From Deltaproteobacteria bacterium (GTDB lineage Bacteria; Myxococcota_A; Polyangia; JAAYKL01): a stretch of DNA of 48,063 nt. The stretch is from the NCBI GenBank assembly GCA_030621515.1, contig JAUXHN010000007.1:1-48063 (forward strand), read 5' to 3'. The translations under genes were made by a program, and so were the position numbers. How positions within the stretch are numbered: position 1 is the stretch's first letter; every line of letters starts with the position of its first letter. A model generated the notes under the pieces. It saw only the letters and a program-made list of their open reading frames with translations. It did no database searches and was not told the origin of the DNA. This document shows, one piece after another, positions 1-48,063 of the stretch.

Positions 1-50
1 CTCAAACTTCAACTGAGGCTACTTGCCGGTTCTCCCTGTGCTCGCTGGAA

Positions 51-1049
51 CTATAGACTTGAGGTCTTCACGGCTGGCTGAATTCGCTTTTGAGCAACAG
101 GTCCTCTAGGCCTGACCCCGTGTCTATTGAAGTAGTCCCTGGTGGAGGCGTTGTGAGCCATGTCGCCTGGAGTTTTCCCTTTTTTATCTTTTGCGAGGAC
201 AGAGGCACCGTGCTTGACCAGTAGTTTGATAACGGGCAGGTCGTCGTTGTCGGCGGCGTGGTGCAGCGGGGTTGAGCCCAGACCGTCGGGAGCGTTTACG
301 TCGGCGCCGGCCTTGATGAGCGCCCTGGCCAGTTTCATGGAATACGCGGATTTCTCCTTACCATCCAGTTCGTATGCGCCCATCCAGACCAGGTGAAAAG
401 GCTTGTCCCCCGACATGCTCACCGCGTTGGGATTGGCGCCCTTGGCAATCAACAGCAGGGCCGTTTTGAGCCTGCCGTCCTTGACTGCGTAGTGCAGTGG
501 AGTCATTGCGTTCATGTCGCAGGCGCTCAACTTGATTCCGCGCTTCACCAGAAGTCGGGCTGCTTCAAGGTGCCCTCCCATGGCAGCGCTGTGCAACAAG
601 GTCCATCCGTAGCCGGTTCGGCAGTTGATGTCAGGAGGAGCACTCTTGTCGCCCCTGAGTAGAGTTTTCATGAGAGGGACATTGTTCTCATCCACCGCAT
701 AGTAAAGCTCGTCACTACAATCGTATTCTTCAAACTCGATAGCCCTTATCTTGCCGTCCTTCCACTGCATGCACGTAACGTCAGAAGGCTCCCAGCAATC
801 ACCGGCCACAGGAGGAATGACGACTTCAAAAGGTGGTGGTTCCTCGTGTCCAAAATCCAGCATGTCAGATTTGTCTTGTGCCGAATGGGGGGCTTCACCG
901 GTTGTACTCGAGGATGGGTTTTCTTCGGCAACATCTGAGGTCACAGTTTTTCCAGGTGGTGACTCTGTGTCCGGCGCCGAATGCCCGCAAGCAACTATTG
1001 TCAGTGCGCTCAAGAGGACAAGTTGTCTCGTGACTTTTTGCCTGTTCAT
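51..1049 (-). CDS. Ankyrin-repeat lipoprotein
   Basis: The protein has 332 residues. It starts with a lipoprotein signal peptide whose lipobox is IVAC (Cys21), so it should be lipid-anchored outside the inner membrane. A Ser/Thr/Glu/Pro-rich linker runs to about residue 75. About five ankyrin repeats fill residues 110-315, seen as TLLHSAAMGGHLEAARLLV, TPLHYAVKDGRLKTALLLI and TPLHHAADNDDLPVIKLLV. Ankyrin repeats are protein-binding scaffolds, and no catalytic domain is visible. The start is supported by a strong GGAGGAG site 4 bases upstream. It lies just downstream of vapC on the same strand, 65 bases away. The binding partner is unknown. The fold is clear and the role is not. Confidence 0.9.
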   Translation of the reverse strand: MNRQKVTRQLVLLSALTIVACGHSAPDTESPPGKTVTSDVAEENPSSSTTGEAPHSAQDKSDMLDFGHEEPPPFEVVIPPVAGDCWEPSDVTCMQWKDGKIRAIEFEEYDCSDELYYAVDENNVPLMKTLLRGDKSAPPDINCRTGYGWTLLHSAAMGGHLEAARLLVKRGIKLSACDMNAMTPLHYAVKDGRLKTALLLIAKGANPNAVSMSGDKPFHLVWMGAYELDGKEKSAYSMKLARALIKAGADVNAPDGLGSTPLHHAADNDDLPVIKLLVKHGASVLAKDKKGKTPGDMAHNASTRDYFNRHGVRPRGPVAQKRIQPAVKTSSL

Positions 1050-1114
1050 TTCTCCTCCGTCACAAAGATGCTCACGAGGTTATCAGTCCTCGCGGGGAGG
1101 GGCAAAGCGGACCT

Positions 1115-1525
1115 TCAGGTGCTCGGGTTTGCCCAGTTTTCTATCTTCAGCTCCGGCACGCGGTCGAATTCCCTCTCGTTGTTTGTGACGAGAATCGATT
1201 CGAGTGAGAGGGCGTGAGCCGCGATAAGCGTGTCCAGAGATCCGATGGGAGCGCCGCGTTTTTCCAGAAGCGCCCGCAGGGCTCCGTATTTCTGAGCCGC
1301 CACGTCATCGTAATGTGCCACTTCGACCGGCGTCAGAAATTCAAAAAGCGCTATTTTGTTTTGCTCTGGACGCTTACTTTTGGAAACTCCGTACTCAAGC
1401 TCGCTGAGCGTGATTGAAGATATGCAAACCTGGGAGATATCGGTTTGTTCGAGGCGTTCTATGACAGCCTGAGGTTTCTTTTTTATCAAATAGATGCAGA
1501 TGTTCGTATCGAGCATATACTTCAT
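1115..1525 (-). CDS. vapC: VapC-type PIN-domain toxin ribonuclease
   Basis: This 136-residue PIN-domain protein has the full acidic set of the VapC family: LDTN with Asp6, Glu42/Glu44 in SELEYG, Asp98 in IGSLDTLIAAHAL, and the C-terminal TNNEREFDRVPEL block with Asp121. VapC toxins are Mg-dependent endoribonucleases, usually cutting tRNA or rRNA loops, and are held inactive by VapB. Its ATG overlaps the stop of vapB (ATGA), so the two are translationally coupled. Length and motifs are complete, so the toxin is probably intact. The RNA target cannot be read from sequence. Confidence 0.95.
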   Translation of the reverse strand: MKYMLDTNICIYLIKKKPQAVIERLEQTDISQVCISSITLSELEYGVSKSKRPEQNKIALFEFLTPVEVAHYDDVAAQKYGALRALLEKRGAPIGSLDTLIAAHALSLESILVTNNEREFDRVPELKIENWANPST

Positions 1526-1755
1526 CGCATCTCTTCTCTTTTCTGATTTTCGGGCTGCTCCCTTCCTGATTCGAACAAATCACTGGAGAAACGATCCAGG
1601 CTGTTAATGAGCGTCCTCCAGGGATCCTCCTTGGAAAAGAGCACGACCATGTCCCCGAACTTGCGAATATAAACCTCCGTTCCTGAAAAACGGCAGTCTT
1701 TGGGAAGTCTTACAGCTTGACTTCTCCCATTGGCAAACAGCTTTGCGGTTTTCAT
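1522..1755 (-). CDS. vapB: VapB antitoxin (AbrB/SpoVT fold)
   Basis: This 77-residue antitoxin begins MKTAKLFANGRSQAVRLP, the typical swapped-hairpin AbrB-type DNA-binding start of VapB/MazE antitoxins, with the GRSQAVRLPK motif. The acidic C-terminal part (residues 45-77) would wrap the toxin. An upstream in-frame extension to 1950 exists, but it reads through a decayed porin fragment. The ATG at 1755 has a GGAGG site 6-7 bases upstream and matches the family start. It precedes vapC in a 4-base overlapping pair and should autorepress through the palindrome just upstream. Confidence 0.93.
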   Translation of the reverse strand: MKTAKLFANGRSQAVRLPKDCRFSGTEVYIRKFGDMVVLFSKEDPWRTLINSLDRFSSDLFESGREQPENQKREEMR

Positions 1756-1777
1756 GTCGCACCTCCAATGCAGATTG

Positions 1778-1797
1778 GTATCTACCATGGTATATAC
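1778..1797. promoter_or_regulatory. Palindromic operator of vapBC
   Basis: GTATCTACCATGGTATATAC is a 20-base palindrome with a single mismatched pair. It starts 23 bases upstream of the vapB ATG and overlaps the proposed -10. VapB proteins bind such inverted repeats to autorepress. The palindrome is seen; binding is inferred. Confidence 0.7.
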
Positions 1798-1822
1798 TAT
1801 CCACGATTGGCTTCTTTGTCTA
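1794..1822 (-). promoter_or_regulatory. Probable vapBC promoter
   Basis: On the minus strand, TAGACA (1817-1822, 5 of 6 to the -35 consensus) is followed after 17 bases by TAGTAT (1794-1799, 4 of 6). The -10 lies inside the left part of the palindromic operator, the usual repressible arrangement. Confidence 0.55.
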
Positions 1823-1829
1823 CAAGTGC

Positions 1830-2027
1830 TTAGAAATAAACTTTGAGCCGGAGCCAGGCCTGGCCCTTTGCGGAGGCGAGGAAGTCCTCCTTGTCGCCCA
1901 CGTCGGCGACCACGAGCAGCCAGACCTCCGCGTCCTGGACGAACTCCCACCGCACATCCCCCATGATCGCCGCGGAGCCGTCGGAGAGGGACTGAAAGGA
2001 CGACAAGCCCCAGGGTCCAGAAATCCG
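1830..2027 (-). pseudogene. Decayed copy of the 3' end of the outer-membrane protein gene at 3351-4790
   Basis: This segment is nearly identical to 3351-3547, the last ~65 codons and stop of the outer-membrane protein gene, in the same orientation. The middle 150 bases differ at only a couple of positions. A one-base insertion (GACAAGCCCC against GACAGTCCC) shifts the frame, and homology stops abruptly at 2027. It has no start codon and no other part of the gene. It reads as a remnant of a duplication or of an insertion that copied the gene end. Confidence 0.88.
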
Positions 2028-2047
2028 CTGCTCATCGAGTTGTCTGA

Positions 2048-2069
2048 GTCATTATTGGGTCATTATTGG
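2048..2069. repeat. Perfect tandem duplication of an 11-mer
   Basis: GTCATTATTGG occurs twice head to tail. It lies in the 185-base non-coding stretch 2028-2212 between the porin remnant and the protease gene. I see no other element in that stretch. Confidence 0.9.
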
Positions 2070-2212
2070 GGCTCACCCCCTCGCCTTTTGAGACCATGTC
2101 CGGAGCAAAAACAGAATGATCGAACCGCCCTTATTTGTACACATAATAGATGCCCCACCTGTTCAACATGCTGATATCCTTGCCAATTAAGTCTCTTTCC
2201 AGATTAGCAAAT

Positions 2213-2920
2213 CTATGAAACCGTTGTGTGTCTTTTTTTAAAGAACACGGCTTCCCCATTGTTTGCCAGAAGTTCTTTCATATCTGAAAAAGATATTTTA
2301 CAGTCACCATCAATTCCCCAATTTTTCCCCCATGAGTTTCTAAGCAAGAAATACTTCTTTTTAACGTTTATAGCGCGGCACAAAATACAGTGCCCGCCGG
2401 TAATACTACCAGTTGCGTGGATAAAACCGTTCTCATCTGTATCGGCCATGCCTTCCATCCAGGAAATACCCAGCACGGCCGGCCCACGGTATCCGACCCC
2501 CAATGCCAGATCATTCAGGCTGAATGCCCAGTAATAGGAATCAAAATACCCTTTTTTTTGGGCTATCTTTACTCCTGCCAATACTGATGAACCTTCATAC
2601 ACGGGCTTTGCACCAGGATAGGCTCCGCCTGGCCATGGGTCGATCTTTTGTGCTTCCCAATAGATTTCTTCTTTGGCAAATTTCTTTGTTAATCTTTTTA
2701 CTTCAGATGGCCTTGCTGCAAGCTCATGGGCTATGCCGAACCCTACACATGCCCCTTCTGCACCTTGATCCAGATGAACTCGACAACGCCAGGTATATGA
2801 GCGCCGCTTTCTAATTGTAACTATGGCACCTATGGGATATTTCCTGCTTCGCTTGTCAAACTGTACTATCCGATCATTCCGCACATCCTTTGTCACACTT
2901 CCATCTTTTAAAGTAATCAT
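2213..2920 (-). CDS. Papain-like (C1 family) cysteine peptidase
   Basis: About 235 residues form a C1A peptidase fold. Counting from the in-frame ATG at 2926, the oxyanion Gln54 and nucleophile Cys60 lie in LDQGAEGACVGFG, the catalytic His179 in GGHCIL and the Asn197 in LLRNSWGKNWG. All four catalytic positions are present, so it should be an active endopeptidase. There is no signal peptide and no inhibitory prodomain, which points to a cytoplasmic or phage-type enzyme, unlike lysosomal cathepsins. The chosen start is Met3 (2920): the AGGA element lies 7 bases before it but only 1 base before the ATG at 2926. Base composition is clearly AT-richer than the neighbours, suggesting transfer. The gene sits between two copies of a porin 3' end. 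Confidence 0.85.
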   Translation of the reverse strand: MITLKDGSVTKDVRNDRIVQFDKRSRKYPIGAIVTIRKRRSYTWRCRVHLDQGAEGACVGFGIAHELAARPSEVKRLTKKFAKEEIYWEAQKIDPWPGGAYPGAKPVYEGSSVLAGVKIAQKKGYFDSYYWAFSLNDLALGVGYRGPAVLGISWMEGMADTDENGFIHATGSITGGHCILCRAINVKKKYFLLRNSWGKNWGIDGDCKISFSDMKELLANNGEAVFFKKRHTTVS

Positions 2921-2926
2921 TTTCAT

Positions 2927-3350
2927 ATCCTTTCTTTAATTGAGGTTGTGTCTCGCCCCTTCGATGTCCGGGAAGAAATTGCGGTCGTGGAACAGAGAGA
3001 TCATGTGGTACAGACCACCTGTTGCGTGAATACGTGCGAAGTGTGGCATTGGCGGAGTCTAGTATTATTTCGTCTTTCGGTCAATTAGTGCAGCGTCCAA
3101 CAAGGGAGAGTCGGTTCCGTCGGGGTCTTCATCAGGTTCTATTCGCATGAGGTTTTCACAGGATGTAAAGCTGGTCGCGGCCAGGGCGCGAGAGGCCGGG
3201 ATGACCGGTTTCGAAGCTTGTAGGGGCAAGCGCAGGTTCCATGATGAGCCTTAAACGGTGTCGCTTTTATTCTTTTTTAATTTCGTGATGTTAGCCCCGA
3301 AAGACCTCGGGGACACTTCGGCATTTTGACAATTGAACGGCAGACGAAGC
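2927..3350. other. Non-coding stretch with no recognised gene
   Basis: These 424 bases lie between the protease and the outer-membrane protein gene. I find no convincing gene or tRNA. The only structure seen is the stem-loop at 3295-3312. Short open frames here lack ribosome sites and family resemblance. Confidence 0.5.
3295..3312 (-). terminator. Possible terminator stem-loop of the export operon
   Basis: CCCCGA and TCGGGG form a 6-bp stem with a 6-base loop, 38 bases downstream of the stop of the outer-membrane protein gene. The T-run expected of an intrinsic terminator is not directly adjacent, so the call is weak. Confidence 0.3.
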
Positions 3351-4790
3351 TTAGAAAAAGACCTTGAGTCTCAGCCAGGCCTGTCCCTTTGCGGAGGCGA
3401 GGAAGTCCTCCTTGTCGCCGACGTCGGCGACCACGAGCAGCCAGACCTCCGCGTCCTGGACGAACTCCCACCGCACATCCCCCATGATCGCCGCGGAGCC
3501 GTCGGAGAGGGACTGAAAAGACGACAGTCCCAGGGTCCAGAAATCCGCCACCGGGTGATCGACGGACTCGAAGAGGAAATCACGCCCGAGCATCTTCAAC
3601 TCGCCGGTGAGGAGCTGCATCCAGCTGTTGAAGTCGTAGGTTCCCCCGTGTTGCTCACCGCCCTCGCCGTAATGAAAATACTCGACCATCAGGTGGGTCT
3701 GGAACGGAAAGAAGTACTCCGCGCCGCCGACGAGTTCCCACCAGTCCTTCGGCGCGCCACGCTTGTTCTCGATGAAGTTGTACGCCCCTTCCGCCCACAG
3801 CCTGACTCCCTCAATGTCCAGAATGACGTCGCCGCCGACCATGGTCCTGCGCGCCTGCGAGACGATGACTGCCTCTTCCGGATCTTGTCCCAACAAAGCC
3901 GCCGCCATCATGGCGTCCATGGAACCCTCCAGGTCCGTGCGCTTCACCCGGGTCACGTAGCTCGCGGCGCTCAGGCTCAACGGGCCCAACCGCAACGCCC
4001 CACGACCTCCGTAGCCCCAGTGTTCGAAGCTGCCGTCCGGCGCGCCCAGGAAGTCGAGAGAGGCCGACTCGCCTATGGGGATCATCAGGCGCAGGGCGAT
4101 CACGCCCGGTTTCTCGTAGGTCGGGTCCATCATTTCCTTGCGGGTGAACACGTCGGTGGGGTTCCAGGCGTAGCCGGCGCCCTGTTCAACCGGTTGTTTG
4201 CCCAGAATCAGCAACGTCTTCGCGATGGGCACCTTCAGGTAGACGTTGTCCAGATAGATCTCGTTTTCGAGTTTGTACTCGTCGAACATGGCCGCCTGCC
4301 AGCGGGGATCCCGGGCTACCAGATCGTCGAAGGTCTTCGCGGGGATGATGTTGACAATGTAGAAGTCGGTGTCACCGACAAACAGGCGCGCCACCACATC
4401 CGATCTCAACTGGAGGCCTCCGGGCAGATCCGCGTCGAGATCGATCCGCAGTCGCGTGTAATCGTAGACGTACAGCCGCTCCTCGCCGTTGTACTGGTTG
4501 GGCCACATGAAAGTGAGCTGGTTCTCGAACGAGCCGTGGATCTTCACACCGAAATCGTCGCCCGCCCGCACGAAGTAATCGTCATCATCACCATTCACCA
4601 GGCTCTCAACCGCACCGTCGTCTTCGACGACAATATCCCACTGTGAGTCGCCGAGATCCGGTTGAACGTAGGTATCCTGCGCCTCCACTCCGGCATCCTG
4701 CGCCTCGACTCCGGCATCTTGGGCCTGTGCATTTGCGGTGAATGTGAACGCCGCCAGGGCTATCATCGGGACCGATGTTTTGAACATCAT
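3351..4790 (-). CDS. Outer-membrane beta-barrel protein of the RND/LolA-like operon
   Basis: The protein has 479 residues, with a signal peptide (MMFKTSVPMIALAAFTFTA, cleavage near ANAQAQ). It then shows many alternating beta strands and ends in an aromatic residue (LRLKVFF), the classic outer-membrane barrel signal. A small AQDAGVE repeat follows the signal peptide. The open frame extends upstream to 5093 inside the previous gene. The ATG at 4790 lies 2 bases after that gene's TAA and gives the signal peptide, so translation is probably coupled. As the last gene of a TetR - RND - LolA-like - barrel operon, it is the likely outer-membrane endpoint of an export pathway. No named family is certain; porin-like or DUF1302-like are options. 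Confidence 0.85.
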   Translation of the reverse strand: MMFKTSVPMIALAAFTFTANAQAQDAGVEAQDAGVEAQDTYVQPDLGDSQWDIVVEDDGAVESLVNGDDDDYFVRAGDDFGVKIHGSFENQLTFMWPNQYNGEERLYVYDYTRLRIDLDADLPGGLQLRSDVVARLFVGDTDFYIVNIIPAKTFDDLVARDPRWQAAMFDEYKLENEIYLDNVYLKVPIAKTLLILGKQPVEQGAGYAWNPTDVFTRKEMMDPTYEKPGVIALRLMIPIGESASLDFLGAPDGSFEHWGYGGRGALRLGPLSLSAASYVTRVKRTDLEGSMDAMMAAALLGQDPEEAVIVSQARRTMVGGDVILDIEGVRLWAEGAYNFIENKRGAPKDWWELVGGAEYFFPFQTHLMVEYFHYGEGGEQHGGTYDFNSWMQLLTGELKMLGRDFLFESVDHPVADFWTLGLSSFQSLSDGSAAIMGDVRWEFVQDAEVWLLVVADVGDKEDFLASAKGQAWLRLKVFF

Positions 4791-4792
4791 GA

Positions 4793-5554
4793 TTACTTGC
4801 TCAGGCCGGCTTCGGTGAACAGGCCGGGATCGATCTCGACGTTGATGGCCACCTTGAGGACCTTCATCACGGTCGTGCCGCCGTCCGTGAGGTTGGTCAT
4901 GGTGTACTGCATGGGGATCTGGATTCCCTTGATCTTCTTGTACCCGGATATATCCAGTCGCTTGAGCTTGTCGCCGTCGAGATCGTAGTACTCCACTCGC
5001 AACATTGTATTCTTCGCCTTGTCGATCCAGACGGTTGATCTGGAATAGGATCTGGGACCCGAGGCGGTGGGCACGAGTTGAAGTTTGTAACAAGTGACCC
5101 CGTTGATCTTCTCCGTGCCGGCCACCTTGCCCTTCCAGTTCTCGGCCATCTTTCCCGTGGCCATGTCGTCGTAGGTGAAGTCGGAGCCCTGGACCCTGCG
5201 GTTGCGAGCGGAGGATGCTATCTTGCGGACCCGGTTGGTCCTCGGGAAGTATGTCCAGATGTCGTCGCCGTCGTTGAGGGTGAGGATCTTCATCCCGCGA
5301 ACCTGAGCGGGGGCGAGATACTCCGTAAGTCCCTTCTCCTGGCCGCCGGACGAGTACGACATCATCTTGAAGGTGCGGGTGTCCCCCGAGGGGGTGGTGA
5401 CCGTCTGGGAGACTTCCATCTTTGCGGAGAGGGAGTTGCCAGCCTGATCGACCTTTTTCAAAATATCCACGACCGATTGTGCCTGTGCTGCGATGGGAAG
5501 CAGAAGAAAAGCTGTGGCGATCGAACCGATGAAAACAGTCGAGATTTTAAGCAT
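4793..5554 (-). CDS. Periplasmic LolA-like outer-membrane lipoprotein-sorting protein
   Basis: The protein has 253 residues, with a Sec signal peptide (cleavage near AAQAQS) and the LolA/LppX-like fold of the COG2834 type. Visible features are the N-terminal helix VVDILKKVDQAGNSLSAKM, a strand ladder with DDIWTYFPRTNRVRKI, and SRSTVWIDKAKNTMLRVEYYD. Family members bind hydrophobic cargo such as acyl chains in a half-barrel and shuttle it through the periplasm. The start overlaps the RND exporter by 8 bases, and the next gene begins 2 bases after its stop. It probably receives substrate from that exporter and hands it to the outer-membrane barrel. It is unlikely to be the housekeeping LolA, given the operon. 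Confidence 0.88.
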   Translation of the reverse strand: MLKISTVFIGSIATAFLLLPIAAQAQSVVDILKKVDQAGNSLSAKMEVSQTVTTPSGDTRTFKMMSYSSGGQEKGLTEYLAPAQVRGMKILTLNDGDDIWTYFPRTNRVRKIASSARNRRVQGSDFTYDDMATGKMAENWKGKVAGTEKINGVTCYKLQLVPTASGPRSYSRSTVWIDKAKNTMLRVEYYDLDGDKLKRLDISGYKKIKGIQIPMQYTMTNLTDGGTTVMKVLKVAINVEIDPGLFTEAGLSK

Positions 5555-8360
5555 GACGCACCTCCTTGCTCATTTCATTTGACGGGTTGTCTTTCAAAAA
5601 GATTCTCGCGATGGGCGGGAGCAGGAAGAGGGACGTCATCAGGCAACCCGCAACTCCCATCACCAACAACAGGCCCATGCCCGCAAGGCCGCGGTGGGAC
5701 GCAAAAGCTATCGACCCGAACGCGATACCGGTAGTCAGCGAGGTGAGCACCAGGGCGCGACCCGTATGCTTGAGGATCTGAGGCGTGGATTGTATTCCCT
5801 GTCGCTTGATCGCGTGAAGCACATGCACCGCGTCGTCGATCCCTATCCCCAGGATCAACGGGATGGCCATGACGTTGTTCACGTCGAACGACCGACCCGC
5901 CAGAATGAACAGTCCGATCATCCATATGAAACCGGTGACAAGGGGAACCAGGCCCAGCAAGGCGTAACCGAAATGCCTGAAATCTATCAACAGGATGACG
6001 AAGACCGCTCCGAAGGCCAGCAAGGTGGCCATGAGCCCCTGGCTTCCGACGAGGGTGATGAGACGGTCCATGAGGGCCACGGACCCGGTGAAACGATCGG
6101 TTACCCTGGCCATCGCAGAGTTGAACAGCTCCATCTTGTCCTCTTTCCAGAGATCGACAGAGGAATAGATGGTGATCAGATTGTTGCCCTCCACGCTGAA
6201 GTACCGCTCCTTTACGGATTCGGGGAGGGTGTCCAGAGTGATGGGCGACGTATCGGACATTTTCTCGATCTTGTGCGCGAGGAGCGGGATGTACGCTCTC
6301 TGGTACTCGGCCATGCGACGCCCCGGATCGGCCCCCTCGTCGAGGGCTTTTTTGACCGCCAGGATTCTCGAGAACTCGGGCTCGTCGCCGCCGGTGAGCC
6401 TATCGCAGGCTTGCTGCAGTCTCTTCTTCACCGAAGCGAACGCGAGCTGGCTCATCTCCTGAACATTCATCTGAAGTCGATCGAGTTCCGAAGCGAATCG
6501 TTTCACTTCCTCGGGATCCACTCGGTCGATGGACATGTACTCGGGCGGCTGCGCGAAGGCCGGCACACCGGTAAGGCCGACCGTCACCTTCGGCTCCAGG
6601 TAACCCCGCATGTGCTCGCCAACCCGTTTCGCAATCCGGGCGCGTTTCTTTTGCTCCTTTGGTGACGGAATGAATTCCGTGACGGCGTCCACCTGACCCA
6701 CCAGCCGATTCTTCTTCATCTTCTTCACAATGGCCGCTGTCTCTTCGAGGTTGTCGGTGGTCACCAGGGTCGAGTCCGGATGGAGCTCGAACTTCTTGAG
6801 GATATCCCGGTGGAGGGTCACCGACGGCATGTCGGGGGGTTCCAGCTCGAGCATGTCGGTCTCGAACGTCGCGGTTCGAGACAACAGCAGCGCGCCGGCC
6901 GTGAGCGCCACCATGATCCCGACAAAGATCCATGGATGCCGGGCCATTCCCCTGCCGGAGGCCTCCAGGAATGGGAACGCGAGGCGCACGGGCCTGGGTT
7001 TTCGCTCTTTTCCCTTTCGGAGACGTCCGGCTATGCGCTCATGGACCACCCACATGGCCGGGAGGATTGTCAGAGACGCAACAAGGGTAAAAAGAATCCC
7101 CGCACCCAGGACAACCCCGAGTTCGATGAAGGCATCGAGTCCAGTGAGCGCCAGTGCCAGGAAGGCCACCGCGGTTGTCAGCGCGCCTGTTATCACACCG
7201 GCTCCCGAACGCCGATACATTGCCGCAAGGGAATCCGGGATACTTTTTCCCTCGCTGCGAGCGGTTGAAAATGCCGCGTTCAGGTGTATTGCGAAGTCGA
7301 TACCCAGGCCCAGGAGGATCACCGCAAACATCATGGTCATGATGTTGAGGCGACCGAAGACGATTGCGATGAAGCCGGTCGTCCAGATTATCCCGACGAT
7401 CAGGTTGATAACGGCCAGCAGAGGGGCGGTCCACATGCGAAAGGCCAGGACGAAAAGGGCGAGAATGAGCACCAGAGAAACCATGGAGCTGATACCCATG
7501 TCCCCGATGGTCGCCTCGTTCTCCTCGTATCCCAGGACGGGCATTCCGGCGGCGCGCACCTCGAGATCGGGATAATTCTTCCGTATGTCCTCGATGAGGA
7601 TCTTCAGGCTTTCCACGCCGGCGAGCAACTCTTCCATCCGGTCCATGGAGATTGAGGGGATCAACGTCACGATGAGCATGGAATCGTCACCGGAGAACAT
7701 GTACCGATCTCCGGTGGTCAGCAGATCTGTGACCCGATCGGCGTGCTTCTCAAGTGCCTTGTTGCCGTCGTCCACCTTTTCGATGCCTTCCAACCACTCG
7801 ACGAGACCCTTCAGGCTCGAAATAGCCCGGTCCTCCTTCTCGCGTTCGGTCACACTGCTCGAGTCCTCGATGTACTCCCGCTCGAAGAAATCGTTGTACG
7901 CCATGAGGAGATCTGCAAGCTCAAGGTCGGTGAAGAGCTCTTCCAGGTTCTCGAGATCGCGAACCTTGGAAAGCATCATCGCGTGCTTCTCGATAAAATC
8001 CTTGTCAAAATCGAGATCCACCCTCTTGATATAGGGTCGGCTCGTTCCGTCCACCTTGTCGGTGAACACGATCTCGGAGGCGCGTTCCTTGAGCGCCCTT
8101 GCGAAGGCCACCTTGGTTTCCCTCGAGCCGCCCTCAACGCCCACCATGATCTGGGAGGCCGAGCTGTACTGGCGAACAATGTTGTCGAACTCCACCGCGG
8201 CGGGGTCGCCTTTGGGCAGGAGATCCAGGATGCGGGTCTCCAGTTTCAGGTTGCTCGAGACCGCGATTGCCGTGAAAGACAGGAGGAGAGCCGCGAGCAG
8301 GACCAGCCACGGGCTCCCGCTGACCAGACGGGTGAGAAGGTCAAAGAGCTTTGCCCTCAT
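5547..8360 (-). CDS. RND superfamily exporter (MMPL type)
   Basis: The protein has 937 residues with the duplicated MMPL/COG1033 plan. TM1 lies at about residues 17-36, followed by a large periplasmic domain. A helix bundle at about 280-435 contains GLGIDFAIHLNAAFSTARSEG, then a central helix lies near 475-495. A second periplasmic domain follows, then a second bundle at about 760-925 with LGIGIDDAVHVLHAIKRQG. The GIDxAIH/GIDDAVH signatures carry the Asp residues typical of proton relay in this family. Relatives export lipids, hopanoids or polyenes. Together with the LolA-like protein and barrel it suggests transport of a hydrophobic molecule to the outer membrane. The ATG overlaps the stop of tetR (ATGA). 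Confidence 0.93.
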   Translation of the reverse strand: MRAKLFDLLTRLVSGSPWLVLLAALLLSFTAIAVSSNLKLETRILDLLPKGDPAAVEFDNIVRQYSSASQIMVGVEGGSRETKVAFARALKERASEIVFTDKVDGTSRPYIKRVDLDFDKDFIEKHAMMLSKVRDLENLEELFTDLELADLLMAYNDFFEREYIEDSSSVTEREKEDRAISSLKGLVEWLEGIEKVDDGNKALEKHADRVTDLLTTGDRYMFSGDDSMLIVTLIPSISMDRMEELLAGVESLKILIEDIRKNYPDLEVRAAGMPVLGYEENEATIGDMGISSMVSLVLILALFVLAFRMWTAPLLAVINLIVGIIWTTGFIAIVFGRLNIMTMMFAVILLGLGIDFAIHLNAAFSTARSEGKSIPDSLAAMYRRSGAGVITGALTTAVAFLALALTGLDAFIELGVVLGAGILFTLVASLTILPAMWVVHERIAGRLRKGKERKPRPVRLAFPFLEASGRGMARHPWIFVGIMVALTAGALLLSRTATFETDMLELEPPDMPSVTLHRDILKKFELHPDSTLVTTDNLEETAAIVKKMKKNRLVGQVDAVTEFIPSPKEQKKRARIAKRVGEHMRGYLEPKVTVGLTGVPAFAQPPEYMSIDRVDPEEVKRFASELDRLQMNVQEMSQLAFASVKKRLQQACDRLTGGDEPEFSRILAVKKALDEGADPGRRMAEYQRAYIPLLAHKIEKMSDTSPITLDTLPESVKERYFSVEGNNLITIYSSVDLWKEDKMELFNSAMARVTDRFTGSVALMDRLITLVGSQGLMATLLAFGAVFVILLIDFRHFGYALLGLVPLVTGFIWMIGLFILAGRSFDVNNVMAIPLILGIGIDDAVHVLHAIKRQGIQSTPQILKHTGRALVLTSLTTGIAFGSIAFASHRGLAGMGLLLVMGVAGCLMTSLFLLPPIARIFLKDNPSNEMSKEVRHA

Positions 8361-8974
8361 TTTCGACCTCCTTTTCGGTCGAGTATTCCGTTGAAGAAGG
8401 TGTCCATGTAGACGTCGGCCATTTCACTCATCGACGGACCTTCGGGAACGGCGATCCAGTGAAAGATTGCGCCGTCGAACCATGCGGCGAAAGTCGCTGC
8501 AGTGTTAACGACGTCCAGATCTTTTCGCAGATCCCCCGCCTTCACGCCGGCGACCAGGAGATCCTCGATTCCCTTGCGAAACTCCAGGAGCATCTCCCTG
8601 AGGATGGGAAAATCATTCCCCGCCCGGCTGACGTGCAGCATGTACTCGAGGAAGAAACGGTAGCCCTCTCCCATATGCTCCATGGCCTCGACCATGGAGA
8701 CGGTCAGGCTCCGGAGTTTGTCGAGGGGAGGTGAGTCGCTTTCGAGCGCGCCGCGCATGCCGGCGGCCATGCCGTCCATCATCACCCCCATGGCTCCAAC
8801 AAGGAGGTCTTCCTTGTCATTGAAATATTCGTACAGGGTGCCCTTCCCGACCCCGGCTGCCGTTGCGACATCTTCCATTCTGGTCCGGTCGAAACCCTTG
8901 TTGCCGAACACCGAGAAGGCCGCGTGGGCGATGAGCAGTCGCTTTTCTTCCTTGTCCACTATCTTTGGTGACAT
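8357..8974 (-). CDS. TetR-family repressor of the RND export operon
   Basis: The protein has 205 residues. The N-terminal helix-turn-helix is clear (TRMEDVATAAGVGKGTLYEYF, about residues 32-52), and the C-terminal half is the variable ligand and dimer domain. The frame stays open to 9007, but that extension (MTDRSVKQGEV) is encoded by the operator palindrome itself. The ATG at 8974 has a GGGAGAGG site and is preferred. It is the first gene of the operon and overlaps the exporter by 4 bases. Two palindromes upstream make autorepression of the whole operon, relieved by a hydrophobic ligand, the simplest reading. The ligand is unknown. Confidence 0.93.
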   Translation of the reverse strand: MSPKIVDKEEKRLLIAHAAFSVFGNKGFDRTRMEDVATAAGVGKGTLYEYFNDKEDLLVGAMGVMMDGMAAGMRGALESDSPPLDKLRSLTVSMVEAMEHMGEGYRFFLEYMLHVSRAGNDFPILREMLLEFRKGIEDLLVAGVKAGDLRKDLDVVNTAATFAAWFDGAIFHWIAVPEGPSMSEMADVYMDTFFNGILDRKGGRK

Positions 8975-8987
8975 GACCTCTCCCTGC

Positions 8988-9007
8988 TTGACCGACCGGT
9001 CGGTCAA
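8988..9007. promoter_or_regulatory. TetR-type operator 1
   Basis: TTGACCGACCGGTCGGTCAA is a perfect 20-base palindrome, 13 bases upstream of the tetR ATG. It shares the GACCGGTC core with operator 2. Confidence 0.8.
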
Positions 9008-9022
9008 AATGTGTCTGTCCCC

Positions 9023-9051
9023 TTTTTAATGCCGACTGACCGGTCAGTCAA
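9023..9051 (-). promoter_or_regulatory. Probable promoter of the tetR-RND operon
   Basis: On the minus strand TTGACT (9046-9051) is followed after exactly 17 bases by TAAAAA (9023-9028). Operator 2 covers the spacer and part of the -35; operator 1 lies downstream near the start of transcription. Confidence 0.6.
9034..9049. promoter_or_regulatory. TetR-type operator 2
   Basis: GACTGACCGGTCAGTC is a perfect 16-base palindrome whose centre is 44 bases from that of operator 1, about four helical turns. It lies almost entirely between the -35 and -10 boxes of the proposed operon promoter. Confidence 0.8.
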
Positions 9052-9130
9052 GAAAAAAAGAACAAACTTTTTTTGTCCAGCACGCCACATGAAGTGGAAT
9101 GGTATAATTCAAATATCAAAGAGAGGTCTC

Positions 9131-10111
9131 ATGAGAACATCCTTTATGAAAGAGCTGCGGAACCTGGCCGTACTTGTCGTTCTGGTGACTCTGACGGGGT
9201 CGGGGTGCTGGATGATGCAGGCGCTGCCGGGTGAGGGCGGCACGACCGACACAGATTCTGATTCCGATTCCGACACGGACACTGAAACCGAGACGGATAC
9301 CTGGGTGGATCCCCACGACACCTGCAACATCGATATTGTTTTTGTCATCGACAGTTCCCAGTCGATGATGCTCACCCTCAATAACCTGGTGCAGGACGGC
9401 TTCTCGGGGTTCACCAACATGCTGGCGTCCTATCCGCAACCCGGCACAATACGCGTGGGGATAACCAACCATCTCTACGGGCCCAAGATCATCGGCGGCC
9501 AGGCCGTGGATGCCTCCGCCTTCATGACGAGTGGATGGCCCCTCGGTGTCTCTCACGATATTGACGGTTGCCAGGAGGTGGGTCACGAGGATTGCGACTT
9601 CGCTTCGGGAAGGCCGTGGATGGAGGGACCCTCGGGAACGTTGAGCTCGGAGTTCAACTGTGTCGGCAACTTGCCGTGCCAGGAGGATCTTTCCGTTGGA
9701 GAGCCCACCCTCCAGGCGGGGCTCGAGTCGCTGTTATGGGATGCCAACGCCGATTTCATCCGGAACGATGCCCTGTTGTTCCTGGTGTTCATCACCGATG
9801 AGGACGATCAGTCGCCCATGAACAAGGAAGCCATCTACGACGGTATCATGGCCGCCAAGGATGACGAGAGTCTGACAATACCTGTTGAGGAGTACGTGTA
9901 CGTCGCCACCATCGCGGGCCCCGAAAACTATGGTTGCAACGATGGAGACTTTTTCGGCGAAACCGATCCCACGCCCGGGGTGATTGCCTTCACCGCGAAG
10001 TTCGGCGCGAACGGACGCCACTTCGATATGTGCTCCACTTCCATAGAGTCCGCCCTGGGGTCGATGTCGTCGCTCATGCAGAACGGCTGTCAGGACGTTT
10101 TCGATCTTTAG
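9131..10111 (+). CDS. Stalked lipoprotein with von Willebrand A domain
   Basis: The protein has 326 residues. MRTSFMKELRNLAVLVVLV starts a lipoprotein signal with Cys26 in GSGC. A short Asp-Ser/Asp-Thr/Glu-Thr stalk lies at about residues 37-58. A vWA-like domain begins at about residue 65 with DIVFVIDSSQSM, carrying the DxSxS metal-binding motif, and continues to FLVFITDEDDQSP. vWA domains bind ligands through a metal ion, and this one would sit on the cell surface or in the periplasm. The ATG at 9131 follows a GAGAGG site; upstream codons belong to the operator region. It diverges from the tetR operon and shares its control region. Its 3' end is 2 bases from the convergent PEGA gene. Confidence 0.88.
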   Translation: MRTSFMKELRNLAVLVVLVTLTGSGCWMMQALPGEGGTTDTDSDSDSDTDTETETDTWVDPHDTCNIDIVFVIDSSQSMMLTLNNLVQDGFSGFTNMLASYPQPGTIRVGITNHLYGPKIIGGQAVDASAFMTSGWPLGVSHDIDGCQEVGHEDCDFASGRPWMEGPSGTLSSEFNCVGNLPCQEDLSVGEPTLQAGLESLLWDANADFIRNDALLFLVFITDEDDQSPMNKEAIYDGIMAAKDDESLTIPVEEYVYVATIAGPENYGCNDGDFFGETDPTPGVIAFTAKFGANGRHFDMCSTSIESALGSMSSLMQNGCQDVFDL

Positions 10112-10113
10112 GC

Positions 10114-11025
10114 TTAGTTCAGGTTTTCGGAGATGCGGACGTACTCGCCGGGGCGAACGTCAACCACGCGTTTCCTGCGCACTCCCAGATCCCTGTTCTC
10201 CATGAGCACGATGTGACGACCCGGGGGAACCTTGAAATTGACCAGCGGCGTATTGCCCACCGCCTTTCCGTCGATGGTGACCACCGTCCACGGGTTGGAG
10301 TTGACGGAAATGTAACCCCTGGATCCGGGATCAGTGATGGGAGGCGGGTCTACCTGGACCAGCGGGTCGGGGATCGGGTAAGGCTGGTTCGGGGATTTTT
10401 TTCTCGCAAGCAGGACGTCCATGTTCACTGCCCTTCCGCCCCGCGGCGCCACCACCAGTCGACGATGGCTCGCATAGCCCGCCATGGTCACCAGTACCTC
10501 CGTGGCGCCGGTCGATGGGAGAACAATTGAGACGGGAGTCATACCCACATTGCGTCGGTAGGCCATGCCGGGCTCCCTGATGGTCACGGTTGCTCCCGAG
10601 GGCTGGGACGTTACGTTGACAACGAATGTCTCGACCCCGTTCGGCGGACCTTCCGGAATCTGAAGTGGATCTTGATAGTGAGGCGGCAGGTTGATCGGCG
10701 GGACGTTCGGGTCGATGGGGCCCGCGATCTGAAGAGAATCCTGTATGAGCTCCACCGTCTGATTCAGATGCTCTCCCCTTTCCAGGGATATCATCATCTC
10801 CACCGGCTTGTGACCCGGACTGGAGATATCGAGCTTGTAGCGACCGGATCCCTTGAACGTGACGGTGTGCGGCGATTCACCCGGATGAACGTAACCGTCC
10901 ACCGATACCTTTGCGTCCGCAGGACTCACGGTCAGGACAAGCGTGGGCTCCTCGGATCCGCAACCGGCTGCGAACGCGAGAGCCGTGAAAACGGCGGCGA
11001 TGATAAGAATATGGACTCTGGACAT
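10114..11025 (-). CDS. PEGA-repeat lipoprotein
   Basis: The protein has 303 residues, with a lipobox at FAAGC (Cys22) giving a lipid anchor. Three PEGA-type beta modules are visible. The first lies at about residues 30-95 (LTVSPADAKVSVDGYVHPGE), the second at about 130-205 (VNVTSQPSGATVTI), and the third at 235-303 (SVNSNPWTVVTIDGKAVGNT). Pro-rich linkers separate them. PEGA modules are surface or periplasmic beta-sandwiches common in myxobacteria, often fused to kinases; here they are alone on a lipid anchor. The start has an AGGAGA site. The role is unknown beyond an envelope or surface protein. Confidence 0.87.
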   Translation of the reverse strand: MSRVHILIIAAVFTALAFAAGCGSEEPTLVLTVSPADAKVSVDGYVHPGESPHTVTFKGSGRYKLDISSPGHKPVEMMISLERGEHLNQTVELIQDSLQIAGPIDPNVPPINLPPHYQDPLQIPEGPPNGVETFVVNVTSQPSGATVTIREPGMAYRRNVGMTPVSIVLPSTGATEVLVTMAGYASHRRLVVAPRGGRAVNMDVLLARKKSPNQPYPIPDPLVQVDPPPITDPGSRGYISVNSNPWTVVTIDGKAVGNTPLVNFKVPPGRHIVLMENRDLGVRRKRVVDVRPGEYVRISENLN

Positions 11026-11090
11026 GTTGTCTCCTGTTCGTAATCGTTTCTGACCGTATGGACGTTTCTCGATAGCTAAAGAGTTAATCG

Positions 11091-11118
11091 ATTATACTTT
11101 TTCGCACGCGTTCGGCAA
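11091..11118 (-). promoter_or_regulatory. Probable promoter of the PEGA lipoprotein gene
   Basis: On the minus strand TTGCCG (11113-11118) lies 16 bases from a perfect TATAAT (11091-11096). Predicted transcription starts about 60 bases before the PEGA lipoprotein ATG. Confidence 0.6.
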
Positions 11119-11233
11119 CAACCCTGTTTCCCTGGAAAAACACGTTGAAATATGGGGGTGGTTGTGTTCGTCTTGGAATCTCAGGCGAATATTGTAACAA
11201 CAACCAAATAAAGAAGAAGAAAAAAAGGGAAAG

Positions 11234-13363
<2,130 letters not shown>

Positions 13364-13425
13364 TCGAGCAACGTAACTCTCAATTTGGCCGTGTCATGGT
13401 TTTGGACGTGAACAAAGGGATAAAT

Positions 13426-14208
13426 ATGAGTCAATCAATAGAGGACGTTACCAAAACTCTGCAATCTGCTTACAATGAGCAATACTCGAATTCAATGACA
13501 GAATGGAGAGAGCTTGGTGGAAAATACAAGGCAGAAAACATATTGAGTGTGTGTAGTGGAAAGAGTTTCTCCAAAGTGCTTGAGTGTGGAGCAGGCGAGG
13601 GCAGTATATTGAAGTTCCTTGATGCTTCGGATATTGCTTCGGAGTTGTATGCGTTGGAAATAGCTGATAGCGGAATTTGTCAAATCCAAAAGAGAAAAAT
13701 TCAAAAGTTAAAGGAAGTTAGAAAGTTTGACGGCTACAAAATTCCGTATTCAGATAAAATGTTCGACATGGCTTACTGTTCTCATGTCATCGAGCACGTA
13801 GAGCACCCAAGATTACTTCTAAGAGAGCTCAGGCGAATTAGTGAATTCCAAGTGTTTGAGATTCCGCTTGATTACTCGGTAGGCGCAGATCGCAAGATTG
13901 AGCACTTCTTATCGTATGGACACATCAGTGTTTACACCCCGACAGTGTTCAGGTTTCTACTCAAGTCGGAAGGTTATGAAATAATTGCAGAACGGTTAAC
14001 AAACACGGAAGAGGAAGTAATACGTTTTAACTGGTACAGGAACATGGGCCGGAATGAGTCCTGGGTCAATGAGTTGAAGCTCAAATTACGCCCACTACGT
14101 AACACAATAAAAAGAACCCTGTATGGCAAACGCCGCTATGAAGAATATGGATATTCTGCCTATACGTGTTTGGCGAAAGGTGTTGGTGAATTGAAAATCT
14201 TCGGATAA
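13426..14208 (+). CDS. SAM-dependent methyltransferase (class I, type 11-like), AT-rich
   Basis: The protein has 260 residues. The SAM-binding motif I is VLECGAGEGSILKFL (about residues 45-60), with the acidic strand ALEIADSG. Motif IV is FDMAYCSHVIEHVEHPR, as in methyltransferase family 11/UbiE-like enzymes. The C-terminal third is basic. The substrate is unknown; related enzymes often modify sugars or lipids. The ATG at 13426 has a GGGA site 6 bases upstream; the open frame begins earlier inside glnN. Codon use and base composition are visibly AT-richer than glnN and the lipoprotein after it, suggesting recent acquisition. Confidence 0.85.
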   Translation: MSQSIEDVTKTLQSAYNEQYSNSMTEWRELGGKYKAENILSVCSGKSFSKVLECGAGEGSILKFLDASDIASELYALEIADSGICQIQKRKIQKLKEVRKFDGYKIPYSDKMFDMAYCSHVIEHVEHPRLLLRELRRISEFQVFEIPLDYSVGADRKIEHFLSYGHISVYTPTVFRFLLKSEGYEIIAERLTNTEEEVIRFNWYRNMGRNESWVNELKLKLRPLRNTIKRTLYGKRRYEEYGYSAYTCLAKGVGELKIFG

Positions 14209-14331
14209 GACATCAGATTCTATTATTGTGATTGTTCAGGCAAGAGCCCGTGGCATTTTGGCGAAGGTTGCGAGAAATTGGTGCATTTATGGCATTCCCG
14301 GCAACTAATCCGGCAAGAAGGGAAAAACACA

Positions 14332-15126
14332 ATGAGAAGTATTATCTTTTTTACGCTGGTTGCGGCGTATCTGGTTTCTTGCAATTCAGAAGGTCCCGCT
14401 TTTGCTGTAGCCGGAGATACGGATACAGACGGCGACAGTGACACTGATACCGATTCCGATTCCGACACCGATTCCGACACCGATTCCGACACCGATTCCG
14501 ACACCGATTCCGACACCGATACTGATACCGATACCGATACCGACACCGGACCGGATCCGTGTGACCTGGACCAGCTCGAAGATTTCGAGGTGGACGACGG
14601 TCTGTTTGTGGAAGACCCGACCGACAGTGTCTGGGAATGGGGGGCGATTGTCGCAGGGGCGCCCGAAGAAGGCCACGGAAATGTGTGGGCAACAAACCTG
14701 TCGGGGGACTACAACAACTGCGATTCGGCGTTTCTCACCTCTCCGACGATTGACCTGTCGATGTGCGGAGGGATGACGCTCAATCTCCAGTTTGACATCT
14801 GGTACGAGTACGAGGGTACTTCGGGTGATTGGGACGGTCTCCTGGTGGAGTTCTGGGATGGGAGCGCCTGGGTGCAGATAGATCCGGTGGGAGGATGGGA
14901 CACGACCTCAATCGGCGCCAGCCAGGGCTGTACCGTCAGTTCTCTGCCTTATGTAAATGGAAAACCCGGCTTCACCGGCGGAAGCACTGTCTGGGTGACC
15001 GAGGAGTTCCAGTACACGCCTGCCAACTTTTCCACCGATTTCGGGTTCAGGTTTGCCCACGGGTCCGACGCGTATATCCATGAGGCGGGCGCCTATATCG
15101 ACAACATTTCCATGGTCTTGCAATAG
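14332..15126 (+). CDS. Stalked lipoprotein with jelly-roll (bacillopeptidase F-like) domain
   Basis: The protein has 264 residues. The lipobox is LVSC (Cys17) after MRSIIFFTLVAAY. An Asp-Thr/Asp-Ser stalk of about 50 residues runs to residue 80. A beta-rich domain follows, with the pattern DSAFLTSPTIDLS, LNLQFDIWYEYEG and WDGLLVEFWDGSAW. This pattern is typical of the jelly-roll modules found in immune inhibitor A/bacillopeptidase F and MAM-like proteins, which often bind carbohydrate or protein surfaces. No protease residues are present, so it is a binding module. The start at 14332 follows an AAGGGA site. The stalk DNA is a perfect 12-base tandem repeat in its middle. Confidence 0.85.
   Translation: MRSIIFFTLVAAYLVSCNSEGPAFAVAGDTDTDGDSDTDTDSDSDTDSDTDSDTDSDTDSDTDTDTDTDTDTGPDPCDLDQLEDFEVDDGLFVEDPTDSVWEWGAIVAGAPEEGHGNVWATNLSGDYNNCDSAFLTSPTIDLSMCGGMTLNLQFDIWYEYEGTSGDWDGLLVEFWDGSAWVQIDPVGGWDTTSIGASQGCTVSSLPYVNGKPGFTGGSTVWVTEEFQYTPANFSTDFGFRFAHGSDAYIHEAGAYIDNISMVLQ
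14458..14517 (+). repeat. Five perfect 12-base tandem copies encoding the Asp-Ser-Asp-Thr stalk
   Basis: The unit GATTCCGACACC is repeated five times without error inside the lipoprotein gene. Gain or loss of units would change stalk length but not frame. Confidence 0.95.
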
Positions 15127-15141
15127 CGCCTTTTTGAAAAA

Positions 15142-15573
15142 TCAACCGGAAACCCAGCTCGCGTCCTTCAGCCAGGTCGCTATTTTCGGAACCACCGCCT
15201 TGGGGTCGTTAACGCCCGCCGCAATATCCATCACAAACGCGTAAGCAGCCTCCTCCTCGAAGGGATCGAACATCACCTTGTTCCACTGCAGGAAGGTCAC
15301 GGCGCAGGACAACCCGGTGCGCTTGTTGCCGTCCATGAAAACATGATCCTTGATGATGTAGAACATGTAGGCCGCCGCCTGATGGTAGATATCCGGGTAG
15401 ATCTTTTCCCCGAACACCGAGTTGTGGAAAATTTGATCCACGAACCCCAGCCCGACCCCTGGACGCAGATTGGTTTTGGATGCCAGCATGCCGGTGCCGG
15501 TGACCTCGAGACAGAGGCGGTTTATGACTACCACCATCTTCTTGTTGACGTACCTGAGCTTCGTCCCGGTCAT
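15142..15573 (-). CDS. doc: Doc/Fic-family toxin
   Basis: The protein has 143 residues with the death-on-curing Fic motif HVFMDGNKRTG (His77, Asp81, Asn83, Lys84, Arg85), matching the HxFx[D/N]xNK of Doc. Upstream helices contain FHNSVFGEKIYPDIYHQAAAY, typical of chromosomal Doc. Doc phosphorylates and inactivates EF-Tu, and is normally neutralised by the small antitoxin Phd. Here no Phd-like gene is found. Its ATG overlaps the stop of a zinc-ribbon gene (ATGA), which occupies the place of the antitoxin. The catalytic set is complete. Whether it acts as a toxin or as another Fic modifier is open. Confidence 0.9.
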   Translation of the reverse strand: MTGTKLRYVNKKMVVVINRLCLEVTGTGMLASKTNLRPGVGLGFVDQIFHNSVFGEKIYPDIYHQAAAYMFYIIKDHVFMDGNKRTGLSCAVTFLQWNKVMFDPFEEEAAYAFVMDIAAGVNDPKAVVPKIATWLKDASWVSG

Positions 15574-15950
15574 TTGCCCAGCCTCGTATACAGATTGAGA
15601 TTGGCCCTGAGGTTACTCTCGGCGAGCCGCAGGGCAGACATCTCACCACCATCCAGCCAGATCCCGCCGCAATCCGGGCACACATCCACCACCACGCCGC
15701 TCATGTCCACCGGCTCCATCGTCGCCCCCTCCACGGGGCAGAACAGATCCCGTGTACGGTCCTCGACCGAGATGGTGTCGATGTCCTCCTCGCCAAGATC
15801 GATCTCCCTGAAGATCTTGACCATCTTCACAATCGAACCCAGCTCTCCGTTATCGAGGAAGATGCCACAGCAGTCGCTGCAAATATCGACCTGCTCGTGA
15901 TGGTAGCTCACCTCCTGGAGCTCCACGGAGCAAAGTGGACAGTTTCTCAT
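15570..15950 (-). CDS. Double zf-TFIIB zinc-ribbon protein coupled to doc
   Basis: The protein has 126 residues and two zf-TFIIB-like knuckles. The first has CPLC (residues 4-7) and CSDCCGIFLD, with all four ligands. The second has CPVE followed by CPDCGGIWLD, so one Cys of its first pair is replaced by Glu. The ATG at 15950 begins directly with the first knuckle (MRNCPLC); a TTG at 15986 is possible but adds nothing recognisable. It follows the selenoprotein gene by 32 bases and overlaps doc by 4, so the three form one transcription unit. Function is unknown; a role as Doc partner is an inference from position. A paralogue with intact knuckles lies at 32601-32996. Confidence 0.85.
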   Translation of the reverse strand: MRNCPLCSVELQEVSYHHEQVDICSDCCGIFLDNGELGSIVKMVKIFREIDLGEEDIDTISVEDRTRDLFCPVEGATMEPVDMSGVVVDVCPDCGGIWLDGGEMSALRLAESNLRANLNLYTRLGK

Positions 15951-15982
15951 GATGTGATTTGTGTCGCGGGTGGAGGATCCTG

Positions 15983-16297
15983 TCAACAGCTACAGTCACC
16001 ACAGGCCGTCGCGCCCCTGTTGGCGGGCAGGATGACAAAACCGCCGCCACCCCACGGTTGGGACCTGAAATCGATATTGAATCCGCCATACTGGGAGACG
16101 ACCTCCTTGTCGGCAATTACCGTTATTCCGTCGCACTCCACCTTCTCGTCAGTATCTGAAGGCTCATCCAGAGCCATACCCCAGGAGGGCCCGCCTCACC
16201 CGTAGCCCGCAACGTAAATACGCACACATGGGATGTTGTCATTATCCTTCAGTGCGTCTTTCAACTCTCCTGCCGCTTTTTTTGTAACTTTTATCAT
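15983..16297 (-). CDS. HesB/IscA-like selenoprotein (in-frame TGA read as selenocysteine)
   Basis: Read from ATG 16297 the frame gives MIKVTKKAAGELKDAL, then VRIYVAGYG, a TGA at 16196-16198 (codon 34), then GGPSWGMALDEPSDTDEKVE. It ends with TACGDCSC at 15983. Both halves are the A-type iron-sulfur carrier fold (HesB/IscA, PF01521). The TGA replaces the first conserved Cys of the G-[CU]-G-G-P-S motif, and HesB-like selenoproteins are an established bacterial family. The hairpin at 16161-16175 fits a bacterial SECIS. The reading resumes in the same frame with full conservation, so a nonsense mutation or frameshift is unlikely. Length is 104 residues. The start has a GAGGA site about 9-10 bases away. 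Selenocysteine machinery is not in this window. It begins an operon with the zinc ribbon and doc. Confidence 0.87.
16161..16175 (-). promoter_or_regulatory. Bacterial SECIS-like hairpin
   Basis: On the mRNA strand GGCUC-UGGAU-GAGCC forms a 5-bp stem with a 5-base loop whose second base is G. The loop begins 25 bases after the UGA. Known bSECIS elements have the loop about 16-37 bases after UGA, with a G in the first two loop positions. Confidence 0.75.
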
Positions 16298-16436
16298 TTA
16301 TAAATTTCCTCGAGACCGAAGCCTCGCCTCCTTTCCAGGCAATATTTAATCACGATCCTGCATTGTGCACCCCCCAACTGCACTTTCTTCGAAATATCGT
16401 CATTGGGAGTCAATGGGCGAGAATCATTATAGCGTC

Positions 16437-16465
16437 TTGACGTTATAACGTTATGGAGTTATATT
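16437..16465 (+). promoter_or_regulatory. Promoter of the RHH/RelE toxin-antitoxin pair
   Basis: TTGACG (16437-16442) is separated by exactly 17 bases from TATATT (16460-16465); both boxes match consensus at 5 of 6. The palindrome ACGTTATAACGT overlaps the -35. Confidence 0.72.
16440..16451. promoter_or_regulatory. Operator palindrome of the RHH/RelE pair
   Basis: ACGTTATAACGT is a perfect 12-base palindrome overlapping the -35 box and start of the spacer. It is a likely autorepression site for the ribbon-helix-helix antitoxin. Confidence 0.65.
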
Positions 16466-16488
16466 GATCGTTGAAATGGAGGTGTGTC

Positions 16489-16722
16489 GTGGGAGCATTG
16501 ACTCAAAGAACAACCATATATTTGAAGCCGGAATTGTATAAGGCTCTACGCCTGAAGTCCGTCGAAACTTCCCAATCCGTATCAGAGATTGTCAATAATG
16601 CCGTTCGTCTGGCCCTCGCAGAGGATGCCGAAGATCTTGCTGCATTCGATGCACGTGAAAAAGAACCGGAAATCTCATTTGAGAAATTTATCAAGGATCT
16701 GAAATCTGATGGAAGAATATAA
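16489..16722 (+). CDS. Ribbon-helix-helix antitoxin
   Basis: The protein has 77 residues. The N-terminal strand RTTIYLKPELYKAL and the helices KSVETSQSVSEIVNNAVRLAL form a CopG-type ribbon-helix-helix. The acidic tail (EDAEDLAAFDAREKEPEISFEKFIKDL) would bind the toxin. The GTG at 16489 is chosen because GGAGG lies 7 bases upstream; an in-frame TTG at 16471 would overlap that site. The last 14 bases overlap the RelE-family toxin gene. Autoregulation through the upstream palindrome is likely. Confidence 0.9.
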   Translation: MGALTQRTTIYLKPELYKALRLKSVETSQSVSEIVNNAVRLALAEDAEDLAAFDAREKEPEISFEKFIKDLKSDGRI

Positions 16723-16966
16723 AATTGTCTTCAAGAATTCCGTCCAAAAAGACCTCTCAAAAATTCCCAAAAAAGACGTAAAAAGGATCATATCCACCAT
16801 CAAAACCCTGGCAAAAGATCCCAGACCCCTGGCCGCAAAAAAACTCTCTGCCCGTGAACGCTATAGAATTCGCCAGGGGAATTATAGAATTCTGTACTCG
16901 ATTGAAGATGCCAGACTTGTTGTCTGCGTCGTCAAGGTCGGACATCGACAAGATGTTTACCGATAA
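16709..16966 (+). CDS. RelE/ParE-family toxin
   Basis: The protein has 85 residues. It has the RelE fold signature: the N-terminal YKIVFKNSVQKDLSKIP, the basic stretch KKLSARERYRIRQGNYRILY, and the C-terminal VVKVGHRQDVYR. Arg-rich catalytic strands and a C-terminal His-Arg-x-x-Tyr fit ribosome-dependent mRNA interferases. It is translationally coupled with the RHH antitoxin by a 14-base overlap. It is full length and probably active. ParE-like gyrase toxins share the fold, but the motif pattern favours RelE. Confidence 0.92.
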   Translation: MEEYKIVFKNSVQKDLSKIPKKDVKRIISTIKTLAKDPRPLAAKKLSARERYRIRQGNYRILYSIEDARLVVCVVKVGHRQDVYR

Positions 16967-16974
16967 TTTGCAAA

Positions 16975-17031
16975 CCTTTCCAAAGAGCCTTTCCAAAGAG
17001 TTGGAGTCATTATTCTCGAGTCATTATTCTC
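16975..17031. repeat. Two adjacent perfect tandem duplications
   Basis: CCTTTCCAAAGAG is present twice head to tail (16975-17000). After 3 bases, GAGTCATTATTCTC is also present twice head to tail (17004-17031). Both lie between the relE stop and the next gene. Confidence 0.93.
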
Positions 17032-17087
17032 GATGTAACGGATTTGCGTTCCACTGACTCTCTAACTTGAGAGATCGGAGGAATCCT

Positions 17088-17477
17088 ATGCAATGTGCCA
17101 GATGTAATGTTCATTTTACGCAAAGACAAGTGAACCGGGTCAGGTTGAACAGGGCGAAATTGAGGTCCAGCGCCAAATTACAATACCTGAAGCCGGCTTA
17201 CCCTGATCTGACCGTCGCTGATTCATGGTGCGACGCAAACGGCAACAGTGCTGATATCGCGCCCGGCTCTTTCATGCAAAACTACAAATCGGTTCTGTTC
17301 ATCTGCGCCGTCAGTGGGGCGTTCTGTGCAACCGCGCTCATCTACCTGAGTTACAGCGTCATGTACCTGGGAATTGTCGCCGTGCCATTTCTGGCACTTT
17401 TCACCGCAGGGCTTTTCCTCTCGATTGGTTTGCCTTTCAAATTGCGCAGGGAACATGCTGTAATCACACACGGATAA
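17088..17477 (+). CDS. Small membrane protein with N-terminal CxxC
   Basis: The protein has 129 residues. It starts MQCARCNVHFTQRQ, a possible half zinc knuckle, with a basic middle segment. Two hydrophobic helices follow at about residues 70-92 (SVLFICAVSGAFCATALIYL) and 95-118 (VMYLGIVAVPFLALFTAGLF), then a basic tail. A GGAGG site supports the ATG at 17088. No family is recognised. It could be an inner-membrane accessory protein. It is convergent with the anti-sigma gene, 22 bases away. Confidence 0.65.
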   Translation: MQCARCNVHFTQRQVNRVRLNRAKLRSSAKLQYLKPAYPDLTVADSWCDANGNSADIAPGSFMQNYKSVLFICAVSGAFCATALIYLSYSVMYLGIVAVPFLALFTAGLFLSIGLPFKLRREHAVITHG

Positions 17478-17499
17478 GCTACTGCGGCGAGAAAAGGTG

Positions 17500-17724
17500 T
17501 CATTTTTCTTTGAGGGTCTCGAGGACCGGATCCAGGTGTGGTGGAAACTCTTCGTCAACGGGCAGGCTGCTCAGGGATCTGGTCATCATCCCAATCTTCT
17601 CCACGTGGCGTTTGCAGTCCGGGCAAAACAACAGGTGCAACCTGAACTGAACCCTGGTCATGAAGCCCAGGGCGCCTTCCCCAAAATCGGTAACGAGCCT
17701 CGATATGTCCCTGCAGCTGATCAT
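17500..17724 (-). CDS. Mini zinc-binding anti-sigma factor
   Basis: The protein has 74 residues. The HLLFCPDC motif (His-x3-Cys-x2-Cys) with an upstream helix is the core of the zinc-binding anti-sigma (ZAS) domain. There is no transmembrane segment, so it is a cytoplasmic anti-sigma and not a membrane-anchored one. Its ATG overlaps the stop of the sigma gene by 4 bases, a classical sigma/anti-sigma pair. It should sequester the ECF sigma factor and release it on a redox, zinc or ligand signal. Confidence 0.85.
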   Translation of the reverse strand: MISCRDISRLVTDFGEGALGFMTRVQFRLHLLFCPDCKRHVEKIGMMTRSLSSLPVDEEFPPHLDPVLETLKEK

Positions 17725-18413
17725 GTTTCGATCTCACTCTCGACTTTCTCCATGGCCCTTCTCAGCGCGGTTCGCCCCCTGTGCAGGAGAACCCGCTGGT
17801 TCGCCTCCGAGATCTGCAATAGCTCGCAAGTCTCGCCGGTGTCCAGGCCCTCCACGTCACGCATTGTCACCACAACTCTCTGGGATTCGGGCAAATCCTC
17901 GAGGAACCCGGCCAGCAACTCCAACCCTTCCCGGTTCATCGTTTGCTCCTGGGGATCCGAGTGGACCCAGCCGTGCACCGGGGAACGCCAGCGCCCCGCC
18001 GATGTGAACTCGTCCACGGGATCCCGGTCGGAACTCCGCGCGTCGTCGGTAAGGAGTTGTGAAAAAGGAATGGATCGAGCCTCCTTCTTGCCCACGCGGC
18101 GTGCGCGGTTCACCAGAATCCGATAAATCCAGTTTCGAAGGGAGGATTCCCGTCGGAAGTTCTTGATCTCCTTGAATACGGAGATCCAGGCCTCCTGCAC
18201 CACCTCGGCGGCCACCGTGTCGCTGCGTACCAGACCGCATGCAACTCGCTGCATGCTTCGCCAGTGCTTGCGTACTAGCCAATCGAAGGCCCCCTGATCG
18301 CCGTCCACGAGGGCATCCAGCAGCTCCGATTCCGACCGCTGCGCCCAGTTCCGTACAGCGCGTTCGCCCGCCTCGGTGGCGGCCCTCAGCACCATGAACA
18401 GAAGATGGATCAA
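17721..18413 (-). CDS. ECF-type sigma factor
   Basis: The protein has about 230 residues. Sigma region 2 shows FDWLVRKHWRSMQRVACGLV, AAEVVQEAWISVFKEI and RNWIYRILVNRARR. Region 4 shows LPESQRVVVTMRDVEGLDTGETCELLQIS and NQRVLLHRGRTALRRAM. The linker between the regions is long and Ser/Asp-rich. The start is taken as TTG 18413, which has AGGAGG 6 bases upstream; the ATG at 18395 is an alternative without a good site. The open frame upstream is not coding. It directs RNA polymerase to stress or envelope genes. It is coupled to the anti-sigma gene and diverges from the kinase-WD40 gene. Confidence 0.92.
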   Translation of the reverse strand: MIHLLFMVLRAATEAGERAVRNWAQRSESELLDALVDGDQGAFDWLVRKHWRSMQRVACGLVRSDTVAAEVVQEAWISVFKEIKNFRRESSLRNWIYRILVNRARRVGKKEARSIPFSQLLTDDARSSDRDPVDEFTSAGRWRSPVHGWVHSDPQEQTMNREGLELLAGFLEDLPESQRVVVTMRDVEGLDTGETCELLQISEANQRVLLHRGRTALRRAMEKVESEIET

Positions 18414-18554
18414 GCGGAGCCTCCTCGGTTTCGCGAGTTCCCCATGGTAACAGAAGGATCCCGCTTCGGCACCGCACAATCTACCTCCCTGGTTGACATT
18501 ACCGGGGCCAACCAGTTGTTGGGAGTCGTCGTGCGGCGAATTCGTTACGGGGAA

Positions 18555-18585
18555 TTGACATCGACAAGGCAATAATTCGTATAGT
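18555..18585 (+). promoter_or_regulatory. Candidate promoter of the kinase-WD40 gene
   Basis: A perfect TTGACA (18555-18560) and TATAGT (18580-18585) are separated by 19 bases, longer than optimal. They precede the GTG start at 18610 in the 196-base divergent region shared with the sigma factor gene. Confidence 0.4.
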
Positions 18586-18609
18586 ATTCGAGGACTGAGG
18601 AACAGCGGC

Positions 18610-21600
18610 GTGGCAGACGATAACAATAAAACAGATAGAGGTGGCAAATCGTTCGTCACCGCACCGACCATCTCACAGCTGCCGGAGACCGTTGTAGCCC
18701 GGTCGGACATCTCCGAGGCGGCGACTGTCGCCGCGAGCACAGCCGTGGGTGCTCCGGGCAGCGCCGATGTTGAGGTCACTGCCGAGGCGGCCGGCCGCTA
18801 CCTGATCAAGGGCGAGCACGGCCGCGGCGGACAGGCCCGAGTACTGGTGGCGCACGACCGTCACACCGGACGCGACATCGCCTGGAAGGAGCTGTTGCCC
18901 GAGTGGTTGCCAGGCGATGGTGTCGGCTCCACCGAGGCAGAGGGGTTTGCCCGCCGATTCCTGCGCGAGGCGCGCATCACGGCTCAGCTCGAGCATCCCA
19001 ACATCGTACCGGTACACGAGATCGGTCGTCGCGCTGACGATCGGCTCTACTACACGATGAAGCTCGTGCGGGGTAAGACACTGGCCCAGAAGCTCGAAGA
19101 CTGTCGTTCCCTCACAGATCGGCAAAAGCTGCTCGGACAGTTCTGGGATGTGTGCAACGCCGTGGCGTACGCCCACGACCGCGGAGTGATCCACAGGGAT
19201 CTCAAGCCCGGCAATATCATGGTAGGCGAGTTCGGCGAGACCGTGGTCCTCGACTGGGGGCTGGCCAAGGTCAAGGGGGTCGACGACATCCGCCGGACCG
19301 AACTCGAGCGCCGGATGCCGCAGGCCGACGATCCCACAGAGCGCATGATCACCGGTTCGAGCGACGCCACCATCGACGGATCGGCCCTGGGCACGCCCTG
19401 GTACATGAGCCCGGAACAGGCGCTCGGTCACGTCGACGAAATGGACGAGCGCTCCGACGTCTGGGGTCTGGGCGCCGTGCTCTACGAGCTGTTGACCGGC
19501 CACCCGCCGTTCGAGGGCAGTAACGTTGCCTCGATAATAAGCAAGGTGATCGTCGACAAGGTGCGTCCGGTGAACGAGGTGTTGCCCGATGCGCCGCCGG
19601 AACTGGTCGGCATCGCTCACAAGTGCCTCGAGCGCAAAAAAGCCCGACGCTACAGATCGGCTCGCGAACTGGCCGACGACGTATCGGCCTTCATGACCGG
19701 CGGTCGTGTGCAGGCCTACACCTACAGCTCATGGGAGTTGCTCAAACGATTTGCGGCTCGCAACAAGGCCGCCCTGGTTGCCGTAGCTGCGATCCTGACC
19801 GTGATCATCGCCGCGCTCGTCGTGGTCTCGTTGGCCTGGCGCGAGGAGGCCGACTCCCGTGTGCGCGAGCGTAACGCTCACCTGAATTCGGAGTTCAACC
19901 TGGCCCAGGCGCATGTGCAGCAGGCCGAGCGTCTTCTCGGCGACCAACAGTTCCTCGCAGCCCGGGTTCACGCCCTGGCATCGCTGCTACACAACCCCAC
20001 TCACGCCGGTAGCCTTGACCCCGACCCGACGTTCACGACGGATGAACAGGATCGGGATCGCCCGGGGATGGAGGCGCTGTCGGTGATTTACCGCACGGCC
20101 TATCGGCACGTCGGAGAGCTTGAGAGTACGCTGCGGACCCCGGACGCCGTACTGGACGCCAGGTTCTCTCCGGACGGCCGTCGCATCGCCGCCTGCGACT
20201 CCTCGGGCTGGCTCCTGGTCTGGAACGTCGCCGACGGAAGCGAGGTGTACCGGGAAAGGTCGCTCACGGACCGCAGCACTACCGTGGTTTTTTCCCCGGA
20301 TGGCACAACAATCGCGGTGGCCGGTAACGACAACGAGATCCACGTCCACGCAGCCGACACGGGACGCCCGCTGCGAACGATCCCCTGCGGCGAGAAAATC
20401 CAGCTCTTGGCATTCTCACCCGACGGTCGCCGGATCGCCGCAGGGTACCTGTCGGGCCGGATCACTTTATTCGACCTGGCGACCGGTGAAGCGGGCCTGA
20501 GCGTACTCGCGCACACCGACAAGATTCGCGGTCTCGAGTTTTCCCATGACGGTAAGCTGCTAGCCAGTGGCAGCTGGGACAAGACCGCGCGGATCATCGA
20601 CGCGGCCACCGGAGAGATCCGTTTCACTCTGGAGGATCCGGCCGACGGTGTCTACGGAGTTACGTTCTCGCCGGACGACAAGCGACTGGCGATCGCCTCC
20701 TTCGACGGGGCCGTGCGTCTGTGGAACGTGGCGACCGGCGAGCTGGTGGCGGCGATGGAGGAAGGGCGAGACGGATTGATCACGCTTGCGTATTCCCCGG
20801 ACGGCAAACTGCTGCTCAGCGGCGGGATGGATCGCACTCTTCGGTTGTGGGACGTCGACAGCGGCACGCTGCTGCTCTCGATCGAGGGCCATCGCGATGC
20901 GATCCTGGCCGTGGGGTTCGCCGCCGACGGACGCCACATCGTTTCGGCTTCCCAGGACGGGACCGTTCGGCTGTGGAGCGTGCGGCCGACGGATGGTCTC
21001 GTACGGCTGGACCACCCGAATGGAGTCTACTCGGCGGCCTGGTCGCCCGACGGGCGATTGATCGCCACGGGCGGTTGGGACAAGACTGCTCGCATCTGGG
21101 GCGCCGCTTCCGGCGAGCTGCGACACGTCCTCGCCGGACACCTCGATGGTGTCACCGGGAGCGCGTTCTCACCGGACAGCAAGCTGCTGGCAACTGGCAG
21201 CCACGACAGCATTGTTCGGTTGTGGGACGCGCGGTCCGGCGCAGCGCTGCACGTCCTCGAGGGCCATACGGCGCCGGTGATAGAGGTCTCCTTTTCGCCT
21301 GATGGTAAGACACTCGCCAGCTCCTCCCAAGATCGTCAACCCCGCCTGTGGGATGTCAAAAGCGGCAAGCTGATTGCTCAGCTGCCGGATCATGGAGGTT
21401 TCTCGTACGGCCTTGAGTACTCACCCGACGGCAAGTGGCTGGTAACCTCGAGCTTTGACCGTAAACTACGCGTTTTCGACAGCGCGTCACACCAGCTGAC
21501 GCAAACACTCGAAGGGCACGATGACTGGGCCTCGGACGTGGCATTTTCCGCCAACGGGCGTTACATGTTGAGCACGAGCAAGGACCGGACGTGTATCATC

Positions 21601-21957
21601 TGGGAGGTCGGCACCTGGAAGCAATTGCAGCGACTCGAGGGCCACAAGCAGTGGGTCAACCGCGGCGAGTTCACCCCGGGAGGCGAGATGGTCGTGTCCG
21701 GTGGGGACGACGGGATCACCTTTGTCTGGGACGTGGAAACCGGGAAGACGTTGCTCAAGATCGTGACCAGTCACGCTGTGCAAGACCTGGCAGTGTCCCC
21801 GAACGGCAAGGCGGTCGTGCTGGGATATCCAGGCTCCGCCACGGTCTTTCCGCTGACCCTGCCATCCATCGAGGGCACAGTCAGTGACCTGCTCCACGAG
21901 GCTGAGGTCGCTGCCGGTGGGAAGCTCGAAGGCTTCGTGCTGGTCGTGTCCGACTAG
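18610..21957 (+). CDS. Ser/Thr protein kinase with extracytoplasmic WD40 double propeller
   Basis: The protein has 1115 residues. The PknB-type kinase domain spans about residues 64-365. It has a Gly-rich loop near 69-75, Lys93 in AWKE, the HRDLKPGN loop (195-202), a DWG motif (215-217) in place of DFG, and GTPWYMSPEQ. One transmembrane helix lies at about 388-409. A charged coiled region follows, then 14 WD40 repeats (about 510-1095), enough for two seven-bladed propellers. The kinase would be cytoplasmic and the propellers periplasmic, making a receptor-like sensor. DWG kinases with WD40 tails are known from myxobacteria and planctomycetes. The start is GTG with GAGGA about 8 bases upstream. 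Substrates may include the neighbouring sigma/anti-sigma pair, which is inference. Confidence 0.95.
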   Translation: MADDNNKTDRGGKSFVTAPTISQLPETVVARSDISEAATVAASTAVGAPGSADVEVTAEAAGRYLIKGEHGRGGQARVLVAHDRHTGRDIAWKELLPEWLPGDGVGSTEAEGFARRFLREARITAQLEHPNIVPVHEIGRRADDRLYYTMKLVRGKTLAQKLEDCRSLTDRQKLLGQFWDVCNAVAYAHDRGVIHRDLKPGNIMVGEFGETVVLDWGLAKVKGVDDIRRTELERRMPQADDPTERMITGSSDATIDGSALGTPWYMSPEQALGHVDEMDERSDVWGLGAVLYELLTGHPPFEGSNVASIISKVIVDKVRPVNEVLPDAPPELVGIAHKCLERKKARRYRSARELADDVSAFMTGGRVQAYTYSSWELLKRFAARNKAALVAVAAILTVIIAALVVVSLAWREEADSRVRERNAHLNSEFNLAQAHVQQAERLLGDQQFLAARVHALASLLHNPTHAGSLDPDPTFTTDEQDRDRPGMEALSVIYRTAYRHVGELESTLRTPDAVLDARFSPDGRRIAACDSSGWLLVWNVADGSEVYRERSLTDRSTTVVFSPDGTTIAVAGNDNEIHVHAADTGRPLRTIPCGEKIQLLAFSPDGRRIAAGYLSGRITLFDLATGEAGLSVLAHTDKIRGLEFSHDGKLLASGSWDKTARIIDAATGEIRFTLEDPADGVYGVTFSPDDKRLAIASFDGAVRLWNVATGELVAAMEEGRDGLITLAYSPDGKLLLSGGMDRTLRLWDVDSGTLLLSIEGHRDAILAVGFAADGRHIVSASQDGTVRLWSVRPTDGLVRLDHPNGVYSAAWSPDGRLIATGGWDKTARIWGAASGELRHVLAGHLDGVTGSAFSPDSKLLATGSHDSIVRLWDARSGAALHVLEGHTAPVIEVSFSPDGKTLASSSQDRQPRLWDVKSGKLIAQLPDHGGFSYGLEYSPDGKWLVTSSFDRKLRVFDSASHQLTQTLEGHDDWASDVAFSANGRYMLSTSKDRTCIIWEVGTWKQLQRLEGHKQWVNRGEFTPGGEMVVSGGDDGITFVWDVETGKTLLKIVTSHAVQDLAVSPNGKAVVLGYPGSATVFPLTLPSIEGTVSDLLHEAEVAAGGKLEGFVLVVSD

Positions 21958-22021
21958 GGGGACTCGTAGGTCGAAGAGTCGCCCGGGTCGACGAAACTGG
22001 CAGTAGACTGTTAAGCGATCT

Positions 22022-23245
22022 CTACTTTGCTCCCCGCATGGCCCAGATTCGCACGGTGCGATCTCCCGATACAGTCACCATTCTGGTGCCGTTTGCCCAG
22101 AACGCGATGCCGTAAACGTTGGCTGTGCCCTGGTGCTTGAGAAGTTTGAGGCGCTTGAGCGGTTTGCCTTCCAGACGAGGCTCGATGACCTGCACCTGGC
22201 CGTCGTAGGAGGTGGTCACAATCGCGCCGCCGTCCGGGTGGAAACGCACGGTGTCCAGGTTGTTGTTGTACTTTGTGAATTCGGCGCACCGGCCCGGATC
22301 CTCCATGTCCAGCAACATCAGCCGGTTGCCTCCCACCGCCAGCATGTCACCCCTCGAAGAGATATCCACGGAGTTGCTGTACGCGGGTGCGGGCACTGTC
22401 CAGATGGGACGGGGCTTGACCCCTTGCGCCAGATCGTACAACCGGATGTCGTCGGAGGGGTAGAACGTGGCCGCCAGGAGGCGATTTTCGCAGGCCAGAT
22501 CCCAGCCGTCCATGCGATTATCGAAGGAGTACGTCCTGGACAGGGTCAGCGATTCGGGGCCGGCGACCTCGTAGAAGACAAGCTGTGAGGTCTGGGCCGG
22601 GATGCGGGGCAGGTTGGCCATCAGAATGGAGCGATCGTCGGACCAGCGCAGCTCCCAGCACGGGGTCCGGCTGAGTTGCCGTACCATCTCACCGGTCCGG
22701 GCGTCGTAGAGGGCGATGCCGTCCTCGTTGCCGAAAATGAAGCGGGACTCGCTCCCCGGCCCACGCCAGAACATGGCCTGTCCGCGATCGAAGGTACCGG
22801 CGGGATACATGGGATAGTTGCCCAGCAGTCGCCGGGATTCGAGGTCGTAAATCCGGACCGAACCCTCATTGTTGCTCATCACCAGGAGCAGCGTTTCGTC
22901 GGGGGAGACGTCCACTGTGTCAAGGTGGCTTTGCCCCACACGGATCCTGGCCAGCTTGCGCCACTTCTTGTGCCGGGCCGATGGGGGAGGCATCTCGTCA
23001 TCCACTCGACACTCGATCGGAAAGATCGCCGGCTCCACAGGCGCGGATGGCTCCCCTGTTTCGGGCTCCGCCGCTTCGAACTCCGGTCTTTCCAGATCCG
23101 GGGGCAGTGACTCGGGCTCGGGGGCTGCGATCCGCGCGACCGGCGGGCACTCCATCTGCTGCGGGCACTGACAGGGCGGGCATGAAGGCGGCGTCCCGTG
23201 ACATCCCAACAAGACCAGAGCGATCCCCATTTGCAAAAGTTTCAT
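22022..23245 (-). CDS. WD40-like beta-propeller lipoprotein
   Basis: The protein has 407 residues. The lipoprotein signal MKLLQMGIALVLLGC places the lipid anchor at Cys15. A Cys- and Pro-rich segment (CPPCQCPQQMECPP) and a Glu/Pro linker run to about residue 85. A WD40/YVTN-like propeller follows, with repeats such as LDTVDVSPDETLLLVMSNNEGSVRIYDLES and VYGIAFWANGTRMVTVSGDRTVRIWAM. The ATG at 23245 has GAGGA 6 bases upstream and gives the signal peptide. It is convergent with the kinase-WD40 gene, 64 bases from its stop. It is an envelope scaffold; a link to the kinase is suggested only by domain type and position. Confidence 0.88.
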   Translation of the reverse strand: MKLLQMGIALVLLGCHGTPPSCPPCQCPQQMECPPVARIAAPEPESLPPDLERPEFEAAEPETGEPSAPVEPAIFPIECRVDDEMPPPSARHKKWRKLARIRVGQSHLDTVDVSPDETLLLVMSNNEGSVRIYDLESRRLLGNYPMYPAGTFDRGQAMFWRGPGSESRFIFGNEDGIALYDARTGEMVRQLSRTPCWELRWSDDRSILMANLPRIPAQTSQLVFYEVAGPESLTLSRTYSFDNRMDGWDLACENRLLAATFYPSDDIRLYDLAQGVKPRPIWTVPAPAYSNSVDISSRGDMLAVGGNRLMLLDMEDPGRCAEFTKYNNNLDTVRFHPDGGAIVTTSYDGQVQVIEPRLEGKPLKRLKLLKHQGTANVYGIAFWANGTRMVTVSGDRTVRIWAMRGAK

Positions 23246-23297
23246 CTGTTTCCTCTGAAGTACGCCGCGTTGCACGTGGCGCTCAAATAGTCGTTTC

Positions 23298-23576
23298 TCA
23301 ATCCCCGAACTTGTAGTGCTTTCGAACCGCCTTGCGAACCTCCCAGGTACACGACATGCCCTTTGGGAACGTCACCAGGTCGCCGGCGCCGACCTCCACC
23401 GGCTCGCCACCGTCCGGTGTGACGACCACGTCCCCCTCTAGGAAGTAGCAGATCTCCTGGGTGTCGTAGGTCCAGGGAAACTCCGATTTCTCCTTGGTCC
23501 AGATCGGCCAACTCTTGACCCCCTGCGAGTCGAGCCGTTCGTCGTTCGGTTTGCGTTCCACCTTTATGTCGCTCAT
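23298..23576 (-). CDS. Small cupin protein
   Basis: The protein has 92 residues. It is a single cupin barrel of the DUF861/Cupin_3 (EutQ-like) type, with CYFLEGDVVVTPDGGEPVEVGAGDLVTFPKG. The metal-binding pattern is weak: there is a Glu in motif 1 but few His, so it may bind a small ligand without metal. A strong AAGGAG site precedes the ATG. It lies upstream of the propeller lipoprotein on the same strand, 52 bases away, and may be cotranscribed. Specific substrate is not predictable. Confidence 0.87.
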   Translation of the reverse strand: MSDIKVERKPNDERLDSQGVKSWPIWTKEKSEFPWTYDTQEICYFLEGDVVVTPDGGEPVEVGAGDLVTFPKGMSCTWEVRKAVRKHYKFGD

Positions 23577-23595
23577 TGTTTCTCCTTGGGCATAG

Positions 23596-23601
23596 TATAA
23601 T
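23596..23601 (+). promoter_or_regulatory. Candidate -10 box for the EEP lipoprotein gene
   Basis: A perfect TATAAT lies 31 bases upstream of the ATG at 23633 in the divergent gap. No good -35 is present at normal spacing, so an activator may be required. Confidence 0.4.
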
Positions 23602-23632
23602 AGGGTAGTATTAAATCACGAGGATGGTTTCG

Positions 23633-24781
23633 ATGAAATATTCAATTCTTCTCTGGTGCGTTCTTTCCTTCGCGTGCGCATGTTGGAGTACCGCATGCGA
23701 TGGGGAAGGAGGGAACGGAGGGTCGGCCTCCGACACGGACGCCGACGCCGACTCTGACACCGACGCCGACTCTGATTCTGACTCTGATTCCGACTCTGAT
23801 TCCGACTCTGACACCGACTCGGATTCCGATTCTGATTCCGACTCTGATTCCGACGCCGGACCTGATCCATTCTTCACCGTGGTCACGTTCAACACCGGCA
23901 CGACCGATAACATCGGCCACTTGACGGACGGCGACGACTACGGCCTGGAGCAGGTGGACATCTCGGACCAGCACTATGGCAACGGACTGGCCTGGATGAA
24001 CGCAATAAATCATGTGACAACCTGGTTCGCCGCCCTCCAACCGGATGTGGTGGTGTTCCAGGAGATCTTCTACTCCGGCGACTGTCCGGGCATCCCGTCT
24101 TCTGCCTACCCCGGCTTCGTCTGCGAAACCTGGTCCCCGGGAGATCCCACCGTGGCCCAGGTATTGCTCGGCAGCGGTTACCAGGTGGCCTGTCATCCCG
24201 GAAAGAGCGACAAGTGCCTGGGAGTAAAGAAGTCCTTTGGCTCCATCCGCCAGTGCAGCGACCCCGACTTCTGCCTCGAAGGTCTGGACGGGGAGTCCGT
24301 TCCCGACTGCGGCGGGGGCGCCCGGATCGCACGCGCTACCATCGATCTCGTCAGCGGCGGCGAGATCACCGTGGTGAACGTCCACGGCACGTCCGGTATC
24401 TCCGGCGACGACAAGGACTGCCGCGTCGAACAGGTCGAGCAGATATTCGTGGACATGGACGGCGAGCCGGGCGCAAACGGTGTCCGCAACGTAGTATTGG
24501 GAGATCTCAATATTGATCCGGGGCGCGTCCCCGCGTTGCTCGATCAGAGCGTCGCTGCGTGGAATCTGTACGTGGGCGGCAGCCAGCCCTTCCAGTGGAT
24601 CTCCCCGATCGGCCCCTCGGCGCCCCCCACCTATACCGGCGGATTGAACATCGACCACGTGGTCAGCGACGAGTTCACCGGCGCATGCTACGCCCCGGGG
24701 GTTACCCTCGGGTACCCGGCCGTCTACCCCAACGTCTATTTCGACCACAAGCCACTTGTCTGCGAGATCGGGAACCTGTGA
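23633..24781 (+). CDS. Stalked lipoprotein with EEP (exo/endonuclease/phosphatase) domain
   Basis: The protein has 382 residues. The lipoprotein signal ends near STAC (Cys22), and the Asp-Ser/Thr/Ala stalk covers residues 33-74. An endonuclease/exonuclease/phosphatase fold follows, with the ordered motifs VTFNTG, DVVVFQE, VVNVHGTSG, LGDLNIDP, NIDHVVS and FDHKP. These supply the metal Glu, the Asp/Asn pair and the catalytic His residues. Such enzymes cleave phosphodiesters in DNA, RNA, sphingomyelin or phosphoinositides, so this is probably a surface nuclease or phospholipase. The ATG at 23633 is preferred over 23624 because GAGG directly abuts the latter. It is the first of four consecutive stalked lipoprotein genes. 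Confidence 0.9.
   Translation: MKYSILLWCVLSFACACWSTACDGEGGNGGSASDTDADADSDTDADSDSDSDSDSDSDSDTDSDSDSDSDSDSDAGPDPFFTVVTFNTGTTDNIGHLTDGDDYGLEQVDISDQHYGNGLAWMNAINHVTTWFAALQPDVVVFQEIFYSGDCPGIPSSAYPGFVCETWSPGDPTVAQVLLGSGYQVACHPGKSDKCLGVKKSFGSIRQCSDPDFCLEGLDGESVPDCGGGARIARATIDLVSGGEITVVNVHGTSGISGDDKDCRVEQVEQIFVDMDGEPGANGVRNVVLGDLNIDPGRVPALLDQSVAAWNLYVGGSQPFQWISPIGPSAPPTYTGGLNIDHVVSDEFTGACYAPGVTLGYPAVYPNVYFDHKPLVCEIGNL
23729..23854 (+). repeat. Degenerate 6-base repeat encoding an Asp-Ser stalk
   Basis: About 21 imperfect copies of GAYTCN/GACACN encode residues 33-74 of the EEP lipoprotein. Similar tracts occur in the next three genes (about 24931-25045, 25527-25660 and 26326-26463). Confidence 0.9.
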
Positions 24782-24843
24782 TGATAGGATCAAACACTAT
24801 CGGGAGGTCGCTACCGGCACCCGAATCCAAAGGATGAAGAACG

Positions 24844-25338
24844 ATGAAATACATTTCTACCTTTTTCATGATGTTCCTGATGTGCGCCCTGATGGGAGGA
24901 TGCCACAAATCGCAGGCACTCCCCGACGGCGGCTCTGACGGCGACTCGGATAGCGACTCGGACAGCGACGCTGATACCGATGCCGATTCCGACAGTGACA
25001 GTGACAGTGACACTGACACTGACTCGGATACGGATACGGAAAGCGGGCTGGGAGACCCTGCGTGCATGGTAGAGCATATGGGAGAGTGCACGGGCCTCGT
25101 GGCGGGCTGCGCGACTTGCGGCACGGGTAGCGTTCCGTTTGAGGATCTGGCCGACTGTGAGGCAGATGAATGGTGTTGTGTCTCCGAGCAGGCTCCAACC
25201 AACGATTGCGAAACCGGCGGGGGGGTGTGCGTTCCCTCTTCGGGTGATTCCGAAGGTTGCCCGACGGGGTGGGGACTTGTCTATACCTCCTGCGGCGGCG
25301 AAGGAGCCTGCTGCATGCCGGGCAATTTCTGCGTCTGA
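24844..25338 (+). CDS. Stalked Cys-rich lipoprotein
   Basis: The protein has 164 residues. The lipoprotein signal MKYISTFFMMFLMCALMGGC places the anchor at Cys20. An Asp-Ser/Asp-Thr stalk of about 38 residues follows. The C-terminal 95 residues hold about 14 cysteines (CTGLVAGCATCG, CEADEWCCV, CGGEGACCMPGNFCV), suggesting a small disulfide-knotted domain. No family is recognised; the spacing resembles secreted knottin-like modules. It follows the EEP lipoprotein on the same strand by 62 bases and is probably in the same cluster. Confidence 0.8.
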   Translation: MKYISTFFMMFLMCALMGGCHKSQALPDGGSDGDSDSDSDSDADTDADSDSDSDSDTDTDSDTDTESGLGDPACMVEHMGECTGLVAGCATCGTGSVPFEDLADCEADEWCCVSEQAPTNDCETGGGVCVPSSGDSEGCPTGWGLVYTSCGGEGACCMPGNFCV

Positions 25339-25402
25339 GCAAGGATGTCTGGTCGCCGAGGTGAGCCGATCCGCCATGACGCGGCCTCAATAGTAACGAA
25401 AG

Positions 25403-26203
25403 ATGAAGCCCCTTATCCTGACTGAGGAGTTGGTTTTGGCGAAATACCCAGTTCTTATCTGGCTTGTTTTCTTGTTTCTGTGCGCAAGCTGGAGTTCCGG
25501 ATGCGATGATGGAGGTGGGGGGGGCGACTCGGATTCGGACAGCGATTCGGACAGCGATTCGGACAGCGACTCTGACACCGACTCTGATTCCGACACCGAC
25601 ACGGACACCGACTCTGACACCGATACGGACACGGACACCGATACGGACACAGACACCGAGGTGGTCTGCTCGGGTCACGGCGCCGAGTACACCTGGGGAT
25701 CGGTCACTGTCTGCGCCTGCTATCCGGGGTACACACCCTCTGACAGCTCCGGTAACGACTGCGTGCTCACAGATACAGTGTGCATGGGCGGCTCTATCGA
25801 CTTCGACGTGGACGGCGACGGGACCAACGAGACCTGGTTCGACCCCACTTATGATGAATGCTGGATGTACGAACTGGTCAACTACACGCGAGCGACCCAC
25901 GACCCGGAGGGCACGCCCGAGTGTCACACACCCCTGGGGTACAACGTTTTGTGGTCCGCCCACGGACGAAATCACTCGATGGAAATGTACAACGCCGGCT
26001 ACCTGTTCCACGAAGACTATCCCATGGGTCAGAACTGCGCTTACGGGGGCGACCCACCAACCGAGATGAACATGTACATGACCGGCCCAAGCGAGCCGCA
26101 CTGCCCCGATTTGTCCCACCACTGCAACATCATGCGCTGTTCATACAGTCAGGTGGGCATCGGCTACTACTCAGGCACCTGGAACACGCAGAATTTCATG
26201 TAA
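25403..26203 (+). CDS. Stalked lipoprotein with EGF-like and CAP domains
   Basis: The protein has 266 residues. The lipobox is SSGC (Cys34), and the Asp-Ser/Thr stalk runs to about residue 87. A short EGF-like module follows (CSGHGAEYTWGSVTVCACYPGYTP), then a CAP/SCP domain. The CAP domain shows ELVNYTRATHDP, RNHSMEMYNAGYLFHEDY, GQNCAYGG and CSYSQVGIGYY, with the conserved His and Glu of the CAP cavity. CAP proteins bind sterols or lipids, or act as effectors. An alternative start is TTG 25436, which has GAGGAG 6 bases upstream and gives a cleaner signal peptide (AKYPVLIWLVFLFLCASW); the ATG at 25403 has a poor site. It is the third gene of the stalked cluster. Confidence 0.87.
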   Translation: MKPLILTEELVLAKYPVLIWLVFLFLCASWSSGCDDGGGGGDSDSDSDSDSDSDSDSDTDSDSDTDTDTDSDTDTDTDTDTDTDTEVVCSGHGAEYTWGSVTVCACYPGYTPSDSSGNDCVLTDTVCMGGSIDFDVDGDGTNETWFDPTYDECWMYELVNYTRATHDPEGTPECHTPLGYNVLWSAHGRNHSMEMYNAGYLFHEDYPMGQNCAYGGDPPTEMNMYMTGPSEPHCPDLSHHCNIMRCSYSQVGIGYYSGTWNTQNFM

Positions 26204-26235
26204 GGCGTCCATTGCCCAAAAAGGAGGAGTTTCTC

Positions 26236-26961
26236 ATGTCCCAAAAGATTCTTATATTGTTAATTGCCGTAGCGTTCATGGCCGTCTGGTCCGCCGGTTG
26301 CGACGAAGAGAATGCCTATGGAGGATCTGATTCTGACTCCGACTCCGACTCGGATTCCGACTCCGACTCGGATTCCGACTCGGATTCCGACTCCGACTCT
26401 GATACTGACTCCGATACTGACAGCGACTCCGATACTGACAGCGACTCCGACTCGGATAGCGACGGAGACGCCACCATCGGCAGTGGATCCAACTTCAGCA
26501 CCGTACAGGGGATGTTCGATTCAGTGAACGCCACAACCGAATCCTATGCCAGCCATGACCGATATGCGGGTTTCCCGTTCACTACCGGGTACTATCACGC
26601 CAACGTAACGTGGCCGTATACCAAAACGTGGGACGCGGCAGCGGCCGCAACCGCCCAGGCAGAGGCTGACGCGGTCGTGGGCGGCGCTACCCCGAGCGGC
26701 ACCGAAACCTTCAACAACCCGGGACAGTTGCCGGTATATATCGCAGGAACCGACACTGCGGCCTACACCGTCGGAGGCAAGGAACGCCCCGGATCGTTCA
26801 TCACGGATACGTGTACATTGTGCAACGCCAACCCGTTCATGCGCATGGGCCTTTTCTACCAGGATCCCGGCGGGGCCGGCCCCGTGCTTACCAAAATGGG
26901 CGTAGGCGCCGCTGCCATGTCCGACGGAAGCACATGGTGGGTCTTTCACCTGGTCCCATGA
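26236..26961 (+). CDS. Stalked lipoprotein with divergent CAP-like domain
   Basis: The protein has 241 residues. The signal MSQKILILLIAVAFMAVW ends in SAGC (Cys22), and the Asp-Ser/Thr stalk covers residues 31-76. The C-terminal domain has FSTVQGMFDSVNATTESY, TWDAAAAATAQAEADAVV and MGVGAAAMSDGSTWWVFHL. These resemble the first helix, second helix and last strands of CAP/SCP proteins, but the HxE cavity residues are not obvious. Family assignment is tentative. A strong AAGGAGGAG site fixes the ATG at 26236. It is the last gene of the four-gene stalked run, 32 bases after the CAP gene. Confidence 0.82.
   Translation: MSQKILILLIAVAFMAVWSAGCDEENAYGGSDSDSDSDSDSDSDSDSDSDSDSDSDTDSDTDSDSDTDSDSDSDSDGDATIGSGSNFSTVQGMFDSVNATTESYASHDRYAGFPFTTGYYHANVTWPYTKTWDAAAAATAQAEADAVVGGATPSGTETFNNPGQLPVYIAGTDTAAYTVGGKERPGSFITDTCTLCNANPFMRMGLFYQDPGGAGPVLTKMGVGAAAMSDGSTWWVFHLVP
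26326..26463 (+). repeat. Degenerate 6-base repeat encoding an Asp-Ser/Thr stalk
   Basis: About 23 copies of a GAYTCN/GAYACN hexamer unit encode the stalk of the CAP-like lipoprotein, with local perfect runs such as GACTCCGACTCGGATTCC. Confidence 0.9.
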
Positions 26962-26972
26962 AATAAACGCCG

Positions 26973-27281
26973 CTACTTGTGATTCTTCACGTCCGGAAAC
27001 TGATAGATAATCTCCAGTGGACCCACCATGCCGAGCTCGTCGCGAGCCACTTTCTCCATGTACTCGGGATCCGAGTGAAACGCCCGGATCTTGGACCTGA
27101 GGGCATCGTTGTCCCGAATGAGGCGGCGGTTGGTCTCATTGAGCTGTCGTAGCTCCAATTCCAGGCGATCCACCCGGGTTACTCCTCGGGCGTCAAGCAG
27201 TTTATATGGCACGAGAATCGCAGCCGTAATGATGAGGGCAGCGGGCAAGGCTACCTTGAAGAATCTGAAAAGCGAACCCAT
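26973..27281 (-). CDS. FtsB/DivIC-like septum formation initiator
   Basis: The protein has 102 residues. There is one N-terminal transmembrane helix (about residues 8-28), then a coiled coil (RVDRLELELRQLNETNRRLIRDNDALRSKI). The end is DPEYMEKVARDELGMVGPLEIIYQF, the conserved tail of FtsB/DivIC proteins. These bitopic proteins join FtsL and FtsQ in the divisome. The start is taken as MGSLFRFF (27281); the frame extends to 27317, but the extra residues look unrelated. It is divergent from the ABC-F gene with only 58 bases between starts. Confidence 0.87.
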   Translation of the reverse strand: MGSLFRFFKVALPAALIITAAILVPYKLLDARGVTRVDRLELELRQLNETNRRLIRDNDALRSKIRAFHSDPEYMEKVARDELGMVGPLEIIYQFPDVKNHK

Positions 27282-27339
27282 TGTCTCAAAATACAGCGCC
27301 GAGACCTCGTGGGTCAAAAAACATGGTACAGATGCCTCG

Positions 27340-29226
27340 ATGCTTCATGTCAAAGGCATAACCTATCGCATCGGCGACCGTACCCTGTTCGAGGGCGCCT
27401 CGGCCCATGTGCCGGCCGGCAAGCGAATAGGCTTCGTCGGCGCCAACGGCTCCGGCAAGACTACCCTGCTACGACTGATAACGCAGGAACTGGAGCTGGA
27501 CGGGGGCACCATTGACGTGAGGACCGGGTGCAAGATGGGCACGGTTGCACAGGAGGCCCCGGGTGGATCTCGAACACCGCTGGAAACCGTGATCGCCTCG
27601 GACACGGAGTTGACGATGTTGCTCGCGCAATCGCGGACCTGCGACGATCCCAATACCATAGCGGAGATCCACACGCGCCTCACAGACATTGACGCCCACA
27701 CGGCCACCGCCCGGGCGGCGATCATCCTTGCCGGCCTCGGGTTCGACGAGGCGATGCAATCGGTCCCGCTTGCGAGCCTTTCGGGGGGCTGGAGAATGCG
27801 GGTGGCGCTGGCCTGTGCGCTCTTTTGCGAACCCGATCTGCTCCTTCTCGACGAGCCCTCCAATCATCTGGATCTGGAGTCGGTCCTGTGGCTCGAAGGG
27901 TTTCTCAAGTCCTATCCGCACACCCTGTTGATCGTCAGCCACGACCGAAACCTCCTCAACAACGTGGCACAGAACACGTTGCTGGTTGAGGACGGTAAAT
28001 TGACCATGTACTCCGGCGACTTTGACGCGTTCCTGAAGGCGCGCTCGGCGCAGATGGCGCTGGCACAGGCGGCCCGAGTGAAACAGGAGAATCAGCGCGT
28101 GCGCATGTCGGCGTTCATACAACGTTTCAGAGCCAAGGCATCCAAGGCCAAGCAGGCCCAGAGCCGTATCAAGATGCTGGAGCGTCTCGAACCCGTACAG
28201 GCGATCGCCTCCGGCAACAGGGTGGTCTTTCAGTTTCCCGAACCCCTGGCCAGGCCCTCGCCACTGATAAAATTGGACGGGGTGCGGGTAGGCTACGACC
28301 CCGAGCGACCCGTCCTCGACGATCTTCACCTGAGCATTTTCAACGACGACCGCATCGCCCTGCTGGGCGCAAACGGCAACGGAAAAACCACCCTTGCCCG
28401 GCTGCTGGCCAGAGAGCTGTCGCCATTCTTCGGCGAGTTTGTTGCGTCCTCCAAGATCTGTATCGGCTACTTTACCCAGGATCATCTGGAGCGGCTGAAT
28501 GTCAACATATCCGCCCTCGATCAGATGCGCAGCGCCCAGCCCGACGATTCGGCCCAGGAAGTTCGCAGCCGGCTCGGCAGTTTCGGTTTCGCGCAAAGCA
28601 GAGCCGAAGTACTCGTGGGGAGCCTTTCCGGCGGTGAGAAGACCAGGCTGGCGCTGGCGTTGCTCGCCCGCAGGCGTCCCAACCTGTTGATCCTGGACGA
28701 ACCCGCCAACCACCTGGACGTGGAAGCACGGGAGGCGCTGATACACGGGCTCAACGATTACGACGGCGCGATAATACTGATCTCCCACGATCGGCATCTC
28801 ATCGAGGCGACCGTCGATCAGTTGTGGGTTGTAGGAGAGGGCACCTGCAGGCAATACTTCGGTGATCTGGGCGACTACCATAAACTCCTCCTCGAGCAGC
28901 GGCAGTTCCATCGGCGGGCCGCCAGATCCGCAAGGGAGGTTGGGGGCGAACAAAGGAAGAGCCGGAAAGATGGACGTCGGCAGGCCGCCGATGAGCGTGC
29001 GAGGCTCGCTCCCCTGAAGAAGGCGGTATCCGAGGCGGAGGCGATGATGGAGCGGCTTTGCGCGCAGAAGGATCACATCGACGGCCGGCTGGCGGATCCC
29101 GGTGTCTACACGGGACCATCTGAAGAAATCGCGTCGCTCACCCGGCGGCAACGGGAGCTGGAAAAGCTCATCGCAAATGCCGAAGAGGCGTGGCTCGACG
29201 CCCAGTCTCAGATTGATAACTCGTAA
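27340..29226 (+). CDS. ABC-F family ATPase (ribosome-associated)
   Basis: The protein has 628 residues and two nucleotide-binding domains without membrane segments. NBD1 has Walker A GANGSGKTT, signature LSGGW and Walker B LLLLDEPSNHLD. NBD2 has GANGNGKTT, LSGGEKTRLALA and LLILDEPANHLD. A charged linker of about 80 residues joins them, with a C-terminal coiled coil (KKAVSEAEAMMERL). This is the YheS/Uup-type ABC-F plan; such proteins act at the ribosome in translation or antibiotic protection. The ATG at 27340 begins the first domain but has no strong ribosome site; the open frame upstream overlaps the divergent gene. Exact subfamily is uncertain. Confidence 0.93.
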   Translation: MLHVKGITYRIGDRTLFEGASAHVPAGKRIGFVGANGSGKTTLLRLITQELELDGGTIDVRTGCKMGTVAQEAPGGSRTPLETVIASDTELTMLLAQSRTCDDPNTIAEIHTRLTDIDAHTATARAAIILAGLGFDEAMQSVPLASLSGGWRMRVALACALFCEPDLLLLDEPSNHLDLESVLWLEGFLKSYPHTLLIVSHDRNLLNNVAQNTLLVEDGKLTMYSGDFDAFLKARSAQMALAQAARVKQENQRVRMSAFIQRFRAKASKAKQAQSRIKMLERLEPVQAIASGNRVVFQFPEPLARPSPLIKLDGVRVGYDPERPVLDDLHLSIFNDDRIALLGANGNGKTTLARLLARELSPFFGEFVASSKICIGYFTQDHLERLNVNISALDQMRSAQPDDSAQEVRSRLGSFGFAQSRAEVLVGSLSGGEKTRLALALLARRRPNLLILDEPANHLDVEAREALIHGLNDYDGAIILISHDRHLIEATVDQLWVVGEGTCRQYFGDLGDYHKLLLEQRQFHRRAARSAREVGGEQRKSRKDGRRQAADERARLAPLKKAVSEAEAMMERLCAQKDHIDGRLADPGVYTGPSEEIASLTRRQRELEKLIANAEEAWLDAQSQIDNS

Positions 29227-29237
29227 CGGTAGGACGG

Positions 29238-30296
29238 TCACACCTCCACGGGCGGCAGCTCTACCGTTTCGAGACGGATGCGGTTCCGGTCGGCCACACC
29301 GAGCCCTATTTTCTCGGCAAAGGAGAGGTAGGCGACCGGCCTGCGCACGGCGGCGAGGGTTCGCATTTTCTTGCTCGCCCGGTATTTCTCGACGATCTCA
29401 AAGCACACCGCGTCCATGGCCACCGGATCGGTGGTAGCGTAAACGCTGTCGTGGGACACATGGGCCTTGGCGTTGTGCTTGGGGCCGCCGTCGTAGAGGC
29501 AGAAGGATCCGTCGCAGATGATGAGCCGCACCCGCCCGCGAATCTGCTCGAGTGCGTAGAAGTGCGGCATGGCCGTGTGGATCTCACGGTGCATCATGGG
29601 GGGCCGCTCCACGCAGCCGAACACCATGTTCTTCATGGCGCAGGTGATACCCGCCAGGTCATGGTCCTTGAGCACCGGCACGTTGATGATGGCCGTGGAC
29701 CAGGTGAGGGTCTTCGCCAGCTTGCCCTTGCCCCCGCCTTCCGTTCTGGTGTAGTCGTCCTCGTAACCCAATACTTCATGGTTGATCACGCGCAGCTTGC
29801 CGGGTTTATCCTGCCACTGGTACCTGGCGCCGCGCATGTTCCCTCCGAATTGATCGAAAATCATGATGTTCTCGTCGGGAACCCCCACGGATCGAACACC
29901 CTCCACGATGGGGTTCACCACCTCCACTGTGGTTGAGGAAAACCGGCCGCCCAGAACGTTTATCTTTATTCCCACCCGGTCGTCCGCGTTGATGAAGCGG
30001 CTCCACGCCTTGACCGGATCCGCCTCCCCCGCCAGGGTAGTGACAGCCTTCTGAACCATCTCGCTCGCCGCCGACGCGTGGGGGAAGTTCCTGCCGCGCA
30101 TGCCCGGCTTGTGCACCTCCACCACATGCCCCGGCCCGGTGGCCGGCACCGTCGTTTCGGCAGTGTTCTTTTGAGCCGCCTCGCTCCTGGATCCGTCGAG
30201 GCCCACCAGTCCAAAAGCGGACGCGGCCACGCCAAGCCTGATGGCTTCACGGCGGCTCAAGAAGTGTTTTTCCCTGTCGTTCCCGTGTGACATCAC
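29238..30296 (-). CDS. Tat-exported DUF362 protein
   Basis: The protein has 352 residues. The N-terminus contains a twin-arginine signal (SRREAIRLGVAASAFGLVGL), predicting folded export to the periplasm. The body is a DUF362 domain (PF04015) with RVGIKINVLGG, INVPVLKDHDLAGITCAMKNM and ATTDPVAMDAV. No ferredoxin cluster motifs are seen, so it is the non-ferredoxin DUF362 type. Biochemical function of the family is poorly known. Its ATG overlaps the stop of the ModE-like regulator (ATGA), so the regulator probably controls it. Confidence 0.92.
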   Translation of the reverse strand: MMSHGNDREKHFLSRREAIRLGVAASAFGLVGLDGSRSEAAQKNTAETTVPATGPGHVVEVHKPGMRGRNFPHASAASEMVQKAVTTLAGEADPVKAWSRFINADDRVGIKINVLGGRFSSTTVEVVNPIVEGVRSVGVPDENIMIFDQFGGNMRGARYQWQDKPGKLRVINHEVLGYEDDYTRTEGGGKGKLAKTLTWSTAIINVPVLKDHDLAGITCAMKNMVFGCVERPPMMHREIHTAMPHFYALEQIRGRVRLIICDGSFCLYDGGPKHNAKAHVSHDSVYATTDPVAMDAVCFEIVEKYRASKKMRTLAAVRRPVAYLSFAEKIGLGVADRNRIRLETVELPPVEV

Positions 30297-30652
30297 TTCT
30301 CCTTAAAATCGGGAAATTCATCGGGAAGCATCTTTGCCGCCAGCTCTTCCACCACTCCGGTGGCCTTCTCGTTGAATTCCTCGAACCGGCGGATGAACTC
30401 CACGGCCTCGTCGGTGAGGACTGCACCACCGTGCCTGGCCCCACCCGCCACGCCTTCCACCAGCTTCATGCCCAGTCGATCCTCGGTTGCCCGCACCTTT
30501 CCCCATACTGCCCGGTAGGACATTCCGAGCTCCCGGGCCGCGGCGCTCAAGGATCCGGTTTTCAATATAGCATGAAATATCTTGAGACGCCCCTCGCCCA
30601 CAAGCAGTTTTCCGTCATCGTTTTCGACCCAGATCTTGGTGTGGATTTTCAT
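30293..30652 (-). CDS. ModE N-terminal-like winged-helix regulator
   Basis: The protein has 119 residues. The helix-turn-helix GRLKIFHAILKTGSLSAAARELGMSYRAVWGKV, followed by GGAVLTDEAVEFIRRFEEF, is the LysR/ModE-type N-terminal domain (COG2005). There is no molybdate-binding domain, so it is a stand-alone regulator. The ATG at 30652 (MKIHTKIW) is preferred over a TTG at 30667; neither has a strong ribosome site. It overlaps the DUF362 gene by 4 bases and is likely its regulator. Confidence 0.85.
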   Translation of the reverse strand: MKIHTKIWVENDDGKLLVGEGRLKIFHAILKTGSLSAAARELGMSYRAVWGKVRATEDRLGMKLVEGVAGGARHGGAVLTDEAVEFIRRFEEFNEKATGVVEELAAKMLPDEFPDFKEK

Positions 30653-30682
30653 GCGCTTGGACGGCAACGGAAGCCGGATACT

Positions 30683-31267
30683 CTACTTGCAACCGCCCAG
30701 ATAGAACTCCAGTTGGATGGATTCCAGGGACGTCCCGCTGTCCGGGTCCTGGACATTATTCAGGCCCTGGCAGTTGATGTAAACGTAGTAGTCAAAGGAC
30801 TTGGCGACGACGGGGATAAGCTCTCCCTCGGCGGGCTCGGCGAAAAGCTCGACGTTACATGAGCTGTCCAGCTCCCCGGAGCCGATGTTGTAGGTGTTGA
30901 CGTTCTTCAAGGTGATATGACCAAAAGTGGTGAAAAGCGTTTCGTCGTCCTTGGGTTGGCCATGTTCGTCGAAAACACCCTGCACAGGCTCGCCGGGGAT
31001 CCCACTGACGTAGAGATAGGCCTTGGTGGCCCCGGAAACACTGGACTCGTCGGCGTGCCCCACCTCGAACTTGAGTTCGCCGTCCTTGTACTGGCAATAG
31101 CCATAGTACTTGGCGCCACTCTTCGCGAGAGTGCCGTCGAAGTTCAACTCATCACATTGGTTGCAGTTGATGGATCCGTTGACGTATGCGGGTTTTACTT
31201 CCTCATCACACGACAGGAGCGCGAATACCATCACGCCGACGATCATTCCCCATAAAACAGTTTTCAT
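30683..31267 (-). CDS. Hypothetical lipoprotein
   Basis: The protein has 194 residues. The lipobox is ALLSC (Cys20) after MKTVLWGMIVGVMVF. The mature part is beta-rich with eight further cysteines, including CNQC and a C-terminal GGCK. No family is recognised. Strong AAGGAG supports the start. It lies between trpS and the ModE-like regulator on the same strand. Confidence 0.78.
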   Translation of the reverse strand: MKTVLWGMIVGVMVFALLSCDEEVKPAYVNGSINCNQCDELNFDGTLAKSGAKYYGYCQYKDGELKFEVGHADESSVSGATKAYLYVSGIPGEPVQGVFDEHGQPKDDETLFTTFGHITLKNVNTYNIGSGELDSSCNVELFAEPAEGELIPVVAKSFDYYVYINCQGLNNVQDPDSGTSLESIQLEFYLGGCK

Positions 31268-31347
31268 GATTTTATCTCCTTGCGACGGACTGCTTCGTCC
31301 TGTGCGATCGAAAAGATACTAACTTCTATTCTTGCTTTTTCTCAACC

Positions 31348-32577
31348 TTATTTACCCAACCCCGCGAAAACTCCGTGTCCCACCCCCATGACCTCGCGAA
31401 CCTCCTCCATTGTCTGCGAGGCGATATCGGAGCACCTTTGTCGACCCGCATCGAGGGCATCGATGACCAGCCCCTTGTGCCGCCTGAGGTGGTCCGCGCG
31501 ATCCCTGATGGGAGCAAGCTCCGCGTCCATACTCTGCGCGAGGACCTTCTTACAATCGAAACAGCCGATAGTTCCCTTGCGACATCCCTGCGCCAGTTCG
31601 TCCCGCACGTCCGGTTCCGTGAAGAAACCGTGTATGGAAAACACGTTGCAGATCTCGGGGCGGCCCGGATCCGATCTTCGTATCCGCTGGGGATCCGTGT
31701 ACGCGTTTTTTAGCTTGGCCGTTATCTCCTCCGTGGAATCGAGCATACCGATGTGATTGCCCAGACTCTTGGACATCTTGCTCTTTCCGTCGAGCCCCAG
31801 AATCCGGGGCGCCTCGCTCTTGATCCGCCGCGCGACGGGGAACACCTCCCCGAACTTCTTGTTGAAACGCTGCGCCACTTCCCTGCACAGCTCCAGGTGT
31901 TGCTCCTGATCCTCTCCGACCGGCACGAGCGTCGCCTTGTACAACAGGATATCCGCGGCCTGCAGGACCGGGTACCCGAACAGAGCCGTGGACGCCTCCG
32001 CCACACCCAGTCCCACCTGCAAGCGCTGCATGATATTGCCCATCCGGTCGTTCATCCTGGCTACTGTCTCACCGATGGCGACGTCGTCCCTGGTGTCCGG
32101 ATCGAGGCTGTCCAGGTCTTTCTTCAGCTCGTCCAGCCCCTCGAGGGCTTCACCCCCCAGAGTTTTCAGGTTGTGAATGGCGGTCTTCATGGCGCCGCCT
32201 TCTTTTCTGGTCAGCTTTCTCTGCAAGGCGTTGCGGGCCTTGTCCTTGAACTGGGTCATTCTGAACAGGGATCCCAGCGGGGTCACGGTGTTGAACAACC
32301 AGGTCAGCTCCGTGTGCTCGGGAACATGGGATTGCACAAAGATCGTGCATTTCTCCGGATCGAGACCGCAGGCCATGGTCGCGAGTGAAGCATCGAAGGT
32401 CATGGCCGGCAATCGGGACGGATCGTATTCCACGGTGATGGCGTGATCGTCCACCACACAGTAAATCGCGTCGTGATCGTCACACAACTCCACCCAGCGC
32501 TTCACCGCGCCAAGGTAGTTGCCTATGTGGATCTCGCCGCTCGGCTGGATGCCACTGAAGACACGTTCCGAGTTCAT
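31348..32577 (-). CDS. trpS: Tryptophan-tRNA ligase with an internal insertion
   Basis: The protein has 409 residues, longer than the usual 330-340. The class I signatures are present: HIGN in SGEIHIGNYLGAV (HIGH, residues 17-20) and KMSKS (267-271). It also has TWLFNTVTPLGSLFRMTQFKDK and the PVGEDQEQHLEL motif. About 70 extra residues (roughly 116-188, Lys/Glu/Asp-rich) lie between FKDKARNAL and VGLGVAEA. In compact enzymes these two regions are nearly continuous. The insertion keeps frame and both active-site motifs, so the enzyme should charge tRNA-Trp normally. A GGGAGG site precedes the ATG. It is part of a long same-strand run. Confidence 0.95.
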   Translation of the reverse strand: MNSERVFSGIQPSGEIHIGNYLGAVKRWVELCDDHDAIYCVVDDHAITVEYDPSRLPAMTFDASLATMACGLDPEKCTIFVQSHVPEHTELTWLFNTVTPLGSLFRMTQFKDKARNALQRKLTRKEGGAMKTAIHNLKTLGGEALEGLDELKKDLDSLDPDTRDDVAIGETVARMNDRMGNIMQRLQVGLGVAEASTALFGYPVLQAADILLYKATLVPVGEDQEQHLELCREVAQRFNKKFGEVFPVARRIKSEAPRILGLDGKSKMSKSLGNHIGMLDSTEEITAKLKNAYTDPQRIRRSDPGRPEICNVFSIHGFFTEPDVRDELAQGCRKGTIGCFDCKKVLAQSMDAELAPIRDRADHLRRHKGLVIDALDAGRQRCSDIASQTMEEVREVMGVGHGVFAGLGK

Positions 32578-32600
32578 CCGGTTCCTCCCGATCTCTCGAA

Positions 32601-32996
32601 TCAGCCCTCTTCGTCCAGAGACAGCAAGGACGCGATTAGTAACTGATCCGAAACGTTCCGGACCCTTTCGAGCTCACCCTTGTCGAGCCAGAAACCCTTG
32701 CACGACGGACAGGTGTCCAGGATCAGGCTCTTGAACTGAGCCGGATGCACCTTGTCGAGCATGGTTCCCGTCTCACATCGAGGGCAGAAGAGCTCAATAT
32801 CCTCGTTGCTGGCCTTTACCTCTCCAAATTCAATTTTCTCGATGTCCAGGAAAAAATTGTCGTCCAGCTTCTGGAGCTCTTCCGGGTCCAGCCAGATCCC
32901 CTTGCACTGCGGGCAAATATCGATCTCGACGATATCCTTCCCCTCACCGCGGGCCTTGACCTCCAGTTCCACACCATCACATCGAAGGCATTTCAT
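32601..32996 (-). CDS. Double zf-TFIIB zinc-ribbon protein
   Basis: The protein has 131 residues. Two intact knuckles: CLRC with CPQCKGIWLD, and CPRC with CPSCKGFWLD. The start MKCLRC at 32996 has AGGAGG 5 bases upstream. It is a paralogue of the zinc ribbon at 15570-15950, but all eight ligands are kept here. It lies 23 bases upstream of trpS. The function of this family is not established. Confidence 0.88.
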   Translation of the reverse strand: MKCLRCDGVELEVKARGEGKDIVEIDICPQCKGIWLDPEELQKLDDNFFLDIEKIEFGEVKASNEDIELFCPRCETGTMLDKVHPAQFKSLILDTCPSCKGFWLDKGELERVRNVSDQLLIASLLSLDEEG

Positions 32997-33038
32997 GTTC
33001 CCTCCTAAAACGGAAAAAAGAAGCGGCACGAATCGCAG

Positions 33039-33299
33039 CTAGAAATCACCGGTGTCGACGACTTTGGGAATCTCGTCTACGAAGCTCTCGCGCAACTCCA
33101 TCACTTCGTACACCATGCCCTGCCGGGTCGCGATAAAAAACGCGTTGGGTTTCTGTACGCGACCCTCGATGACCGTCTCCTCCAGCCGAATCACCCCGCC
33201 TTTCCCCTTCTTCTGGGCGATGGCGGAGGCGCCGGCCCCAAGGATGAGGACGACCACTGTGAAAACGGCAAGAAATCTAAAAAAGAAATTATCGTTCAT
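33039..33299 (-). CDS. Small exported hypothetical protein
   Basis: The protein has 86 residues. A signal peptide or signal anchor (FFFRFLAVFTVVVLILGAG) with a possible cleavage at ASAIAQ is followed by a basic and then acidic short domain (RLEETVIEGRVQKPNAFFI). No family is recognised. GGGGG lies upstream of the ATG. It lies between argR and the zinc ribbon in the same run. Confidence 0.75.
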   Translation of the reverse strand: MNDNFFFRFLAVFTVVVLILGAGASAIAQKKGKGGVIRLEETVIEGRVQKPNAFFIATRQGMVYEVMELRESFVDEIPKVVDTGDF

Positions 33300-33326
33300 G
33301 CCAACCCCCTATCAAAAAAAACAGTT

Positions 33327-33773
33327 TCAATCCAGCAGCTCCGAAAGCCGGTCGACAAAGGACCGGGCGTCATTGTCAATACGGGTCACGATCAGGACGG
33401 TATCATCGCCGGCAACGGTCCCGAGGATTTCCTTGTATCGCCCGTCGTCAATTGCGAGCGCAACCGGCTGGGCGCTTCCCGGGGATGTCTTGACCACCAC
33501 CAGGTTATTCGCCTGATCGACTCTCGTCACGAGCCTCCTCAGCGTACCCTCGGGATCCGGCATCTGGGGCGTATCCGCAGTACCGGCGTTCCCGAGGGTC
33601 GTGTATCCCCCTTTTGATTTCATCAGGTTCAGGTCGGCAATATCTCGCGATAGCGTCGCCTGGGTAACGTTGAAGCCATTCTTTGAAAGCTGCTGCGCCA
33701 ACACGGCCTGGCTGGAAACTCGATGTTCGCGGACAATCTCCAGGATGGCTTGCTGGCGGGTTCTCTTTGACAT
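33327..33773 (-). CDS. argR: ArgR-family arginine repressor
   Basis: The protein has 148 residues. The winged helix has RQQAILEIVREHRVSSQAVLAQQL and VTQATLSRDIADLNL, the SR motif of the ArgR DNA-contact helix. The C-terminal oligomerisation/arginine domain has GTVAGDDTVLIVTR and is preceded by a Gly-rich hinge. It normally represses arginine biosynthesis; no arg gene is in the window. The ATG at 33773 (MSKRTRQ) has GGAAAG upstream; a GTG at 33806 is a weaker choice. Confidence 0.95.
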   Translation of the reverse strand: MSKRTRQQAILEIVREHRVSSQAVLAQQLSKNGFNVTQATLSRDIADLNLMKSKGGYTTLGNAGTADTPQMPDPEGTLRRLVTRVDQANNLVVVKTSPGSAQPVALAIDDGRYKEILGTVAGDDTVLIVTRIDNDARSFVDRLSELLD

Positions 33774-33805
33774 TCGAACTTTCCGGGGCACAAGAAGGCC
33801 CTTCA

Positions 33806-35740
33806 CTAAAAAGAAATCCCCAATAATACCTGTAATGTCTGTGGGATCGTCAGATCGTTGTCAGTAAAAGAATTGTCCGTGGTGTCGTCGCCGTCGGGAT
33901 CCACGGTCCCCTTGAACCCGCCGAGGGGGAAAAGGACGCCGTACCTGAGTCCCGCGTGGAAATTGTCCGAGGACACGTACATCACCTGGGCGTTGAGCTC
34001 CACACCCAGATTCGACGAGCCGTTGCTGATGGTCGTTTCGTCGTAGACCGCCCGACTGTAAATCACATCGAACTGTATTCCCAGCTGCTTGCCCATGGCG
34101 CTGCGCAGGAAGTCGTAGCGAAGCCATGGGTTGAAGTAATAGCTCTGGGACACGCTGCCCAGAATGTGATGGTACAAGATGAAGTCGGTGTTGAAAGCCG
34201 GGTTGAACGAGAACGCAGTGAATCGCTGGCTGCCCGGGTTGTTGGGTTGATCGAAAGTGGTCGGCGCGTTCAGCCCTTCCACGTCCTCGTCGCCAGAGGC
34301 GAACCCGAACTCCAACCCGATCCTCAACTGATCCGAAAGCAGGCCGTAATCCACCTGGACCACACCTCCCCACTGGGTGAGCGTGAGCGCGCGGGCGTTG
34401 TCGAACTCCGAGAGATTTATATCCGGGTTGCCCACTTCGCCGTAGATCAGAGCGAGCTCGATCTCCAGGTGGAAGGTGTCGACCAGCAGTTGAAACCAGA
34501 GATCGGGAGTGATTGCCCACATGTCCCGACGATAGAAGTGATAATTGGAATACGTTTCCGATTCCCGCTCCGCAATAGTGTCTTCCTCCTGGAACGAGAG
34601 AACCTGTGAGCGGTAGGTGAAGTGCAGACCGGTGTTCACGACCCAGTCGCCCCGCTTGATCATGGCCCGTTGATCTTCCTCGTCGTGCATGTAGGCCAGG
34701 ATCCCCACCAGCTGATAGGCGTCGTCGAGCTGCGCAGCATCGAACGGTCGCCCGGCAGAGGAGACCATGGACACTCCCTCGCTGGGAAAATCGAAGGCGG
34801 GGGCGATGAGCCAGTCGTTGATCTTGGTGGCGAACATCAGGCGGTCCACCGTGTCACCGAAGTCCTGATCGATGCCGTTTCCGGCATTGTGCAACATCCC
34901 GAGGCCCCAGTGATCGGCCATACGTCCGAACCGGAGCTGGCCTATGGGCGTCATCACCTCGCCCCACGCACGCCGCACCACGATCATGTCCTCGTAGGAA
35001 TATGGCGCCCCAATATTGTAGCCCTGGATAGTGGCTACATTGATGTTTTCCCCAGAACCGTAGTCCTGATGGTGCCTGGGGGAAGATCCGAGCATTACGT
35101 TGTCGAGGAAGTCTATCTGAGACTTGATCCACACCTCCTCGCTGATGTTCAGAGTCGGCTCCACCCGCAACCGCATATTTGCCCCGGCCAGCGTGGGGTT
35201 GTTGCATGACCTTCGCCCGCCGTCGTCCTCGCGGCAATCCTCCCCGAGGAAACCTTCGGGATCGTCATCATTGTCCACTACCTGTTCCAGGGGACGGTTG
35301 AACAGGGTGTTGTCATTTCGGATGTAGAACTTGTGGTACAGCTCGGGGCGAACCCGGAAGTAGCCGTGCAGCTCGAGGATCTCCAGATCCCGCTCGGTCC
35401 AGTCTTCCACCGCCTGGGTCGACGCGCCATCCTCCGAGAGGAAGCCGTCGTCGCCGAGATCCGCCTCGGGATCCATGTCACCGAGGGCGCCCATGTCCAG
35501 GTCAACGGCCTGGAGCGGCTTGAGGTCCATGGACTCGTCGGCTTCTTCGCCCTCTTCGCTCTCCTCGCCTTCCTCGTCTTCCTCGCCCTCGTCTTCCACC
35601 CCGCCGTCCGAATAGTTTTCGTCGTCGGTCTCTTCCCCTTCGTCTTCTTCGGCTTCATCCTGAGCCATGGCCGCGGGAGCGACGGCGAAGAGAATCGCGA
35701 CGCCGATAAGGCAATACCAGTACCTGATGGTCAAAATCAT
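33806..35740 (-). CDS. Large outer-membrane beta-barrel protein with acidic linker
   Basis: The protein has 644 residues. The signal peptide MILTIRYWYCLIGVAILFAV cleaves near PAAMAQ. A very acidic linker (about residues 27-75, Glu/Asp/Gly) follows. A long beta-barrel domain starts near LHGYFRVRPELYHKF and ends LLGISF, with the typical terminal Phe. The style matches the large outer-membrane proteins of myxobacteria (compare the TIGR04551 type), but I cannot confirm the family. The ATG at 35740 has GGGAG and a proper signal peptide; the frame extends upstream to 35815. The possible control palindromes are at 35789-35813. Confidence 0.85.
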   Translation of the reverse strand: MILTIRYWYCLIGVAILFAVAPAAMAQDEAEEDEGEETDDENYSDGGVEDEGEEDEEGEESEEGEEADESMDLKPLQAVDLDMGALGDMDPEADLGDDGFLSEDGASTQAVEDWTERDLEILELHGYFRVRPELYHKFYIRNDNTLFNRPLEQVVDNDDDPEGFLGEDCREDDGGRRSCNNPTLAGANMRLRVEPTLNISEEVWIKSQIDFLDNVMLGSSPRHHQDYGSGENINVATIQGYNIGAPYSYEDMIVVRRAWGEVMTPIGQLRFGRMADHWGLGMLHNAGNGIDQDFGDTVDRLMFATKINDWLIAPAFDFPSEGVSMVSSAGRPFDAAQLDDAYQLVGILAYMHDEEDQRAMIKRGDWVVNTGLHFTYRSQVLSFQEEDTIAERESETYSNYHFYRRDMWAITPDLWFQLLVDTFHLEIELALIYGEVGNPDINLSEFDNARALTLTQWGGVVQVDYGLLSDQLRIGLEFGFASGDEDVEGLNAPTTFDQPNNPGSQRFTAFSFNPAFNTDFILYHHILGSVSQSYYFNPWLRYDFLRSAMGKQLGIQFDVIYSRAVYDETTISNGSSNLGVELNAQVMYVSSDNFHAGLRYGVLFPLGGFKGTVDPDGDDTTDNSFTDNDLTIPQTLQVLLGISF

Positions 35741-35788
35741 TTCTCCCTCGAATACCTCGGCAAAAGAGTTGGCGGTAAAAAACGTCCT

Positions 35789-35813
35789 CGAATTCGAATT
35801 CGACATATATGTC
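35789..35813 (-). promoter_or_regulatory. Overlapping palindromes upstream of the outer-membrane protein gene
   Basis: CGAATTCGAATTCG (35789-35802) and GACATATATGTC (35802-35813) are both perfect palindromes, joined end to end, about 50-75 bases before the ATG at 35740. A promoter TTTACG-N17-TATATG can be read across the second one on the minus strand. No regulator is identified. Confidence 0.5.
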
Positions 35814-35858
35814 AATGTCGGCTTGCCGTAAAGATTAGATCCTGTCGATCCGATGAGT

Positions 35859-37145
35859 TTACAATAGCGATGGGGGGATATTGATCATGAAGATGGAATT
35901 ACCCGACTCGGTCTCCATATCCACGAAGACATACTCGCCCCAGATACGCGGCGTGGCTTTTGCGCGATCGGGGATGTTTGTGATGCGAGCTTCAACGTCG
36001 GTGGAGAGGTTGTGGCCGTATATCTCTGCGCATTTGAAATCCATGTAGACGTCGCCCTGAGGATCCGCGCAGTGCCGCCAGTCGAGCCAGACGGCGATGT
36101 CGCCGAAAACGTCGGGGGTCGTCGAGATGGCGGACCCGTCGGTGAGCTGGGTTGTCACTTCCGTGACCAGATCCTTCACGAAGATAACCGTGTTGCTGTG
36201 CTTCTCCCACGGCGCGTACGCGCTGAACCGGAAATCCTGCCAGACGACCTTGTTTGAACCGATGCGTGGGGTGTTCTGGTAGTAGTCGTCGTCGGTGACA
36301 TCGAAGAACTGATCGGTGGAAAGATCGTAGCCGCGAACATTGTGAGTCGGCCACTGGGTCACGTCGAGAAAGACGATCTTGTTTTCCCAAATAGAAGTCC
36401 AAACAATAGCGTTTTCGTCTATCAATGCTGTTCCGGATGAGGGGTATGGCTCGTTGAAAATGCAGAGATTGTAAATCATCGGATCACCGCAACCAGCGAC
36501 GCTTACTACTCCTCCGACACTTACATCAATAGATTGAAGAAGAGCTCCCCAATAATCGGCCTCTTCCGGTTCGTCCCGCCCCCAAATCATCATCTGGTTC
36601 TTGCTTTCCAGATCGGCCAATATTATTTCCTGCCTGACGGGAACGGTGTTGGTTCTGCCGATAGCATAAACAACGGTCGAGTTATATATAGCCGGCCATA
36701 AACAACCAACAGAAAATGAGTTTTCAACCCCATAAGGTGGTGGAAGCTCAAGAAAAGTTCTATTGGAAAAATTGTAAACAACTATGTCTTGAGACTGATC
36801 TGACAAAACCACCAATTCCCCCCAAACATCCCACTCACCGGCCCTGACCTTATCGGTGAAGGTCACCTGCTCGCAGCCCGGGCCGCAATCCTCTCCCGCG
36901 TCTGGGTTGTCCTGCCAGTCCCATGGACCGGCGTCGGTGACGTACGGCCCTGTGTCCGAATCGGTGTCGGTATCCGTATCTGTATCCGAATCCGCGTCGG
37001 TGTCGGTATCCGATCCGGTTCCACCGTCCGGGCCGCTACCGCTGCCGTTGGACGAGCACGATGAGCACGCGGAAAGAAGCAAAAGAAGAACACAAAAGAC
37101 AGCAAGAGCACGGCCCGAGTGAAGCTCTTTCGATTCGAACATCAT
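35859..37145 (-). CDS. Stalked lipoprotein with TolB-like beta-propeller
   Basis: The protein has 428 residues. The lipobox is LLSAC (Cys27). The Asp-Thr/Asp-Ser stalk lies at about residues 43-66. A propeller of the periplasmic TolB/cell-surface type follows, with repeating ExxIVWxD/GDIAVWLDWR blades such as PRIGSNKVVWQDFR, PDVFGDIAVWLDWR and PRIWGEYVFVDME. It is probably a surface-binding scaffold with no catalytic residues. The ATG overlaps the stop of the giant upstream gene by 4 bases, so they are cotranscribed and coupled. Confidence 0.86.
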   Translation of the reverse strand: MMFESKELHSGRALAVFCVLLLLLSACSSCSSNGSGSGPDGGTGSDTDTDADSDTDTDTDTDSDTGPYVTDAGPWDWQDNPDAGEDCGPGCEQVTFTDKVRAGEWDVWGELVVLSDQSQDIVVYNFSNRTFLELPPPYGVENSFSVGCLWPAIYNSTVVYAIGRTNTVPVRQEIILADLESKNQMMIWGRDEPEEADYWGALLQSIDVSVGGVVSVAGCGDPMIYNLCIFNEPYPSSGTALIDENAIVWTSIWENKIVFLDVTQWPTHNVRGYDLSTDQFFDVTDDDYYQNTPRIGSNKVVWQDFRFSAYAPWEKHSNTVIFVKDLVTEVTTQLTDGSAISTTPDVFGDIAVWLDWRHCADPQGDVYMDFKCAEIYGHNLSTDVEARITNIPDRAKATPRIWGEYVFVDMETESGNSIFMINIPPSLL

Positions 37146-40100
37146 TGCGACCCCCAGACTTCGAGGCTGTTCGCAAGATGCCTGAGCCTGTACACGCGAC
37201 CGTCGGCGACCGTACGCCCAGCCGTCCAGGCGCGTACGTCGTGTGTCCCGCGCTTCTCCAGGCCATCCGGATCGTTCCAGACGCTCTGGGTCGACAGGCC
37301 GCTGAGGTACGTCCAGCGACCCTCGGTCTTGATATCCCAGTAAATGAAGCCCACGAGGCCCACCCTGTCGGTTTCCACCGGCGCGGCCGGATCGGACAGG
37401 CGCAGCTTTATCAGCGCGTTGGAGGTAAGCGCCGTGAGAGACCAGTCGTCAAGATTGGTATCCAACCGCAGGGCAATCCCTCCGAGATCGGTGTATCCCA
37501 GATCCGCAAGCGAGGTTGGATCGGTGACGTCGACGGCGGTCACGCCGAAACCGTCGGCCAGGTAAATAACATCGCCAAGGGATTTCACGTCCGATACCGG
37601 CGCCCAGGTCGGCATATAACCTACCTCTATCGGGTACAGAGGATCCGAGATGTCGAAAACATGCACCCCGCTCCAGGAACCCACGTACAGCCGGTTTTCG
37701 CTTAGCTCAAGCGAGAAGCTCGGATCGGGCATCGATCCCCATCCCCAGGGACCGGGCATCTCCAGCGGTATCTCGTCCTCGGGCTGAAGATCCGTGCCTG
37801 AAAACACCGGATCGAAGGAGTAGAGCGAGCGACCGGTCAGCACGTAGATCGCGTCTTGCGAGCGCTCGAAGTCCACCACCCATTCCCATCCGTCCGGCGA
37901 CCATTCGGCGATGAAGCTCATGGGCTCATCGGCGGGCGCTTGACACGAGATCTCCCCGGTGTCCGGGTTCGGGCAGCCGAACGTTCCGATGCTTGCGTAC
38001 CATTCGCCGGTTTCTCTGCAGGCCTTTGTCGCCTCGGGATCCCACGTCCCGTCTCCGTCGCAGTCCAGCACCGGCGGCGGCGGGTGAAGCTCGTCGCTCG
38101 GGATCCAGGTATCGTCAAAGCGACCCGTCTTGAAGAAGATTCGATTTCCCGGATCGTTTCCCGCGTAAAGGGCGAATTTCTCCCCCGAGCCGTCGGTCAT
38201 CAGCGTGTCGAGATTCGAAACCACGGGGCATTTGACGCCCGCGCAGTCCGGGCGAACGAGCGTCCAGCTTTCGGTCGCAAGATCCAGCTCCCACATATCG
38301 GTGTGAGCGCCGCCGTTCAGGTCCACACCGCCGAAAGAGAAGAGCCTGGGGCTTCCAACCGCCGACATTGCGAAGGAGATATCGCTCCTCTCTCCGGGGC
38401 CGTCCAGAAGATCGCCGATCTCCCGGACCCTGTTTCTTGTCATGTCAAGCTCGTAGACGGCTGTGTTCGAGCTTCCGTCGGGGAGCTTGCCGCCCGCGAC
38501 ATAGGCCCTCGCGCCGAAAGGCATGACGCTCGCGCCGAACAATCTCGGCATTCCCCTGGGAGTTTCCATCCGCGTCCATTCCTCGGTGAAAACATCGAAC
38601 GCCCAGACGTCCGAGCCGATCTCCCCTTGATCGATCTCACCGCCGATGAGAACCAGCCGCTCCTCATAACGATCGAAAAACAACAGAGCCCCAGCTCGCG
38701 GACTCGGGATCTCCCCGTTAAACGGGGTCGCGTCTCGCCACATGAAGTAGGGCACGCCGTTGTCGTCCAGACCGGCGAACTCGCCGATCCACAACCGGTC
38801 GCCAAGGGCGCCCGAGGCCAGCCGCCCGCCGAAGACCGCCAGCTTTCTGCCCGAGCGGGGCGAATCGGTTTGCGCGCTCGTCGCCTGCATTCCCACGGGC
38901 GCATCGAACGCGAAATCGGCAAAGGAGAAGTCGACGGTGTTCGGCACAGCTCCGGGATTCAGGCCCGTTCCGTATGCCATGGCACCTGTTTCCAGGGAGT
39001 GTGTGCCCGCCATGATGTGGACCATTCCTCCGATAGCGGCATCCTCGCCGGCCAGGCCGACCGGATACTCGAACATACTCATGGGGTTGGCGTTCGGCGA
39101 GATTGCGCCGAGCACGACACGCATTCCTTCGGAGAATTGAGGCAGAACGGAGCTCATGTAATCATGCCCTATCTCACCGCCGACTAGATCGAAGGGATGA
39201 GGGCAGCCCTTGTAGATGTACGGCAACTGCCCCCAAATGGTGTCCTTGATAAATGTAAAATGGATAGTCGGGTTGATGAGGGTTACGGCCTCGTACTTGT
39301 TGATCTGTCCGTCGATGGGCAGAACTTCACCGTCGTCCCACTCAGGTCTTATCCAATAATGAACGTGTGCAAGATCCGTCCCGCCGGTAAGGATCGTCGC
39401 CGGATCCGGCTCCAGGAACGGCGCCGTGTCGCTTTGTTCCACTTCCCGCCACCAGATCTCCCACGGCCAGTCCCACTTGGTGGTGTGCTCGGCGCTTGAG
39501 CCCGTGGCCGAGTAGTTTACACTCTTGGGGCCGCAGTGATAGGTCCAGAGATCGGTGACTTGGGAGTCCTGTCCAAACTGTGTCCAGGTTGAGAAGAACG
39601 TCGCACCGTCGCAGTCTACCCTCGGGGCGTGACCGGCCTCCCCGTTCGGCCAGGAAACGATCTGGGCCATCAATGTGTTGTCGCCGTCTAGCGAGGACAT
39701 GTGCCAGCGCTCGTGGTCGAAGTGAACCGAGTACTCATTTTGCAGGTTTGTCATATAGCAATTAAAAAACATGCATTCGAATACTGAATAAAACTTTTCA
39801 GAAAACGGATCCAACGGGTCATAGTCCGGGTTGAAACAGTCGCACCACCGTAGCTGGGCGTCGTGGTTGTCCACGCCCAGGCTATCGTCGCCGTCGGTCG
39901 CGTAGGTTATCGGCATTAGGCCCGGCGTGAAGCAGAAGATATGCCACGACCCATAATAGCAAGTAACGGAATTGATGCCGTTCTCCACGAAGTAGATGCA
40001 CTTGTCCGGGTCGCAGGCGTCGCCTACGCCGTCTCCGTCACAGTCGTGCTGCAACGGGTTGTAGTCGCATTCGCAGTTGTCCATTCCGTAGAAGACGCCG

Positions 40101-41422
40101 TCCGCGTCCGGGTCCACCTGATCGTAGCTGTCCAACTCCGGACAGCGGTCACACCCATCCCCCCAGCCGTCGCCGTCGGAGTCGGTTATCTCGTCCGCCT
40201 GGGTTCCGTAGATCCCCCCTCCCCCCATGGGGCACCTATCCCAAGATAAGGTCTCGTCATCCCAATCATCGAGCCATTCGTCCCAGGTACGTGGGGGTCT
40301 GTCATTAATACTGTCACCATCGAAATTAAACCAATCGTCTCCATGATGAGGTGATTCATCAGTCCAACGCGACGCGAGAGAGCTGCAACCGTCCCAACCA
40401 GGATATCCTACTGGAGTTCCCAGAAAATGGCCGGTATTCCAGAGGTGTTCGTTGTCCCAGTCGGATTCCCAGTTCCATGCGGGTGTTATGTTATAAATTT
40501 CGTGAAGGTACGCATCGCCGGCGATAATATCCAGTTCGGAAAATGGATACGGCCAATCTTTTTTGTGAAACTCCCCGACGTTGTACATTTCTGAAGAATG
40601 CGGATAACCGATGTCCGGCCACATTCCGTCCGCTTTCTCTTCTTTATTGATAGGTCCTCCAGAGTACCAGCTATTATTGCAAGCCCCCCAGTGCATCAAA
40701 TACTGGTGATGCTTGTCCTCGGAGAGGAACAACGCGATATGGCTGCCGGAGCGTCCGGGTCCGGTCCAGGGGGAAGAACTCCAACCGGACCAATTTTTGT
40801 CGACCCTGTCGTCGACAAAGAATGTTCTAGTTCGACCCTCCCGGCACTCTGAACTAGATGAGCCGGGATGGCGCACATTGCAGAGACGCTGGCTGGCGCC
40901 CGCAACGGCATAGAGGAACACCGCCCGAGTTTCCTGGAGAACGACATAAACATAGAAAACCGGGTTGTCGCCCTTATGGGCGCCCCCCGCGGCGCTGCAA
41001 GAGCCCCAACCACCGTCATCGGAGAACAGGTACTGGTAGGTTATTTTTACGAGCATTCCATCGTTGTGTACGGTGTCGTCGTCGGCATTGACCGGTGTAA
41101 CTTGGTACACAATGTGCGGCTCGCCGAGCGCCCATTGGACGGTATTCTCATTTGAATCGAATCGAATATAAGGCGCAAAATAATAAGCGAGGTCGTTTTC
41201 GAAATCATCGTTCAACATGTCTTCGTCTACGTCCCGGTTGTCATCCGGATGGAGGACGAAGATATCGAAGTAGTCGTAAATAGAGATAGAGATCCCGTCT
41301 ATCAAGAAGCTGGGGTCGGCGTGCGAGGGCGTCGCCAAGAGAAGCATGCCGAAGATCAAGGAAATCGAAGTAATCGTTCTCGCTTGTCGGCGTTCGTTGC
41401 ATCGATGGGGGATGTAACTCAT
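37142..41422 (-). CDS. Giant secreted multidomain protein (VPS62-like, TSP3, kelch, LVIVD)
   Basis: The protein has 1426 residues. A signal peptide (TSISLIFGMLLLATPSHAD) gives secretion. Residues ~75-270 resemble VPS62-type domains (YYFAPYIRFDSNENTVQW and later HIALFLSEDKHHQY). Residues ~415-480 are thrombospondin type 3 Ca-binding repeats (DSDGDGWGDGCDRCPE, DCDGDGVGDACDPDKC). Residues ~850-1070 form kelch repeats (KLAVFGGRLASGALGDRLW, RLVLIGGEIDQGEIGSDVWAF). The C-terminus (~1240-1410) has LVIVD-type repeats (GVHVFDISDPLYPIEVGY, GVTAVDVTDPTSLADLGY). The ATG at 41422 has AAGGAG 5 bases upstream. It is likely a large adhesin or surface scaffold; the partner lipoprotein follows with a 4-base overlap. 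Confidence 0.87.
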   Translation of the reverse strand: MSYIPHRCNERRQARTITSISLIFGMLLLATPSHADPSFLIDGISISIYDYFDIFVLHPDDNRDVDEDMLNDDFENDLAYYFAPYIRFDSNENTVQWALGEPHIVYQVTPVNADDDTVHNDGMLVKITYQYLFSDDGGWGSCSAAGGAHKGDNPVFYVYVVLQETRAVFLYAVAGASQRLCNVRHPGSSSSECREGRTRTFFVDDRVDKNWSGWSSSPWTGPGRSGSHIALFLSEDKHHQYLMHWGACNNSWYSGGPINKEEKADGMWPDIGYPHSSEMYNVGEFHKKDWPYPFSELDIIAGDAYLHEIYNITPAWNWESDWDNEHLWNTGHFLGTPVGYPGWDGCSSLASRWTDESPHHGDDWFNFDGDSINDRPPRTWDEWLDDWDDETLSWDRCPMGGGGIYGTQADEITDSDGDGWGDGCDRCPELDSYDQVDPDADGVFYGMDNCECDYNPLQHDCDGDGVGDACDPDKCIYFVENGINSVTCYYGSWHIFCFTPGLMPITYATDGDDSLGVDNHDAQLRWCDCFNPDYDPLDPFSEKFYSVFECMFFNCYMTNLQNEYSVHFDHERWHMSSLDGDNTLMAQIVSWPNGEAGHAPRVDCDGATFFSTWTQFGQDSQVTDLWTYHCGPKSVNYSATGSSAEHTTKWDWPWEIWWREVEQSDTAPFLEPDPATILTGGTDLAHVHYWIRPEWDDGEVLPIDGQINKYEAVTLINPTIHFTFIKDTIWGQLPYIYKGCPHPFDLVGGEIGHDYMSSVLPQFSEGMRVVLGAISPNANPMSMFEYPVGLAGEDAAIGGMVHIMAGTHSLETGAMAYGTGLNPGAVPNTVDFSFADFAFDAPVGMQATSAQTDSPRSGRKLAVFGGRLASGALGDRLWIGEFAGLDDNGVPYFMWRDATPFNGEIPSPRAGALLFFDRYEERLVLIGGEIDQGEIGSDVWAFDVFTEEWTRMETPRGMPRLFGASVMPFGARAYVAGGKLPDGSSNTAVYELDMTRNRVREIGDLLDGPGERSDISFAMSAVGSPRLFSFGGVDLNGGAHTDMWELDLATESWTLVRPDCAGVKCPVVSNLDTLMTDGSGEKFALYAGNDPGNRIFFKTGRFDDTWIPSDELHPPPPVLDCDGDGTWDPEATKACRETGEWYASIGTFGCPNPDTGEISCQAPADEPMSFIAEWSPDGWEWVVDFERSQDAIYVLTGRSLYSFDPVFSGTDLQPEDEIPLEMPGPWGWGSMPDPSFSLELSENRLYVGSWSGVHVFDISDPLYPIEVGYMPTWAPVSDVKSLGDVIYLADGFGVTAVDVTDPTSLADLGYTDLGGIALRLDTNLDDWSLTALTSNALIKLRLSDPAAPVETDRVGLVGFIYWDIKTEGRWTYLSGLSTQSVWNDPDGLEKRGTHDVRAWTAGRTVADGRVYRLRHLANSLEVWGSQ

Positions 41423-41525
41423 GGCAACTCCTTTTTTTGTTGATTGAGACAAACATGATCGTATTGCCTGACTGGATTTCGGTCAATTGGTTTTCTCGTT
41501 CCCCACACTTTGCCCGGATGGCGTG

Positions 41526-41660
41526 TTTATCACCGCCAGGGCCTTCCCCACGGGTCCGGCAGGTGTCGGGTACCTGGAGAATCGCGTTCCGGGTGGCCTG
41601 GAAAACGATTTTTATCACCGCCAGGACCTTCATCCCCGGCCCGGAAGGCGTTTGGCACTC
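41526..41660 (+). repeat. Two diverged copies of an intergenic repeat
   Basis: TTTATCACCGCCAGG opens copies at 41526 and 41611, followed by related CCTTC-CGG-CCGG-AGG text. The unit is about 85 bases. It lies in the 348-base gap 41423-41770, which has no convincing gene. It is probably a dispersed genomic repeat. Confidence 0.7.
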
Positions 41661-41729
41661 TGCCAAACGAGCAACCACGCGGGTTTCCGGGATTTTTGCA
41701 TCGGAAGCCGGTGTTAACCCCATCCCGGC

Positions 41730-41748
41730 CTTCCCCTGCGAGGGGAAG
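41730..41748. repeat. Strong hairpin in intergenic repeat
   Basis: CTTCCCCT and AGGGGAAG form an 8-bp perfect stem with a 3-base loop (GCG). It lies beside the two repeat copies, just before the end of the small gene at 41771. It could end transcription or be part of the repeat family. Confidence 0.6.
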
Positions 41749-41770
41749 GGGAAGTTGATGGCGGTCGGCT

Positions 41771-42055
41771 TTAGATGGTGGGGTCGGGGTTGGCGGCGTC
41801 TTCGACTGTCTGACCGGCGCGACGGGTGGAGGGTCTGACTTTCTTTGCCAGGTCTTTCTTGCCCGCAGCATCGAGCAGGGCGCTGAACAGGTTGGCGGTA
41901 ACGGAGAAGGCCCGGTCATAATCCTTTATGGCGTCGTTCTTGACGCTCAGGGTGGCCTCGGCCTCGCGAACCTCATTGTTCACCTCGGCAACGGACTCTT
42001 CCAGCTTGCCGAGGGTTTTCGAGAGTTTATCGGCCCATTCTGAGAGGGGAAACAT
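41771..42055 (-). CDS. Small coiled-coil hypothetical protein
   Basis: The protein has 94 residues. It is strongly helical with heptad character (WADKLSKTLGKLEESVAEVNNEVREAEATL), then a basic and low-complexity tail (KKVRPSTRRAGQTVEDAANPDPT). No signal peptide and no family are seen; phasin-like or scaffold proteins look similar. The ribosome site is weak (GGGGCGG). Composition fits its neighbours. Confidence 0.55.
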   Translation of the reverse strand: MFPLSEWADKLSKTLGKLEESVAEVNNEVREAEATLSVKNDAIKDYDRAFSVTANLFSALLDAAGKKDLAKKVRPSTRRAGQTVEDAANPDPTI

Positions 42056-42233
42056 ATCCGCCCCATATTCTCATTTTGCAAGGCCGCTAGAAATTCCGCT
42101 TTCCCCTGTCTCATTCAACGATATACTGCCTTCCGGTAGGGGTGAGAGATTATTTTAATCATGGTGCATCGTTGTGATTTCCATGCACTCGATTGAAAAT
42201 GGAAACAAAGAATCTCAATTTGGGGATAGATGG

Positions 42234-42869
42234 ATGAAGAGCAAAGGGATTTATATTTCATTTTTTTTCTCCGTGTCGATCACGGCGGCAATGCTCGCGG
42301 CTCTTCCTTGCCTTTCCGATGATACACAGGAACCGGAGATCTCCTCTGGTGATTTTCTTCTCGAAGCAGGGGCTGGCTTTGGCGGGCTGTTCGTTACGAA
42401 CTTGGAGTTCGATCGCGGTTGGACGGGTGGTCCGTTTGCGGATTTCTTGTGGGGCATTTCCGGGATATGGCTCGGGTTTAGGCTCTCCATGCCGGTGGCG
42501 GTCGTGCCCTATGGAAGCGACGACAGCGGGTCGATTTTCGGGAATCGCGACAAGTCAGGGTACAACCCGGATTCCTATAAAGACTGTGTTACATTCTTTC
42601 CTTCCTATTCATTGTTGATGCGGGTCGGTCCACGGAACCACTTTGCCTTGCTGTGCGCCCTTGGTCTCGGCCATGTGGCGTCCGCCAGACATGGGGTCTA
42701 CTCGGTATTTCCCAATTTCTACGCACATATCGGAATTGAGTTCTTTCTCGTAAAAACGGAGGCCATCGGCTTCGGAGTTCGCATGTATCTCGATTGCATT
42801 AAATTGTTCTTTTTCCCCGACAGGCCCGGGTTGTACTTTCCTCAGGTAGGGGTTGTGTTTGCCATTTGA
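42234..42869 (+). CDS. Exported outer-membrane-like protein
   Basis: The protein has 211 residues. The signal peptide MKSKGIYISFFFSVSITAAM cleaves near LPCLSD. The mature part has repeated amphipathic strands and many aromatic residues (GLFVTNLEFDRGW, WLGFRLSMPVAVV, FFPSYSLLMRVG, YFPQVGVVFAI), like a small beta-barrel of 8-10 strands. The family is not recognised. The frame starts at 42174, but the ATG at 42234 gives the signal peptide. It is convergent with the secretin gene. Confidence 0.7.
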   Translation: MKSKGIYISFFFSVSITAAMLAALPCLSDDTQEPEISSGDFLLEAGAGFGGLFVTNLEFDRGWTGGPFADFLWGISGIWLGFRLSMPVAVVPYGSDDSGSIFGNRDKSGYNPDSYKDCVTFFPSYSLLMRVGPRNHFALLCALGLGHVASARHGVYSVFPNFYAHIGIEFFLVKTEAIGFGVRMYLDCIKLFFFPDRPGLYFPQVGVVFAI

Positions 42870-42916
42870 TTTCATCCAGGCTTACTCGGCTTTAACAGTG
42901 GAACCTGGCTCAATTT

Positions 42917-44164
42917 TCAACCCTTCCACTTCTCGAATTTCTTCAGGGCTTCTTCGAGGAGCCGCTTGCCTTCGCGGTCCAGGTTGTCCAGCACGGTCGG
43001 GGTGATGGCGATCATGCCGTCCACCTGCTCCTTTCGCCCCGAATGAACGCCGAAGAGCATCCCGATGATCGGTATCCGAGAAAGACCCGGCAACCCCTTC
43101 TTGGAGCGCGATTCCGACTCCGCGTCCAGCCCGGAGAGAATGATCGACTGGCCCAGCCCCAGGTGGATGAGGGTCTCCACCCGCGAGATGGTCCGCCCCG
43201 GCACATCCTGGGAGGTCTCCGCCAGATCGGCCACCTCCGCGTCCACCTCCAGATCCAGCAGGCCTGCCTGGGGATCCAGGCGGGGCAACACCCGGAGACT
43301 GCAGCCGTAGGAGACCGTGCGCAGTTCCGCCGCCTGGGATCCGGTGACGGCGACGTTCACCTCTCCACCCGACGAGTAGGTGGCGCGATTCCCGCTGGTG
43401 GTGATGAGGGTGGCGCGTTTTCTGATCTTTATCCAGCCCGCCTGGGCAGCAGCCTCGATGAATGGTAGCGCCTGGTCGACCACCTGGTAAGTCGCCGCCG
43501 CGCCGCCGCCGAACATGTCCCAACTGAAATTGAAACTCTGGGTCGCGCCGATCTGCCCGGGCCAGTTCACGCCGGCTCCCCACGTGGAGCTCTTGCGCAT
43601 CTCTATAAACGTGAGATCGAGTCTGATATTGGTGCGCGGTCGCACCCGGAACGGATCGACCTGCGCCAGGGCCTCCACCTGGCCCGGATAGAGCCCCGCC
43701 ACTCGCTCGACCCTGTTCAGGGCGGATTCGTCCGGAACCGTGCCGTCGATAAAGATGCGAGGCCCGACCCTGCGGAGCACCAGACCCGTCAGATCCCCCA
43801 GCAGATCGTTGATTTCCGCCTCTATCGTCTCCGGGCGTCGGGCAAAAACGGTGATCAGGAGATTGCGCTGTCCGCCGTGCTTCTTGATCAGCAAAAGGGA
43901 CGTCCTGCCCGGTCTCACCGCAGTAATCACCATCTTCTTGCCGTCCCTCGGAATCTTGACCTCGATCACGCCCCGGGCGCTCTCGGAGAAACTGGCCACC
44001 TCGGACACGTCGATCACGCGTTGCTCGCCCATCACCAGCATCAGCTCACGTTCGAGACCGGCATCCTCCGTCATCGCCCGATCGCCGCGAACGGTCCCTG
44101 CCGCCAGAAAGGCCGACAGTAACGCGACTCCGAGGATCGCACCCAATATCGTCCTGGATTTCAT
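42917..44164 (-). CDS. CpaC/RcpA-like secretin (pilus/type II family)
   Basis: The protein has 415 residues. The signal peptide MKSRTILGAILGVALLSAFLA starts it. An N-terminal pilus-secretin domain follows (about 35-115, with GRTSLLLIKKHGGQRNLLITV), then a BON-like module (about 115-175, FIDGTVPDESALNRVERVAG). The C-terminal secretin domain (about 230-405) has RKRATLITTSGNRATY, ETLIHLGLGQSIILSGL and GLPGLSRIPIIGMLFG. Secretins form the outer-membrane ring of pilus or secretion machines. The usual Flp-pilus partners (CpaB, CpaE, TadA) are not in the window, so it is an orphan here. The start has AGGAGG upstream. Confidence 0.92.
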   Translation of the reverse strand: MKSRTILGAILGVALLSAFLAAGTVRGDRAMTEDAGLERELMLVMGEQRVIDVSEVASFSESARGVIEVKIPRDGKKMVITAVRPGRTSLLLIKKHGGQRNLLITVFARRPETIEAEINDLLGDLTGLVLRRVGPRIFIDGTVPDESALNRVERVAGLYPGQVEALAQVDPFRVRPRTNIRLDLTFIEMRKSSTWGAGVNWPGQIGATQSFNFSWDMFGGGAAATYQVVDQALPFIEAAAQAGWIKIRKRATLITTSGNRATYSSGGEVNVAVTGSQAAELRTVSYGCSLRVLPRLDPQAGLLDLEVDAEVADLAETSQDVPGRTISRVETLIHLGLGQSIILSGLDAESESRSKKGLPGLSRIPIIGMLFGVHSGRKEQVDGMIAITPTVLDNLDREGKRLLEEALKKFEKWKG

Positions 44165-44260
44165 CGTTCACCTCCTGTTAAAGTCGGCCTCTATCATCTG
44201 TTTAATCGGTCGTTTTCTTCTTCGGTTGCGAAAAAAAAGAAAAAACGGAAGACTCATCGG

Positions 44261-46696
44261 ATGAACATTGAAAAAAGAAGCCGACTTTCACCCAAAGACC
44301 TGACCGTGACTCTCCCCGCCAAGTGGATGAAGTTCAAGACGACGGCGGATCTCAAACGACATGACGGAATGATAGGCCAGGACCGGGCCATGCGCGCGGT
44401 GGAGGTCGGCCTCAAGATAGGTACGCGGGGCTACAACATCTTCGCTGTGGGAGAGCCCGGCTCCGGAAAGACCTCCACCCTGGTACGCATGCTGAAGGAG
44501 CGCGCAAAGAACCAACCAGCCTCGCAAGACGTGTGCTACGTGTATAACTTCCAGTCGACGGACAGGCCTAGACCGCTGATGTTGCCACCCGGCAAGGGCC
44601 GCGCGCTAGCCCGGGAGATGGAGCGAGTGGTGGGGGAGCTGGACCGCATGATCTCCCGCGTTCTGTCGGAGGGCACGTTCGGGCACATACGAACGGGTAT
44701 CATCGCCGAGACCAGGCGCAAGGTGGACAATCTAAACCGTCGAACCTCCCAGATCGCCAAGCGGCTGGGCCTCAAGCTGGAGGAGGGCGAAAACCATCTT
44801 CGCATCATCCCGATCTGGAAGGGAGAACCCCTGGACGAAGAGAACATCGACAAACTTCCCCGAAGGGCGCAAAAGCGCATCGAGGCGAAGATGCTCGAGT
44901 TCCAGAAGAACATCGACTCGTTCGCCTACGCCCGGCGGCAGATCGAGCTGGACCACGACTCCCGGTTGCTGGCGGCGGAGGTGCGGGCGGTGTCGCCAAT
45001 GATCAAGGAACTCCTCGGGGAGACGACCTCACGGTACAGGGGGATGGGCAACGATGTCCGGGAGTACTTCGAGCAGGTCGAAGAGCACGTGATCCAGAAC
45101 CACCGCGTCTTCGTCTCACGGGAAGAAAACAACAACGGGGAAAACGACTGCGAGGAGGACTACCCGATTGCGGACGTGGATCCAAGGGTGCTCTTTCACG
45201 TGAACGTGCTCGTCGACCGCACCGTCGAATCCGGAGCTCCGGTTGTCGTGGAACGCGTGCCCGCGGCCTCCAATCTCTGCGGCCTCTTCGAGTACCGTGA
45301 GACGGCGGGCGGCATGGTCACCGATCACACGATGATCCGCTCCGGCGCCCTGCACCAGGCCAACGGCGGCTACCTGGTCATCCAGGCGGGCGATCTCCTG
45401 AGCCAGGAGAGCGCCTGGCACTCCCTCAAGCGGGCTCTCCGGCACAAGGAGATCCGCATAGAGGAAGGGATGGGGATGGGAGACTCCAGACCCCGGCTCG
45501 CCGGCGCGCTCAAGCCGGGGGCCGTGCCGCTGAACGTGAAAGTCATCCTCATCGGGAGCGCCGAAATCTACTACATGCTCAAGACCGAGGACGAGGATTT
45601 TCAGCGACTCTTCAAGATCCTGGCCGATTTCGAGACATCCATGGAGCGCAACGAGACCAACGTGATGCAGCTGGCCCAGTTCGCAGGCCAGGTGTGTGTG
45701 GAGGAAGACTATCTCCCGCTTCACAAATCCGGGATGGTGCGCATTCTCGAGTTCGCCTCGCGTCGCGCAGAGAACAAATATCGTCTGATCACCAGGAGGG
45801 CGGAACTCCTGGATCTCCTCGCGGAGGCCAACATGTTCGCGCGGGCGGCCAAAGCCAGGTCTATTCGCGAGCGGGATGTGGAGCAGGCCCTTGTTGAAGC
45901 CGATCTTCGCTACGGATCGATCCCGGACGCCATGGAACGGGAAATCGAATCCGGCACCATCCTCATCAAGACCACGGGGGCCACGGTGGGGCAGATCAAC
46001 GGCATCGCCCTGTACGACGTTGCGGGCAACCTGTTCGGCGTCCCGGTGCGCATCACCGCCCGCACCTACGCGGGCCGGCGCGGAGTCGTGAACATCGACC
46101 GGGAGGTCGCGCTGTCCGGGGCGGTGCACGACAAGGGAGCGCTGATCCTCATCGGATACATGGGCGGGCGCTTCGCCCAGAAACAGACTCTCGGATTCTC
46201 CGCATCGATCACCTTCGAACAATCCTACGACGAGATCGACGGCGACTCGGCATCTTCATCCGAGCTTTACGCCCTCCTTTCTGCACTGTCCGGATGTCCC
46301 ATTCACCAGGGAATAGCCGTTACCGGGTCGGTGAACCAGCTCGGAGAGATCCAGCCCATCGGCGGTGTGAACGACAAGATCGAGGGGGTATACCAGATCT
46401 GCAAGAACCGGGGGCTGACCGGGAAAGAGGGCGTGATGATCCCCGCCGCCAACGTGCGCAATCTGGTGCTCAAGCGGGAGGTCATCGACGCGGTTCGCGA
46501 GGGCACGTTCAACATCTGGGCCGTGTCTTCCATCGACGAGGGGATCGAGGTGCTCACCGGCGTGGCGGCCGGCAGCCGTCGCAAGGACGGAACCTGGAGC
46601 CCGGGGAGCATCAACGACCGTGTGCAGAAGCGCCTGACGGAGCTGGTGGAGGTCATCAAGGACAACCCCGGCATGGCGCTGGACAGAAATCTCTGA
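44261..46696 (+). CDS. LonB-type ATP-dependent protease
   Basis: The protein has 811 residues and the COG1067/AAA_32 plan. Walker A is GEPGSGKT (residues 64-71). A long helical insert spans about 130-330. The C-terminal Lon protease domain has catalytic Ser663 in GDSASSSE and Lys706 in GGVNDKIEG. The spacing of 43 residues equals that of E. coli Lon (679/722), so the Ser-Lys dyad is intact. No membrane segment is seen, unlike archaeal LonB. It should degrade damaged or regulatory proteins. It diverges from the secretin gene and converges with the AAA ATPase gene, 8 bases apart. Confidence 0.95.
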   Translation: MNIEKRSRLSPKDLTVTLPAKWMKFKTTADLKRHDGMIGQDRAMRAVEVGLKIGTRGYNIFAVGEPGSGKTSTLVRMLKERAKNQPASQDVCYVYNFQSTDRPRPLMLPPGKGRALAREMERVVGELDRMISRVLSEGTFGHIRTGIIAETRRKVDNLNRRTSQIAKRLGLKLEEGENHLRIIPIWKGEPLDEENIDKLPRRAQKRIEAKMLEFQKNIDSFAYARRQIELDHDSRLLAAEVRAVSPMIKELLGETTSRYRGMGNDVREYFEQVEEHVIQNHRVFVSREENNNGENDCEEDYPIADVDPRVLFHVNVLVDRTVESGAPVVVERVPAASNLCGLFEYRETAGGMVTDHTMIRSGALHQANGGYLVIQAGDLLSQESAWHSLKRALRHKEIRIEEGMGMGDSRPRLAGALKPGAVPLNVKVILIGSAEIYYMLKTEDEDFQRLFKILADFETSMERNETNVMQLAQFAGQVCVEEDYLPLHKSGMVRILEFASRRAENKYRLITRRAELLDLLAEANMFARAAKARSIRERDVEQALVEADLRYGSIPDAMEREIESGTILIKTTGATVGQINGIALYDVAGNLFGVPVRITARTYAGRRGVVNIDREVALSGAVHDKGALILIGYMGGRFAQKQTLGFSASITFEQSYDEIDGDSASSSELYALLSALSGCPIHQGIAVTGSVNQLGEIQPIGGVNDKIEGVYQICKNRGLTGKEGVMIPAANVRNLVLKREVIDAVREGTFNIWAVSSIDEGIEVLTGVAAGSRRKDGTWSPGSINDRVQKRLTELVEVIKDNPGMALDRNL

Positions 46697-46704
46697 GGCA
46701 GCTT

Positions 46705-47853
46705 TTAAAACGTCTTATAAAGATCGCGTAATGGTACCGCACGTACACGCTTTTCCATTGCAAAGGCATCCCTGCCGGCGTGGACAACCACGAGTTCATC
46801 GAGTTTGAGCGCTTGCATCGCGTTTCTCATCGATCGCGTAAGCCGCGGGGCCGAGGTGCGCTTGAACTCGAAACCCAGCTTGCGATTACCTTGCACTATC
46901 AGCAGGTCCAGCTCCGCTCCGGTGTGGGTCCTCCAAAAAAAGCACTCCTCGGGTTCCGCGCCCAGCCTGGCGATGACGGTTTCCAGGGCGAATCCTTCCC
47001 AGGTCGCGCCCATTTTTGGATGGCTCAAAACCTGCTCCATGTTCCAGACACCGAGAAGGGCATGGGCCAGGCCGCTGTCGGCTATGTAAACCTTGGGCGC
47101 CTTGACCTGCCGCTTGCCGAGATTCTCGTGCCAGGGAGGAAGAACGCGAACGACAAAAGCCGCGCTTAAAATATCCAGGTACCGCCTCACGGTTGTATCG
47201 GCCACGCCAAAGGAACGACCGATTTCGGAGGAGTTCCACAATTGACCGTGATAGTGCGCGAGCATCGTCCAGAAACGCCTCATGGTCGTGGACGGAAGGT
47301 TCACACCGAGAAACGGCAGATCGCGCTCCAGGAAAGCTCGAATGAAGTCCCTTCGCCATCTGGCGCTCTCTTCCTCGGTATCGGCCAGAAAAGATCTGGG
47401 GAACCCGCCACGAACCCAAAGTGTATCGACCGCGTGAGCACCGACCTCGTCCAGGGTGAATCCCCGCAACTCCAGATAGCCTATTCTGCCGGCCAATGTC
47501 TCCGAGCTTTGCCTCAGCAGATCAGGAGAAGCGCTTCCAAGCACCAAAAATCGCGCTCGCAGGGGCGTTCGATCGGCGAGCACGCGCAAGACCCTGAATA
47601 CGTCGGGAGCCTGCTGTATCTCATCTATTACTATCAGCCCTTCAAGCGATTCGAGCGCCAGCATCGGATCCGCAATGCGCGCTTCGTCCCGAGGATCTTC
47701 GAGATCGAAAAAGTGCACCGGATCATCCCTGGTCTTTGCCAGTTGTTTTGCCAGGGTCGTCTTTCCGACCTGTCGCGCTCCGACGATTCCAGCGACAGGG
47801 TTTGTGGAAAGAAGATCCTTGATAGTTGCAATATGGGATTTCCTGTCGATCAT
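46705..47853 (-). CDS. AAA_14/DUF4143 ATPase
   Basis: The protein has 382 residues. The N-terminal AAA_14 domain has Walker A GARQVGKTTLAKQLAK (starting near residue 24) and Walker B LIVIDEIQ. The C-terminal DUF4143 part (about 195-345) has a winged-helix section (NSSEIGRSFGVADTTVRRYLDILS) and a nuclease-like FFWRTHTGAELDLLIV, with GFEFKRTSAPR near the end. This is a complete member of a family that is widespread and often horizontally moved; its function is not established. The upstream region has repeated hairpins that may control it. Confidence 0.93.
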   Translation of the reverse strand: MIDRKSHIATIKDLLSTNPVAGIVGARQVGKTTLAKQLAKTRDDPVHFFDLEDPRDEARIADPMLALESLEGLIVIDEIQQAPDVFRVLRVLADRTPLRARFLVLGSASPDLLRQSSETLAGRIGYLELRGFTLDEVGAHAVDTLWVRGGFPRSFLADTEEESARWRRDFIRAFLERDLPFLGVNLPSTTMRRFWTMLAHYHGQLWNSSEIGRSFGVADTTVRRYLDILSAAFVVRVLPPWHENLGKRQVKAPKVYIADSGLAHALLGVWNMEQVLSHPKMGATWEGFALETVIARLGAEPEECFFWRTHTGAELDLLIVQGNRKLGFEFKRTSAPRLTRSMRNAMQALKLDELVVVHAGRDAFAMEKRVRAVPLRDLYKTF

Positions 47854-47896
47854 AACTTTCTTAGTTTACCATGAAATATCTGCATGCAATACCGAA

Positions 47897-47957
47897 TTTT
47901 CACGCTTTAGACGACATTAACCGTGAAAACTCAGCGCAACATGCAGAGTTTTCACGG
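47897..47957 (-). promoter_or_regulatory. Three-armed repeat able to form alternative hairpins
   Basis: TTTTCACG occurs at 47897-47904 and 47949-47956, and its reverse complement CGTGAAAA at 47922-47929. The middle copy can pair with either side; with the right one the stem is 12 bp perfect (CCGTGAAAACTC/GAGTTTTCACGG, 13-base loop). It is upstream of the AAA ATPase gene on its transcript side. Confidence 0.6.
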
Positions 47958-48006
47958 TTGCGGTATTTTTTCTAAAATGGGGGGAACTGTTCATGAAATA
48001 TGGCTT

Positions 48007-48024
48007 GTTCACGTTTGCGTGAAC
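48007..48024. repeat. Hairpin near the window end
   Basis: GTTCACG and CGTGAAC form a 7-bp perfect stem with loop TTTG. It shares the TCACG/CGTGA word with the repeats at 47897-47957. No gene is visible in 47854-48063. Confidence 0.6.
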
Positions 48025-48063
48025 AGGCCCCTTTTGCGGAACAAGATAGTGTGCCTTTTCAAA

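Follow-up and report, generated by a model that had tools for sequence, protein, structure and literature searches.

Background

HesB-like selenoproteins have been established as a family for about 20 years, and the gene described here is not a new kind of gene. Eleven members were catalogued in 2006 (PMC1794560), and the family is listed with the motif UxGP in Table 1 of PMC13188914. According to PMC11097638, mutagenesis and 75Se labelling led to the identification of the Methanococcus maripaludis member (MMJJ_08070); that paper describes its function as not clear and states, citing unpublished work, that nitrogen fixation was not impaired in a disruption mutant. In the literature surveyed we found no member of the family whose product has a demonstrated function.

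A HesB/IscA-like gene with an in-frame TGA

The window analysed here, a stretch of 48,063 nucleotides from a Myxococcota draft genome, carries on its minus strand a predicted HesB/IscA-like selenoprotein gene (15983-16297) of 104 residues with selenocysteine (Sec) at position 34, as judged from the reading frame, profile matches and relatives. The coding frame runs from 16297 to 15986 and ends at a TGA stop (15985-15983). Exactly one internal TGA lies between the ATG at 16297 and this stop, with no indel; it is codon 34 (16196-16198, minus strand), the putative Sec codon, whose counterpart in IscA is the first cluster-binding Cys. The predicted read-through product is MIKVTKKAAGELKDALKDNDNIPCVRIYVAGYG-U-GGPSWGMALDEPSDTDEKVECDGITVIADKEVVSQYGGFNIDFRSQPWGGGGFVILPANRGATACGDCSC, in which UGGP (residues 34-37) fits the UxGP motif and the C-terminal tail CGDCSC (15986-16003, minus strand) lies in the region where IscA has its C-terminal Cys pair; tails of the form CGxCSC are common among the family loci. 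In IscA, that first Cys and the C-terminal pair bind metal or cluster. A candidate Shine-Dalgarno site, AGGAA, was read from the sequence at 16306-16310 (minus strand), 8 nt 5' of the ATG, and the ATG itself is conserved among the nearest relatives.

The first-pass annotation had proposed an overlooked selenoprotein whose frame is conserved on both sides of the TGA without an indel, the TGA standing at the first Cys of the family. Both points hold, as one HesB/IscA profile spans the two halves and its alignment pairs residue 34 with the first of the conserved Cys residues in IscA. It had also expected gene callers to report only a 64-residue C-terminal part starting at Met40; the table-11 list of open reading frames does contain this 64-residue part alone, but its ATG (16177) encodes Met41.

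Conservation of the TGA codon

We scanned a bacterial collection containing one genome per species with codon 34 masked (pattern P[SR][WLI]G[ML]ALDE). Among the best 80 loci, 78 have TGA at this codon (Sec-type loci) and two have Cys (one TGT, one TGC). These 80 are spread over Myxococcota, Desulfobacterota, Bacillota, Spirochaetota and other phyla, the labels being approximate since some metagenome-assembled genomes (MAGs) are named merely 'Deltaproteobacteria bacterium', and the relatives recovered by the scan include Tepidibacillus decaturensis and Acidaminobacter hydrogenoformans. Closer to the window genome, two genomes of the same genus encode proteins 91% and 89% identical to that of the window and keep the same TGA; the sister genomes show synonymous and nonsynonymous differences on both sides of it, with neither half disrupted. 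Four further relatives of the class (42–47% identical) have a single TGA at the same codon, and another, G008 (40% identical), has Cys at codon 34. Random stops at this position in close homologues had been named as evidence that would speak against a selenoprotein; the homologues instead carry TGA or Cys exactly there.

These data bear directly on whether the TGA is simply a nonsense mutation, leaving a pseudogene, or a sequencing or assembly error in an ordinary Cys-type HesB gene. A single base change would convert TGT or TGC to TGA, and the window comes from a fragmented draft assembly (346 contigs). However, the same TGA recurs in 78 of the 80 loci, across several phyla and independent assemblies as well as in the two sister genomes, and both gene halves are conserved without a frameshift. 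Its frequency among codon-masked loci excludes chance or sequencing error, and we assign mutation or error in the window gene almost no probability. The proposal that the cell makes just the 64 residues from Met41 onwards, for which the ATG at 16177 opens a frame that a gene caller would report, fares equally poorly and has a negligible chance of being correct: homologues keep the N-terminal half in frame, the nearest of them with its ATG; Met41 is replaced by Leu in 20 of the 78 Sec-type loci, so this start is not a general one; and such a fragment would be without the initial strands and the site of the Cys or Sec.

A conserved SECIS hairpin

Published limits for bacterial SECIS elements are a loop of 3–9 nt, a stem of 4–16 bp, a G in the first two loop positions, 16–37 nt from the UGA to the loop and an energy of at most -7.5 kcal/mol (PMC13188914). 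The candidate element at 16161-16175 (minus strand), comprising the stem GGCUC (16175-16171), the loop UGGAU (16170-16166) and the stem GAGCC (16165-16161), begins 20 nt 3' of the UGA and falls within all of them (5-nt loop, 5-bp stem, G at loop position 2, loop beginning 25 nt 3' of the UGA, -8.8 kcal/mol). When the first 40 nt of seven Sec-type sequences were folded, six gave this hairpin at minimum energy, and G007 gave it with a four-pair stem.

The SECIS-like hairpin reported in the first-pass annotation is thus present, and its codons are conserved in 78/78 Sec-type loci, but the window sequence taken by itself is not unusual. The 61 nt that follow the UGA showed no excess stability in RNAfold (z = +0.33), and a SECIS-like hairpin of -7.5 kcal/mol or below arose in 9.8% of synonymous recodings. 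An Rfam search of the window returned no match. Since the hairpin alone does not exceed chance expectation by fold stability or recoding, it was dropped as proof in its own right and its conservation was used as evidence instead. The Ala-Leu-Asp-Glu codons read GCT-CTG-GAY-GAG in all 78 Sec-type loci, from several phyla, while the Gly codon two before that Ala varies freely (GGC 44, GGA 19, GGT 11, GGG 4), as do Ser codons near the hairpin. Elsewhere in the same genes GCT accounts for 56 of 377 Ala codons, and in three long genes of the window for 13%. Selection on the RNA at synonymous sites is the simplest explanation for this invariance, which is what a bacterial SECIS calls for. A second pairing, CCC...GGG, was noted 3' of the UGA but ahead of the SECIS hairpin (16178-16190, minus strand); 67 of the 78 Sec-type loci use CCC for the Pro there, a preference that may represent a further RNA constraint.

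The two Cys-type relatives from the scan lie at L166:2974-3228 and L165:4001-4309. The hairpin has been lost in L165 (GCG TTG GAT GAA). L166 keeps a SECIS-like hairpin after its TGC, likely reflecting a recent change from Sec to Cys, and in this it resembles the Cys-type HesB-like protein with a remnant SECIS described in PMC1794560.

Selenocysteine machinery and decoding of the UGA

The window genome (4.64 Mb, about 96% complete) was searched for the Sec machinery using family models. It encodes a tRNA-Sec with anticodon UCA (64.1 bits), a full-length SelB (645 aa, 344.9 bits over the whole frame) and a SelD above cut-off (384 bits), while SelA is represented by its first 89 profile positions only, at the very end of a contig. 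Absence of selB, selC or selD had been put forward as a reason to abandon the selenoprotein interpretation; all three are in the genome, together with the partial selA. An intact selA is found in G002, of the same genus, and selA was not found in G001 (86% complete). SelD (L027:1450-2430, contig C127) is a selenoprotein in its own right, its gene carrying UGA in frame within GSGUASKL. Both tRNA-Sec and SelB exceed cut-off in each of the six other Sec-type genomes checked (G001, G002, G007, G038, G064, G069). In the Cys-type G008, which is 88% complete, none of tRNA-Sec, SelB, SelD and SelA was found above cut-off, a joint absence that is strong but not absolute.

While UGA reassignment occurs in other bacteria, and codon 34 might be read as a different residue by a Trp or Cys suppressor or under a changed genetic code, UGA alternates with Cys and not with Trp in the homologues, and the gene has an invariant hairpin and its genome the Sec machinery. 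Moreover, the gene itself ends at TGA, beyond which the sequence in frame is not conserved, so UGA also serves as a stop. We consider decoding as another residue very unlikely. The pseudogene, C-terminal-fragment and changed-code readings were accordingly all rejected.

Decoding of codon 34 as Sec is strongly supported by these comparisons, and the gene almost certainly encodes a HesB-like selenoprotein with an IscA-like fold, as the first-pass annotation had held and as the conserved TGA, the conserved hairpin and the machinery in the genome bear out. We propose that SelB and Sec-tRNA(UCA) would read the codon-34 UGA as selenocysteine during translation, recruited by the hairpin that starts 20 nt downstream within the coding sequence. 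Sec34 would then take the place of the first metal- or cluster-binding Cys in the IscA-like fold, and the CGDCSC tail may supply further thiols. By inference, the product is an A-type carrier-like protein that most likely binds or carries an Fe-S cluster, or a related redox or metal site, to which Sec would contribute as ligand or redox residue.

Family assignment and structure

The best model was NF038090 (IscA_HesB_Se), which aligns residues 1-104 with model positions 1-101 (E 4e-21, 75.2 bits), followed by TIGR01911 (HesB_rel_seleno; E 9e-16, 58.2 bits). Both scores fall slightly short of the curated cut-offs (85 and 66.35 bits respectively), so the gene could be missed or truncated in annotation, and the NCBI automatic rule would not name the protein despite its matching features. 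Scores against the IscA, SufA and ErpA equivalog models were far lower relative to their cut-offs (TIGR02011, 23.9 of 150.6 bits; TIGR01997, 31.7 of 136.2; NF010147, 39.2 of 117). An AlphaFold model (mean pLDDT 79.7, with the last five residues unreliable) has IscA/SufA structures as its best PDB matches (1x0g, 1r94, 2d2a and 1nwb are among the PDB entries with the same fold). A tree places the protein in a small, well-supported clade with two Myxococcota MAGs.

Genomes in which the Sec form may be the sole A-type protein

In a loose first look at these draft genomes with TIGR00049 (E up to 0.01), the window genome, both of its genus mates, G007, G064 and G069 yielded no A-type (IscA/ErpA/SufA-like) protein besides the selenoprotein, and G003, G006 and G009, which belong to the same family as the window genome, yielded none at all; G038 has another A-type protein. 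This suggests that the Sec form is the sole A-type protein of some lineages. It is conceivable, though rather unlikely, that a Sec-bearing scaffold or carrier, as the sole A-type protein here, took over a step of Fe-S delivery otherwise performed by Cys-only proteins, in which case Fe-S assembly in the window lineage would depend on selenium.

Gene neighbourhood

No neighbour is common to the whole family over the 80 loci. The window gene has neighbours in common with its genus alone (glutamine synthetase III). Upstream in 21 of the 80 loci, none from the window lineage, is an RdgB/HAM1-type pyrophosphatase. This RdgB/HAM1-like nucleoside triphosphate pyrophosphatase, named from its sequence, occurs immediately 5' of the HesB-like selenoprotein gene at many loci of Desulfobacterota type (e.g. 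L151:3108-3815). In the window, a divergent ParD/ParE-like toxin-antitoxin pair adjoins hesB (16471-16966, plus strand; a weak RHH match, then PF05016 ParE), and 3' of hesB are a protein with two TFIIB-type zinc ribbons (PF13453) and then a Fic/Doc-like protein (PF02661; together 15142-15986, minus strand). Further away, a 1115-aa fusion of a protein kinase with about ten WD40 repeats (18610-21957, plus strand) is divergent from a sigma-70 family factor (17721-18779, minus strand).

Implications and comparison with known systems

Standard annotation would cut this gene short; recognition of the read-through frame puts that right and brings a Myxococcota lineage into the family of HesB-like selenoproteins. 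The SECIS sequence, being nearly invariant, offers a simple DNA signature for further members (TGA, 20 nt, then GGCTCTGGAYGAG), and genomes in which the HesB-like selenoprotein is the only A-type protein detected would be good places to test the function of the family.

The protein shares its fold with IscA, SufA and ErpA, and position 34 aligns with the Cys of their GC.G motif; however, it differs from them in having Sec for that Cys, GGP after it and a CGDCSC tail rather than CGCG, and the identity in structural alignment is about 19–33%. It is like the HesB-like selenoproteins in its fold, in Sec at UxGP, in a SECIS directly downstream and in the co-occurrence of Sec machinery, although it scores below the curated cut-offs and falls in its own clade with the two Myxococcota MAGs. 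M. maripaludis MMJJ_08070 is placed in the same family by name, and this archaeal gene uses an archaeal SECIS, not a hairpin directly after the UGA.
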